Shown piece after piece: positions 1 through 49,702 of a stretch of DNA of 49,702 nt. The notes beneath the pieces were generated by a model that was not told the origin of the DNA, ran no database searches, and saw nothing but the letters and a program-made list of their open reading frames with translations. Origin of the DNA: Piscirickettsiaceae bacterium (GTDB lineage Bacteria; Pseudomonadota; Gammaproteobacteria; Nitrosococcales; Methylophagaceae); assembly GCA_024685995.1 (NCBI GenBank), contig JAIBDY010000013.1, positions 1 through 49,702 of the forward strand, read 5' to 3'. The position numbers were made by a program, and so were the translations under genes. Position 1 is the first letter of the stretch; every line of letters begins with the position of its first letter.

Positions 1-920
1 GGACGAGGTCGATAAAAAATGCAATACAATTCAAACAAGATAGACTACAAGTTATAGGCAAAACCTACCAACATCGCGTCCCTATTGGACTGCAATATGG
101 TCTTGAGTCAGGCTTAGAAATTCGTCTTAATAATGCGCCGCTAAAAAAACTTTCCGAATTGGCTATTGAGCTACCCCTACAATTTATTCCGGCCAACTGC
201 CACCTTTTTTTTGAACAAGGCCCGAAATACCGTCGTCAGTTACTCGATTGGGGACTGTTTCACGTGGAACCAAGTTTTAATTTTCACTGGCAATCTTATA
301 AAAAAGTAATTCAACAACGTAATAGCGCCATAAGACAATTTAAGAATTCAGCAGAGATTCAATTATGGGATACTCATCTAATCACTCATGGTGAAGTAAT
401 TGATGCTAAACGCCAACAGCGATTAATGGATTTATTAACTGAATTCAAATTAATTTTTCCGCTGCTTTGTCCAGAGTTTGCAGGTGACGAACTGACATTG
501 AAATATAAAAATGGTTGGTCTAAAGTGGTATCGCTACAGCAAGCTATAGCAGATTCGATTGAACGAGATAAAAAGTTGGGCTATACCCGTTCTGGTCCGC
601 ATGCGGCTGATTGGTCATTTAGAGTGAACGGATATGATCCTCAGGAGATATTCTCTCGAGGGCAGCAAAAGTTATTTTATCTAGCATTGTGTATGGCACA
701 GATTAAAACCACTCAAAGAGAAGATAGAGCATCAAGTATTTTGTTGATAGACGATATCAGTTCTGAACTCGACTTGACTCACCAAGAGATCATCTTAAAT
801 ACCTTATGCGAGTTATCAGTTCAAACCTACATTACAAGCACCGATCGCGCTTTAGTGAATGTGATGCAACAAGATAAAGATTATGCAAGGTTTCACGTGA
901 AACACGGCAACATAATATGA
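1..920 (+). CDS. recF: DNA replication and repair protein RecF, 5' end outside the window
   Basis: RecF is a cytoplasmic SMC-like ATPase that helps load RecA at single-strand gaps. The reading frame is open from the left edge (first full codon at base 3), so the N-terminal part with the Walker A motif lies outside; about 305 of roughly 360 residues are present. Visible family traits are a TRS-containing segment near the edge, the signature-like run FSRGQQKL, and the Walker B-like stretch ILLIDDISSELD followed by a short C-terminus. A TTG at 159 is internal and not a start. The next gene is gyrB, as in the usual dnaA-dnaN-recF-gyrB origin-proximal order, so the chromosomal origin probably lies a few kilobases upstream. 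Confidence 0.93.
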   Translation, partial: TRSIKNAIQFKQDRLQVIGKTYQHRVPIGLQYGLESGLEIRLNNAPLKKLSELAIELPLQFIPANCHLFFEQGPKYRRQLLDWGLFHVEPSFNFHWQSYKKVIQQRNSAIRQFKNSAEIQLWDTHLITHGEVIDAKRQQRLMDLLTEFKLIFPLLCPEFAGDELTLKYKNGWSKVVSLQQAIADSIERDKKLGYTRSGPHAADWSFRVNGYDPQEIFSRGQQKLFYLALCMAQIKTTQREDRASSILLIDDISSELDLTHQEIILNTLCELSVQTYITSTDRALVNVMQQDKDYARFHVKHGNII

Positions 921-985
921 ACGAAAGAGACGATTACTATCAACATGACAAGATAAGGCGTAAAATAATAGGTTGAACCCAATAA

Positions 986-3427
<2,442 letters not shown>

Positions 3428-3446
3428 AGCTAAGGTAACAAACATA

Positions 3447-3470
3447 AAAAAGGCCCTTACGGGCCTTTTT
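3447..3470. terminator. Bidirectional rho-independent terminator between gyrB and ndh
   Basis: A perfect 10-bp stem (AAAAAGGCCC and its complement) with a TTAC loop has A and T tracts on both arms. It therefore works for gyrB on the plus strand and for the convergent NADH dehydrogenase gene on the minus strand. Confidence 0.92.
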
Positions 3471-3486
3471 GATGACGATATACGGA

Positions 3487-4806
3487 TTAATGAAGCTTTA
3501 TCTTAGGATGGACACTACGTCGGAATAGGTGGGATAAGGAGAGCATCCCGACTCTAAACAAGCCAAATAAAGCGACTTGATGCATTTTATATAATGACAA
3601 ATACATCATACGGGCTAAAAAGCCCTCAATCATTAAGCTGCCTTTAGACAGATTTCCCATCATATTACCGACAGTACTATAGTTGCCTAAAGAAACCAGT
3701 GAACCATGGTCGTGATAGTGGTAATCAGGGATAGATTTTCCAATCATTCGACGGGCAATGGATTTATAAACTAAAGAAGCCATTTGGTGAGCGGCTTGTG
3801 CTCTTGGGGGAACATTACCTTCATGGCCTTGCCATGCGCAGGCCGCACAATCACCAATTGCATAAATATCGTCATCAAGCGTGGTTTGAAGAGTTTGATT
3901 GACTCTCAGCTGGTTGATACGGTTAGTCTCTAAGCCTAACTCTGCGAGAAAAAGGGGGGCTTTGATACCTGCTGCCCAGACTTTAATGGCGGCGGGGATG
4001 ACTTTGCCACTTTCCGTTTTAATCGCATCAGCGGTGACTTCGACCACACGTTCATTGGTCAAAAGGTTCACGCCAAGTTTGCCGAGTTCAACTTCAGTTG
4101 CAGTAGACAGTTTTTCAGGGAGGCCGGGTAAAACACGATTGGCAGCCTCAATGATACTGATGTGCACATCAGCGGGATGCACCTCATCTAAACCATAAGC
4201 GCTCAATAAATGAGAAACTTCATGTAATTGGGCGCTCAATTCAACGCCGGTCGCACCAGCACCGACAATAGCGATATCGAGTTGACCTGTATCAACGGGA
4301 CGCCCTTGCGTATGAGCGCGTAGATAAGTTTCTAGTAATTGTGCTTGAAAGAGTTCAGCTTGGGCAGTTGTGTCAAGAAATAAACAATGTTCAGCAACGC
4401 CAGTGATACCAAAGTCATGGCTAATGCTACCGACTGCAATTACGAGATAATCATAATCAAAATGACGGCGAGGAATGATTTCCATACCTTCAGCATTACA
4501 GGTCGCTGCAAGGGTGATGGTTTTATGTTCACGATCGAGGCTATCCATTCTGCCTAAGCGGAAGCGAAACCCACTATTCATTGCTTGGCTGAGGTATTCA
4601 ATCTCATCTTGGTGAGAGTCTAAAGTACCTGCGGCAACCTCGTGTAATAAAGGTTTCCAGATATGGGTTTGTTTGCTGTCGACCAAGGTAATCTCGGCTT
4701 TGCCCTTTTTTCCCAACTTGCGGCCCAATTTTGTGGCAAGCTCTAAGCCACCTGCACCACCGCCTACGACGATAATTTTAGGGATTGCATTACTCTCCGT
4801 CGCCAT
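3487..4806 (-). CDS. ndh: Type II NADH:quinone oxidoreductase (NDH-2)
   Basis: Single-subunit, non-proton-pumping flavoprotein that passes electrons from NADH to quinone at the inner face of the membrane. The 439-residue product has an N-terminal FAD-binding Rossmann motif (VVGGGAGGLELA), a second NAD-binding dinucleotide fold (VGAGATGVELSAQL), the motif AIGDCAAC, and a C-terminal hydrophobic/amphipathic segment with basic residues typical of membrane anchoring. The ATG at 4806 is chosen over a longer frame start at 4845 because TTGGAG lies about nine bases upstream and the Rossmann motif then begins close to the N-terminus. The gene is divergent from the C1-cofactor operon and shares a 150-bp promoter region with it. 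Confidence 0.9.
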   Translation of the reverse strand: MATESNAIPKIIVVGGGAGGLELATKLGRKLGKKGKAEITLVDSKQTHIWKPLLHEVAAGTLDSHQDEIEYLSQAMNSGFRFRLGRMDSLDREHKTITLAATCNAEGMEIIPRRHFDYDYLVIAVGSISHDFGITGVAEHCLFLDTTAQAELFQAQLLETYLRAHTQGRPVDTGQLDIAIVGAGATGVELSAQLHEVSHLLSAYGLDEVHPADVHISIIEAANRVLPGLPEKLSTATEVELGKLGVNLLTNERVVEVTADAIKTESGKVIPAAIKVWAAGIKAPLFLAELGLETNRINQLRVNQTLQTTLDDDIYAIGDCAACAWQGHEGNVPPRAQAAHQMASLVYKSIARRMIGKSIPDYHYHDHGSLVSLGNYSTVGNMMGNLSKGSLMIEGFLARMMYLSLYKMHQVALFGLFRVGMLSLSHLFRRSVHPKIKLH

Positions 4807-4956
4807 TGTCCAAAACTCCAAAATAAATAAAGAACCATCATACACGTAATTATACGTATATAGTCAAATTAAAATATCGATAATTTTTTACTCTAGCATA
4901 AGAGTCTGTCAGACTTACTAGAGGATTATCCAGTTCAGCAAAGGTTTTGATGACAA
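4807..4956. promoter_or_regulatory. Divergent promoter region between ndh and the pterin/furan cofactor operon
   Basis: AT-rich 150-bp spacer. It contains the palindrome TATACGTATA at 4851-4860; its 8-bp core ATACGTAT also occurs in the two array promoters at 8674-8681 and 10667-10674. No clear -35/-10 pair was assigned. The regulatory meaning of the shared octamer is speculative. Confidence 0.4.
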
Positions 4957-5535
4957 ATGCAGGCACGACCAGACAAACCACGATTAGCATGGGCAGTGAC
5001 CGGTTCAGGGCATTACCTAGAAGAATGTTTAGAGATCATTCGTGATCTTGACGATGTTGATATCTTTTACAGCCGCGCAGGGGAAGAAGTGGTCCGAATG
5101 TATGGCCACGATCCCAAAGGGATTAATCATAAGGGGCGGGTCTATCGTGATCGAGCGGCAAGCTCACCCCCTGTAGGGTTGTTTTATCGCGGAGACTATC
5201 ATTCATTAGTAGTCGCACCGGCAACGTCAAATACGGTCGCTAAGATGGTCTTGGGCTTGTCTGACAGCTTGGTGACCAATGTGTATGCCCAAGCGGGAAA
5301 GTGTCGTATCCCCAGCATTATTTTAGCTTGTGATACTGAGCAAGAAATAGATACCCCTGCTCCAGATCGGATCGTACGGGTTTGGCCGCGCGAGATTGAC
5401 TTAGCGCATACGCATAAATTGCGTTCATACGAGGCCACAACAGTTGTTGAAAACCCAGAAAAATTATTAGCAGCGATAAAAGTACGCTTAGAAGAAGTTA
5501 ATCAGCAAGCGATTGATGTGGCTGAGACAAGGTAA
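4957..5535 (+). CDS. DmrB-like flavoprotein (dihydromethanopterin reductase family)
   Basis: Predicted FMN-binding protein of the HFCD (flavin-dependent Cys decarboxylase) fold, resembling bacterial and archaeal DmrB. In that family the enzyme reduces dihydromethanopterin to tetrahydromethanopterin. The 192-residue product opens with a beta strand and the loop TGSGHYLEE, and has the conserved stretch VVAPATSNTVAKMVLGLSDS seen in HFCD flavoproteins. No iron-sulfur cysteine cluster is evident. It heads a tight operon (3 bp to the next gene) with three further genes typical of tetrahydromethanopterin/methanofuran-type cofactor synthesis in methylotrophs, which supports the role. The upstream AAGG is rather far from the ATG. 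Exact substrate is inferred from family and context. Confidence 0.8.
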   Translation: MQARPDKPRLAWAVTGSGHYLEECLEIIRDLDDVDIFYSRAGEEVVRMYGHDPKGINHKGRVYRDRAASSPPVGLFYRGDYHSLVVAPATSNTVAKMVLGLSDSLVTNVYAQAGKCRIPSIILACDTEQEIDTPAPDRIVRVWPREIDLAHTHKLRSYEATTVVENPEKLLAAIKVRLEEVNQQAIDVAETR

Positions 5536-5538
5536 ATC

Positions 5539-6954
5539 ATGGCCGACAAACTGTTATTTTTAACAGGTAAACTCGCTAAACCTAGTCTTGAAAAGGTCTT
5601 AGGCGAAATGGCACCGTTACCTTTTGATTATCATATTCACGAATTAGGCTTATCGGTGGCGGCCTTAATGACGGATAAAATGATAGCGCGCCGTTTAACG
5701 CCAGCACATATCAAGGGTGTTAAAGAAGTGATTGTGCCCGGACGTTGCCGTGGTGATTTGGATGCCTTGAGTAAGGAGTTGGGCATCACGGTGGTACGGG
5801 GTCCAGACGAAGTAAAAGACCTACCTTTGTACTTTGGTCGTGAACGAAAACTGCCCGATTTGAGTCGTTATGAGGTAAATATCTTTGCTGAAATTGTCGA
5901 TGCACCCGAGCGTGATATAGCATCAATTATAGCGCGGGCGAGCTATTACCGTGAAGCGGGCGCGGATGTGATTGATATCGGATGTTTGCCACAAGAAAAG
6001 TTTCCGCATATGGAAGACGCCATTGTGGCCTTGCAAGAAGCGGGTTTTAAAGTCAGCGTCGATTCATTAGACATCGATGATTTGCGTCGCGCTGGAAAGG
6101 CGGGTGCAGACTATCTACTGAGTTTGACAGAGCATAGCTATCATTTGGCGGAAGAGGTTAATGCGGTGCCGATTCTGGTGCCTGCAGAACCCGGATCGTT
6201 AGACTCTCTTGAGCGTGCGATGGAACAGATGGATAAACTGAATCGGCCGTGGATTGCCGATCCCATTTTGGATCCAATTCATTTTGGTTTAACGAATTCT
6301 ATTGTTCGATACCACAAGCTCAGACAACGTTACCCCGAAGCGGACATAATGATGGGGGTCGGTAATCTGACAGAGTTAACCGATGCCGACACCAACGGCA
6401 TTAATGCCATGTTATTTGGTATCATTTCCGAGTTGGGCATAAATAATGTTTTGGCCACAGAAGTTAGTCCACATGCGCGGCGGGCAATTAAAGAGGCTGA
6501 TGTCGCGCGCCGTATGATGTATGCAGCGAAAGCGGACAGTAGCTTGCCGCGCGATTTTACGGCCGATTTATTGGTGGCACATGAACGACGACCTTTTCCC
6601 GATAGTGCAGAAGAAATCACCGACTTAGCATTGAATATTAAAGATCCCAACTATCGCATCAAGGTCGCAGAACAAGGCATTTATATGTTTAATCGGGATG
6701 GTTTGATGCAAGATACCGATCCTTTTGCATTCTATCCACAACTTAATTTAAAAGACGACGTGGGCCATGCCTTTTATTTAGGGGCGGAGCTCGCGAGGGC
6801 GCAAGTGGCTTGGCAGTTGGGCAAACGCTATAATCAAGACGAAGAATTACAATGGGGCTGTGCGACGGTAGGCGAAGTAGAAGATTTAACGCAGCAAAAA
6901 CAACAAGGTACAACAATGACAACAGGAAAAAAATGTGGCCCAATTAAATCATAA
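5539..6954 (+). CDS. Dihydropteroate synthase-like protein of C1-cofactor clusters
   Basis: 471-residue protein of the archaeal/methylotroph DHPS-related family (TIGR00284/DUF6513 type). The N-terminal ~120 residues are a separate domain. The rest is a TIM-barrel like dihydropteroate synthase, with segments such as AGADVIDIGCLPQ and VSVDSLDIDDL and the loop RPWIADPILDP. The family is thought to act in assembly of the methanopterin side chain, although its precise reaction is not settled. The start lies 3 bp after the flavoprotein stop, and the last 20 bp overlap the next gene, so the operon is translationally coupled. Confidence 0.82.
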   Translation: MADKLLFLTGKLAKPSLEKVLGEMAPLPFDYHIHELGLSVAALMTDKMIARRLTPAHIKGVKEVIVPGRCRGDLDALSKELGITVVRGPDEVKDLPLYFGRERKLPDLSRYEVNIFAEIVDAPERDIASIIARASYYREAGADVIDIGCLPQEKFPHMEDAIVALQEAGFKVSVDSLDIDDLRRAGKAGADYLLSLTEHSYHLAEEVNAVPILVPAEPGSLDSLERAMEQMDKLNRPWIADPILDPIHFGLTNSIVRYHKLRQRYPEADIMMGVGNLTELTDADTNGINAMLFGIISELGINNVLATEVSPHARRAIKEADVARRMMYAAKADSSLPRDFTADLLVAHERRPFPDSAEEITDLALNIKDPNYRIKVAEQGIYMFNRDGLMQDTDPFAFYPQLNLKDDVGHAFYLGAELARAQVAWQLGKRYNQDEELQWGCATVGEVEDLTQQKQQGTTMTTGKKCGPIKS

Positions 6955-7519
6955 AATTGATGAAGTCATTGTCACGACCTTGTCTGAGCAAGGTGAGGCA
7001 CATTCTGCGCCGATGGGCATTAGCTATATTGACGAACAGGTTTTGATCCAGCCTTTCAAACCCTCATCAACCTATGACAATTTAAAGCGCCATCGACACT
7101 GTACGATCAATTATATTGATGATGTGCGTGTCTTTGCTGGTGCGTTAACAGGGCGGCGATCCTGGCCGACTTTACCTTGTGAAAAGATTGAGGGTGAATA
7201 CCTTGAACAAGCTTTAGCGCACGCTGAGCTGGACATTATCCTGTTTGAAGATAAGGATCCACGCGCGCGATTCACCGGTCGCATTATTCATGAAGTGACT
7301 CATGCGCCGTTCCGTGGCTTTAACCGAGCCCAAAATGCGGTGATTGAAGCGGCTGTGCTGACCAGCCGTCTTAATATGTTGCCAAAGGCAAAAGTGCAAC
7401 AAGAGATCAATTACCTACGGATCGCCATTGAAAAAACGGCGGGAGAACGTGAGCGTGAAGCGTGGGGTTGGTTGATGGATAAAATTGAAGACCAAGGTAT
7501 TGAATTAACCTATGACTAA
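6935..7519 (+). CDS. DUF447 family protein of the methanopterin cluster
   Basis: 194-residue protein of the DUF447 family, whose members probably adopt an FMN-binding split-barrel fold and co-occur with tetrahydromethanopterin genes in archaea and methylotrophic bacteria. Recognisable features are an N-terminal strand pattern (VIVTTLSEQGEAHSAPMGI), a central NYIDDVRVFAGAL segment, and a C-terminal helix with FNRAQNAVIEAAVLTSRL. The start is a GTG at 6935 preceded by AGGAA, inside the 3' end of the DHPS-like gene. Function is unproven; the context argues for a cofactor-biosynthesis or maturation step. Confidence 0.78.
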   Translation: MAQLNHKIDEVIVTTLSEQGEAHSAPMGISYIDEQVLIQPFKPSSTYDNLKRHRHCTINYIDDVRVFAGALTGRRSWPTLPCEKIEGEYLEQALAHAELDIILFEDKDPRARFTGRIIHEVTHAPFRGFNRAQNAVIEAAVLTSRLNMLPKAKVQQEINYLRIAIEKTAGEREREAWGWLMDKIEDQGIELTYD

Positions 7520-8234
7520 ATGGTTAGCTAGCGTGCAATCGCTACAAGAGGCTCAAACACTACTCCCTGTTCTGCCAGATATCCTTGATATAAAAAACCC
7601 TTCACAGGGCGCGTTAGGGGCCTTAGATATCATTACTATCGCTCAGATCGTGCGCTTAGTGTCGACACACTGCCAAACTAGCGCAACGATTGGTGACTTG
7701 CCAATGCAAGCGGATATCCTTAATCCAGCTATATCGGCGATGGCAACATCGGGAGTGGACTATGTCAAAGTAGGCTTATTCCCCGATCCAAACTTGACCA
7801 AGTGTATTGCCGCGATGGCCAATACTATCCAGCAACTTTCGGTGCCGGTCATCGCGGTATTGTTTGCCGACCAAATGCCGGAACAGGCGGTGATGGCGCT
7901 ATTAAAGGAAAGTGGTTTTGAAGGTGTCATGGTCGATACCGCGATCAAAGATGGTCGTCATTTACAACATTATTGGGGACTACAACAGCTTCGTGCATTT
8001 ATCAATGAAGCGGAACACTATGGCCTATTATGTGGTTTAGCGGGGGCACTGCGTTATGAGGATATTGCTGACCTTCAATGTTTAGGGGCTGATTATTTGG
8101 GGTTCCGAAGTGCCTTATGTCAGAACCGCAAACGGACCAATACCTTACAAGTCGATCTCGCCCTGCAAATTCAACAGGCAATGTTGAGTGAAGATGATTT
8201 AAAAGACGACGTCAAACTGCTTCAAAAAGGCTAA
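7512..8234 (+). CDS. mfnB: (5-formylfuran-3-yl)methyl phosphate synthase (MfnB, DUF556)
   Basis: MfnB condenses two glyceraldehyde-3-phosphate molecules into the furan precursor of methanofuran, or of its bacterial analogue used by formyltransferase/hydrolase. The 240-residue TIM-barrel protein shows the family motif DIKNPSQGALGA around residues 26-37; Lys28 sits where the family has its Schiff-base lysine. Later signatures are VDYVKVGLF and LCGLAGALRYEDI. The ATG overlaps the preceding stop by 8 bp. This is the last gene of the four-gene cluster, so the organism probably runs the tetrahydromethanopterin-linked formaldehyde oxidation pathway; the core pathway genes (fae, mch, fhc) are not in the window. 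Confidence 0.85.
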   Translation: MTKWLASVQSLQEAQTLLPVLPDILDIKNPSQGALGALDIITIAQIVRLVSTHCQTSATIGDLPMQADILNPAISAMATSGVDYVKVGLFPDPNLTKCIAAMANTIQQLSVPVIAVLFADQMPEQAVMALLKESGFEGVMVDTAIKDGRHLQHYWGLQQLRAFINEAEHYGLLCGLAGALRYEDIADLQCLGADYLGFRSALCQNRKRTNTLQVDLALQIQQAMLSEDDLKDDVKLLQKG

Positions 8235-8420
8235 CGCTGTCGCCAGCCATAGAGGCACACCAAGCATGATAAACAGCAAAACCAATGCTATCAGATAGGA
8301 CGTTGTGCCAGATGACCACAATAGGCAGCTTATGTAAAAAGTGCGGTGTAGGCTGGGACAATAATAAGCGACTATCCCATAACCGTATCTGAGTTGCGGT
8401 ATCGCCCTAAACCGTTTTCA
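8199..8420 (-). other. Antisense open frame ending in a hydrophobic helix, possible gene relic
   Basis: Within and just beyond the mfnB 3' end, the minus strand is open from a TGA near 8420 to a TAA at 8199-8201. Its C-terminal part would encode a convincing transmembrane stretch (YLIALVLLFIMLGVPLWL) and then FLKQFDVVF. There is no ATG in a suitable place (only a TTG before WSSGTTS) and no ribosome site. It may be the remnant of a small membrane-protein gene or chance. Confidence 0.15.
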
Positions 8421-8495
8421 TGTTGCGGCAAGAGGGAACGAAAACTGAACTTGCTTGACGGAACGTTAATATGGCATTTGATGTCGATTAAGTCC

Positions 8496-8692
8496 AATAA
8501 CCCAGCGGAACAGTCGACAATTATGCAGGCAGAGATTGGGCCTGTTGATATAAAAAACGGCAAAAAACAGTGAAAAACCCACAAAAATACTAGGGTTAAA
8601 AGTCGCGCGTTTTCAATAGCTTAAATAAAGACACTATTTGCAAGGTTAAAAGCACGCACCAAAAGTAGTGTTAATACGTATAGTGACAAAGA
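8496..8692 (+). repeat. Diverged direct repeat of about 190 bp, copy 1
   Basis: This block is related to the one at 10490-10685 through three conserved islands in the same order and spacing: AATAACCCAGCGGAA, ACCCACAAAAATACTAGGG, and GTGTTAATACGTATAG. The intervening sequence has diverged. It represents a duplicated promoter, not a mobile element. Confidence 0.7.
8568..8692 (+). promoter_or_regulatory. Phased operator-like array, copy 1 (25-bp period)
   Basis: TTAA cores begin at 8596, 8621, 8646 and 8671, exactly 25 bp apart. They sit in the contexts GGGTTAAAA, AGCTTAAAT, AGGTTAAAA and GTGTTAATA; a weaker TGAA sits at 8571, one period earlier. The rest of each 25-mer varies, so this is not a simple tandem duplication. 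The last unit runs into TACGTATAG, which could contain a -10 element. The same spacing and core recur before the first GST-like gene. Confidence 0.65.
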
Positions 8693-8783
8693 AAGCCTCA
8701 ACAGTAAGTTTGTCCCCGGCTACAGAGATGGCACGCGGTGACCTAAGTAGACGTTTTTTACTTACTTTGTGGAGGAAGAGTTA

Positions 8784-9959
8784 ATGAGTAAACTAATCAT
8801 TAATTTAAGATATTTTTTGACGCCGATGCTGATTGTCGTCGCAATGCTAGGCATTTTATATGGTGGAATTTATTCGTGGTTAGGGGTAGCCATGTTTGCG
8901 TTAGCCATTGTCTTAGACTGGACAACCAGTCTATTACCAATGAAATTAGATCCTGCAGGTGTGGATGATAATGGCGAATTGAACGGGGTGCCATGGCTAT
9001 TAAATGCCATGATGTATATCCAATATCCTATTTTTGTTTTATTGCAGCTATCGTTAGTCTGGCGTGTTTCAGAATATGCCGCTGGCGTACCGATTGGGAC
9101 AATGGACGTCATGGGGATCACGATTCACAGTGGTATTTCCGGTGTCAACTTGATTGGTGCGGCCATTTCAAATGGTATGTTCATGGGACTGGGCATTATG
9201 TTTGGACATGAGCTTTCTCATACTAAAGGCGCTACGTTTATTTTGTCTCGCTGGATGATGGCGTTAAGCGGTATTGCCCATTTCTGTTATGCCCATGTCT
9301 ACAATCATCACCTTGAATTGGCGCATGAAGATGATCCTGCTACATGTCCGCGTGGACGTAATATCTACAAGCATTTCTTATTGTCTCATTTTGGACAATC
9401 TCGTTTTTTATACAAAATGGAAAAAGCACGTTTGGCTCGGATGGAGACGCCGTTTATTTCGGTTAAGAATCGTTGGTTGCGTGGTTATGCAATGAGCTTA
9501 CCAACGGTATTCTTGTTTTGGTACTTTGGTGGTTGGGCTGGTTTGGGCGTTATGGGGATTGCATGGACGATTTCTGCTTTTGAATTAGAAGTACTTAACT
9601 TCCTAGAGCATTACGGCTTAATCCGTGAAAAAGGCCAGCCGATCGAATATCGCCATTCATGGGATGTTGGTGAGTCGCCATTCACCCAAATTGGTTTTAT
9701 CGAAATTGGTCGTCAAGGCGATCATCACGACCGTGGCGAAACCCATTTTTGGGAATTAGAAGAGGTGGGCTCACCTGATACTGGTATTGGTTATTATGCG
9801 ATGTTTTCAATGTTGTTGATACCACCTGTGTGGGAAGCATTTATCAAACCGCATTTAGCAAAATGGGATCAAGAAATGGCATCCGAAGGTGAACGTGCGA
9901 TTGCGGAACGGATGAATAAGCAAGCGGGTTGGAACGGCATGCCGTCACTAACACAATAA
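8784..9959 (+). CDS. AlkB-like integral-membrane diiron hydroxylase with a variant third histidine box
   Basis: 391-residue membrane protein of the AlkB/XylM family, which hydroxylates alkyl or methyl groups using O2 and electrons from rubredoxin or a reductase. Several transmembrane helices surround the histidine boxes HELSH (142-146) and HVYNHH (171-176), and the AlkB-diagnostic NFLEHYGLIRE (272-282) and RHSWD (290-294). The last box, normally RHSDHH, reads RQGDHH (310-315), so its first histidine is Gln; an additional His321 follows nearby. The true start is the ATG at 8784, not the GTG at 8769, because the latter overlaps the ribosome site. No rubredoxin or reductase gene is nearby. The substrate cannot be named from sequence; linear alkane is only one possibility. 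Confidence 0.8.
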   Translation: MSKLIINLRYFLTPMLIVVAMLGILYGGIYSWLGVAMFALAIVLDWTTSLLPMKLDPAGVDDNGELNGVPWLLNAMMYIQYPIFVLLQLSLVWRVSEYAAGVPIGTMDVMGITIHSGISGVNLIGAAISNGMFMGLGIMFGHELSHTKGATFILSRWMMALSGIAHFCYAHVYNHHLELAHEDDPATCPRGRNIYKHFLLSHFGQSRFLYKMEKARLARMETPFISVKNRWLRGYAMSLPTVFLFWYFGGWAGLGVMGIAWTISAFELEVLNFLEHYGLIREKGQPIEYRHSWDVGESPFTQIGFIEIGRQGDHHDRGETHFWELEEVGSPDTGIGYYAMFSMLLIPPVWEAFIKPHLAKWDQEMASEGERAIAERMNKQAGWNGMPSLTQ

Positions 9960-10050
9960 CGATAAAATCAATAAGGTTACCAGGACTATACATGTCCGTG
10001 CATGAGGGCATTGATAGTTCTAGTGACACAAAATGTAAGAGGAGAAAGAG

Positions 10051-10254
10051 ATGAGTTCATTTAAAGGTTTTTTAGCGATTGTGGTGTGGACAAGCATCGT
10101 GGCTTTTGTGGCTACTGAGTTAAATATCGGCGCCCATCATACGGATCCAGTGTGGGCATTAGGAACAGCCATAGCTTTTTTAATTTGGCTTGTTAGTGCC
10201 GTTGCAATGTTTTTTGGCGTCGCAGGTGATGACCCATTCAAATGGGAAAAATAA
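10051..10254 (+). CDS. Small two-helix membrane protein downstream of the hydroxylase
   Basis: 67-residue protein I do not recognise. Two hydrophobic segments (about residues 5-24 and 33-56) are separated by a short loop with His-His (NIGAHHTDP), and the tail is polar (GDDPFKWEK). The ribosome site AGAGGAGAAAGAG is strong. It lies 91 bp after the AlkB-like gene with no terminator between, and a long hairpin follows, so the two form a transcription unit. It may be an accessory or stabilising subunit of the hydroxylase; that is inference from position only. Confidence 0.7.
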   Translation: MSSFKGFLAIVVWTSIVAFVATELNIGAHHTDPVWALGTAIAFLIWLVSAVAMFFGVAGDDPFKWEK

Positions 10255-10280
10255 TTATCAACACTTAGCAGGACATCAAG

Positions 10281-10320
10281 TTTTGATCTCAGGAGCCTGC
10301 GTGGTTTCCTGAGATCAAAA
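10281..10320. terminator. Long perfect hairpin after the hydroxylase unit
   Basis: A 14-bp perfect stem (TTTTGATCTCAGGA and its complement) has a 12-base loop. The stem base is A/T rich, but no separate T run follows the 3' arm, so termination would use the stem-encoded A/U pairs. It ends the two-gene hydroxylase transcript. Confidence 0.65.
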
Positions 10321-10489
10321 AGCTTTGAAGCAATACCATCTATATATAGAGTCAATCTCACGCCTAGCTAATCGTGGTTAGCGACCCAAATCCTCTCCTC
10401 CCGCCACCGACAGACTCTTATCCGACACACGTATCATAACGGCTGAATAATATCGGCAAGTTTTAGCTAGCTTATTGTTTGTAAACGAG

Positions 10490-10685
10490 AATAACCCAGC
10501 GGAATAGTCGAGATTATAAGAGTTGTAAAGCGTAAAAAATTAAATAAAAATGCCTGATCTTTCTTAATAACCCACAAAAATACTAGGGTTAAAAAGGCTT
10601 TCTATTCAAAGGGTTAAATAACACCGCAATTTTAATGGTTAAAAACACTTGCTAATGATGGTGTTAATACGTATAGGAGGATTTT
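10490..10685 (+). repeat. Diverged direct repeat of about 190 bp, copy 2
   Basis: Partner of the block at 8496-8692. Conserved islands are aligned within 1 bp over the first 100 bp, then exactly in phase through the array. Divergence between the islands suggests an old duplication with constrained protein-binding positions. Confidence 0.7.
10561..10685 (+). promoter_or_regulatory. Phased operator-like array, copy 2 (25-bp period)
   Basis: TTAA cores begin at 10564, 10589, 10614, 10639 and 10664: five positions, each 25 bp from the next. Their contexts are TTCTTAATA, GGGTTAAAA, GGGTTAAAT, TGGTTAAAA and GTGTTAATA. The stretches ACCCACAAAAATACTAGGG and GTGTTAATACGTATAG are identical to copy 1, and the offset from the upstream AATAACCCAGCGGAA block matches to 1 bp. 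This argues for a duplicated promoter under selection. Confidence 0.65.
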
Positions 10686-10867
10686 GGGCCTGAACGCTAA
10701 CGTGGTGACCTAGCTGAAGCGATTAACTGATATCGAAAACAATAAAACGCTATATCAACAACAGTTTACGAAGCTAAATGGGGAAAGGTTTGATCGATGT
10801 GTGAAGAGAGGAAAGCACTGAGATTTGATGGTTTTAATAACATAATGAATATAAAAAGAGGTTAAAT

Positions 10868-11545
10868 ATGCCATTTTTTAGAAAGAAAAAGAAAGAAGCC
10901 GTTCGTATGACGATGAGAGGTTTCCCGGGGGATGCAAACACATGTAAATGTTTGCTGATGGCTGCAGAGAAAAAAGTAAAACTCGATGTAGAGGTACTCG
11001 ATGTTTTAGGTGGAGCGTGCGATCAAGAAGCGTATCGTGCCATTTCACCATTTGGCAAATATCCGTATCTAGAGGAAGGGGATTTTTCAACCACGAGTGT
11101 GAATGCCGTTTTATCTTTTCTAGATGTACGAGGTGAAGGCAGTAGTTTATTGAATCCTAAAAAAGCCCAATTATTTGGCCTCCAAAACTATTGGGGCCAG
11201 GTGTCAAGAAAACTATGTGAACCCGCTGTTGATACCTTAGTTAAAGCAAGTATTTATGGTATTGAAGGTGGCGATTTAGATGCGGCAAGAGCGCAAGTCG
11301 CGACCGTATTAGATGAGCTTAATAGCTTTATCGACAACAAAGAATATCTGGTCGGAGAATATTCTTTTGCAGATGTCCACTGGACAGCGGTAGTACATAT
11401 GCTGACGTTGGCAGGAGATCAAGACATGATCACGTCTCGTAGCAACCTCAATGCTTGGTTTGGCAGAGTGAAAGCGCGCAGCAGTTATGCAGGCCTACCA
11501 TCATTAGATGACGTAAAAAACAAACAACTTAGATCAGTCGCCTGA
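10868..11545 (+). CDS. GST-like protein, type A, first module (possible membrane-associated)
   Basis: 225-residue protein with the two-domain glutathione-S-transferase plan: a thioredoxin-like N-terminal half ending in SPFGKYPYLEEG, and an all-helical C-terminal half with the YSFADVHWT segment. A motif GFPGDANTCKC (residues 18-28, Cys26 and Cys28) stands where GSTs have their catalytic Ser/Cys/Tyr loop, and GFPG..xTxK is kept in all four paralogues here. The N-terminus MPFFRKKKK is a hydrophobic tip followed by basic residues and may bind membrane phospholipids. AGAGG precedes the ATG. It is followed by the type B gene after 25 bp; the two products may form a heterodimer. Substrate unknown; conjugation or isomerisation of a reactive oxidation product is a reasonable guess. 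Confidence 0.75.
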   Translation: MPFFRKKKKEAVRMTMRGFPGDANTCKCLLMAAEKKVKLDVEVLDVLGGACDQEAYRAISPFGKYPYLEEGDFSTTSVNAVLSFLDVRGEGSSLLNPKKAQLFGLQNYWGQVSRKLCEPAVDTLVKASIYGIEGGDLDAARAQVATVLDELNSFIDNKEYLVGEYSFADVHWTAVVHMLTLAGDQDMITSRSNLNAWFGRVKARSSYAGLPSLDDVKNKQLRSVA

Positions 11546-11570
11546 TCATTACTAAACGAGGAGAAACAAA

Positions 11571-12362
11571 ATGGCTGATTTATTTCACTATGGTTCTGCA
11601 GCCAAAGCATTAGATGCAGAAGATCGTTACGGTAGTGACGGTGATATGAAAAAAACCCAATATGTCATGCAATTGCTCGGTTTTCCAGGCGATGTAGACA
11701 CGTTAAAATGTTTATTAACGGCAGCGGAAAAAGGGATTGAGGTCGAAAGCGGTATCTTGGATATGACAAAAGGTGAGCAGGACAGTGCTGATTACCGTGC
11801 TATTTCACCCTTTGGTCTAACCCCTGCATTAAAAGAAGCGTATTACACGATTGCGGGTGAACCGGGTGTCGCGGTCTTTATTGAAGGTCGTGGATTGGGT
11901 AATCGACTAGCACCACGTAATGCCGCTGTATTGGCAACAGAAATGTATTGGATGGAAGTGGGCAAAGATGAGGTGCAACCGCATGTCGAAGCATTAATGA
12001 TGCAAAAAGTCTGCGGTCAAATGGCGGATCCTGCTTTTGTGACCAATGATATTGCTGTTCAGTCTGCACGCGAAGCCTTAGCAGATCCATTAGAGGCATT
12101 TGACGAGCAATTATCATCAAATGAGTTTGTTGTGGGCGGATATTCTTATGCTGATATTCATTGGACTATCTATATTCACCTACTGACAGTGTTGGGTGAA
12201 GGTGTTTTGTTTGCCAAACACAGCCATATCAAAGCGTGGTTCGAACGAATCAAGGCGCATAAGAGTTTTTCGGGTCAAGATATTATTAGTTATGATTTCT
12301 TGCCAACATTGGATGAAATAAAAGCCAAGGTCTTGAAAGACGTTGAGTGTGGCGAATTCTAA
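11571..12362 (+). CDS. GST-like protein, type B, first module
   Basis: 263-residue paralogue of the preceding gene with an extra ~30-residue N-terminal segment (MADLFHYGSAAKAL...). It then shows GFPGDVDTLKC in the thioredoxin-like half, SPFGLTPALKEA, the loop FIEGRGLGNRLAP, the helical-domain segment YSYADIHWT, and a C-terminal SFSGQDIISYDFLPTLDEIKAK ending in CGEF. It lacks the polylysine tip of the type A partner. The ribosome site GAGGAG is strong. The pair is cotranscribed and closed by a clear terminator. Membership in the broad GST superfamily is visible; the specific class and catalytic residue are not. Confidence 0.75.
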   Translation: MADLFHYGSAAKALDAEDRYGSDGDMKKTQYVMQLLGFPGDVDTLKCLLTAAEKGIEVESGILDMTKGEQDSADYRAISPFGLTPALKEAYYTIAGEPGVAVFIEGRGLGNRLAPRNAAVLATEMYWMEVGKDEVQPHVEALMMQKVCGQMADPAFVTNDIAVQSAREALADPLEAFDEQLSSNEFVVGGYSYADIHWTIYIHLLTVLGEGVLFAKHSHIKAWFERIKAHKSFSGQDIISYDFLPTLDEIKAKVLKDVECGEF

Positions 12363-12384
12363 AATTAGCCACTGGTAAAGCTGT

Positions 12385-12417
12385 AAAATTAGGCCGCATG
12401 ATGCGGCCTAATTTTTT
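12385..12417 (+). terminator. Rho-independent terminator after the first GST-like pair
   Basis: A GC-rich stem (TTAGGCCGC and its complement) extended by A/T pairs encloses a 5-base loop, followed by a six-T run. It separates the two GST-like modules into independent transcripts. Confidence 0.93.
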
Positions 12418-12778
12418 GAATAAATAGAAAATTATGCGCAAAACGGTAAGATTTTTAGCCGTAAAAACAAAAGATAAACGCTCGCCCAAGTTACAAACTG
12501 CAACATGGCTTTTTTCAATTACTGCCCATTCTAATAAGTCGATCGACAGCCTTAAGACGTGATCGTCATTCCCATAAACTTACTTTAGATACTAGTCAGG
12601 TATAACAGAATTTTGTTATTGTTATCTGCTGACATGTCATTTATGCAGATAATAAAGTGACGACCATATTTTGAGAATGACTAAATTTTAGGGTAGACGG
12701 GGACTGGTCACTAAGCTTGGTTAGGATAAATGCTTACGTGGTTAGCTCAAGATTATTTAATGAAAAAGAGGTAATACA
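12418..12778 (+). promoter_or_regulatory. 361-bp promoter region of the second GST-like module, with two inverted repeats
   Basis: The 25-bp array is absent here. Two dyads stand out: ATAACA-N6-TGTTAT at 12602-12619, and TTATCTGC...GCAGATAA at 12622-12652, the latter enclosing the palindrome TGACATGTCA (12630-12639). They lie about 130-175 bp before the ATG and may be regulator sites. A weak candidate promoter is TTGAGA at 12671 with TAGACG 17 bp on. No gene is seen. Confidence 0.45.
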
Positions 12779-13441
12779 ATGTTTGGGCTTTTTAAAAAGA
12801 AAAAGAAAGCAGAAGCAGGGATGAAGCTACGTGGGTTTCCTGGAGACTTAAGTACCGTTAAGTGCCTAATTATGGCCGCTGAAAAACAGGTCAAACTGGA
12901 AACAGAACTACTCGATACACAAGCAGGCGAGCATGAGCAAGCAGAATATCGTAGCTTATCTCCATTCGGTAAACACCCGTACCTGCAAGAAGGCGATGCG
13001 GTTGCGATTGGGGCAGAAGCAAGCTTAGCTTACCTAGATACTCGTGGTAACGGTTTTATGAACCCGAAAAAAGCACAGAATTTTGGCCACCAAAATTATT
13101 GGTGGCAAGTTGCTGAAACCATCGGCGCGCCTGTTGAATCTTTACTGCAGGCGGCAGCATTTGGTAGCACAGCGGATACGGATGCAATGGACCTCGTTGA
13201 AATTGGGTTGAATGCGTTTGACAATGCCCTCACAGGCAAAAACTTTGTTGTAGGCGATTATAGCTATGCAGATGTACATTGGACTGCCATTGCGCACTTC
13301 TTAGTGCTTGCAGGTAAACAAGACATGATTGAGTCGCGCCCGAATACCAAAGCATGGTATGACAAAGTTAAGCAGCGTCCTAGCTTCGCTAGCCTGCCTT
13401 CGCTTGAAGATATTAAACAAAAACAACTTAAAGCTGCCTAA
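12779..13441 (+). CDS. GST-like protein, type A, second module
   Basis: 220-residue paralogue of the first type A protein, similar along its whole length. It has the N-terminus MFGLFKKKKK (hydrophobic tip plus five lysines), GFPGDLSTVKC, SPFGKHPYLQEG, FMNPKKAQNFGHQNYWWQV and YSYADVHWT. It keeps one cysteine (Cys29) of the pair seen in the first copy. GAGG precedes the ATG. The gene heads a second two-gene transcript with a different promoter. The retained lysine-rich tip in both type A copies, and its absence in both type B copies, suggests it has a function. Confidence 0.75.
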   Translation: MFGLFKKKKKAEAGMKLRGFPGDLSTVKCLIMAAEKQVKLETELLDTQAGEHEQAEYRSLSPFGKHPYLQEGDAVAIGAEASLAYLDTRGNGFMNPKKAQNFGHQNYWWQVAETIGAPVESLLQAAAFGSTADTDAMDLVEIGLNAFDNALTGKNFVVGDYSYADVHWTAIAHFLVLAGKQDMIESRPNTKAWYDKVKQRPSFASLPSLEDIKQKQLKAA

Positions 13442-13465
13442 CCGGCTTATCTGGAGGAAAAAAGA

Positions 13466-14254
13466 ATGAGTGATTTATTTCATTTTGGTTCTGCTGCAAA
13501 AGCATTAGATGCAGATGACCGATATGGTAGTGATGGTGAGATGAAAAAAACCCAGTATATCATGCAATTACTGGGCTTTCCTGGCCATCCCGACACATTG
13601 AAAGTGATGTTAACGGCAGCGGAAAAAGGTATCGAGATTGAAAGTGCGGTTGTTGATATGTCAGCAAAGCAACAAGACAGTGAAGATTATCGTAAGATTT
13701 CGCCGCTGGGTATCATGCCGGCTTTAAAAGAAGCGGACTATGTTGTTGTCGGTGAAAATGGCACATCAGTTTTTGTTGAAGGTCGTGGTCTTGGCCGTTT
13801 CTTAGCGCCGCGTAATGCTGCGATGCTGGCACAACAGAACTATTGGATGGACATTGGCCGTACAGAAGTTCAGCCACATGTTGAAACATTGATGCAAGAA
13901 CTGGTCATTGGTCCAATGGGCGATGCATCATATAGTGCAGATAATGCAGCAATCGAAGCAGCTAGAGCTGCTCTAGTGACGCCTTATGAAGCATTAAATG
14001 CACAATTGACAAAAGACTATATTGTCGGTGATTTCTGTTATGTTGATATCCATTGGACTGCATATAGTCACTTGTTACTAGTGATCGGTGAAGGCGCCGT
14101 TATTGATAGCAATCCAAAGGTTAAGGCTTGGTTTGAAAAGATCAAAACGCATAAGAGCTATTCAGGACAAGATATTATTGCTTATGATCTTATGCCTTCA
14201 TTAGAAGACATTAAAGCGAAAAAATTAAGCGATGTGCAATGTGGTGAATTTTAG
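13466..14254 (+). CDS. GST-like protein, type B, second module
   Basis: 262-residue close paralogue of the first type B protein. It shares the N-terminal DLFHFGSAAKALDADDRYGS segment, a C-terminal SYSGQDIIAYDLMPSLEDIKAK and the final CGEF. In the active-site loop it reads GFPGHPDTLKV, so Asp is replaced by His and the following Cys by Val. The loop FVEGRGLGRFLAP is conserved. GGAGGAAAA is a strong ribosome site. The pair arose by duplication of a complete A+B module, and the active-site changes suggest the second module differs in specificity. Confidence 0.75.
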   Translation: MSDLFHFGSAAKALDADDRYGSDGEMKKTQYIMQLLGFPGHPDTLKVMLTAAEKGIEIESAVVDMSAKQQDSEDYRKISPLGIMPALKEADYVVVGENGTSVFVEGRGLGRFLAPRNAAMLAQQNYWMDIGRTEVQPHVETLMQELVIGPMGDASYSADNAAIEAARAALVTPYEALNAQLTKDYIVGDFCYVDIHWTAYSHLLLVIGEGAVIDSNPKVKAWFEKIKTHKSYSGQDIIAYDLMPSLEDIKAKKLSDVQCGEF

Positions 14255-14275
14255 TTAATCACCCAATATCAAGTC

Positions 14276-14310
14276 AAAAAATAGGTCGCTATCTAGCGGC
14301 CTATTTTTTT
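14276..14310 (+). terminator. Rho-independent terminator after the second GST-like pair
   Basis: A stem of about 15 bp (AAAAAATAGG-TCGCT with its complement, one G-T pair) is followed by seven Ts. Confidence 0.9.
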
Positions 14311-14427
14311 GCGTGCGAGCTAGGCGGTTAGTCATTTTTTAGCACGGTTCAGTCTAGGCTAATAAGCAAGGTCACCGTATGATGTTGTGTCGCGGTGCAC
14401 AGTACGAAGCCCAGCCTGTTGGATAAT

Positions 14428-14444
14428 GTCCTCTGAATGAGGAC
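14428..14444. terminator. Short hairpin at the yajL 3' end
   Basis: Stem GTCCTC/GAGGAC with a 5-base loop, directly after the yajL stop on the minus strand and followed there by ATTATCC. It is a weak terminator candidate for the gpmI-to-yajL transcript. Confidence 0.45.
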
Positions 14445-14448
14445 TTTA

Positions 14449-15006
14449 TTATGCGGATGGACGAAGCAAGGCTGCAGCCACTTTATCGCGTGTAGTGCTA
14501 TCGGTTAAATAAGCAATAATCGCTAGAGCAAAATCCATCGCGGTACCGGGACCACGGGAAGTCAGCACCTTACCGTCGATGACCACCGAATCAGCAATGA
14601 AATTAATATCAGGCCAGTCTAGAGGGTTAAGGCTACCTGGATAACAAGTGACGGTTTTGGACGCCAATAAGCCGGCATTGGCCAACACCAGCGGTGCAGC
14701 ACAAATTGCTGCGACAGCATGATGGTTTTGATAACTACGTTTGAGGATAGCATGAACGAGAGGGGAATCATTGAGATGGTTGGCACCGGGTAAACCACCA
14801 GGCAAAGCCACCATATCAAAATCGCGATTCATAACGTCAGCGAGTAAGGCATCAGCAATCAATACCGTGCCTCGACTGCCAGTGACGGTTCGGTGTTCGA
14901 GTCCGGCGGTAATCACCGAAATATCTGCGCGGCGTAATAAGTCGATTAAGGTCACTGCCTCCAGCTCTTCACAGCCATTGGCGAGTGGGATTAACACGGT
15001 TTTCAT
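14449..15006 (-). CDS. yajL: DJ-1/PfpI family protein, YajL-like
   Basis: 185-residue member of the DJ-1/ThiJ superfamily, associated with protection from oxidative and electrophile (glyoxal-type) damage. The reactive cysteine is in the nucleophile elbow AAICAAP (Cys102), and the conserved acidic partner Glu14 is in NGCEELE. Length matches E. coli YajL (about 196). It sits 19 bp downstream of the C-terminal protease gene in the same direction, so it may be the last gene of the gpmI-envC-ctpA transcript. Whether its substrate matches E. coli YajL cannot be told. Confidence 0.82.
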   Translation of the reverse strand: MKTVLIPLANGCEELEAVTLIDLLRRADISVITAGLEHRTVTGSRGTVLIADALLADVMNRDFDMVALPGGLPGANHLNDSPLVHAILKRSYQNHHAVAAICAAPLVLANAGLLASKTVTCYPGSLNPLDWPDINFIADSVVIDGKVLTSRGPGTAMDFALAIIAYLTDSTTRDKVAAALLRPSA

Positions 15007-15025
15007 TGCGCCTTACCTCCTCGTA

Positions 15026-16348
15026 TTATCTGTTGAGAATATTAATGCCTTTCAATAAATTAAGTGCTTCTGACAAGGCATAATCGCTGATGACTAGCGG
15101 GGCATCCGTGGTTTTCTTTTGCGCTGCTTGCTTGGCGATTTCGGCATCGGTTTTGCCGTTGCCATTCGATATATGCTTTGATAAATCCCGTTCGCGTAAC
15201 GGTTCAAAGTCAGCATTTTCACTAGCGGTGACATTCACGCGCTCAACGGTAATGTCGGGGACGATGCCTTCTGCTTGGATAGAGCGACCCGATGGAGTGA
15301 AATAACGGGCTGTGGTCATTTTGACTGCGGTACTATCGGTCAATGGCATAACCGTCTGAACCGAGCCTTTACCAAAGGTTTTGGTCCCTAAAATAACTGC
15401 GCGATGATGATCTTGCAGTGCGCCGGCTACAATTTCTGATGCTGAGGCGGAGCCACCATTGACCAATACTACGAGGGGAGCGCCTTTTAACACGTCCCTT
15501 GGTTTCGCAGTGAATTCTTGTTTAGAATCTGGAATACGCCCATCGGTATAGACGATCATGCCGTTGGTGATGAAAGCGTCAGAGACGTCGACTGCCGCAT
15601 TGAGTAAGCCACCGGGGTTATTACGTAAATCGAGTACCAGCCCTTTTAAAGTACCGTCATTCTCTTTTTTCAACTGATCGATAGCTTCATTTAGCGCTTC
15701 ACCGGTACGTTGCTGGAAGGTGCTGATTCTGACATAGCCATAACCGGCTTCAAGTGTTCTATGTTTGACACTTTTCACTTTAATGATAGCGCGCGTTAAG
15801 GTGATTTTTAATGGCTTGTCTTCACCGTCACGAATAATCGTTAACAAAAGGTCGGTGCCTGGTTTACCGCGCATAATATCAACCGCATCACGCAAGGCAA
15901 GCCCTTTCACTGGCGTGTCATCCAAGCGGATAATTAAATCGCCTGCCAAGATGCCGCCATTGGCCGCAGGTGTATCATCGATCGGTGAGACCACGCGGAC
16001 AAAACCATCTTCCATCGCGACTTCAATACCGAGTCCACCGAATTCGCCAGAGGTGCCTTCACGTAGACTTTTAAAGTCTTCTAAATCAAGGTAAGTCGAA
16101 TGCGGATCGAGTCCTGACAACATGCCTCGAATAGCATTTTGTAACAATTCTCTATCTTCGACGGGTTCAACGTAATTATTCTTAATACGACCGAAGATTT
16201 CAGAAAATGTGCGAAGCTCATTGAGCGGGATATCGGGCCGTTCATTGCTCGTAGGGTTGTCTGCAAAAACCATTTGGCCAAAGATTAACGACGAACCGAG
16301 GATAGCGCCGGCAGTAATTAAACCAATATCACGTCTCAAAAAACTCAT
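15026..16348 (-). CDS. ctpA: Carboxyl-terminal processing protease (S41 family)
   Basis: 440-residue periplasmic serine protease that trims C-termini of envelope proteins. It has an N-terminal signal/anchor segment (about residues 8-29), then a PDZ domain (about 98-185), then the S41 core. The catalytic dyad is predicted as Ser302 in GGSASASEI and Lys327 in TFGKGSVQT, spaced as in the family. It is encoded between envC and yajL, 19 bp after envC. The gpmI-envC-ctpA order is common in gammaproteobacteria and links the protease to cell-wall hydrolase control. Confidence 0.93.
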   Translation of the reverse strand: MSFLRRDIGLITAGAILGSSLIFGQMVFADNPTSNERPDIPLNELRTFSEIFGRIKNNYVEPVEDRELLQNAIRGMLSGLDPHSTYLDLEDFKSLREGTSGEFGGLGIEVAMEDGFVRVVSPIDDTPAANGGILAGDLIIRLDDTPVKGLALRDAVDIMRGKPGTDLLLTIIRDGEDKPLKITLTRAIIKVKSVKHRTLEAGYGYVRISTFQQRTGEALNEAIDQLKKENDGTLKGLVLDLRNNPGGLLNAAVDVSDAFITNGMIVYTDGRIPDSKQEFTAKPRDVLKGAPLVVLVNGGSASASEIVAGALQDHHRAVILGTKTFGKGSVQTVMPLTDSTAVKMTTARYFTPSGRSIQAEGIVPDITVERVNVTASENADFEPLRERDLSKHISNGNGKTDAEIAKQAAQKKTTDAPLVISDYALSEALNLLKGINILNR

Positions 16349-16367
16349 AGTTTTTCCCTAATAATTA

Positions 16368-17504
16368 TTAACTTTGTTTGGCAAGCCACTTCGTGGGGTC
16401 AGTGGGGTTACCTTGATGCCGAAGCTCAAAATAAAGCCCAGTATATTGCCTGATACCTTGATCGCCACTAAGCGCAATTAAATCACCGGTATTCACCGTA
16501 TCTCCCACCGCCTTCAGTAAGCTTTGGTTATTGCCATATAACGTCATGTATTTATCACCATGATCAATGATGAGCAACAAACCAAAGCCGCGTAACCAAT
16601 CGGAGAATACCACACGACCAGGCGCAGTGGAGATGATTTCTCGTCCTGAGGGTGCGTTAATCATAATGCCTTGCCAAGTCAGTTTACCAAGATTTCTCGA
16701 GCTACCATAGTGAGTGATAACTTTTCCATTCACAGGCCATGGCAAGCTACCTTTACGCTTGGCAAAGGCTTGGTTTGAATCGACAACCGGTTTAGCCTGC
16801 TTAGCGATTGACTGTAGTAATGCTTGCAATGATTGTTCTTGTTCACGAAGTGAGGCAACACGAGCACCTTGTTGGTTCATTTTGAGATCAAGTTGCTTTG
16901 CTGTGGCAAGACGTTGTTGATTTTTCTGTTGTAATTGTTGTTGTTGTATTTGCTGTTGTTGATAAAGCTTTTGTTGTTGTTGTTGGGCGGTGAGCAAAGT
17001 TTGTCGATTATGAGTCAGTGTTTTTAGGCTGGCGGTAATGCCATCTAATTGTTGTTGGCGCGCTTGATGAAAATAATGAAAATAAGTGCTTGAACGACTT
17101 AACTTTGCAGGCTCGTGCTGACTGAGTAGGACTTTCAAATAATTTGGCCCTGCATTGAGGTAGGCGGCACGTAATTGGCTACCCAATGCGGTTAATTGCT
17201 TGGCATGCGATTGACGGTACTGCTGTTGTTCTTGTTCTAAACGTTTGAGTTCTTGATCTTTTTGTTTCAGTTGTTGTGCTAAATCGTGCAAAGAGCGGCT
17301 CAGATCCGACACCGCCTTACTTTGTTTTTCAAGCTGTTGTTGGAGCTCAGCACGGTTTTTTTTACTTTCATCCAATGATTTTGAGAGAGATTGGATTTCG
17401 GCTTGCACATTTTCCAGACGCTGAGCAGAGTCGGTATTGGCCCAACTCGTTGTTGATAAGCCCCATACAAATAAAGCCAAGGCGAAACGACGTACCATTA
17501 TCAT
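16368..17504 (-). CDS. envC: Murein hydrolase activator EnvC
   Basis: 378-residue periplasmic protein that activates amidases at the division septum. It has a signal peptide (residues 3-22, cleaved after SWA), a long coiled-coil rich in Gln, Lys and Leu (about 25-235), and a C-terminal LytM/M23 domain. The zinc-binding residues of active M23 peptidases are not all present (GLYFELRHQG in place of HLHFE), which marks it as an activator and not an enzyme. Two in-frame starts (17504 and 17498) are possible with no clear ribosome site. It lies 22 bp after gpmI and 19 bp before the protease gene. Confidence 0.88.
   Translation of the reverse strand: MIMVRRFALALFVWGLSTTSWANTDSAQRLENVQAEIQSLSKSLDESKKNRAELQQQLEKQSKAVSDLSRSLHDLAQQLKQKDQELKRLEQEQQQYRQSHAKQLTALGSQLRAAYLNAGPNYLKVLLSQHEPAKLSRSSTYFHYFHQARQQQLDGITASLKTLTHNRQTLLTAQQQQQKLYQQQQIQQQQLQQKNQQRLATAKQLDLKMNQQGARVASLREQEQSLQALLQSIAKQAKPVVDSNQAFAKRKGSLPWPVNGKVITHYGSSRNLGKLTWQGIMINAPSGREIISTAPGRVVFSDWLRGFGLLLIIDHGDKYMTLYGNNQSLLKAVGDTVNTGDLIALSGDQGIRQYTGLYFELRHQGNPTDPTKWLAKQS
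16925..16990 (-). repeat. CAA/CAG low-complexity tract in the envC coiled coil
   Basis: Runs of glutamine codons, mostly CAA (TTG on the plus strand), encode a nearly pure Gln segment with scattered Leu, Lys and Tyr. It lies in the middle of the coiled coil and is an expected site for in-frame length variation. Confidence 0.7.
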
Positions 17505-17526
17505 GATGTGAACGGTGTCAACAGCA

Positions 17527-19074
17527 TCATTTAAGTTTAACTAAAAGGTGTTTACCCATTTCATCCGGGATCGCCAAGTCCATTAACGATAATAACGTCG
17601 GTGCAATATCAGACAAACTACCATGTTCAGCACAGTCAGCATCTCGGCCGGCATAAATAAGGGGGACAGGGTTGTGGGTATGAGCCGTATGCGCTTGCCC
17701 TGTGGCGGGATCTGACATCAACTCGGCATTGCCATGATCGGCTGTCACGATCATTTCACCACCCACTTGCTTCAAGGCCGCCCAAACACGGCCTAAAGCG
17801 CTGTCTAAAGCTTCAATGGCTTTTACTGCGGCATCAAATTGGCCGCTATGCCCGACCATATCTGCATTAGCGAAATTACACACCACGGCGTCATAAGTAC
17901 CACTGTGAATCGCTTCGACCAGTTTGTCAGCGACTTCTGCCGCGGCCATAGCCGGCTGTAAATCATAAGTTTCAACCTGAGGGGAAGGGACTAATATACG
18001 GTCTTCTCCTTCAAAAGGTTGGTCACGACCGCCATTAAAGAAGAAAGTGACATGGGCATATTTTTCTGTTTCTGCGATACGCAATTGGCGGCGGCCTTGC
18101 GCAGCAAGGTAAGCGCCAAAGACATTATTCAATGAAGAGGAGGGAAAAACGATTGGGTTGGTGAAATCTTGCTTATATTCGGTCAGAGTGACAACGTTGG
18201 CAAGCTTGATAGGCCGTGGACGCGGAAAGGCATCGAAGTCAGGGCTGGTTAAACTTAAGGTCAATTCTCTTGCCCTATCGGATCTGAAGTTCATAAAGAC
18301 GACGGCATCACCATCCTGCATCGTGACGGGTTGTGTCTTATCAGCACAGATGTACGTCGGTTTGACAAATTCATCGGTTTCATCGCGTGCATAGGCCATG
18401 GCGAGCGCAGATGTCGCATCGGTGGCATGGTATTCGCCTTGGCCATCGGTGAGTAGACGATAAGCTTTCTCGACGCGTTGCCAGCGTTCGTCGCGATCCA
18501 TGGCATAAAAACGACCGATCACAGAGGCAAATTGCCCTTTGCCAAGCTTCTGGAATGTGGCTTCCATGGCGTCAATCGAGGTCTGAGCACTTTTCGGTGG
18601 CGTATCTCGACCATCAAGAAATGCATGCACATAGACATGTTCCACACCCCGTTCTGCAGCCATTTCAACCATCGCTTGTAGATGAGAATCGTGGCTATGG
18701 ACGCCGCCAGCTGACAATAGACCCAGGATATGCACTGCTTTACCATGCTGTTTTGCATTATCTACCGCGGTGACTAAGGTTGGGTTACTAAAGAAAGAGC
18801 GATCACGAATGGCCAGACTCACGCGGGTAAATTCTTGATAGACCACACGGCCGGCACCGATATTTAAATGGCCAACCTCAGAATTACCCATTTGATCACC
18901 GGGTAAGCCGACGCCTTCGCCAGAAGCGCTTATCAGGGTGTGCGGATAATCCCGCCATAATTGGTCCCAGTTGGGCGTGTTAGCGGCATAAATAGCATTG
19001 TTTTCAGGGGTTTCGCTGTAACCCCAGCCATCGAGGATAATGAGCGCTACAGGGCGGTGTGATTGTTGAGTCAT
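17527..19074 (-). CDS. gpmI: 2,3-bisphosphoglycerate-independent phosphoglycerate mutase
   Basis: Manganese-dependent glycolytic/gluconeogenic enzyme interconverting 3- and 2-phosphoglycerate. The 515-residue protein is full length. It shows the metal ligand in ILDGWG (Asp15), the phosphoserine nucleophile Ser65 in [39 protein letters not shown] and VTADHGNAE. The ATG at 19074 (AAGGA upstream) is preferred to a longer frame from 19113. It heads the minus-strand gpmI-envC-ctpA cluster and is divergent from yibN. Confidence 0.96.
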
Positions 19075-19336
19075 AGTGACGATATCCTTAAATAACAAAA
19101 GCCATTTCATCATGGTCTTAAGGTAAAATAATGCTGTTTCATCATCAGATTGTTGTCAATACATGCAAATGATGGTTGATGCCGTGTATTATAGGGGCTT
19201 TTGTAACGAATAACAGACCCTTACGCTAACTGGCAGCCATTGAGGCGCGAGTAAAAGGGCTAAGTATTAGATAATCATGCTGTCCTGAAGACACGGGTTG
19301 CCTAATCATAAGAAATATTTAATTTATAGGTCAGGT

Positions 19337-19756
19337 ATGGAAAATTTTGGTGAGTTTGTCGTTAACCATTGGGTGTTATGGATACTTTTCTTTGGGCTAT
19401 TAGCCTTCCTGATAGGTAGCATATTAAGTGCTGGTTTGGGCGGCGCTACCATGGTGAATACCACGCAAGCCATCCAGCTGGTGAATCAGAAAAAAGGCGT
19501 TTTTGTCGATACCCGGGATAAGGCTGCATTTGCAAAAGAACACATCGCTGACTCGCTAAATATGCCGTTATCGACATTCACCGAAGCTAGCACAAGCTTG
19601 AAAGATACATCAAAACCAGTGATTATTGTGCCGACGATAGGACAAACGACCACGACCGCGGTGAAACAGCTACAAACGCTTGGCGTGTCAGAAATTTACG
19701 TCTTAAAAGGTGGCATCAACACTTGGAAAGATGCCAAATTACCTCTGTTCAATTAA
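19337..19756 (+). CDS. yibN: Membrane-anchored rhodanese-like protein YibN
   Basis: 139-residue protein with one N-terminal transmembrane helix (about residues 10-33) and a single rhodanese domain. The domain has the typical VFVDTRDKAAFAKEHIADSLNMP opening and GGINTWKDAKLP end. The position of the catalytic cysteine is occupied by PTIGQTT, with no Cys, so sulfurtransferase activity is doubtful. The ATG at 19337 with AGGTCAGGT upstream is chosen over a TTG at 19298. The yibN-grxC-secB-gpsA order is conserved in gammaproteobacteria. Confidence 0.85.
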   Translation: MENFGEFVVNHWVLWILFFGLLAFLIGSILSAGLGGATMVNTTQAIQLVNQKKGVFVDTRDKAAFAKEHIADSLNMPLSTFTEASTSLKDTSKPVIIVPTIGQTTTTAVKQLQTLGVSEIYVLKGGINTWKDAKLPLFN

Positions 19757-19784
19757 TCTCTTTTCATCATAGGCAAAGCATCCC

Positions 19785-20042
19785 ATGGCAACAGTAGAAG
19801 TGTATTCCACCGCGCAATGTCCCTATTGCATTATGGCCAAGCAGCTTTTGGAACGAAAAGGCGTGAGTTATCAAGAAGTCCGTGTTGATTTAAATCCCGC
19901 CAAACGGCAAGAAATGATGCAAAAGAGCCGAAAACGGACGGTGCCACAAATCTTTATTAATGGTGAGGCAATTGGCGGTTACACTGACCTAGTTGCCTTA
20001 GAGCGTGCTAAAAAATTAGACAGTCGTTTGGCTGAATCGTAA
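19785..20042 (+). CDS. grxC: Glutaredoxin 3
   Basis: 85-residue cytoplasmic dithiol glutaredoxin that reduces disulfides using glutathione. The active site CPYC is at residues 12-15, with the family TVPQIFINGEAIGGYTD (cis-Pro and glutathione-binding) segment. It lies 28 bp after yibN and 27 bp before secB. Its presence confirms a glutathione-based thiol system, relevant to the GST-like genes earlier in the window. Confidence 0.95.
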   Translation: MATVEVYSTAQCPYCIMAKQLLERKGVSYQEVRVDLNPAKRQEMMQKSRKRTVPQIFINGEAIGGYTDLVALERAKKLDSRLAES

Positions 20043-20069
20043 GACTTTAAATTGAAGGAAATTAAAACT

Positions 20070-20540
20070 ATGGCTGAAGAAAATGCCGTGCCAGAGCAAG
20101 CACAATTCATGATCCAAAAAATCTACACCAAGGATATATCATTCGAGACTCCTAATTCGCCTGAAGTTTTCCGCGAAGAATGGAAGCCGGAACTAGATTT
20201 ACAATTGGCGAACGAATATAAACAGCTCGATGATAAGAACCATGAAATTACTTTGGTGGCGACAGTAACAGCCAAATTAGGCGATAAAACGGCCTTTTTA
20301 GTTGAAGTGAAGCAATCGGGTATCTTTTCTTTGATAGGCTATAGCAAAGAAGAAATGGGACCATTAGTTGGCAGTTATTGCCCAAGCACGCTTTTCCCGT
20401 ACGTGCGAGAAGTCATTTCTGACATCGTATTGAAAGGTGGTTTCCCGCAGCTTGTATTAGCGCCAGTAAATTTTGATGCTTTATATATGAATCAAATTGA
20501 GCAAGCCAAAGAAGCGGCTGCAAAAGAAACGACACATTAA
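20070..20540 (+). CDS. secB: Protein-export chaperone SecB
   Basis: 156-residue tetrameric chaperone that keeps preproteins unfolded and hands them to SecA. Family features are FMIQKIYTKDISFETPNSPEVF near the N-terminus and LLG-like/CPSTLFPYVREVISDIV in the second half. The ATG at 20070 follows GAAGGAA by nine bases; a TTG at 20052 would overlap that ribosome site and is not used. It is located between grxC and gpsA as in most relatives. Confidence 0.96.
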   Translation: MAEENAVPEQAQFMIQKIYTKDISFETPNSPEVFREEWKPELDLQLANEYKQLDDKNHEITLVATVTAKLGDKTAFLVEVKQSGIFSLIGYSKEEMGPLVGSYCPSTLFPYVREVISDIVLKGGFPQLVLAPVNFDALYMNQIEQAKEAAAKETTH

Positions 20541-20557
20541 GCCATCGAGTTGTCCAA

Positions 20558-21574
20558 ATGATATCATCTGCATTGATGCCAACCGCCGTCATTGGCGCGG
20601 GTGCTTGGGGGTCAGCACTCGCAATAGCCTTGGCCCGAAATGGTCACGAGGTTTTATTGTGGGGTCGTGATGCCCAGCACATTGCAGCGATGCAGCAAAG
20701 CCATAGTAATGAACGTTATTTACCCAATGTCGCCTTTCCGGCCTCGTTAGAAGTGGTGAAAGACTTTGCGCAGGCGATTGGTCGAGCAAAGCATGTTTTG
20801 ATTTCAGTGCCGAGTGTTGCCTTTGCGGATATTTTGCAGCAGATGAAACCTTTGTTGCCCGATGAAATTCCTGTCAGTTGGGCAACCAAAGGTTTTACCC
20901 CAGACACCGGCCGGTTTCTCTATGATACTGCAGCAGATATCCTCGGCGAAGGTCATCCATTAGCGGTGATTTCGGGTCCGTCTTTCGCGATGGAGGTCGC
21001 CAAAGATTTGCCAACAGCTATGACGGTGGCATCCAGAGACAGTGCCTTCTTTCAAGCCTTGGCTGAGGCGATGCACCGTCCAACATTGCGCGTCTACACT
21101 ACGACTGATATTCAAGGAGTACAAGTCGGCGGCACGGTCAAAAATATCTTGGCGATCAGTGCAGGTATTTCTGATGGCTTAGGCTATGGCGCTAATGCGC
21201 GTGCGGCGTTGATTACACGAGGTATGGCTGAGATCCTTCGCTTAGCGGCGTATTTAGGGGCTGATCCAGAAACGATGATTGGCTTATCAGGGGTTGGTGA
21301 TTTAATTCTCACCTGTACCGACGATCAAAGTCGAAACCGTCAGCTCGGCTTAGCCATTGGTGGCGGCATGACCGTCGAACAAGCTGTGGCCAAAGTGGGC
21401 AAAACGGTAGAAGGGATGACTGCGGCGCGCGAAGTCTTAATGCGGGCGCAACAAGCAGGTATTGAAATGCCGATCGTAGAACAAGTGTACAAAATATTAT
21501 ATGAACAGCAAGATCCGAGACAAGCGGTACAAGACTTATTATGCCGTGAACAGAAAGCCGAGATTGGCCATTAA
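20558..21574 (+). CDS. gpsA: Glycerol-3-phosphate dehydrogenase [NAD(P)+]
   Basis: Cytoplasmic enzyme that makes sn-glycerol-3-phosphate from dihydroxyacetone phosphate for phospholipid synthesis. The 338-residue protein shows the nucleotide-binding AVIGAGAWGSALA near the N-terminus, ISGPSFAMEVA, the catalytic-lysine segment QVGGTVKNILAISAGI, and LSGVGDLILTC. The start may be the ATG at 20558 or the one at 20576 (six residues shorter). It closes the yibN-grxC-secB-gpsA run and is convergent with the methyltransferase gene. Confidence 0.95.
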   Translation: MISSALMPTAVIGAGAWGSALAIALARNGHEVLLWGRDAQHIAAMQQSHSNERYLPNVAFPASLEVVKDFAQAIGRAKHVLISVPSVAFADILQQMKPLLPDEIPVSWATKGFTPDTGRFLYDTAADILGEGHPLAVISGPSFAMEVAKDLPTAMTVASRDSAFFQALAEAMHRPTLRVYTTTDIQGVQVGGTVKNILAISAGISDGLGYGANARAALITRGMAEILRLAAYLGADPETMIGLSGVGDLILTCTDDQSRNRQLGLAIGGGMTVEQAVAKVGKTVEGMTAAREVLMRAQQAGIEMPIVEQVYKILYEQQDPRQAVQDLLCREQKAEIGH

Positions 21575-21584
21575 GATAGCGTTT

Positions 21585-22760
21585 TCAGAGGCTGTAACGC
21601 CGATCGGCGAGTTGTAGACGCGGTAGTAAAGTCGGTAAATTCTTCGTTAAGGTCAATGCTTTAAAGCTTTCTCCCATTTCAGAAGGTAATGTCAGTCGTT
21701 TTAAGGCTGTTTTCTGCTGTAACTCAGCAAAGGCATCCCCCATTCCCTCGCTGGCCTGAATTAACTCAGTAATGCCGCCAGCCAACAAGAAATCGGCTTG
21801 AGACTGGAAACCTTCGACATCTAAGCCTGCCGCAAGAGCGGTTTCAGCCAAAGCGGTAAAATCAACATGGCTAGTAATATCTTGCAAACCAGTCAAGATA
21901 AGTGGGTCGTCATGACCTTGATGTTGGTAGTAACACATCATCGTGCCTTGTTGACGTTGTGGGTGATAATAACTGTCACGGCAATGACCATAATCAATAA
22001 TGAACAGCGCACCTTGATGTAAGCAGTCAGCTAGACTGGTCAACCAGGCTTCAGCCGCGAGATTGATTTCTGCATAATAATCATCACCACCGTTGATGTG
22101 CTGAATCACTGTTGATCGTGCTTCTAATTCGGGATCCGACAAGGCGGTTTCAGTCCACTGTAATCCGGCTTCACCGGTCGTCACATAACACTCATGTACT
22201 TGACCTTGTTTAATATGTAGTCGATGGCATGGCATGGCATCGCACACTTCATTGGCGACGATGATACCGATAAAATTAGTGGGTAAAGCCGTTAGCCAAA
22301 CGAGCTTGTCAGCGAGATGAGGAATGTCAGTGTTTATTAACTGGCGCTGTCTAGATTGTAAGTCAGCACTTGCTTCAATAATGTAGTAATGCGTTGGGAG
22401 AGCCTGATCTTTTTCAAGTTGCCGCAAGATCTCGACCGCCATTTTGCCACTTCCAGCACCAAACTCGAGTAGGTCAAAAGCGGTTAATTGTTGGCTAACA
22501 TCTTGTATGTGTTTGGCCAATGATTGAGAAAATAAAGGCGATATTTCGGGGGCGGTAGTGAAGTCGCCGAGCGAACCCAGTTTTTGACTACCGGCACTGT
22601 AATAACCCAATCCTGGATGATAAAGGCATAATTGCATATAGTCGGAAAAACGAATTTTGCCACCAGCGTCAGTAATTCGTTGTTGAATGACAGCCAATAA
22701 TCGATCACTATGCTGTTGTGCAAATTTATTGGGTTGAGCAAAAGGTTTAGAACGAGTCAT
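21585..22760 (-). CDS. SAM-dependent methyltransferase of the MidA/NDUFAF7 family
   Basis: 391-residue member of the COG1565/DUF185 family; the mitochondrial relative NDUFAF7 methylates an arginine of a complex I subunit, but bacterial substrates are uncertain. Typical signatures are YMQLCLYHPGLGYYSAG, GDFTTAPEISPLF, the SAM-binding LLEFGAGSGKMA, and ANEVCDAMP. The start codon at 22760-22758 overlaps, on the opposite strand, the start codon of folM. No clear ribosome site precedes it, so an internal TTG start about 20 residues in (within RLLAVIQQ) is a possible alternative. Confidence 0.85.
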   Translation of the reverse strand: MTRSKPFAQPNKFAQQHSDRLLAVIQQRITDAGGKIRFSDYMQLCLYHPGLGYYSAGSQKLGSLGDFTTAPEISPLFSQSLAKHIQDVSQQLTAFDLLEFGAGSGKMAVEILRQLEKDQALPTHYYIIEASADLQSRQRQLINTDIPHLADKLVWLTALPTNFIGIIVANEVCDAMPCHRLHIKQGQVHECYVTTGEAGLQWTETALSDPELEARSTVIQHINGGDDYYAEINLAAEAWLTSLADCLHQGALFIIDYGHCRDSYYHPQRQQGTMMCYYQHQGHDDPLILTGLQDITSHVDFTALAETALAAGLDVEGFQSQADFLLAGGITELIQASEGMGDAFAELQQKTALKRLTLPSEMGESFKALTLTKNLPTLLPRLQLADRRYSL

Positions 22761-23493
22761 GGCGAATCAATTATTAGAGAATGCGGTTGTGGTTACGGGC
22801 GCCGGACGGCGAGTGGGATATCATATTGCTCGTCGTCTGCACCAAGATGGTTATACTGTGATAGCGCATTATCGTACGCTTACGCCAGAGATCCAAGCTT
22901 TGGCTGGTTTGGGTATCACTACATTACAAGCTGAACTGTCAGATAGCGAACAGATTTTAGCTTTTGTCTCAGACTTGAAAGCGTGTTGCAAGCAATTTCG
23001 CGCGCTCATTCACAATGCTTCTTCCTTTGAGCCGACGTCTGTGGATCTTGAGGTTGCGGCCGAACAATATCAGCAGTTTTTCAGTATTCATATGCTAGCG
23101 CCATATTTGATTAATCAGGGGTTGCAGCCTTGGTTAAAGGGTGAGAATGGTGAGGCAGCAGATATTATTCATATCACCGATATTAATGTGGAGAACCCAA
23201 CCCCGCGCTTTGATATCTATGGTACGACCAAAGCGGGTTTGCATAATATGACATTGGCCTTAGCAAAAAAATTCGCACCCGATATCAAGGTTAATGCAGT
23301 TGCGCCGGGCCCAGTATTGTTTACGGAGGCCCATTCAGATCAAGTGAAGCAACAAATGTTATCGGAAACCTTATTGGCCAAAGAAGGCGGTGCAGAACCG
23401 GTTTATTTAGCGGTGAAAAGCCTATTGAGCAATCCCTTTATCACGGGTTGCAGCATCCCTGTCGATGGTGGTCGCCGTTTGTCCAAACGTTAA
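22759..23493 (+). CDS. folM: Short-chain dehydrogenase, dihydromonapterin reductase FolM-like
   Basis: 244-residue SDR enzyme. FolM reduces dihydromonapterin (and weakly dihydrofolate) with NADPH. The coenzyme motif TGAGRRVG (13-20) carries the Arg-Arg typical of pteridine reductases, and Tyr154 and Lys158 form the catalytic YxxxK in DIYGTTKAG. The segment HITDINVENPT takes the place of the usual Ser. It sits opposite folK and folB, agreeing with a pterin role. The 5' end abuts and overlaps the divergent methyltransferase start; the 3' end overlaps folK by 72 bp. Confidence 0.83.
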   Translation: MANQLLENAVVVTGAGRRVGYHIARRLHQDGYTVIAHYRTLTPEIQALAGLGITTLQAELSDSEQILAFVSDLKACCKQFRALIHNASSFEPTSVDLEVAAEQYQQFFSIHMLAPYLINQGLQPWLKGENGEAADIIHITDINVENPTPRFDIYGTTKAGLHNMTLALAKKFAPDIKVNAVAPGPVLFTEAHSDQVKQQMLSETLLAKEGGAEPVYLAVKSLLSNPFITGCSIPVDGGRRLSKR

Positions 23494-23958
23494 GCCACCA
23501 ATATGAATATCGACGCCTTGTTGTGGATTGTCATAAGGTTGATGGGTTAAATAGGCACAAATTTCTTGTAAGAGTGGATAGAGAAAATATTCATCGGTGA
23601 TGCTGTTAGGACTACGAGACCAATCTTGCTGCTGCTGAATAGCGCATAAAATATCAAGATCAGCGGGGCGATCTTTGATTTTGCTGGCGGGATCTTGTCG
23701 ATCACGGCCTAATTGCGTTTCGATATCATTACAAATGGCTTTCAACTCTTGCTCTGCTCGTGTCGTTTCGATGAACACGACAACATTTAAAAAATCATGA
23801 TCGCTATTCATTCCTACCGGTGGTATAAGGAGCACGCGGCTTAGCGTTAACTGTGGAAAATGATTCAGCAGCCTATCAATAATTGCGCTGATATTTCGAT
23901 GTGGCGACAGATTACTACCGATTCCCAGTAAGTAACCCTTGCTTGTGGCAGATGGCAT
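23422..23958 (-). CDS. folK: 2-amino-4-hydroxy-6-hydroxymethyldihydropteridine pyrophosphokinase
   Basis: Transfers pyrophosphate from ATP to hydroxymethyl-dihydropterin, the step before dihydropteroate synthase. It shows the N-terminal GIGSNLSPHRNI, a central Asn-Val-Val strand (HDFLNVVVFIET), and the HPPK signature DRPADLDIL. At 178 residues it is longer than typical HPPK (about 160); the extra C-terminal part is encoded antisense to the end of folM. Its start overlaps the folB stop by one base (TAATG), so the two are translationally coupled. Confidence 0.9.
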   Translation of the reverse strand: MPSATSKGYLLGIGSNLSPHRNISAIIDRLLNHFPQLTLSRVLLIPPVGMNSDHDFLNVVVFIETTRAEQELKAICNDIETQLGRDRQDPASKIKDRPADLDILCAIQQQQDWSRSPNSITDEYFLYPLLQEICAYLTHQPYDNPQQGVDIHIGGLTFGQTATTIDRDAATRDKGIAQ

Positions 23959-24308
23959 TATGCTGCGCGTTCGATCACAATTTTTGCGATGTTATCACCA
24001 TAAAGCTTCACAGGTTTTGTCAGCGTTAATTTTAGTTTGGGGATGGGGTAACGAGAGAGTAATAACGCACACAGCTCTTCGGCCAGTGTTTCAATCAGTT
24101 GGTAGTGACTATGTTCGACAAACTGGACTATTGTTTGCGCAATAGCGCCATAATCAAGGGTATCGGCAATATCATCACTCGCGGCAGCGGGACGAATATC
24201 CCAATCCATTTCTAAGTCAAAGCGTAACGTTTGCTGGGTCTGACGTTCCCAGTCATAAATGCCAATAATGGTGTCGATTTTGAGGTCGTTAAGAAATATT
24301 TTATCCAT
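23958..24308 (-). CDS. folB: Dihydroneopterin aldolase
   Basis: 116-residue folate-pathway enzyme that cleaves dihydroneopterin to hydroxymethyl-dihydropterin and glycolaldehyde; it acts as an octamer. The family start DKIFLNDLKIDTIIGIYDWER and the C-terminal catalytic-lysine stretch LTKPVKLYGDNIAKIVIER are both present. It is the first gene of the folB-folK unit, divergent from plsY across 68 bp, which must hold both promoters. Confidence 0.93.
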   Translation of the reverse strand: MDKIFLNDLKIDTIIGIYDWERQTQQTLRFDLEMDWDIRPAAASDDIADTLDYGAIAQTIVQFVEHSHYQLIETLAEELCALLLSRYPIPKLKLTLTKPVKLYGDNIAKIVIERAA

Positions 24309-24376
24309 GAGTCTGCATCTAAAAGTGAGAAATGGCCCTATAATGGCGCAATCATAAAATTAGGTTGCATCATATC

Positions 24377-24970
24377 ATGCTTGAAACATTGACTTTGCCA
24401 ATCGTTATTTTGATTGGTGCTTATTTAATCGGCTCATTGTCGAGTGCGATTGTCTTATGTAAATTAGCGGGCTTACCTGACCCCAGATCGCAAGGTTCGG
24501 GTAATCCTGGCGCGACCAATGTATTACGTATTGGAAGTAAAAAACTGGCTGCAACGGTTTTACTCATCGACGTGATTAAGGGTGTGTTGCCGGTGATGAT
24601 AGCCAGTGCGTTAGGGTTGGATATAGTCTGGCTGACCGCCACCGCTTTCGCTGCTTTTTTAGGGCATTTATACCCGATTTTTTTTCAATTTAAAGGCGGA
24701 AAAGGGGTGGCGACGGCATTAGGTGGCTTTCTCGCGCTCTCGCCCATGTTAGCAGGTGCGATTTTACTCAGTTGGCTGCTTGTTTTTGTGATCAGCCGGA
24801 TTTCGTCATTGTCAGCCATCACCGCGGCCACATTAGCCCCATTATATAGCGTGTGGCTAATTGATAGCCTTGCAGCACGTTGGATTATTTTCGTGATGGC
24901 CTCGATGTTATTGATACGCCACAGCAGTAATATCAAACGACTATTATCGGGAGAGGAGTCGAAGCCTTAA
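24377..24970 (+). CDS. plsY: Acyl-phosphate glycerol-3-phosphate acyltransferase
   Basis: Inner-membrane enzyme transferring acyl groups from acyl-phosphate to glycerol-3-phosphate, the first step of phospholipid synthesis. The 197-residue protein has about five transmembrane helices and the three family motifs: GSLSSAIV, GSGNPGATNVLR and FKGGKGVAT. The ATG at 24377 gives the family N-terminus; a TTG at 24365 is unlikely because it is too close to the AGG. It is divergent from folB and ends 7 bp from tsaD, the usual neighbours plsY/tsaD/folB in gammaproteobacteria. Confidence 0.94.
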   Translation: MLETLTLPIVILIGAYLIGSLSSAIVLCKLAGLPDPRSQGSGNPGATNVLRIGSKKLAATVLLIDVIKGVLPVMIASALGLDIVWLTATAFAAFLGHLYPIFFQFKGGKGVATALGGFLALSPMLAGAILLSWLLVFVISRISSLSAITAATLAPLYSVWLIDSLAARWIIFVMASMLLIRHSSNIKRLLSGEESKP

Positions 24971-24977
24971 AAAGGCA

Positions 24978-25988
24978 TTAGGGCGGGCTTAAAGTATCGA
25001 GAGGCCAACGCGGTTTAGCTGAGAATGTGGGTGCTGCTGTGGTTTTGATCAGCGCTTGTTGGCGCATGGCACCTGCAAAAGCAATCATCGCCCCATTGTC
25101 GCTGCAAAAATCCTGTCTTGGGTAATAGGTGGTGACTCCTTTCATGGCGTTCAGACGGGTGCGTAATGCACGATTTGCACTGACACCACCGGCGACAACC
25201 AACGTGCGACGCTTAGTTTGCTGTAGGGCCCGTTTACATTTGATGGCCAGCGTTTCGACTGCGGCGGTTTGAAAGGCCAGCGCGATGTCGGCACGATCTT
25301 GATCGGTTTGTTGACTGTTGAGCCAAGTATTCATCGCGAAAGTCTTTAAGCCACTAAAGCTAAAATCTAAGCCCGGCCGGTTGGTCATTGGGCGTGGAAA
25401 GTCGTATTTTTCTGGCGTACCCTGTTCGGCTAATGCGGCTAAAATTGGCCCACCAGGGTATGCGAGGCCTAACATCTTGGCTGTTTTATCAAAAGCCTCT
25501 CCAACCGCATCATCAATGGACTCACCTAATGAGGTGTATTGACCCACACCTTGTACATCGACCAGCAAGGTATGCCCCCCAGACACTAACAAGGATACAA
25601 ATGGAAATGGGGGGGGGGTAGGCTCTAATAACGGTGACAATAAGTGGCCTTCCATGTGATTAATGGCTAACGCTGGAATATCCAATGCCCAAGCTAGACT
25701 ACGGCCGATAGCCGCGCCAACCAGTAATGCGCCCACTAAACCGGGCCCAGCGGTATAAGCGACAGCATCAATATCTTGGCGATGCAACCGCGCTTCTTTT
25801 AATATTTGGTTGATCAAAGGTAAGGTTTTACGGATATGATCGCGCGATGCTAATTCCGGTACCACGCCACCATATTCAGCATGTAGTTCAATTTGACTAT
25901 ACAAGGCATGGGCTAATAAACCCTGCTCAGTGTCGTAAATTGCTATGCCTGTTTCATCACAGGAAGACTCGATGCCTAGTACGCGCAT
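24978..25988 (-). CDS. tsaD: tRNA N6-adenosine threonylcarbamoyltransferase TsaD
   Basis: Metal-binding ASKHA-fold enzyme that forms the t6A37 modification on ANN-decoding tRNAs together with TsaB and TsaE; it is generally essential. The 336-residue protein has [15 protein letters not shown], the iron-ligand motif [13 protein letters not shown] and [13 protein letters not shown] run of ten G (plus strand 25609-25618) falls in the segment [12 protein letters not shown], just after HMEGH, where relatives have a short variable proline-containing loop. The frame is intact as given. It is divergent from rpsU. Confidence 0.96.
25609..25618. repeat. Ten-base G homopolymer inside tsaD
   Basis: The ten consecutive Gs on the plus strand encode part of the Pro-Pro-Pro run in the variable loop of TsaD. 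Such runs are prone to replication slippage and to sequencing error. Confidence 0.9.
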
Positions 25989-26133
25989 TAATCATTCTTC
26001 TTCGAAAGCTGGTAAAATATAAAAATATTATGCCTTATATTGAAAAGAATTTGATTAATCTATTTTCTTTCTGCTAGATATTTCGTACAATTAAGGGCTT
26101 TTCCACAAAAAACTAGTTTAGGAAACCAATTAT

Positions 26134-26349
26134 ATGCCATCAGTTCGTCTAAAAGAAAACGAGCCTTTTGATATTGCTCTACGTCGTTTCAAACGTGCCT
26201 GCGAGAAAGCTGGTACCGTTGCAGAAGCCAGAGCACGCGAAGCTTATGAAAAACCAACGACAGTACGTAAACGTGCAGCAGCAGCAGCCGTGAAACGTCA
26301 TCAAAAGAAAACATCTCGTGAAAGCGCTCGCCGCATCCGTATGTACTAA
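26134..26349 (+). CDS. rpsU: 30S ribosomal protein S21
   Basis: 71-residue basic protein of the small subunit. The N-terminal [27 protein letters not shown] is nearly invariant in the family, and the rest is an Arg/Lys-rich helix ending RRIRMY. AGGAA precedes the ATG. It is the first gene of the macromolecular-synthesis cluster rpsU-yqeY-dnaG-rpoD, 14 bp before yqeY. Confidence 0.98.
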
Positions 26350-26363
26350 GTCGCGCCATTATC

Positions 26364-26825
26364 ATGCCTGCAGAAGCGAGTCCGTTAAAAGTCACCATCC
26401 AAGATAATGTCAAAGTCGCTATGCGCGCCAAAGATAAAGATCGTCTTGCGACATTGCGCCAAATCACAGCGGCAATAAAACAAGTCGAAGTCGACAAACG
26501 TGCCGATTTAGATGATGACGGGATTATTACCATCTTAACTAAGATGTGTAAGCAACGTCGCGACTCATTGAGCCAATTTGAGGAAGCGGGTCGTAACGAT
26601 CTTGCTGAAATCGAAGTGGCCGAGTTAGCGATTATCGAAGAGTTTATGCCTACCGCGATGACCGATGATGAAATTGCGGCTGCGATTGCAGAGACTATTT
26701 CACAAACAGGCGCTTCGAGCCCCAAAGACATGGGCGCAGTCATGAATATGCTTCGTCCTCAGTTACAAGGTCGAGCAGACATGAGAGCAGTGAGCGGCCT
26801 AGTTAAGGCGGCGCTCACAGCTTAG
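26364..26825 (+). CDS. yqeY: GatB/YqeY domain protein
   Basis: 153-residue protein resembling the C-terminal tRNA-contacting domain of the amidotransferase subunit GatB. Its cellular role is unclear, but it is conserved between rpsU and dnaG in many bacteria. Visible features are MRAKDKDRLATLRQITAAIK, LTKMCKQRRDSLSQFEEAGR, EEFMPTAMTDDEI and the C-terminal GRADMRAVSGLVKAAL. Confidence 0.93.
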   Translation: MPAEASPLKVTIQDNVKVAMRAKDKDRLATLRQITAAIKQVEVDKRADLDDDGIITILTKMCKQRRDSLSQFEEAGRNDLAEIEVAELAIIEEFMPTAMTDDEIAAAIAETISQTGASSPKDMGAVMNMLRPQLQGRADMRAVSGLVKAALTA

Positions 26826-26901
26826 GCAGCGTATAACTTGCTAAGTCAGATTTATGCTGTGCTTGGTTTGTTAAAGATTACCGGCTATAAAGTGTAATAT
26901 T

Positions 26902-28638
26902 ATGGTCGGCCAAATCCCCCCGCAATTTATTGATGACTTGTTGACCCGTGTAGATATTACGGATGTCATTGATGCCCGTGTGCCCTTAAAAAAGGCAGGC
27001 AAAAACTTACAAGCCTGCTGTCCCTTCCATAACGAAAAATCCCCCTCTTTTACAGTCAGTCCCGAGAAACAGTTTTATCATTGTTTTGGGTGTGGTGCGC
27101 ATGGTACCGCCATTGGATTTTTGATGGAATATGACCAGATGAGCTTCCCCGAAGCGATTCATGAGTTAGCCGATTCAGTTGGGATGACAGTACCGACTTC
27201 ACACACTATCGCCCCGAACCCAGTCAAGCAAAGCCTCTATGACTTATTAGATAAAGTCAGTCAATTTTATATTCATCAATTACAAACGCATCCTAAACGA
27301 GATCTATTTACGCGCTATCTCAAACAGCGCGGCTTATCAAGCGCAACTATCGACCACTTTGGCATAGGGATGGCGCCAGATGGGTGGGACAATGTCTTAA
27401 AGACCTTCGGTGGTTCGCAGCAAGCAATACAACAACTCAATGAAGCAGGTTTATTAAGCAGCAATGAGAAAGGACGCACTTATGATCGCTTTCGTAAGCG
27501 GGTGATGTTTCCGATACGGGATCGTCGTGGGCGCGTGATTGGTTTTGGTGGTAGGGTTTTAGACGATAGCACGCCTAAATATCTTAACTCTCCAGAGACC
27601 CCGGTGTTTCATAAAGGTCATGAATTGTATGGTTTATATCAAGCGCGTAAAGCCAACCGGAAACTAGAACGCATCGTTATTGTTGAAGGATATATGGACG
27701 TTATCGCTTTAGCAGAAAAAGGCATTAGCAATGCGGTGGCAACCTTAGGCACGGCAACGACACCAGAACATTTACGGCAATTACAACGCAGTACACCAGA
27801 AGTAGTGTTTTGTTTTGATGGCGATAGAGCTGGGCGCGAAGCTGCCTGGCGAGCGGCAGAAAATGCTTTGCCGTTATTGGGTGGCAATCATCAACTGAAG
27901 TTTATGTTCCTACCCGATGGCGAAGATCCCGATACCCTAGTAAAACAATACGGTGCGAGTGTCTTTAATGAGCGGGTTGTAGCAGCAAAAAACTACTCTG
28001 ACTTCTTTTTTGAAAGCCTAGAAAGTCGCGTCGATATCAACTCCTTGGATGGCCGAGCCAGACTGGTCGAAATTGCGCGACCATATCTGCGTCATATTCC
28101 GGCTGGAGTTTATCGAGACATGTTTGAGCAACGTTTAGCGGAACGAGCGCAAACGAGTACGTCGGTACTCCACAAGCACCTTGAGAAAGCGCCTGAAACA
28201 CAAGCAGTGATTAGAAAGCCTGCACCGGTATCAACAGGCATATCACCGGTTCGAATGGCTATTACAATCTTATTGCAACACCCAGAGCTACATGCCGGTG
28301 TTGGCGAATTCGATAAAATTGCGACATTATCTCAACCGGGCAGCACTATTTTGGTTGAGCTACTTGAAACTTTACATCAACACCCTCATCTAAATACTGC
28401 AGCCCTATTAGAAAGGGCGAGAGAAACGGAACACGGTGAACACTTAAAAAAACTGGCTACTCAAACCTTGGATTTGAGCCCAAAAGAATTGCAACACGAG
28501 CTAATCGGTGTCGTCGAACAGCAGCAGCAAGCAGCGCTGAAATTGCGCCACGAATTTTTGATGGCAAAAGGGTTAAGTCAATTATCACAACAAGAACGGC
28601 AGGAAATACAACAACTAGCGATGCGAATGAAGCGGTAG
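26902..28638 (+). CDS. dnaG: DNA primase
   Basis: Synthesises RNA primers at the replication fork in association with the DnaB helicase. The 578-residue protein has the N-terminal zinc finger (Cys40, His43, Cys61, Cys64), then the RNA-polymerase basic region (GFGGRVLDD), the Toprim core (VEGYMDVIAL and CFDGDRAGREAA), and a C-terminal helicase-binding region. It lies 76 bp after yqeY and 99 bp before rpoD; promoters for rpoD may lie in its 3' end, as in other species. Confidence 0.97.
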   Translation: MVGQIPPQFIDDLLTRVDITDVIDARVPLKKAGKNLQACCPFHNEKSPSFTVSPEKQFYHCFGCGAHGTAIGFLMEYDQMSFPEAIHELADSVGMTVPTSHTIAPNPVKQSLYDLLDKVSQFYIHQLQTHPKRDLFTRYLKQRGLSSATIDHFGIGMAPDGWDNVLKTFGGSQQAIQQLNEAGLLSSNEKGRTYDRFRKRVMFPIRDRRGRVIGFGGRVLDDSTPKYLNSPETPVFHKGHELYGLYQARKANRKLERIVIVEGYMDVIALAEKGISNAVATLGTATTPEHLRQLQRSTPEVVFCFDGDRAGREAAWRAAENALPLLGGNHQLKFMFLPDGEDPDTLVKQYGASVFNERVVAAKNYSDFFFESLESRVDINSLDGRARLVEIARPYLRHIPAGVYRDMFEQRLAERAQTSTSVLHKHLEKAPETQAVIRKPAPVSTGISPVRMAITILLQHPELHAGVGEFDKIATLSQPGSTILVELLETLHQHPHLNTAALLERARETEHGEHLKKLATQTLDLSPKELQHELIGVVEQQQQAALKLRHEFLMAKGLSQLSQQERQEIQQLAMRMKR

Positions 28639-28737
28639 CTGGAAATGTTGCGCATCAAAAGACGTGCAAGATTATAGGCTTATCGTTATAATAGTCGGTT
28701 CGCACTATTTGTCAGACATGATGAAGAAAGAGGTCAA

Positions 28738-30537
28738 ATGAAAGATCAACAATCTCGTATTAAAGCGCTTATCACCTTAGGTAAAGAGCGTGGCTATCTT
28801 ACTTATGGTGAGATCAATGATCATCTGCCTGAGGATCTGGTTGATGCAGACCAGATTGAAGATATTATCGGGATGTTTAGTGACCTCGGCATCATGGTGC
28901 ATGAAGATGGTATGGATACGGATGAGATGGAACGGCTGGCCGAAGCCGCCTCATCGGGTGATGAAGTCTCAGCTGAAGAAGCAGCCGCAGTACTGGCAAG
29001 TTCTGATGGTGAATTTGGTCGCACAACAGATCCTGTCCGGATGTATATGCGTGAAATGGGGTCAGTTGAACTATTGACCCGTGAAGGCGAAATCGTGATT
29101 GCAAAACGCATCGAAGCGGGCTTACGCGAAAGTCTGTATATGCTCTCGACATACCCACCCTGTATTACTAACTTCTTAGAGCTGTACGATGCGGTTGAAG
29201 CCGGTGAAATGCGCTTAAATGAGTTGATCAAAGGCTTTATCTTGCCCGAAGATGATGACGCTACAACCGTTGCAGAAGAAGTCGATACCGCCGTCGATGA
29301 GAATGATGACGAAGATGACAATGCGGCTGGGGTTGATCCTGAAGAAGCGCGTGAGCGGTTCCAAGTACTACGTGATGCTCATCAAGCAGCAGAGAAAGCT
29401 AAAACGGCTCAACAGGATGATTTAGCAGCATTAAATGAAGCGGTCAGTAGCCTCTTTATGGAATTCAAATTAACACCAAAAACCTTGAATTTTTTAAATG
29501 CCTTAATGAACGACACGGTTGAAGTTATTCGTAAGCAAGAACGCACTATCGCTAAAATTGTGGTTGATCAAGCCCGTATGAACCGCCGTGATTTTATTGA
29601 TTCATTCACCGGTAACGAAGTTAACCTTGAATGGACCGACAAACATATTCGCGCGAAGAAACACTATTCATCGACGATTAAAAAGAACCTTGATCAAGTG
29701 CTAGAAGCACAAAATATTATGGCCGATCTAGCGAATGATCGGGAAATGAGCATTGGCGAGATTAAAGAAATCAGTCGCCAAATGTCGATAGCGGAAGCCA
29801 AAGCGCGCCGTGCTAAAAAAGAAATGGTCGAAGCAAATCTACGGCTAGTGATATCTATCGCCAAAAAATATACCAACCGTGGTTTACAGTTCTTGGATCT
29901 GATTCAAGAAGGTAATATCGGCTTGATGAAAGCAGTTGATAAGTTCGAATATCAACGTGGTTATAAGTTCTCTACCTACGCAACATGGTGGATTCGTCAA
30001 GCGATCACGCGGTCTATTGCAGACCAAGCACGCACCATTCGTATTCCAGTGCATATGATTGAAACGATTAACAAATTGAACCGGATTGCACGTCAAATGT
30101 TACAAGAAATGGGTCGGGAACCGACGCCAGAAGAATTGTCAGAACGTGTCGATATGCCAGAAGATAAGGTCAGAAAAGTCCTTAAGATCTCTAAAGAGCC
30201 TATTTCAATGGAGACGCCAATTGGTGATGATGAAGACTCAAGTTTGGGTGACTTTGTCGAAGATGTGAACGTGATGTCTCCGCAAGATTCTGCAATGATC
30301 GAAGGGTTAAGAGAAGCAACGCAAGGTATGCTCGGTGGGCTAACAGAGCGAGAAGCGAAAGTATTACGGATGCGATTTGGTATCGACATGAATACCGATC
30401 ACACATTGGAAGAAGTGGGCAAACAGTTCGATGTGACGCGCGAACGTATTCGCCAAATTGAAGCGAAAGCATTACGTAAACTTCGTCACCCAACACGATC
30501 TGATCAGTTACGCAGTTTCCTAGATAGCGATAATTAA
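28738..30537 (+). CDS. rpoD: RNA polymerase primary sigma factor RpoD (sigma-70)
   Basis: 599-residue housekeeping sigma factor. It has region 1.1 at the N-terminus ([20 protein letters not shown]), region 1.2 ([21 protein letters not shown]), an acidic non-conserved region (many Asp/Glu around residues 170-205), region 2 with the -10-recognising [12 protein letters not shown], region 3, and region 4.2 ([19 protein letters not shown]). AGAGG precedes the ATG. A tRNA gene follows after only 7 bp with no terminator between, so the two are probably cotranscribed. Confidence 0.98.
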
Positions 30538-30544
30538 AAGTTTC

Positions 30545-30621
30545 GGGCCCATAGCTCAGTTGGTTAGAGCACTCGACTCATAATCGATTGGTCCCAGGTT
30601 CAAGTCCTGGTGGGCCCACCA
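30545..30621 (+). tRNA. tRNA with anticodon CAT, probably tRNA-Ile2 (lysidine type)
   Basis: A 77-base cloverleaf: acceptor GGGCCCA/TGGGCCC, D arm GCTC...GAGC, anticodon arm CTCGA-CTCATAA-TCGAT (anticodon at 30579-30581), T arm CCAGG-TTCAAGT-CCTGG, discriminator A and encoded CCA. The first anticodon-stem pair is a C-T mismatch. The variable loop and T arm resemble E. coli ileX more than elongator Met (GGTC, TTCAAGTCC), which suggests the C is modified to lysidine and the tRNA reads AUA. Met elongator remains possible. Confidence 0.93.
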
Positions 30622-30627
30622 AAATTA

Positions 30628-30653
30628 AACCCAATACCGAAGGGTATTGGGTT
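30628..30653 (+). terminator. Terminator after rpoD-tRNA
   Basis: 11-bp perfect stem AACCCAATACC/GGTATTGGGTT with a GAAG loop, then ACTTTAT. It closes the rpsU-to-tRNA operon. Confidence 0.88.
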
Positions 30654-30930
30654 ACTTTATGAAAGTCATCAAAAGGGAATGAGGCTATGCGCAAGACGAA
30701 GGATGTTGCTCAATCCTCGGTTGAACTTGTCGTAGTTAACTGATATAAAACAAGATATTAGAGTTGCGTTATAAGCTATATTAGACATTTTTAGATTGAT
30801 AATGTAGTTTCGATATACACAAGAACGAAAGATAGCATACAGTTACCCATGCACTAGGGTAGGTGTTGACGAAAAGATAAATGCTGGCCGACACCCCGCC
30901 TTAGCACAACTTAACAAGGACAAGGTTGGG
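30654..30930 (+). promoter_or_regulatory. Leader/promoter region of the ANTAR regulator with two hairpins
   Basis: 277 bp without a gene. Near the 3' end are two adjacent hairpins: TACCC/GGGTA with an 8-base loop (30844-30861), and GGTGTTG/CGACACC with a 20-base loop (30862-30895, one G-U pair). ANTAR proteins bind paired hairpins in leader RNAs, but those have six-base loops, so autoregulation is only a possibility. Confidence 0.35.
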
Positions 30931-31614
30931 ATGACGCGTACCGTTCGCAAAGAGGACAGTAAACCGATTAATGTTGCTGTTTGTGGCAATAAATCATCCG
31001 TATTTGAGCAATATCGACAAGAATTGCAAGATATTGGATACGATTTAAGAATCACTCCTGAAGTTACAAATACGACTAAGCATGTCTCGAATTCCGATAT
31101 TTTGATTGTTGCAGCAACAGAGTTAGAGTTGTGTCAGGCTTTATTTCAAAATAATAATCTACCCTTCCTCGTTTATGATATCGACCGTATACCAGCCGAA
31201 ACAACAGTGCATGATCTGTATCACGAGGCTGTAGGGTATTTTGTCGATGCACCTTCAGCGAAAAGCATCTGTTTAAATATTCAATTAGGTTTGCAGCGTC
31301 ATCGAGAGCGTGAAGTTTACGCAAAACGGATGCAAGACATCACAGAGAAAATTGAAAATAACCGCTTAACGGGTATAGCAACGGGTTTACTAATGGGTAA
31401 AACTGGCCTGTCAGCGGATCACATCTTTGATGAAATCAAGTCAATTAGCAGGAGCAAGCAACAACGCGTTGCGGATGTGGCAACTGAGATTATTCGTGTT
31501 TTAAGTCATGACGAAGTTGAAACTTCAAAAATGAAAACCATCAGAACGAGACCCATTAGAAACCTTAGTTTGTGGCTCGAAGGCACGGTCTTTGGTAAAA
31601 GCAAAAATAAGTAA
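30931..31614 (+). CDS. ANTAR-domain RNA-binding regulator with a degenerate receiver
   Basis: 227-residue AmiR/NasT-type protein. Residues ~12-125 look like a receiver fold without the acidic phosphorylation pocket (VAVCGNK at the first strand). A short coiled helix and an ANTAR domain at ~136-190 follow (IENNRLTGIATGLLMGKTGLSADHIFDEI ... QQRVADVATEII in relatives' positions), and a basic tail of about 35 residues ends the protein. ANTAR proteins usually prevent transcription termination by stabilising RNA hairpins. The gene shares a TAATG stop/start with the diguanylate cyclase gene, so the two are coupled. The signal it senses and its target RNAs are not visible. Confidence 0.82.
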   Translation: MTRTVRKEDSKPINVAVCGNKSSVFEQYRQELQDIGYDLRITPEVTNTTKHVSNSDILIVAATELELCQALFQNNNLPFLVYDIDRIPAETTVHDLYHEAVGYFVDAPSAKSICLNIQLGLQRHREREVYAKRMQDITEKIENNRLTGIATGLLMGKTGLSADHIFDEIKSISRSKQQRVADVATEIIRVLSHDEVETSKMKTIRTRPIRNLSLWLEGTVFGKSKNK

Positions 31615-33707
31615 TGGCCGAGGCAGTACGCAACAGAAATAAGTGGCTGATTCAATGCTTAGTCGCGATCATCTATTGTTTGTTTGCTTTGTCAACACAA
31701 CAATATGCCTCCTTGCTCGAGGACCAGCCGATTATTTGGCCTGCTGCAGGGTTTGCGATTGCAGTATTGATTCGCTTAGGTTTGTATTATGCCCTCGGTA
31801 TATTTGCCGGTGCGGTAACTGCGGGGCTAGTACTTGGTTATGCTACGCCTTTGGCGGTAATCAATGCCTTCGGCGAGACTTTAATGCCTATTTTGGCGGT
31901 ATATTTATTATACTTTTTACCCTTTTCGGCTAATTTCTATCGGCTCAATGATTATTTATCCTTGGTTTTTGCCAGCGCTATAGCTGCGGCGGTGGGCGCG
32001 CTATTCATTGCCTTGATGGATATTTATAGCGGTTTAGCGCCGCTGGATGATGCTTATGGGATCGTGCTCAGTTGGTGGATGAGCGATATGTTAGGCATTG
32101 TCATTCTAACGCCATTACTGCTGTTATATAGCTCCGTTGCATTGCCTAAAGTCATCACGAAGCAATCGATAGAAACCGTATTATTAGTCGCATTTGCTAC
32201 CTTTAATGCCTTGATAGTATTGATAGGGTGGGACTTTGGACTTGTCCTCACGTTTAAAAGTAGTTATTTACTGGCGATTCCATTGCTCTGGTCAATATTA
32301 CGTTTCGGCCAAGTGATGACGGCATTGATCGTCTTTGAATATACCTTGATTGGTATCTGGGGTTTGCTGTTAAAACAAGGTTTTTTTATCGGTGCCGATT
32401 TGCAAGCTAATGCCAGTTTGTTTTGGGCCTACTTCATGGTAATGGGCTTAATTAGCCTGACGGTTTCTTACATCGTTAATGAACGGAATATGCTCTATCA
32501 GGCGATAAATCAAAGTCAGGCTGGGAACTATATATTCAATAGCCGAAACCTACAGTTTGAGTTTATTAATAATGCGACTTTGAATGCGTTAGGCGTGCCT
32601 TTTAGAAAAGCGTTGAAATTAGGCCCGGTGGATTTAAAACCGCTTTATGATCAACAGCAGTTCAGGATGGTATTGAGCCCATTATTAGAAAAACAACGTG
32701 CGGCTGTGAGTTTCGAAACAATGATCAAAGCAGGTGGAGATCAGGGCTTGTACCCAGCAGAAGTGCATATACAAAATATTGATTATATTAATCGAGATTG
32801 TTATTTCGCGTCGGTCATTGATATTTCAGAGCGATTGGCTAAAGAGCAACAACTGCGACTTGGTAATCAGGTCTGCGAATTAACGCCGCAAGCGATTATG
32901 ATTACCAATAAAGAAAATGTCATCATTCGCGTCAATAAAGCATTTTGTGATATTACCGGTTATCAAGCAGACGAAGTGTTGGGACGCTCGCCCGATATCT
33001 TAAATGTCGATCGTTATAATAAATTGTTCTATGAGGCTTTTTGGAAGCGTTTGCATGACGAACAGCTATGGAAGGGAGAGGTGTATAGCGGCCGCAAAAA
33101 TGGCGAAACCTATTTGCAAAGTTTGACGATTAAGTTATTACATGATGATCAGGGTGAAATAGAACATTATATTGCGATGTTCACGGATATTACACAGGAG
33201 CGAGAGCAAGCGCTGCATTTCAAGCAGTTGGCTGAATTTGATCATTTAACGAATCTAGCCAATAGGACTTTGCTGCAACAAAGTTTTAAATCTGCGCTGG
33301 CGTTGGCTAAACGTCATCAGAAACGATTAGCGGTAATTTATATTGATTTAAATGATTTCAAACCCGTCAATGATACATATGGTCATACCGTCGGTGATAA
33401 GGTGCTACGACAGGTAGCGGAGCGGATGAAGGCGTGTATCCGAGGCAGTGATACGGTCTCAAGGATTGGTGGAGATGAGTTCAGTATATTATTGAGCGAA
33501 GTTGATAGCATGACCGTTTGCGATACTATGGTCGAAAAGTTAAAAGCCGTAATTGCAAAACCGGTCAAGGTTGGCGACATTACTGTGCACATTACAGCGA
33601 GCATGGGGACGGCGAATTATCCGGAGCAAGGTGATAGTCTAGAGGCACTATTGAATTTTGCCGATCTGGCGATGTATAACGATAAAGAAAAGATGAAACA
33701 AGTTTAA
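31614..33707 (+). CDS. MASE1-PAS-GGDEF diguanylate cyclase
   Basis: 697-residue membrane sensor. The N-terminal ~300 residues hold about eight hydrophobic helices of the MASE1 type, beginning with IYCLFALSTQQYASLLEDQPIIWPAAG-like sequence. A degenerate PAS (~305-410), a clear PAS (~425-525, ITGYQADEVLG) and a GGDEF domain follow. The catalytic motif is intact (GGDEF at 619-623), and an RGSD inhibitory site stands five residues before it, so it should make cyclic di-GMP with product feedback. Translational coupling to the ANTAR gene suggests that both respond to one signal. Confidence 0.9.
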   Translation: MAEAVRNRNKWLIQCLVAIIYCLFALSTQQYASLLEDQPIIWPAAGFAIAVLIRLGLYYALGIFAGAVTAGLVLGYATPLAVINAFGETLMPILAVYLLYFLPFSANFYRLNDYLSLVFASAIAAAVGALFIALMDIYSGLAPLDDAYGIVLSWWMSDMLGIVILTPLLLLYSSVALPKVITKQSIETVLLVAFATFNALIVLIGWDFGLVLTFKSSYLLAIPLLWSILRFGQVMTALIVFEYTLIGIWGLLLKQGFFIGADLQANASLFWAYFMVMGLISLTVSYIVNERNMLYQAINQSQAGNYIFNSRNLQFEFINNATLNALGVPFRKALKLGPVDLKPLYDQQQFRMVLSPLLEKQRAAVSFETMIKAGGDQGLYPAEVHIQNIDYINRDCYFASVIDISERLAKEQQLRLGNQVCELTPQAIMITNKENVIIRVNKAFCDITGYQADEVLGRSPDILNVDRYNKLFYEAFWKRLHDEQLWKGEVYSGRKNGETYLQSLTIKLLHDDQGEIEHYIAMFTDITQEREQALHFKQLAEFDHLTNLANRTLLQQSFKSALALAKRHQKRLAVIYIDLNDFKPVNDTYGHTVGDKVLRQVAERMKACIRGSDTVSRIGGDEFSILLSEVDSMTVCDTMVEKLKAVIAKPVKVGDITVHITASMGTANYPEQGDSLEALLNFADLAMYNDKEKMKQV

Positions 33708-33804
33708 TCAATGAGGGTAAGCGAGCATATTTGTGTAATATAAAGATGGTAGAAGAAGTTTAAGGACTTATCACCCTAATAAGCCCAAAGAGGAATCGCT
33801 GTAC

Positions 33805-35445
33805 ATGAAAACATCGGATCTATTTGTTAAAGCACTAGAAAATGAAGGGGTTGAATATATCTTCGGGCTTCCCGGTGAAGAGAACCTCGACTTCCTCAAC
33901 TCACTTAAAGATTCTAAGATTCGCTTGATATTGACGCGTCATGAGCAAGGCGCAGGCTTTATGGCTGCAACCTATGGTCGTTTGACAGGTAAGCCTGGTG
34001 TTTGCTTATCAACATTAGGCCCGGGCGCGACGAATCTTGTGACTCCAGCAGCGTACGCCCAGTTAGGCGGCATGCCAATGTTGATGATAACGGGTCAAAA
34101 ACCCATAAAATCCAGTAAACAAGGCCAGTTCCAAATTGTTGATATCGTGAATATGCTTCGGCCTATCACGAAATATACCAAGCAAGTGGTGCACGGCAAT
34201 AATATAGCTGCAATCGTACGAGAAGCATTTCGTATCGCAACAGAAGAGCGGCCCGGCGCGGTACATATTGAATTGCCGGAGGATATTGCCGCGGAGCCTG
34301 CGGATGACCGGATGTATCGCGTTGCCACCACGCGCCGACCAGATGCGGATAATCGAGCCATAAAAACAGCAATCAAGATGTTGGAAGATGCTGAGATGCC
34401 TTTAATCTTGGTTGGTGCGGGGGCGAATAGGAAAAGAGCCAGTGTCGCTTTAACGGCATTGATTGATCAATTGGGCATTCCTTTTTTCAATACCCAGTTG
34501 GGTAAAGGTGTCATTGATGAACGTCATCCTGCGTACCTAGGGACAGCCGCACTATCAGATCATGATTTTTTACATTGTGCGATAGAGCGAGCCGATGTGA
34601 TTTTAAATGTGGGTCATGATGTGATTGAAAAACCGCCTTTTTTCATGAAAGAGGGCGGCTCTAAAGTGATTCATGTCAATTTTCAACCAGCACAAATTGA
34701 CCCGGTTTACTTTCCGCAATTGGATGTGGTGGGAGATATTGCGGTCTCAATCAATCGCATTAAAACTGGGCTAACGAAACAGGCGCACTGGGATTTCTCC
34801 TATTTCTATCGGGTGAAAGAGGAAGTACAGACGCGTTTATCACGTTACAGTGAAGATACCCGCTTTCCAATATTGCCACAAAGCGCGGTACATACGATCC
34901 GACAAGCTTTAGATGAAGACGGCATTCTCACGCTAGATAATGGCATTTATAAAGTATGGTTCGCACGTAATTATCCTTGTTATCAGAATAATTCCTTATT
35001 ATTGGATAACGCTTTAGCCACCATGGGCGCAGGTTTACCTTCAGCGATGCTTGCAAAACTGATTAATCCTGATCGCAAAGTGATCAGTGTTTGTGGCGAT
35101 GGCGGGTTTATGATGAACTCCCAAGAATTAGAAACGGCAGTCAGGCTGGGTTTGGACTTGGTGGTGATTATTCTGAATGATAATGCGTATGGCATGATTA
35201 AATGGAAACAAGAAGGCATGGGCTTTGATAGTTTTGGATTAGATTATAGTAATCCAGACTTTGTAAAATATGCTGACAGTTATGGGGCGACAGGTTATCG
35301 ACCTCAAAGCCACCAAGAATTCAGCGATATTTTGCAAAAAGCACTGCAGTCTAAAGGCGTTCATTTGATTGATTTGGCCATAGATTATTCATTGAACCAT
35401 GCTATTTTGAATGAAGGTCTAAAAGAAAAAATCTGCATTCTATAA
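33805..35445 (+). CDS. ThDP-dependent enzyme of the acetolactate synthase large-subunit family
   Basis: 546-residue protein resembling biosynthetic or catabolic acetolactate synthase. The catalytic Glu47 is in RHEQGAGFMA, a GxxG-type LGPGATNLVTP loop follows, and the ThDP/Mg motif is GDGGFMMN...NDNAYGM. No small regulatory subunit gene is nearby; instead an aldehyde dehydrogenase gene follows after 11 bp. This pairing suggests a catabolic role (production or handling of an aldehyde), not branched-chain amino acid synthesis. The exact reaction is not known. AGAGGAA precedes the ATG. Confidence 0.78.
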   Translation: MKTSDLFVKALENEGVEYIFGLPGEENLDFLNSLKDSKIRLILTRHEQGAGFMAATYGRLTGKPGVCLSTLGPGATNLVTPAAYAQLGGMPMLMITGQKPIKSSKQGQFQIVDIVNMLRPITKYTKQVVHGNNIAAIVREAFRIATEERPGAVHIELPEDIAAEPADDRMYRVATTRRPDADNRAIKTAIKMLEDAEMPLILVGAGANRKRASVALTALIDQLGIPFFNTQLGKGVIDERHPAYLGTAALSDHDFLHCAIERADVILNVGHDVIEKPPFFMKEGGSKVIHVNFQPAQIDPVYFPQLDVVGDIAVSINRIKTGLTKQAHWDFSYFYRVKEEVQTRLSRYSEDTRFPILPQSAVHTIRQALDEDGILTLDNGIYKVWFARNYPCYQNNSLLLDNALATMGAGLPSAMLAKLINPDRKVISVCGDGGFMMNSQELETAVRLGLDLVVIILNDNAYGMIKWKQEGMGFDSFGLDYSNPDFVKYADSYGATGYRPQSHQEFSDILQKALQSKGVHLIDLAIDYSLNHAILNEGLKEKICIL

Positions 35446-35456
35446 GGGAGTAAACC

Positions 35457-36908
35457 ATGGGTAATATAGAACATTTCCCCTTGATGTTGGCGGGCAGTGA
35501 TAAACGAAACGAGCAGCACGTTGAAGTCACTTCACCATTTGACGATCACTTGATTGCAACTGTTGAAACAGCAAAGTCGAGTGATATCGATTTTGCACTA
35601 GACACCGCGCATCAATTATTTGCCAATCGCGATAACTGGTTAACCGTCGTTGACAGAATAGCGATTCTTGAACGTGCCATTGAATTAATACAAGCCCAAG
35701 CCGACTCGTTAGCCTCGGGAGCTGCAGAAGAAGGGGGTAAACCCTTAATCGATTCAAAAGTCGAAATGGTACGTTGTATCGACAGCATCCGATTATGCGC
35801 AGACACCCTACGTAATGATGTTTGTAAGCCGGTGCCGATGGCGGTTAATGCCGCATCACAACATCGTTTTACAATCATGAATAAGGAGCCTATTGGGGTT
35901 GTGGTAGCGGTCAGTGCGTTTAATCACCCCTTAAATTTAATTGCCCACCAAGTGGGACCGGCGATTGCTGCGGGTTGTCCAGTGATAGTGAAGCCAGCGG
36001 AAAACACCCCGCTTTCATGCTTTAGGCTGGTTCGTTTGTTTCACCAAGCAGGTTTACCGGAAGCATGGTGCCAAGTGTTATTGCCTGAAAACCATGATAT
36101 TGCTGAAGCCTTAGTCACCGATCCGCGAGTGGCTTTTTTTAGTTTTATTGGCAGTGCGAAAGTGGGTTGGTATTTGCGCTCTAAACTGGCACCTGGTACG
36201 CGTTGTGCTTTAGAACATGGTGGTGTGGCTCCCGTTATTATGACAGCCGATGCTGATATTGATAGCGCCATTCCTGCTTTGGCAAAAGGTGGGTTTTATC
36301 ATGCGGGTCAAGTGTGCGTATCAGTGCAAAGGTTATATGTGCATCAATCGATTGCAGCACAAGTTGCAGAAAAACTATCAGCCGCCGCACAAAAAATGGT
36401 GGTGGGCGATCCTTTGTCAGATAAAACAGAGGTCGGCCCCTTGATTCGTGAGGGAGAAGTGGCACGCGTGGCGACTTGGGTACAAGATGCAATCGATGAA
36501 GGAGCGACAGTCGTTTGTGGCGGTCATACGTTACCGAATCATTGTTATGAGCCAACGGTGTTATTGAACCCATCTAAACAGAGCAAGGTGTCCCAAGCCG
36601 AAGTGTTTGGCCCCATTGTATGCATCTACCCCTTCGAGGACTTAGATGAAGCCATTGCCGATGCTAATGCATTGGATGTGGCATTCCAAGCGTCGGTGTA
36701 TAGCAGCAATATTGATACGGCAATGTATATTGCTGACCGATTAGCAGCTTCTGCAGTGATGATTAATGAGCATACTGCGTTTCGTGTGGATTGGATGCCA
36801 TTTGCGGGTCTGCGTCACTCGGGTCTAGGGACTGGCGGTATTCCTTACACTTTAGATGATATGCAAGTCGAGAAAATGATTGTAGTGACATCTAAAGGGA
36901 TTCGTTAA
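35457..36908 (+). CDS. NAD(P)-dependent aldehyde dehydrogenase
   Basis: 483-residue ALDH-superfamily enzyme oxidising an aldehyde to an acid. The general base Glu253 is in ALEHGG, the nucleophile Cys287 in GQVCVSVQRLYVH, and the Rossmann segment is SFIGSAKVGW. The C-terminal INEHTAFRVDWMPFAGLRHSGLG is typical of the glyceraldehyde/lactaldehyde-type branch. It is cotranscribed with the ThDP enzyme (AAGGGAG ribosome site in the 11-bp gap). Substrate unknown; an aldehyde released by the ThDP enzyme or produced by hydrocarbon oxidation are both reasonable. Confidence 0.82.
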   Translation: MGNIEHFPLMLAGSDKRNEQHVEVTSPFDDHLIATVETAKSSDIDFALDTAHQLFANRDNWLTVVDRIAILERAIELIQAQADSLASGAAEEGGKPLIDSKVEMVRCIDSIRLCADTLRNDVCKPVPMAVNAASQHRFTIMNKEPIGVVVAVSAFNHPLNLIAHQVGPAIAAGCPVIVKPAENTPLSCFRLVRLFHQAGLPEAWCQVLLPENHDIAEALVTDPRVAFFSFIGSAKVGWYLRSKLAPGTRCALEHGGVAPVIMTADADIDSAIPALAKGGFYHAGQVCVSVQRLYVHQSIAAQVAEKLSAAAQKMVVGDPLSDKTEVGPLIREGEVARVATWVQDAIDEGATVVCGGHTLPNHCYEPTVLLNPSKQSKVSQAEVFGPIVCIYPFEDLDEAIADANALDVAFQASVYSSNIDTAMYIADRLAASAVMINEHTAFRVDWMPFAGLRHSGLGTGGIPYTLDDMQVEKMIVVTSKGIR

Positions 36909-37008
36909 CGATGTAAAAATACGTGGCGCGATAAAAAAGCTTGATCAAAAGTCAGATCTTCTCTATATTTTCTTCTCAAAGTTTTCTTGATTATATTGGG
37001 AGTGAAGA
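36909..37008 (+). promoter_or_regulatory. lexA promoter region without a canonical SOS box
   Basis: 100 bp, AT rich. No CTGT-N8-ACAG box is seen. Candidate repeats are TCTTCTC at 36957 and 36971 (14 bp apart), and CTTGAT at about 36940 and 36986. If LexA represses its own gene here, one of these may form the operator. Confidence 0.35.
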
Positions 37009-37611
37009 ATGCTGACAGAACGCCAACAAGATACCTACGATTTTATTGTTCAATACATTGAACAATATGGTCGCTCGCCCTTATTATCCGAAGTTGCTCG
37101 AGGCATTGGCCTAACATCACAAGGCTCAGTTCATAACTATATCCAAGCCTTAGTTAATGAGGGGCTTATTTTGCGCACCGTCGGCCGTTCGCGTGGTTTA
37201 CAACTGGCCAACGAGAAACAAAAAAAATGGTCTGTCACACTACCTATCATGGGGCGGATCGCTGCGGGTCGTTTAATTGAAGCGGTGCCCGATGAAGATG
37301 AAATTGATTTGGGTGACATGTTTGCCGGTAAAGACCGCTTTGTTTTAAAAGTCAACGGCGACTCGATGATCGATAAAGCGATTATGTCAGGTGATTGGGT
37401 CGTTGTGCAGTCACAACAAACAGCACAACATGGCGATATCGTGGTGGCTTTGGTCGATGGCTTTGATGCGACGTTAAAAACATTATTGATTAATGATGAC
37501 CAGACGATGACGCTGATGCCCGCTAATGCAAATTATGACCCTGTTACATTGCCTGCGGATCGCATTAGTATCCAAGGTGTCGTTGTCGGGCAATTACGCA
37601 CTTATCCGTAA
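37009..37611 (+). CDS. lexA: LexA repressor
   Basis: SOS repressor with an N-terminal winged helix-turn-helix (1-68) and a C-terminal self-cleaving domain. It has the cleavage bond Ala86-Gly87 in RIAAGRLIEA, the nucleophile Ser119 in NGDSM, and the base Lys157 in ATLKTLL. The 200-residue length is standard. The recognition-helix region reads TSQGSVHNYIQALVNEG and differs clearly from E. coli (RSPNAAEEHLKAL), so a non-canonical operator is expected. It is followed 13 bp later by a Y-family polymerase gene, a typical SOS cassette. Confidence 0.93.
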   Translation: MLTERQQDTYDFIVQYIEQYGRSPLLSEVARGIGLTSQGSVHNYIQALVNEGLILRTVGRSRGLQLANEKQKKWSVTLPIMGRIAAGRLIEAVPDEDEIDLGDMFAGKDRFVLKVNGDSMIDKAIMSGDWVVVQSQQTAQHGDIVVALVDGFDATLKTLLINDDQTMTLMPANANYDPVTLPADRISIQGVVVGQLRTYP

Positions 37612-37624
37612 CAAACGATAGAAG

Positions 37625-38860
37625 ATGACGGCCTCCGCTTCAACGTGGCCAAGGGTGATAGCCTTGGTGGATATGAACTGCTTTTTTGCCGCGGTCGAGC
37701 AATTAGACAATCCCGATTGGCGTCAAAAACCAGTTGCGGTGACTAATGGTCTATTGGGAACCACGATCATTACCTCGTCCTATGAGGCGCGCGCCTATGG
37801 CGTGAAAACAGGCATGCGCTTGAATCAGGCCAGAAGTCTTTGTCCAATGTTGATCCAAGCACCTTCACGGCCAGATCGTTACGCCGCTTTATCAACGAAA
37901 ATCATGGCGTCATTGCAACAAATCACTCCCGATGTGGAAATTTATTCGGTCGACGAGGCTTTTTTGGATGTGACGCGTTGCCAAAGTTTGTGGGGACCGC
38001 CGCAACGGATAGGTACGTTGATTAAAAAGGCCGTATATCAAGCATCAAATTTATATTGCTCTGTCGGTATTAGTGGTGACAAAACAACGGCAAAATTTGC
38101 AGCCAAGCGCCATAAACCTGATGGTTTATCGGTCATTCCGCCTTCAGAATCTGAGCAAGTTCTAGCGCCTTATCTCGTGTCTGAACTCAGCGGTATAAAC
38201 AGCGGTGTGGCGGGATTCTTAAAACAGTATGGAGTGATTGTCTGTGGTGATATGAAGACATTACCGATCAGTATTTTAGCCAAACGCTATGGTAATGTGG
38301 GTCGGCGGATTTGGTTAATGGCACAAGGTTTAGACCCTGACAAAGTACAAACCAATATCAAAGCGCCGAAAACAATGGGGCATGGTAAAAATATGCCGCC
38401 AGAAACGAAAGATAAGCATCTTATTTTGACCTATTTCCAACACATGGCCGAAAAGCTGGCGGCTAGGCTGCGATTATATGGTTTTCATACCAAGCAATTT
38501 TGGATTAGTTTGAAAACAACGCAAGGGTGGTTAACGTTAAAAGCCTGTACGACCTATGAGACAGATGATGGCAAGCTTATCTTTAGTTTATGCCAGCGTT
38601 TCATGGTGGATTTATGGCGTGGTCAAGGCGCTTGGCAAGTCAGAATTGTGGCTTTAGATTTACAGTCAGAAAAGCAGGGTGACCTATTTGAGTTCGCGAC
38701 GGCAGAGCCACAACGGGATAAGTTAAACCTTGTGATGGATGATATTAATCGGAAGTTTGGTGAGTTTATGGTAGCGCCATCACGTTTGATAGCGCGTTCC
38801 GAGATGCCTAATGTGATAACGCCTTCTTGGCAGCCCGAAGGTCATAGAAAAACGGTGTAA
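37625..38860 (+). CDS. Y-family translesion DNA polymerase, DinB-like
   Basis: 411-residue error-prone polymerase. Catalytic acidic residues are in LVDMNCFFAAVE and in YSVDEAFLDVT; the fingers motif SSYEARAYGVKTGM resembles DinB more than UmuC. A DNA-binding helix-hairpin-helix region (GISGDKTTAKFAAKRHKPDG onward) and a little-finger domain follow. It is about 60 residues longer than E. coli DinB (351), closer to UmuC in size. Cotranscription with lexA implies damage induction. Confidence 0.85.
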   Translation: MTASASTWPRVIALVDMNCFFAAVEQLDNPDWRQKPVAVTNGLLGTTIITSSYEARAYGVKTGMRLNQARSLCPMLIQAPSRPDRYAALSTKIMASLQQITPDVEIYSVDEAFLDVTRCQSLWGPPQRIGTLIKKAVYQASNLYCSVGISGDKTTAKFAAKRHKPDGLSVIPPSESEQVLAPYLVSELSGINSGVAGFLKQYGVIVCGDMKTLPISILAKRYGNVGRRIWLMAQGLDPDKVQTNIKAPKTMGHGKNMPPETKDKHLILTYFQHMAEKLAARLRLYGFHTKQFWISLKTTQGWLTLKACTTYETDDGKLIFSLCQRFMVDLWRGQGAWQVRIVALDLQSEKQGDLFEFATAEPQRDKLNLVMDDINRKFGEFMVAPSRLIARSEMPNVITPSWQPEGHRKTV

Positions 38861-38926
38861 TTAAGGCAAAGGGTAGTTTTGTGAGCTAGTCATGCACGCG
38901 GGACAGACAGCGACAACAATCTACAT

Positions 38927-38932
38927 TATAAT
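38927..38932 (+). promoter_or_regulatory. Consensus -10 element upstream of mltD
   Basis: A perfect TATAAT ends 9 bases before the mltD ATG. Transcription from it would start within about three bases of the start codon, giving an almost leaderless mRNA. No good -35 is seen. Confidence 0.4.
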
Positions 38933-38941
38933 GCAAGCATT

Positions 38942-40540
38942 ATGATCTATCTGAATCAAATAAAGAAGACGGGAATCATTGTCACATTGGCTATGTTAGC
39001 GGCGTGTAGCAGTACAACACCAGCTGTAAAAAATGCGTCTGTAGATAAAGATGTCAGCGTAACAACGAAGCAAAAAGTGTCGGCCCCAACCTCTTGGCTA
39101 CGAGCGTATGGCAAACGACAAGAAGCTAAACCTAATACCTTAAGCAAGACGAGTCATGAATCAGAGGATGATGTGTGGTTGCGGATCCGGGGTGGTTTTG
39201 CGATGGCACCGGACTTACCCTTGAATGAGCCAACACAAAAACAATTAGATCTGTTTTTGGGAAACCGCCATTATTTAAAGACAGTAACCGAGCGAGCAAG
39301 GCCCTACTTGCACTATATCGTATCGGAGCTAGACAAACGCAATATGCCAATGGAAATTGCATTGTTACCGGTCGTCGAAAGCGGGTTTAAGCCGTATGTG
39401 TATTCCAATAGCGGTGCTGCGGGTTTATGGCAGTTTATGCCGGCGACTGGCAAGGTGTTTGGCCTTGAACAAAATGGTTGGTATGACGGCCGTAGAGATA
39501 TCGTTGCTTCAACAGATGCGGCTTTGGATTATTTAGAAAAATTACATGGTGACTTTGGTGATTGGGAATTGGCCCTTGCGGCTTATAATGCCGGCGAAGG
39601 CACGGTTGGTCGGGCAATTAAGAAAAACCAAGAAGCCGGTAAGGATCTCGATTTCTGGTCATTAGATTTACCGAGTGAGACGACAGACTATGTCCCTAAA
39701 TTACTGGCGATTTCACATTTGGTGTTTCAACCCGATGATTATGGCTTAAATTTACGACCGCTCGATAATAGGCCGGTATTTACCGTTGTCGATATCGGTT
39801 CACAAATTGATTTGTCTTTGGCAGCGAAGTTAGCCGGAGTCAGTAGTGATGAGCTCTATCGATTTAATCCGGGCTTGAATTACTGGGCAACACAGCCAGA
39901 AGGGCCGCATGAGTTAGTCATTCCAGTCGAAAAAGTTGATCTTTTCAAACGTAAATTAGCAGCCTTACCCGCGCAAGAAAGAATGCAATGGCAACGCCAT
40001 GAAATAACACGAGGCGAATCCTTAAGTGGCATAGCTAAAAAATATCAGACCACTGTGGCAGCCTTAAAAAAGACCAATACATTGCGCTCTAACACTATTC
40101 GTGCGGGGCAACACCTAATGATCCCCATGTCAGTACAAAAAGCACATGCCTTTACTAGCCAAGACCAGTTGGCGAAACAACGACAAGCTAATGCCGCGAA
40201 AACAGGCAAAAAAATAATCCACGTCGTGAAAAAAGGCGACACATGGTGGGATTTGGCAAAAACCTATCAAGTCGATGTCAGAGAACTGGCCACATGGAAT
40301 GGGAAAGCACCTAAAGATACTTTAGGCCTAGGACAAAAATTGACTGTATGGTCTAGCAAGGCGCTCAATAACGCTACGGCAATCAAGACGGTCAGTTATC
40401 AAATTAAAAGTGGTGATTCACTCTGGAAAATTTCCCAACAATTTAATGTCAGTGTGGCACAAGTCCGAGAATGGAATGGCTTAAGTAAACGCACATTGTT
40501 AAAGCCTGGGCAAAAACTAACCTTATACGTGGATGTTTAA
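38942..40540 (+). CDS. mltD: Membrane-bound lytic murein transglycosylase D
   Basis: Outer-membrane lipoprotein that cleaves peptidoglycan with anhydro-muramyl product formation. The 532-residue protein has a signal peptide and lipobox LAAC (Cys22, Ser at +2, so outer-membrane sorting), an SLT domain with catalytic Glu146 in PVVESGF followed by SNSGAAGLWQFMPATG and AAYNAGEGTV, and three LysM peptidoglycan-binding repeats (about 352-396, 426-470, 485-529). No ribosome site precedes the ATG. Confidence 0.93.
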   Translation: MIYLNQIKKTGIIVTLAMLAACSSTTPAVKNASVDKDVSVTTKQKVSAPTSWLRAYGKRQEAKPNTLSKTSHESEDDVWLRIRGGFAMAPDLPLNEPTQKQLDLFLGNRHYLKTVTERARPYLHYIVSELDKRNMPMEIALLPVVESGFKPYVYSNSGAAGLWQFMPATGKVFGLEQNGWYDGRRDIVASTDAALDYLEKLHGDFGDWELALAAYNAGEGTVGRAIKKNQEAGKDLDFWSLDLPSETTDYVPKLLAISHLVFQPDDYGLNLRPLDNRPVFTVVDIGSQIDLSLAAKLAGVSSDELYRFNPGLNYWATQPEGPHELVIPVEKVDLFKRKLAALPAQERMQWQRHEITRGESLSGIAKKYQTTVAALKKTNTLRSNTIRAGQHLMIPMSVQKAHAFTSQDQLAKQRQANAAKTGKKIIHVVKKGDTWWDLAKTYQVDVRELATWNGKAPKDTLGLGQKLTVWSSKALNNATAIKTVSYQIKSGDSLWKISQQFNVSVAQVREWNGLSKRTLLKPGQKLTLYVDV

Positions 40541-40552
40541 CGCTTAACACGC

Positions 40553-40930
40553 TCAAATAACACAAGGCCTGCCTTTTTCATCTAGATGAACATAGATAAA
40601 TTGACCTTGTGCCACTTTCTCAATAACCACATTTTGCATCGGATTGCGCTCGATATAAATATCGATAGTCACTGTAATAGAGCTTTTACCAATAGCCTCA
40701 ATAGTGGCATAAAGGCTGACAACATCGCCCACAAGTACCGGCTTCATAAAATGGAATTGGTCAATAGCTACCGTCACAACCCGTGCTTTGATACGCCGTA
40801 CAGCCACAATACTACCCGCAATATCAGCTTGTGAAATTAACCAACCGCCAAAAATATCCCCAGCGGCATTGACATCACAAGGTCTAGCAACAATTCGCAA
40901 GGTAGGCTGTTCCTCGGGCAGTAAGTTCAT
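40553..40930 (-). CDS. yciA: Acyl-CoA thioesterase, YciA-like
   Basis: 125-residue hotdog-fold enzyme hydrolysing acyl-CoA. The YciA traits are DVNAAGDIFGGWLISQADIAGSI-type sequence at the start of the hot-dog helix and VTVAIDQFHFMKPVLVGDVVSLYA. It lies 3 bp after the acyl-CoA synthetase gene and is thus the last gene of the beta-oxidation operon, where it could relieve acyl-CoA build-up. Confidence 0.9.
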   Translation of the reverse strand: MNLLPEEQPTLRIVARPCDVNAAGDIFGGWLISQADIAGSIVAVRRIKARVVTVAIDQFHFMKPVLVGDVVSLYATIEAIGKSSITVTIDIYIERNPMQNVVIEKVAQGQFIYVHLDEKGRPCVI

Positions 40931-40933
40931 AGT

Positions 40934-42742
40934 TTAATGCCCCTCATAAAGTGCCTCAATCTCGGCAGCATAACGCTGTAAGATTTGTGGGCGTTTGGCT
41001 TTTAACGTCGGCGTTGATAAATCATTTTCAACGGTCCAGGATTCGAGTGCAATGGTGATCTGGAGAATATCAGCATGACTCGGGAAGCCATGTAATTGTG
41101 TTTGGATTCGGTTCAACAATAATTGTACGATGTTGGGGTGCACTTTCAGTTGCTCAGGATCAGACAGCGTTAAATTGGCTTCTTGAGCTAAGCGAGACCA
41201 AGCGTCTTCATTGAGCACCAATAAAGCACTTAAGAAAGGCCGGCCTTCACCAATGACCAACACCGAGTCGATTAAGGGGTCTTTGCTAATGGCCATTTCG
41301 ATATCCGTCGGAGAAACCTTTTCACCATTGCTCATGATTAGTACATCTTTTAATCGCCCGGTGATATAGAGAAAGCCCGAGACATCTTGATAACCCAAAT
41401 CGCCGGTGTTGAGCCAACCATCGTCATCTATGGTTTCAGCGGTCGCGGCTTCATTTTGCCAATAGCCGAGCATCACGCCAGGGCTTTGTACTTGCAGTTC
41501 GCCTTCAGCGCTAAATCTAACCATCACATCTTGTAAAGGTAAACCGATACTTTTAGGTAAATTATGTGCAGTGGTATTCACGCTAATAACGGGACTGGTT
41601 TCAGTCAACCCATAACCTTGGAAAATAGGAATACCGAGTGCGATAAACGTCTTGGCAACATGTTCAGCCAGCGGCGCACCGCCACAGATAGCAACACGTA
41701 ACTGTCCTCCCAGTTTGTTTTGTATCTTTTGACCAACGAGAAAGTGAAGAATAGGGTGCAATAATAAGGCCGGATGCCACGACACACGTTTTTGTTGATG
41801 CTCAAAATGACACCAGCCGATATCAACGGCCGCTTGAAATAGTTTTTGTGCCAGCGGAGGTTTTTGTTGTAATTGATCTTGTATTTTATTAAATACGCGT
41901 TCATATATGCGTGGAACGCTAATGAGCACTGTTGGTTGTTGTTCTACTAGGTCTTCTGCTAGAAGTGGGATAGAGCGTGCATAGATGATAGTCGATCCAG
42001 ACATCATCGCTAGATAATAACCAATACTCCGTTCCAAGGTATGAGATAAGGGCAGAAATGATAAAAACCGGTCGTTAGGGTAAACAGGAATACTTTGTGT
42101 GCCACTCCAGGCATTCCATAGCATATTATGATGACTTAGCATAACGCCTTTCGCTGGGCCAGTGGTGCCCGAAGTGTAGACAATGGAGGCTAAGTCATCG
42201 GGGTTAAGTGCTGGTGGAGAGGGAATGGTCAGGCTATCAATATCACTGAGCCAAGCGTCGAGAGACAAGCATTGTGGTAAATGTTCGTCTGCTGCTGACG
42301 CAGACAAGGTGATAATACGATCTAAGTCTTTTAATACCGCGTGTTGTGTTAACTCGGGTTGTTCGGATAAATCTTCAAGTAATAATAATTTGGCCCCCGA
42401 GTTTTTCAAAATATAGGCTACATTATCAGCACGGTCATTAGGGTAAAGTGGCACAGTGACGAGACCTAGACTGAGTGCGGCTATATCAAAATAGATCCAC
42501 TCGCAACAATTTCTGAGCATAATCGCAACGCGATCGCCGGGATCAAATTGTTCCTTGGCCAAGACGGCGCGTCGATGTTCGACAATAGTCGCGATTTGTT
42601 GCCATGTCACGTCCTGCCATTGTTGTGTTTGAATATTAAATTCTCGACACGCCAATGCATCTGGACTGCGCTTGGCACGTTCAGTCAACAAACCGGGTAA
42701 ATGTTGTGCAATGTCGGGTGAAATGATGTCTGTGTGTGTCAT
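40934..42742 (-). CDS. Long-chain fatty acyl-CoA synthetase (AMP-forming)
   Basis: 602-residue adenylate-forming enzyme activating fatty acids with CoA and ATP, of the FAA1/FadD15 type. Motifs are IVYTSGTTGPAKGVMLSHHN (P loop), FQGYGLTETSPVIS, and GWLNTGDLGYQD with the following GRLKDVLIMSNGEKVSP. The ATG at 42742 overlaps the stop of the upstream gene as ATGA, so it is chosen over a start 15 bp further upstream. It provides the entry step for the beta-oxidation operon. Confidence 0.9.
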   Translation of the reverse strand: MTHTDIISPDIAQHLPGLLTERAKRSPDALACREFNIQTQQWQDVTWQQIATIVEHRRAVLAKEQFDPGDRVAIMLRNCCEWIYFDIAALSLGLVTVPLYPNDRADNVAYILKNSGAKLLLLEDLSEQPELTQHAVLKDLDRIITLSASAADEHLPQCLSLDAWLSDIDSLTIPSPPALNPDDLASIVYTSGTTGPAKGVMLSHHNMLWNAWSGTQSIPVYPNDRFLSFLPLSHTLERSIGYYLAMMSGSTIIYARSIPLLAEDLVEQQPTVLISVPRIYERVFNKIQDQLQQKPPLAQKLFQAAVDIGWCHFEHQQKRVSWHPALLLHPILHFLVGQKIQNKLGGQLRVAICGGAPLAEHVAKTFIALGIPIFQGYGLTETSPVISVNTTAHNLPKSIGLPLQDVMVRFSAEGELQVQSPGVMLGYWQNEAATAETIDDDGWLNTGDLGYQDVSGFLYITGRLKDVLIMSNGEKVSPTDIEMAISKDPLIDSVLVIGEGRPFLSALLVLNEDAWSRLAQEANLTLSDPEQLKVHPNIVQLLLNRIQTQLHGFPSHADILQITIALESWTVENDLSTPTLKAKRPQILQRYAAEIEALYEGH

Positions 42743-44769
42743 AACCAATCCTCCCATCGTAAGTGAGGTGTGAATCGTTGTCCTGTCGTGATACTGAGCT
42801 GTGTCAGTTGTAAGAAGCAGACGTCGGCACCCTGTTGCTGGAGGTAATGCATCGGGCCACCACGAAAAGGCGCAAAGCCCGTGGCGAACACCATACCGGC
42901 ATCAAGAAGATCGGCGTCTTCAACAATATGATCTGCTAAACAACTAATACATTCATTTAATAGCCTTAATATCAATCGTTGTTGGATCGCATCGTGTTCG
43001 ATAGTTTGGGTACTACCTGATGCCACAGCAAGCTTTTTGTGGCCATCGTAACGATAAAAACCTTGGCCATTCTTTCGCCCCAAATCTCCTTGCGATACCA
43101 AGGTGTTTAATGTGGTCGGGACGGCGAGATCAAGTGCTGGCGCGAGCATATTTGCGACCGATAAACAGATATCGAGTCCAACGGTATCTGCCAGTTCAAT
43201 CGGGCCCATCGGCATACCAAAGTCCATAGCAACATGGTCGACAATGGTGGCCGAGACACCCTCCTCAACCAATTGAACAGCTTCTAGTAAATACGGCATT
43301 AATACGCGATTGACCAGAAAACCGGGAGAACTCTTAACGGGCAAAGGCAAACGGCCAATTTGGCGGGTGAATGCGGCAGCGTGTTGTGGCCAGACTCCGG
43401 CGGTGGTTTTACCTTGTACAATTTCAACCAATTGCATTTTGGCAACGGGGTTGAAAAAATGTAAGCCAACGAGGCGTTCGGGTTGTTGCAAGCCCTTCGC
43501 CAATGCTTCTAAAGGAATACTTGAGGTATTGGTCGCCAATAAGGCATGTTCTTGTAATTGGGGCTCTATTTGCAAGAATAAGGCTTTTTTAGCCGCCAGA
43601 TCTTCGAAGATGGCTTCAATCACGACATCGGCTTTGGCAATACCTTGGCCAGTTATATCGGCTGTTAAGCGGTCAAAAGCCGCCTGGACTAAATGCGCTT
43701 GTTTTAATTGGCGTTCAAACAAGGTGTAGGCGCGAGATAATGCCGGGGCAATACGGTCGGCAGATTGGTCTTGTAAGCTAACGGTGAGTCCTTTTAAGGC
43801 ACACCAGGCGGCAATATCACCCCCCATGATGCCAGCACCAATGACATGAACATGTTGCGCTTTAAAATCGGATGATTTCGCAAAGGCTTTGAGTCGGTCT
43901 TGTAGTAAAAATAAACGGACTAAGTTCTGAGCGGAGTCCGTTTGGATTAGCTTAGCGACCGATAAGGCTTCGGCTGCAAAATAATCATCACGATCCACCG
44001 GCCTATTTTGCCAGCAATCGATGAGGGCAAAGGGTGCAGGATAGTGTTTTTGTTGTACTTTGTTGGCGGTTTGCCTGCGTAAAAAATAAGCGACAATAGG
44101 CCGTAGCAAGGAGTGTGATAATACGCGTTTAACTGGCGCTGCGACTTGCGGGTCGGGTGGATCGAGAATTAAGTCACGTGCGTGTTTATGGAGTAACCTT
44201 TCAGGAACACAGCGATCGATCACCGCTAATTTTTTTGCTGCTTGGCCTGATAAGGTACGTCCGCTTAGCATGATTGTCATAGCAGGAATGACACCAATGA
44301 CATCGATTAACCGAACACTACCGCCATAACCTGGGTGAATCCCCAATTTAACTTCCGGTAAGCCAATACGGGTACGAGGACTGTCATCGGCAATGCGATA
44401 ATCGCAGGCCAAAGCCAACTCCAAACCACCGCCAAGACAAAAGCCATGAATAATCGCGACGGTGGGGCAGGCTAGGTTTTCTAAGCGGGTGAAAATCGCT
44501 TGCACTTGTCGGATAGCTTGCGTAGTTTCCTCAACAGAATGTTGCTCAGCAAAGGTATTGATATCTGCACCAGCAATAAAGCCGTTTTGCTTATTAGAAC
44601 GAATAATAACGCCACGTGGCGGCGCAATATAAAGCGATTCAAGTTCGATAGCTAAGGCTTTGATAACAGCCGCGGTTAACACATTGGTTTGGCTATCAGG
44701 CACATCAAGGCTTAAACAGACAATACCATCGGACGTCAGCGTTTTTTGCCAAATCATTGTCTCTGTCAT
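42739..44769 (-). CDS. Bifunctional enoyl-CoA hydratase / 3-hydroxyacyl-CoA dehydrogenase (FadB/FadJ alpha subunit)
   Basis: 676-residue two-domain beta-oxidation enzyme. The crotonase half has NGFIAGADINTF (oxyanion hole), GFCLGGGLELALACDYRIA and GLPEVKLGIHPGYGG. The dehydrogenase half has VIGAGIMGGDIAAWCA (NAD fold), ATNTSSIPLE, LVGLHFFNPVAKM (catalytic His) and KSSPGFLVNRVLMPYL. The ATG at 44769 overlaps the thiolase stop as ATGA and is preferred to the frame start at 44826. It forms the usual complex with the thiolase encoded upstream. Confidence 0.92.
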   Translation of the reverse strand: MTETMIWQKTLTSDGIVCLSLDVPDSQTNVLTAAVIKALAIELESLYIAPPRGVIIRSNKQNGFIAGADINTFAEQHSVEETTQAIRQVQAIFTRLENLACPTVAIIHGFCLGGGLELALACDYRIADDSPRTRIGLPEVKLGIHPGYGGSVRLIDVIGVIPAMTIMLSGRTLSGQAAKKLAVIDRCVPERLLHKHARDLILDPPDPQVAAPVKRVLSHSLLRPIVAYFLRRQTANKVQQKHYPAPFALIDCWQNRPVDRDDYFAAEALSVAKLIQTDSAQNLVRLFLLQDRLKAFAKSSDFKAQHVHVIGAGIMGGDIAAWCALKGLTVSLQDQSADRIAPALSRAYTLFERQLKQAHLVQAAFDRLTADITGQGIAKADVVIEAIFEDLAAKKALFLQIEPQLQEHALLATNTSSIPLEALAKGLQQPERLVGLHFFNPVAKMQLVEIVQGKTTAGVWPQHAAAFTRQIGRLPLPVKSSPGFLVNRVLMPYLLEAVQLVEEGVSATIVDHVAMDFGMPMGPIELADTVGLDICLSVANMLAPALDLAVPTTLNTLVSQGDLGRKNGQGFYRYDGHKKLAVASGSTQTIEHDAIQQRLILRLLNECISCLADHIVEDADLLDAGMVFATGFAPFRGGPMHYLQQQGADVCFLQLTQLSITTGQRFTPHLRWEDWL

Positions 44770-46085
44770 GAGGTCGCTCCTTCCCTTGAAAGCAACATCG
44801 CACCGCCCTGACCACCGCCAATACATAGTGTTGCGACGCCCATAGCGGCATCATGTCTTTTCAACACCTGCAGTAAATGAAGGACTAAGCGAGCGCCGGT
44901 TGCCCCGACAGGGTGTCCCAGTGCAATGGCACCGCCATCGACGTTGAGTCGTGTCTGATCTAAGGCACCATAAGCACGTGCTAAATTTAACTGCTCACGG
45001 CAAAAAACATCGTCTTGCCAAGCCGCCAAACACGACAGTACTTGGGTCGCAAAGGCTTCATTGATTTCCCAATAATCAATGTCTTGAAGTGTCAGCTGAT
45101 GACGTTGTAACAATGGGGGGACTGCATAGGCTGGTCCAAGCCCCATCTTGCTAGGATCTAATCCTGACCAATGGGTGTCGACTATTTGCCCTAAAATGGG
45201 CAAACCGTAATCATTGATGGCGTCTTCAGAAGCCAAGAGTAAACAAGCCGCCCCATCCGTTATTTGCGCACTATTGCCTGCGGTCACTAGCCCCCCTTTA
45301 TCGAATACGGCCCTGAGATTAGCGAGTTGTGCGATAGAACTGTCTTTTCGTAACCCAGTATCTCGCTCGAAAACAAAACCATCACGGCTGATAATGGGCG
45401 TAATCTCAGATAGATAATGATTGTCGACGGCTTGAGCTAGCTTTTGGTGACTCTCGTAGGCAAACTGATCCATTTGCTCACGTGTAATATTGAAGTGATA
45501 GGTTAATACTTCGGCCGTTTGGCCCATTGATAAATTGACCGTAGGATCGGTTAGGCCTTTTAGCAAGCCGATGACGGGTGAAAAATGGCTTGGTCGTAGT
45601 GTTGATAAGGCCTGTAACTTGGCTTTGAAAGATCGTGCTTTTTGCCAGTGACCCAACCAACGAACCATGTCGTGATTGAATAAGACGGGTGCATGACTCA
45701 TGGCTTCGCAGCCACCAGCTAGCACTAAATCGCTTCGACCAATGCTAATATTGGTTGCGGCATTATCAATGGCTTGCATCGCAGATGCGCAATTTCTTTG
45801 TACAGTCCAAGCGGGTACCGATTCACCACAGCCCAGACGCAAAGCAACAATACGGGCAATATTGGCTTCGTCAGGACGGGGCATCACACAACCTAAAATG
45901 ACTTCGTCTAGTGCATTGGGTTCAAAAACTTGACGTTTCAATAAGGGGCCTGCAGCCGCCAAGGCGAGGTCCGCGCTTGTCAGAGGCCCGGGTTGACCGG
46001 ACACTTTAAGAAAAGGTGTACGACTACCATCTACAACATAGACATTGCGATAAGGATAAGCAGGATGTTGCGTATCAGCATTCAT
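44766..46085 (-). CDS. 3-ketoacyl-CoA thiolase, FadI-like
   Basis: 439-residue thiolase releasing acetyl-CoA in the last step of beta-oxidation. The nucleophile Cys99 is in VQRNCASAMQA, with NEAFATQVLSC, GGAIALGHPVGATGAR and the second active-site cysteine in CIGGGQGGAM. The length and first residues are closer to FadI-type thiolases than to FadA (about 390). Start and stop are both joined to neighbours by ATGA overlaps, indicating fixed stoichiometry with the alpha subunit. Confidence 0.92.
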   Translation of the reverse strand: MNADTQHPAYPYRNVYVVDGSRTPFLKVSGQPGPLTSADLALAAAGPLLKRQVFEPNALDEVILGCVMPRPDEANIARIVALRLGCGESVPAWTVQRNCASAMQAIDNAATNISIGRSDLVLAGGCEAMSHAPVLFNHDMVRWLGHWQKARSFKAKLQALSTLRPSHFSPVIGLLKGLTDPTVNLSMGQTAEVLTYHFNITREQMDQFAYESHQKLAQAVDNHYLSEITPIISRDGFVFERDTGLRKDSSIAQLANLRAVFDKGGLVTAGNSAQITDGAACLLLASEDAINDYGLPILGQIVDTHWSGLDPSKMGLGPAYAVPPLLQRHQLTLQDIDYWEINEAFATQVLSCLAAWQDDVFCREQLNLARAYGALDQTRLNVDGGAIALGHPVGATGARLVLHLLQVLKRHDAAMGVATLCIGGGQGGAMLLSREGATS

Positions 46086-48403
46086 GAGGCATCCTCCTTC
46101 AGATCGGTATCAAAATGGTCAACGGCAATAATTTGTTCCCTCGCAGCTCTAGCGGTGGTGACGATCTGATATTCATTCTCGGTAATCAAGCCGATCTCTA
46201 AGGCGTCATCGATAGCATCTATGGCGGATTGTCTAATCCTTTTTTCAATGGGTTCTGCGGCAACACATTGCGCCAAGGCAGATTCTAATTGTGCTAAAGG
46301 ATCAGATGGGTTTTGTGGCTGGTGGATACCGGCGATAAGGCGCTCACGTACTTCACTGGGTTGCATTAGCATTGCCGCAATTGTATGACTTAAGTCATCG
46401 CTAGGGGCTTTATAACGAGGGCCCAATGGGAAAATAATGAGCCGTAATACGCCAGCGAGGGTGCGATTAGGAAAATTATCCACCACCCCAACCAAGGCTT
46501 GCTGTGCTTGATAAATAGCATGCGTACATGCCCATTCAGCAAGCGGTTGATCGTCATCAGATTGCTGATGCTGAAAGTGGCGCAATGTACAGCTGGCAAG
46601 ATAAAGCTGACTTAACACATCGCCGAGGCGCGCTGACAGGGACTCTTTACGTTTTAAAGCGCCGCCGAGCAAGGCTAGGCTGAAATCCGTCGCCACCGCC
46701 AAAGCAGCGCTGAGATGGTTGAGCTGTTGATAATAAGTTGTCAACGGCGAATGAGGTGCTTGGCTACCACGACCTTTCGACACTGAAAAGGCAAAACTCC
46801 GACCTATATTGCCGACGGTATAACGCGCATGTTGTATTAAAAGCTGATCGAGTTCACCGACAGCTTGTGTCTTGTCATCAAGCGCTAGCACGGCCATTTC
46901 CTGAATAACATAAGGGTGAGATCGGATTGACCCCTGACCAAAAATAATCAGATTACGAGTCAGAATATTTGCACCTTCCACCGTGATACTAATCGGAATC
47001 GCTTGGTAGGCGTGCGCCAACACATTTTTGGGGCCAAAACAAATACTTTTACCACCATGAATATCCATCGCATCGTTAATGATATGACGCATGGTTTCGG
47101 TTAAATGATATTTAGAAATCGCTGACAATACGGCCGGGCGTTCACCGTCGGTAACCGCTTGCGCCGTGGTGATCCTAGTGGCATCAATCATATAAGTCAG
47201 TGCCGCCATACGAGCCAATATATCGGCCACACCTTCAAACCGGCCAATAGGCAGATGAAATTGCTCGCGAATGCGGCTATAAGCCGACGTGGTTTGGCAG
47301 GCTAATTTTGCCGCACCACCACTTAAAGCGGGTAATGAAATCGACCGGCCCGCAGCGAGCGACTCCATCAACATGCGCCAGCCCTTACCAGCTTGTTCAA
47401 CGCCACCAATAATCCAATCTAATGGGATGAAAACATCTTTGCCCCAATTGGGACCATTTTGAAAGGCCATTGCCATCGGCCAGTGTCGACGACCAATCTC
47501 AACGCCTTCTGTATCGGTCGGGATGAGGGCTAGCGTGATACCAACATCTTCGATATCACCTATCAAATGTTCTGGATCATAAAGATGGAAAGCCAAGCCG
47601 AGCAAGGTCGCGACTGGGCCTAAAGTGATATAGCGTTTTTCCCAATTTAATAAGATACCGTCAATCGTTTCCCCTTTGAACTCGCGACGACAGACAATAC
47701 CGGTGTCCGGTAAATTGCTGGCATCACTACCGGCTTGGGGGCCGGTTAAGGCAAAACAAGGTAATTCTTCACCACTGGCCAAGCGAGGCAAGTAGTAGTC
47801 CTTTTGTGCCTGTGTACCATAATGGAGCAATAATTCAGCAGGCCCCAAGGAGTTAGGCACCATGACGGTGACAGCGGCCGTTAAGCTGCGGCTAGCGACT
47901 TTCATCACCATTTGTGAATGGGCGAGTGGTGAAAAGCCTAGGCCGCCGTATTCTTTAGGAATAATCAGACCGAAAAAGCGTTGTTCTTTAAGGTACGACC
48001 AGATCTGTGGCGGTAAATCGTGTTCATAATGGGTAATATTCCAATCATTCAGTTGAATACATAAGTTTTCTGTTGGGCCATCCAGAAAATCATGTTCTTC
48101 TCGGCTCAATTGGTGGCGAGCACTGTTTAATAGGCGTTGCCAATTGGGTTTACCGCTAAAGAGTTCGCCATCCCACCATACCGTGCCGGATTCTAAGGCT
48201 TCACGCTCGGTATCAGACAAAGCCGGCATCGCTTGTTGGAAAGCCGCTAAAATAGGCTTGATGACGATTCTCTGGCGATATGATGTGATGAGCAATGGTG
48301 TGATGAGTAAGATAAGAACAAAGATTGCAGAGAATAGGTAACCACACAACAGCAATATGAGTGCAATGATGAGTAGTAACGGAAAGATCCATAATCGTTT
48401 CAT
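46082..48403 (-). CDS. fadE: Membrane-associated acyl-CoA dehydrogenase FadE
   Basis: 773-residue FAD enzyme introducing the trans-2 double bond in acyl-CoA. Two N-terminal hydrophobic helices (about 4-42) are followed by the ACAD core: IIPKEYGGLGFSPLAHS, FALTGPQAGSDASNLPDTG, ITLGPVATLLGLAF, IHGGKSICFGPKN, VEGANILTRNLIIFGQG. The long C-terminal domain is typical of gammaproteobacterial FadE. AAGGAG precedes the start; one base separates it from the upstream gene. It is the first enzyme of the operon's oxidation cycle. Confidence 0.94.
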   Translation of the reverse strand: MKRLWIFPLLLIIALILLLCGYLFSAIFVLILLITPLLITSYRQRIVIKPILAAFQQAMPALSDTEREALESGTVWWDGELFSGKPNWQRLLNSARHQLSREEHDFLDGPTENLCIQLNDWNITHYEHDLPPQIWSYLKEQRFFGLIIPKEYGGLGFSPLAHSQMVMKVASRSLTAAVTVMVPNSLGPAELLLHYGTQAQKDYYLPRLASGEELPCFALTGPQAGSDASNLPDTGIVCRREFKGETIDGILLNWEKRYITLGPVATLLGLAFHLYDPEHLIGDIEDVGITLALIPTDTEGVEIGRRHWPMAMAFQNGPNWGKDVFIPLDWIIGGVEQAGKGWRMLMESLAAGRSISLPALSGGAAKLACQTTSAYSRIREQFHLPIGRFEGVADILARMAALTYMIDATRITTAQAVTDGERPAVLSAISKYHLTETMRHIINDAMDIHGGKSICFGPKNVLAHAYQAIPISITVEGANILTRNLIIFGQGSIRSHPYVIQEMAVLALDDKTQAVGELDQLLIQHARYTVGNIGRSFAFSVSKGRGSQAPHSPLTTYYQQLNHLSAALAVATDFSLALLGGALKRKESLSARLGDVLSQLYLASCTLRHFQHQQSDDDQPLAEWACTHAIYQAQQALVGVVDNFPNRTLAGVLRLIIFPLGPRYKAPSDDLSHTIAAMLMQPSEVRERLIAGIHQPQNPSDPLAQLESALAQCVAAEPIEKRIRQSAIDAIDDALEIGLITENEYQIVTTARAAREQIIAVDHFDTDLKEDAS

Positions 48404-48404
48404 A

Positions 48405-49283
48405 TCAAGCTCCTTGTCGTATCACCTGCTCGTCTTTATTGGTGTCATCACCAGTATTGGCTAATGGTATCGCGCAATCCCCTTGCGCGTTACAAATAAA
48501 ACCTTCTTCATCCCAAGGTAAATTACGATATGCAGCAACCTCATCGAGCCCGATAAATGGATATTTGATGATGTCAAAGTAAGGTGAATAATCGAAGTCT
48601 CGAGGGATATATAGCTTGGTATTACGTCTATAAAAGCGTAAACCTTGTTCGGTGTGCTCAATAACAGGTAATACCGGATAGTTAACAGAAACAAAGGCCT
48701 CGGCTAACATCGAAGAACAAATGGTTTTTGTTGAATCACCAGCATGGTAGCGAAACAAACTGGAACGCCAGCGGCGGGGAATGAGGTTGTAAGGCAGTAA
48801 AAACCGAGCTAAATCAAATAATTGGCGCGTGTGGTATTGGTAACCCAGTTTATTCAAGGTGTGTTGAATCACAGCATTCCTGTCTTGCAAAGTGAGGCTT
48901 CTAGGACGGCAGATACGAAGGTGGTCATCTTTGTATTTTTGCAATGGCATGACAATCGTACCTTGACCCAATACCGCCTCGATAATCAAATGGGTATGCG
49001 GCGTAATGGCATATTGGCTGAGCGATGTAGGCGCAATGCCCGCCGAATTAAGTTGGTGGTAATTACCCAAATAGAGCATAGAATGTGTCCAAGGGCTCTG
49101 AGTGATCAGCTTGATGATATTACTGACACGACTACAGCCCTCGACCAAAATAATATCGCCAGGTTTGAGCTCGTCGCACAGCCGATCATAATTGGTCAGC
49201 GATGTGAAGTTAACGGGGCGCTCGGGCTCATAAGTTAGCCATGCAATAAACTTTCGAGTTATCCATTTCCCTAAAGAAAACAT
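48405..49283 (-). CDS. YiiX/YebB-like NlpC/P60 superfamily protein heading the beta-oxidation operon
   Basis: 292-residue protein with a permuted papain-like fold. His67 in SPWTHSMLYLG and Cys189 in TKTICSSMLAEAF are the likely catalytic pair (Cys after His, as in permuted NlpC/P60 proteins). There is no signal peptide, but the N-terminus MFSLGKWITRKFIAWL is amphipathic and could lie on the membrane. Lipid-directed acyl hydrolase or acyltransferase roles are known in this superfamily (LRAT-like), and the location immediately before fadE suggests a lipid substrate here. A very strong AGGAGG site precedes the ATG. Confidence 0.75.
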   Translation of the reverse strand: MFSLGKWITRKFIAWLTYEPERPVNFTSLTNYDRLCDELKPGDIILVEGCSRVSNIIKLITQSPWTHSMLYLGNYHQLNSAGIAPTSLSQYAITPHTHLIIEAVLGQGTIVMPLQKYKDDHLRICRPRSLTLQDRNAVIQHTLNKLGYQYHTRQLFDLARFLLPYNLIPRRWRSSLFRYHAGDSTKTICSSMLAEAFVSVNYPVLPVIEHTEQGLRFYRRNTKLYIPRDFDYSPYFDIIKYPFIGLDEVAAYRNLPWDEEGFICNAQGDCAIPLANTGDDTNKDEQVIRQGA

Positions 49284-49302
49284 GAGACCTCCTAGATTAC
49301 CG

Positions 49303-49320
49303 AGTCTAATACCTTAGACT
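49303..49320. promoter_or_regulatory. Perfect 18-bp dyad, candidate operator of the beta-oxidation operon
   Basis: AGTCTAA-TACC-TTAGACT is a 7+4+7 inverted repeat, 20 bp before the start of the first operon gene. Position and symmetry fit a dimeric repressor of TetR or FadR type. The same sequence was not noticed elsewhere in the window. Confidence 0.55.
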
Positions 49321-49397
49321 ACGAATAGGAGAGAAAGTTACGGTGGGTCAGTTTATAGGTGTTAGTCTCGGTGTATGGCGAGAAGAGTGACCAGCAA

Positions 49398-49702
49398 TCA
49401 TTGACCGCCTAAAAAACCTTGTTGACGCCAAGCTTCATAGCTAATGATAGCAACCGAATTGGATAAATTTAGGCTACGATTCGATGCCTGCATCGGAATT
49501 CGGATTCTTTGCTCTGTCGGAACGCTCTCGATAATCGTCTCTGGTAGCCCTGAGGTTTCAGAACCAAACAGCAATACATCCCCAGCTTGATAGTTAACTT
49601 GATGATAAGCTTGCGAGCCTTTGGTAGTACATGCAAAGATCCGATGCTCACCCATGATGCTCAGGAAATGTTCGTAATCTGTATAGCGACTGACATTTGT
49701 CA
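49398..49702 (-). CDS. trmL: tRNA (cytidine(34)-2'-O)-methyltransferase TrmL, 5' end outside the window
   Basis: SPOUT-fold enzyme methylating the wobble ribose of certain leucine tRNAs. The frame is open to the right edge, so roughly the first third is missing; about 100 residues are present. The SPOUT signatures are [55 protein letters not shown] and a C-terminal GFLGG, all close to E. coli TrmL. The apparent Met at 49655 is internal. Confidence 0.92.

Follow-up and report, generated by a model that had tools for sequence, protein, structure and literature searches.

The described systems that come closest to the locus analyzed here are FixL/FixJ with the rhizobial fixK promoter, StyS/StyR and TodS/TodT, and DevR/DosR. 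The fixK site of FixJ reads TAAGTAATTTCCCTTA, and the site classes recovered by SELEX with FixJ are GTAGTTTCCC and GTAMGTAG (available excerpt of PMC4999443). For StyR and TodT the operator is ATAAACN4GTTTAT, with K175, V176 and H179 as the recognition residues of StyR (available excerpt of PMC5874301); StyR binding to a site near -40 is cooperative with that to a second site further upstream, and IHF acts at an upstream element (excerpt of PMC2442086). DevR/DosR promoters have two or more adjacent boxes that are bound cooperatively, the proximal one overlapping the -35 (excerpt of PMC3029386).

Our locus resembles FixL/FixJ and the fixK promoter in its 16-bp operator of 6-4-6 architecture with a TAMGTA half at the proximal site, in the position of its sites upstream of the promoter, and in its candidate regulatory pair, a REC+GerE regulator with a kinase whose transmitter is FixL-like. 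It differs in its targets (hydroxylase and GST), in the acyl-CoA-dehydrogenase-like gene adjoining the pair, in having four sites at 25-bp steps and in an element about 170 bp upstream. As with StyS/StyR and TodS/TodT, a hydrocarbon oxygenase promoter would be under two-component control (here by a candidate system), with a site near -40, an upstream element and more than one site, presumably bound cooperatively. Unlike StyR/TodT, the candidate regulator aligns E/L/V, rather than K/V/H, with the residues named in the excerpt (FixJ has E/V/A), and the operator given there does not occur in the conserved alignment columns, as compared by eye. Several adjacent boxes and a candidate regulator of the NarL family recall DevR/DosR as excerpted, but the description in that part of PMC3029386 contains no constant 25-bp array of four units.

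The window, i.e. the whole analyzed stretch of 49,702 bp, derives from a genome (G000) of 1.84 Mb in 56 contigs that is 82% complete. It carries gyrB, genes for DUF6513, DUF447 and a 4-HFC-P synthase, which we take to be of the tetrahydromethanopterin type, and, linked to each other, an AlkB/XylM-like hydroxylase, a 67-aa ORF and four GST-like genes (Table 1). The hydroxylase resembles the alkane monooxygenases 8f6t and 8sbb of the PDB and matches plasmid XylM at about 30%. The 67-aa ORF had no match in Pfam or NCBIfam, and for the first GST-like gene (10868-11545) all GST matches fell slightly under the Pfam curated cut-offs. A perfect 14-bp inverted repeat at 10281-10320, 3' of the 67-aa ORF, is a possible terminator separating the hydroxylase and GST transcripts. 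Among the 29 genomes of the genus, nine contain the hydroxylase family (G000, G002, G003, G010, G011, G012, G015, G016 and G018). Contig ends of G012, G010, G011 and G003 hold several hydroxylase fragments, as if the assemblies break at near-identical paralogs.

Table 1. Features of the hydroxylase and GST promoters and adjoining genes (positions in the window)
Feature	Position	Strand	Basis
Upstream element AACCCAGCGGAACAGTCGA; AGCGGAA starts 171 bp before TACGTA	8499..8517	+	Copies in genus genomes
Array unit 3 (distal), CTAGGGTTAAAAGTCGCGCG, core TTAA 8596	8590..8609	+	Sequence; same register in relatives
Array unit 2, core TTAA 8621	8615..8634	+	Sequence; register in relatives
Array unit 1, GCAAGGTTAAAAGCACGCAC, core TTAA 8646	8640..8659	+	Sequence; register in relatives
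Proximal operator, TACGTA-TTAA-CACTAC, dyad centre about -44 of predicted start	8665..8680	-	6-4-6 pattern, 23 sites
Predicted -10 hexamer TAAGTT, 30 bp after TACGTA start	8705..8710	+	Spacing rule; predicted start about 8717
AlkB/XylM-like membrane hydroxylase (FA_desaturase)	8784..9959	+	Pfam
67-aa ORF, 3' of hydroxylase	10051..10254	+	Counterparts in L006, L007
GST-promoter upstream element; AGCGGAA starts 170 bp before TACGTA	10493..10511	+	Copies in genus genomes
GST array unit 3, core TTAA 10589	10583..10602	+	Sequence; register in relatives
GST array unit 2, core TTAA 10614	10608..10627	+	Sequence; register in relatives
GST array unit 1, core TTAA 10639	10633..10652	+	Sequence; register in relatives
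GST proximal operator, TACGTA-TTAA-CACCAT	10658..10673	-	6-4-6 pattern, 23 sites
Predicted -10 hexamer TAACGT	10698..10703	+	Spacing rule; predicted start about 10710
Two GST-like genes, 10868-11545 and 11571-12362	10868..12362	+	Pfam

An earlier, sequence-only reading of the window had reported TTAA cores at 8596, 8621, 8646 and 8671 in the hydroxylase promoter and at 10564, 10589, 10614, 10639 and 10664 in the GST promoter, and all steps are indeed exactly 25 bp. The window contains 314 TTAA, and over lags of 8-79 runs of at least three occur at lag 25 and, as its harmonic, at lag 50, but at no other. None of 200 dinucleotide shuffles of the window produced four cores in a row at lag 25; for any lag of 10-60, runs of at least four appeared in two of these and a run of five in none. 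When each intergenic region was shuffled 2000 times, runs of at least three were obtained in 30 and 80 cases and runs of at least four never.

The regular phase extends to relatives: nine promoters in 7 of the 29 congeneric genomes keep the 25-bp register. Eight of these align over 115 columns with zero internal gaps, although L017 is shortened, its start being adapter-like (beyond position 2820 of L017 the contig concerned, G002:C25, apparently ends in Illumina transposase adapter sequence). In a longer MAFFT alignment single-base gaps fall within the array part of L012, and L007_gst, with its decayed array, is shifted. A search of the 29 genus genomes with R1, a sequence-only model of the 115-bp region, gave nine strong matches (E <= 1.1e-15) in seven genomes, the next best having E = 2.4e-3. 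Eight of the nine are R1's own seeds, and the single new one is the ninth array promoter, L045, a GST promoter of G011 on a contig in which no hydroxylase was found. In the window's genome R1 recovered two strong matches and a third at E = 0.158; at E < 0.1 the array occurs nowhere else there beyond the hydroxylase and GST promoters. In a tenth promoter, that of the GST of L007 (G010), the array has decayed (R1 E = 0.01).

The cores are kept while the remainder of the unit diverges, as the sequence-only reading had described for the window: pairwise identity is 0.86 in the GGTTAAA columns versus 0.52 in the rest. These values, the register held in nine promoters and the failure of shuffles to give runs of four at lag 25 make it hardly credible that the period arose by chance or that the arrays all stem from a single recent copying of this region, even though both window promoters, L005 and L015/L006_gst are near-identical in the distal unit and in the flank to its left, which by itself makes a whole-region duplication plausible.

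The TTAA sites are not all alike. In the nine arrays 22 of 26 upstream units have an exact TTAA (the misses are one in L005, one in L006 and two in L012), whereas the promoter-proximal TTAA is exact in just three of nine promoters, namely both window promoters and L006_hyd, and elsewhere reads TTTC, ATAA, CTAA or TTTA. The core at 10564, the fifth of the GST promoter, is restricted to the window: it is part of a AATAACCC motif, where L006 and L045 read GTAATAACCC. The idea that every TTAA is the centre of an equivalent operator was therefore rejected, since the proximal one is the unconserved spacer of a distinct TACGTA dyad and 10564 falls outside the array. What stands of the original claim is a multi-site regulatory array common to the hydroxylase and GST promoters, with its phase kept in relatives.

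The last core of the array occupies the 4-bp spacer between the halves of an inverted repeat that is FixJ-like in its 6-4-6 layout. Read outward from TACGTA, the majority pattern of 23 chosen sites is TACGTA-NNAN-YACNWS, i.e. TACGTA-N4-YACNWS. The set comprises 14 hydroxylase/GST promoters, four globin/acyl-CoA-dehydrogenase-like sites outside the genus and five ACAD/MBL intergenic sites within it, these five being oriented by inspection. All of the 23 except L012 have TACGTA intact, and the match to the second half-site peaks at a spacer of 4, with a mean of 3.22 of 6 versus 1.88 in 176 control readings; the runner-up, a spacer of 7, gives 2.22 versus 1.66. Eleven paralog promoters lie outside this set; paralog promoters have TACGTA and the hexamer described below, with CTAGGG, where it occurs, 5 bp off, so that those with CTAGGG look 6-5-6.

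In all 25 hydroxylase, GST and paralog promoters counted, a TANNNT hexamer, the predicted -10, has its first base 29 or 30 bp past that of TACGTA, which puts the dyad centre near -44, and the same two-offset test at offsets outside 28-30 succeeds in at most one of the 25. The count leaves out L081-L096 (16 loci of other families) and the genus paralogs L019, L032 and L033, all without usable TACGTA; L086 has a TACGTA that fails. TACGTATAG was dropped as a candidate -10 box once TANNNT had been seen at this distance in 25 of 25; it occurs at 5 places in the window's genome versus 22 for the reversed control, with the array at two only, the hydroxylase and GST promoters. Beyond the promoters from which it was drawn, the hexamer rule holds less well. 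At 29 other gene starts, three of them at approximate positions (L187 twice, L184 once), it is passed by 5 of 10 VWA and 2 of 13 acyl-CoA-dehydrogenase-like genes, by the Bac_globin genes (Pfam) of L185 and L186, by a matching site in L184, although no globin ORF is listed there, by one GST gene of G015 and by one further hydroxylase paralog; L187, at an approximate start position, has no TACGTA. Of the TACGTA tallied, 33 pass and 56 fail upstream of ORFs, and 11 pass and 102 fail elsewhere, in a tally that includes the rule-suggesting promoters and reads each site in both orientations. Given the hexamer at 29/30 bp and the outcome at the other gene starts, TACGTA appears to be an activator site and not a -10, and the promoters presumably have no working -35. 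The proximal dyad and the hexamer spacing are well supported by these comparisons. A near copy of the operator, CACGTA-ATTA-TACGTA, lies at 4843-4858 of the window between divergent Pyr_redox and flavoprotein genes, with no TANNNT at 29/30 bp; TACGTA also occurs in the matching gap of L134, L140 and L145.

Further upstream, AACCNAGCGGAAYAGTCGA lies 169-171 bp before TACGTA in all nine promoters with intact upstream sequence, which include the decayed GST promoter of L007 and leave out the truncated L017. Copies of this conserved 19-bp element with no mismatch occur at nine places in 6 of the 29 genus genomes, all before hydroxylase or GST promoters, and elsewhere in the 29 genomes there are only three matches, with two mismatches. 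Another reading takes the array as the seat of a repressor or of a wrapping, nucleoid-type protein, with the promoter shut off until an activator dislodges that protein. The units are A-rich, their cores span 75 bp and, since 25 bp is around 2.4 helical turns, the sites rotate round the helix, all of which would suit such a protein; the fixed register with both the proximal operator and the element around 170 bp away nevertheless suggests a specific complex, which makes silencing quite improbable, and we infer activation instead.

The sequence-only reading knew of no named regulator with this pattern. In our analysis the gene context, the distribution and the architecture of the proximal site all suit a FixJ-type response regulator, and a FixL/FixJ-like two-component system may control both the hydroxylase and the GST promoter. 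The candidate regulator combines PF00072 and PF00196 (REC+GerE) and has FixJ as its closest solved structure (E 2.5e-47); the neighbouring gene encodes a kinase with PAS domains, whose transmitter aligns to FixL chimeras (E 5.2e-47). Regulator (E <= 8.2e-78) and kinase were found in the same 8 of 29 genomes (G003, G010, G011, G012, G015, G016, G018 and G022), and thus in seven of the nine hydroxylase genomes of the genus (Fisher p 1.7e-4, uncorrected for kinship) and in G022, which lacks a hydroxylase match. The pair does not need the array, as it occurs in G015 and G018 together with hydroxylase paralogs but with no array. Neither protein was found in the array genomes G000 (the window's, 82% complete) and G002 (86%). 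The G016 and G010 copies of the pair are located several kb past gyrB and the adjoining gene. The window's contig stops just beyond that gene, so a gap in the assembly may explain why the pair was not found in G000.

Around the paralogs, a PAS kinase and a FixJ-like regulator recur together with genes of three further kinds: VWA, CbbQ/NorQ-like and acyl-CoA-dehydrogenase-like. In genomes from outside the genus (G407, G409, G410, G286 and G161), homologs of kinase and regulator sit on the contig that carries the hydroxylase. Of the genomes that gave L008-L011, three of four (G407, G409, G410) have their best regulator match on that contig, and G408 has it on a contig other than that of L009. 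No acyl-CoA-dehydrogenase-like ORF is listed for G410; in G286 and G161 the hydroxylase, whose promoter has no passing TACGTA, adjoins the regulator, the kinase and the dehydrogenase-like gene. Regulator identities outside the genus are 34-48%, which does not prove orthology, and FixJ-like regulators are common (13 of 13 genomes searched have a match at E 1e-15). The link between the array promoters and the pair is circumstantial but consistent. Clusters of dehydrogenase-like gene, PAS kinase and FixJ-type regulator (L185:6165-9996, L188:5223-9530, L134:4477-8199) were observed near hydroxylase genes in several gammaproteobacterial families.

Other regulators fitted less well. The distribution of a MerR (MlrA/CarH-like) regulator beside the paralogs L025 and L036 does not fit the array genomes: a search covering 26 of the 29 genomes of the genus gave no match in G003 and just a weak one in G016, and it gave strong homologs (53% identity and more) in genomes that have no hydroxylase match, such as G001, G004, G006, G007 and G024. 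The MerR gene lies near hydroxylase paralogs at L025:367-1332, L036:359-1279 and L143:11660-13971, in the last case adjoined by a DNA photolyase gene (Pfam), and inverted ACTTATACAAA/TTTGTATAA-type sites run into TACGTA near these MerR-linked paralogs. The HxlR regulator is tied to a 25-bp repeat in Bacillus; nothing was found on HxlR with 25-bp sites in the open-licence full-text literature, and HxlR was rejected as the L010 query had no match at E 0.001 in the array genomes G000, G011 and G012.

The three upstream units lack the FixJ-type 6-4-6 architecture: they have no TACGTA, and their half-site-like matches, CTARGG and ACTTAC, are 8 bp apart versus 4 at the proximal site. Because of this another protein may bind them, leaving the FixJ-type protein at the proximal operator only. 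In line with two regulators, the hydroxylase promoters of L008-L011 (other gammaproteobacteria) keep the proximal operator without an array visible by eye in 330 bp upstream, genus paralog promoters with TACGTA and hexamer likewise show no array by eye, and R1 has no strong match in G015 or G018. Yet CTARGG, the left half of the unit (reverse CCYTAG), resembles by eye both the proximal second half and the CCCTTA of FixJ, and the array runs into the proximal operator at the same step in nine promoters. We regard two regulators as the less probable arrangement; that one and the same regulator binds all units is our reasoned guess.

On balance we lean towards a FixJ-type dimer at the proximal operator, three dimers on the upstream units and a separate factor at AACCNAGCGGAAYAGTCGA, which would together activate hydroxylase and GST. 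Both promoters would need an activator. A phosphorylated dimer of the response regulator would bind TACGTA-N4-YACNWS near -44 and recruit RNA polymerase to the TANNNT -10 hexamer, three more dimers would be stacked at 25-bp steps on the GGTTAAA units further upstream, and the element near -212 would be bound by a factor of its own, giving a long activation complex of fixed geometry that would switch both transcripts on together. In an unlikely extension of this scheme, the four dimers would form a screw round the DNA that closes onto the element around 170 bp upstream, an enhanceosome-like complex of a NarL/FixJ-family regulator, in which the first and fourth dimers would share a DNA face since three steps, or 75 bp, make around seven turns.

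The cluster of AlkB/XylM-like hydroxylase and GST occurs in the window's genus, in lucinid symbionts and in other gammaproteobacteria. The analysis provides this cluster with a defined operator, TACGTA-N4-YACNWS, with a predicted -10 and with a two-component system as candidate regulator. A fixed 25-bp stacking, off the helical repeat, would depart from the two- or three-site promoters that the excerpted sources describe for this regulator family.
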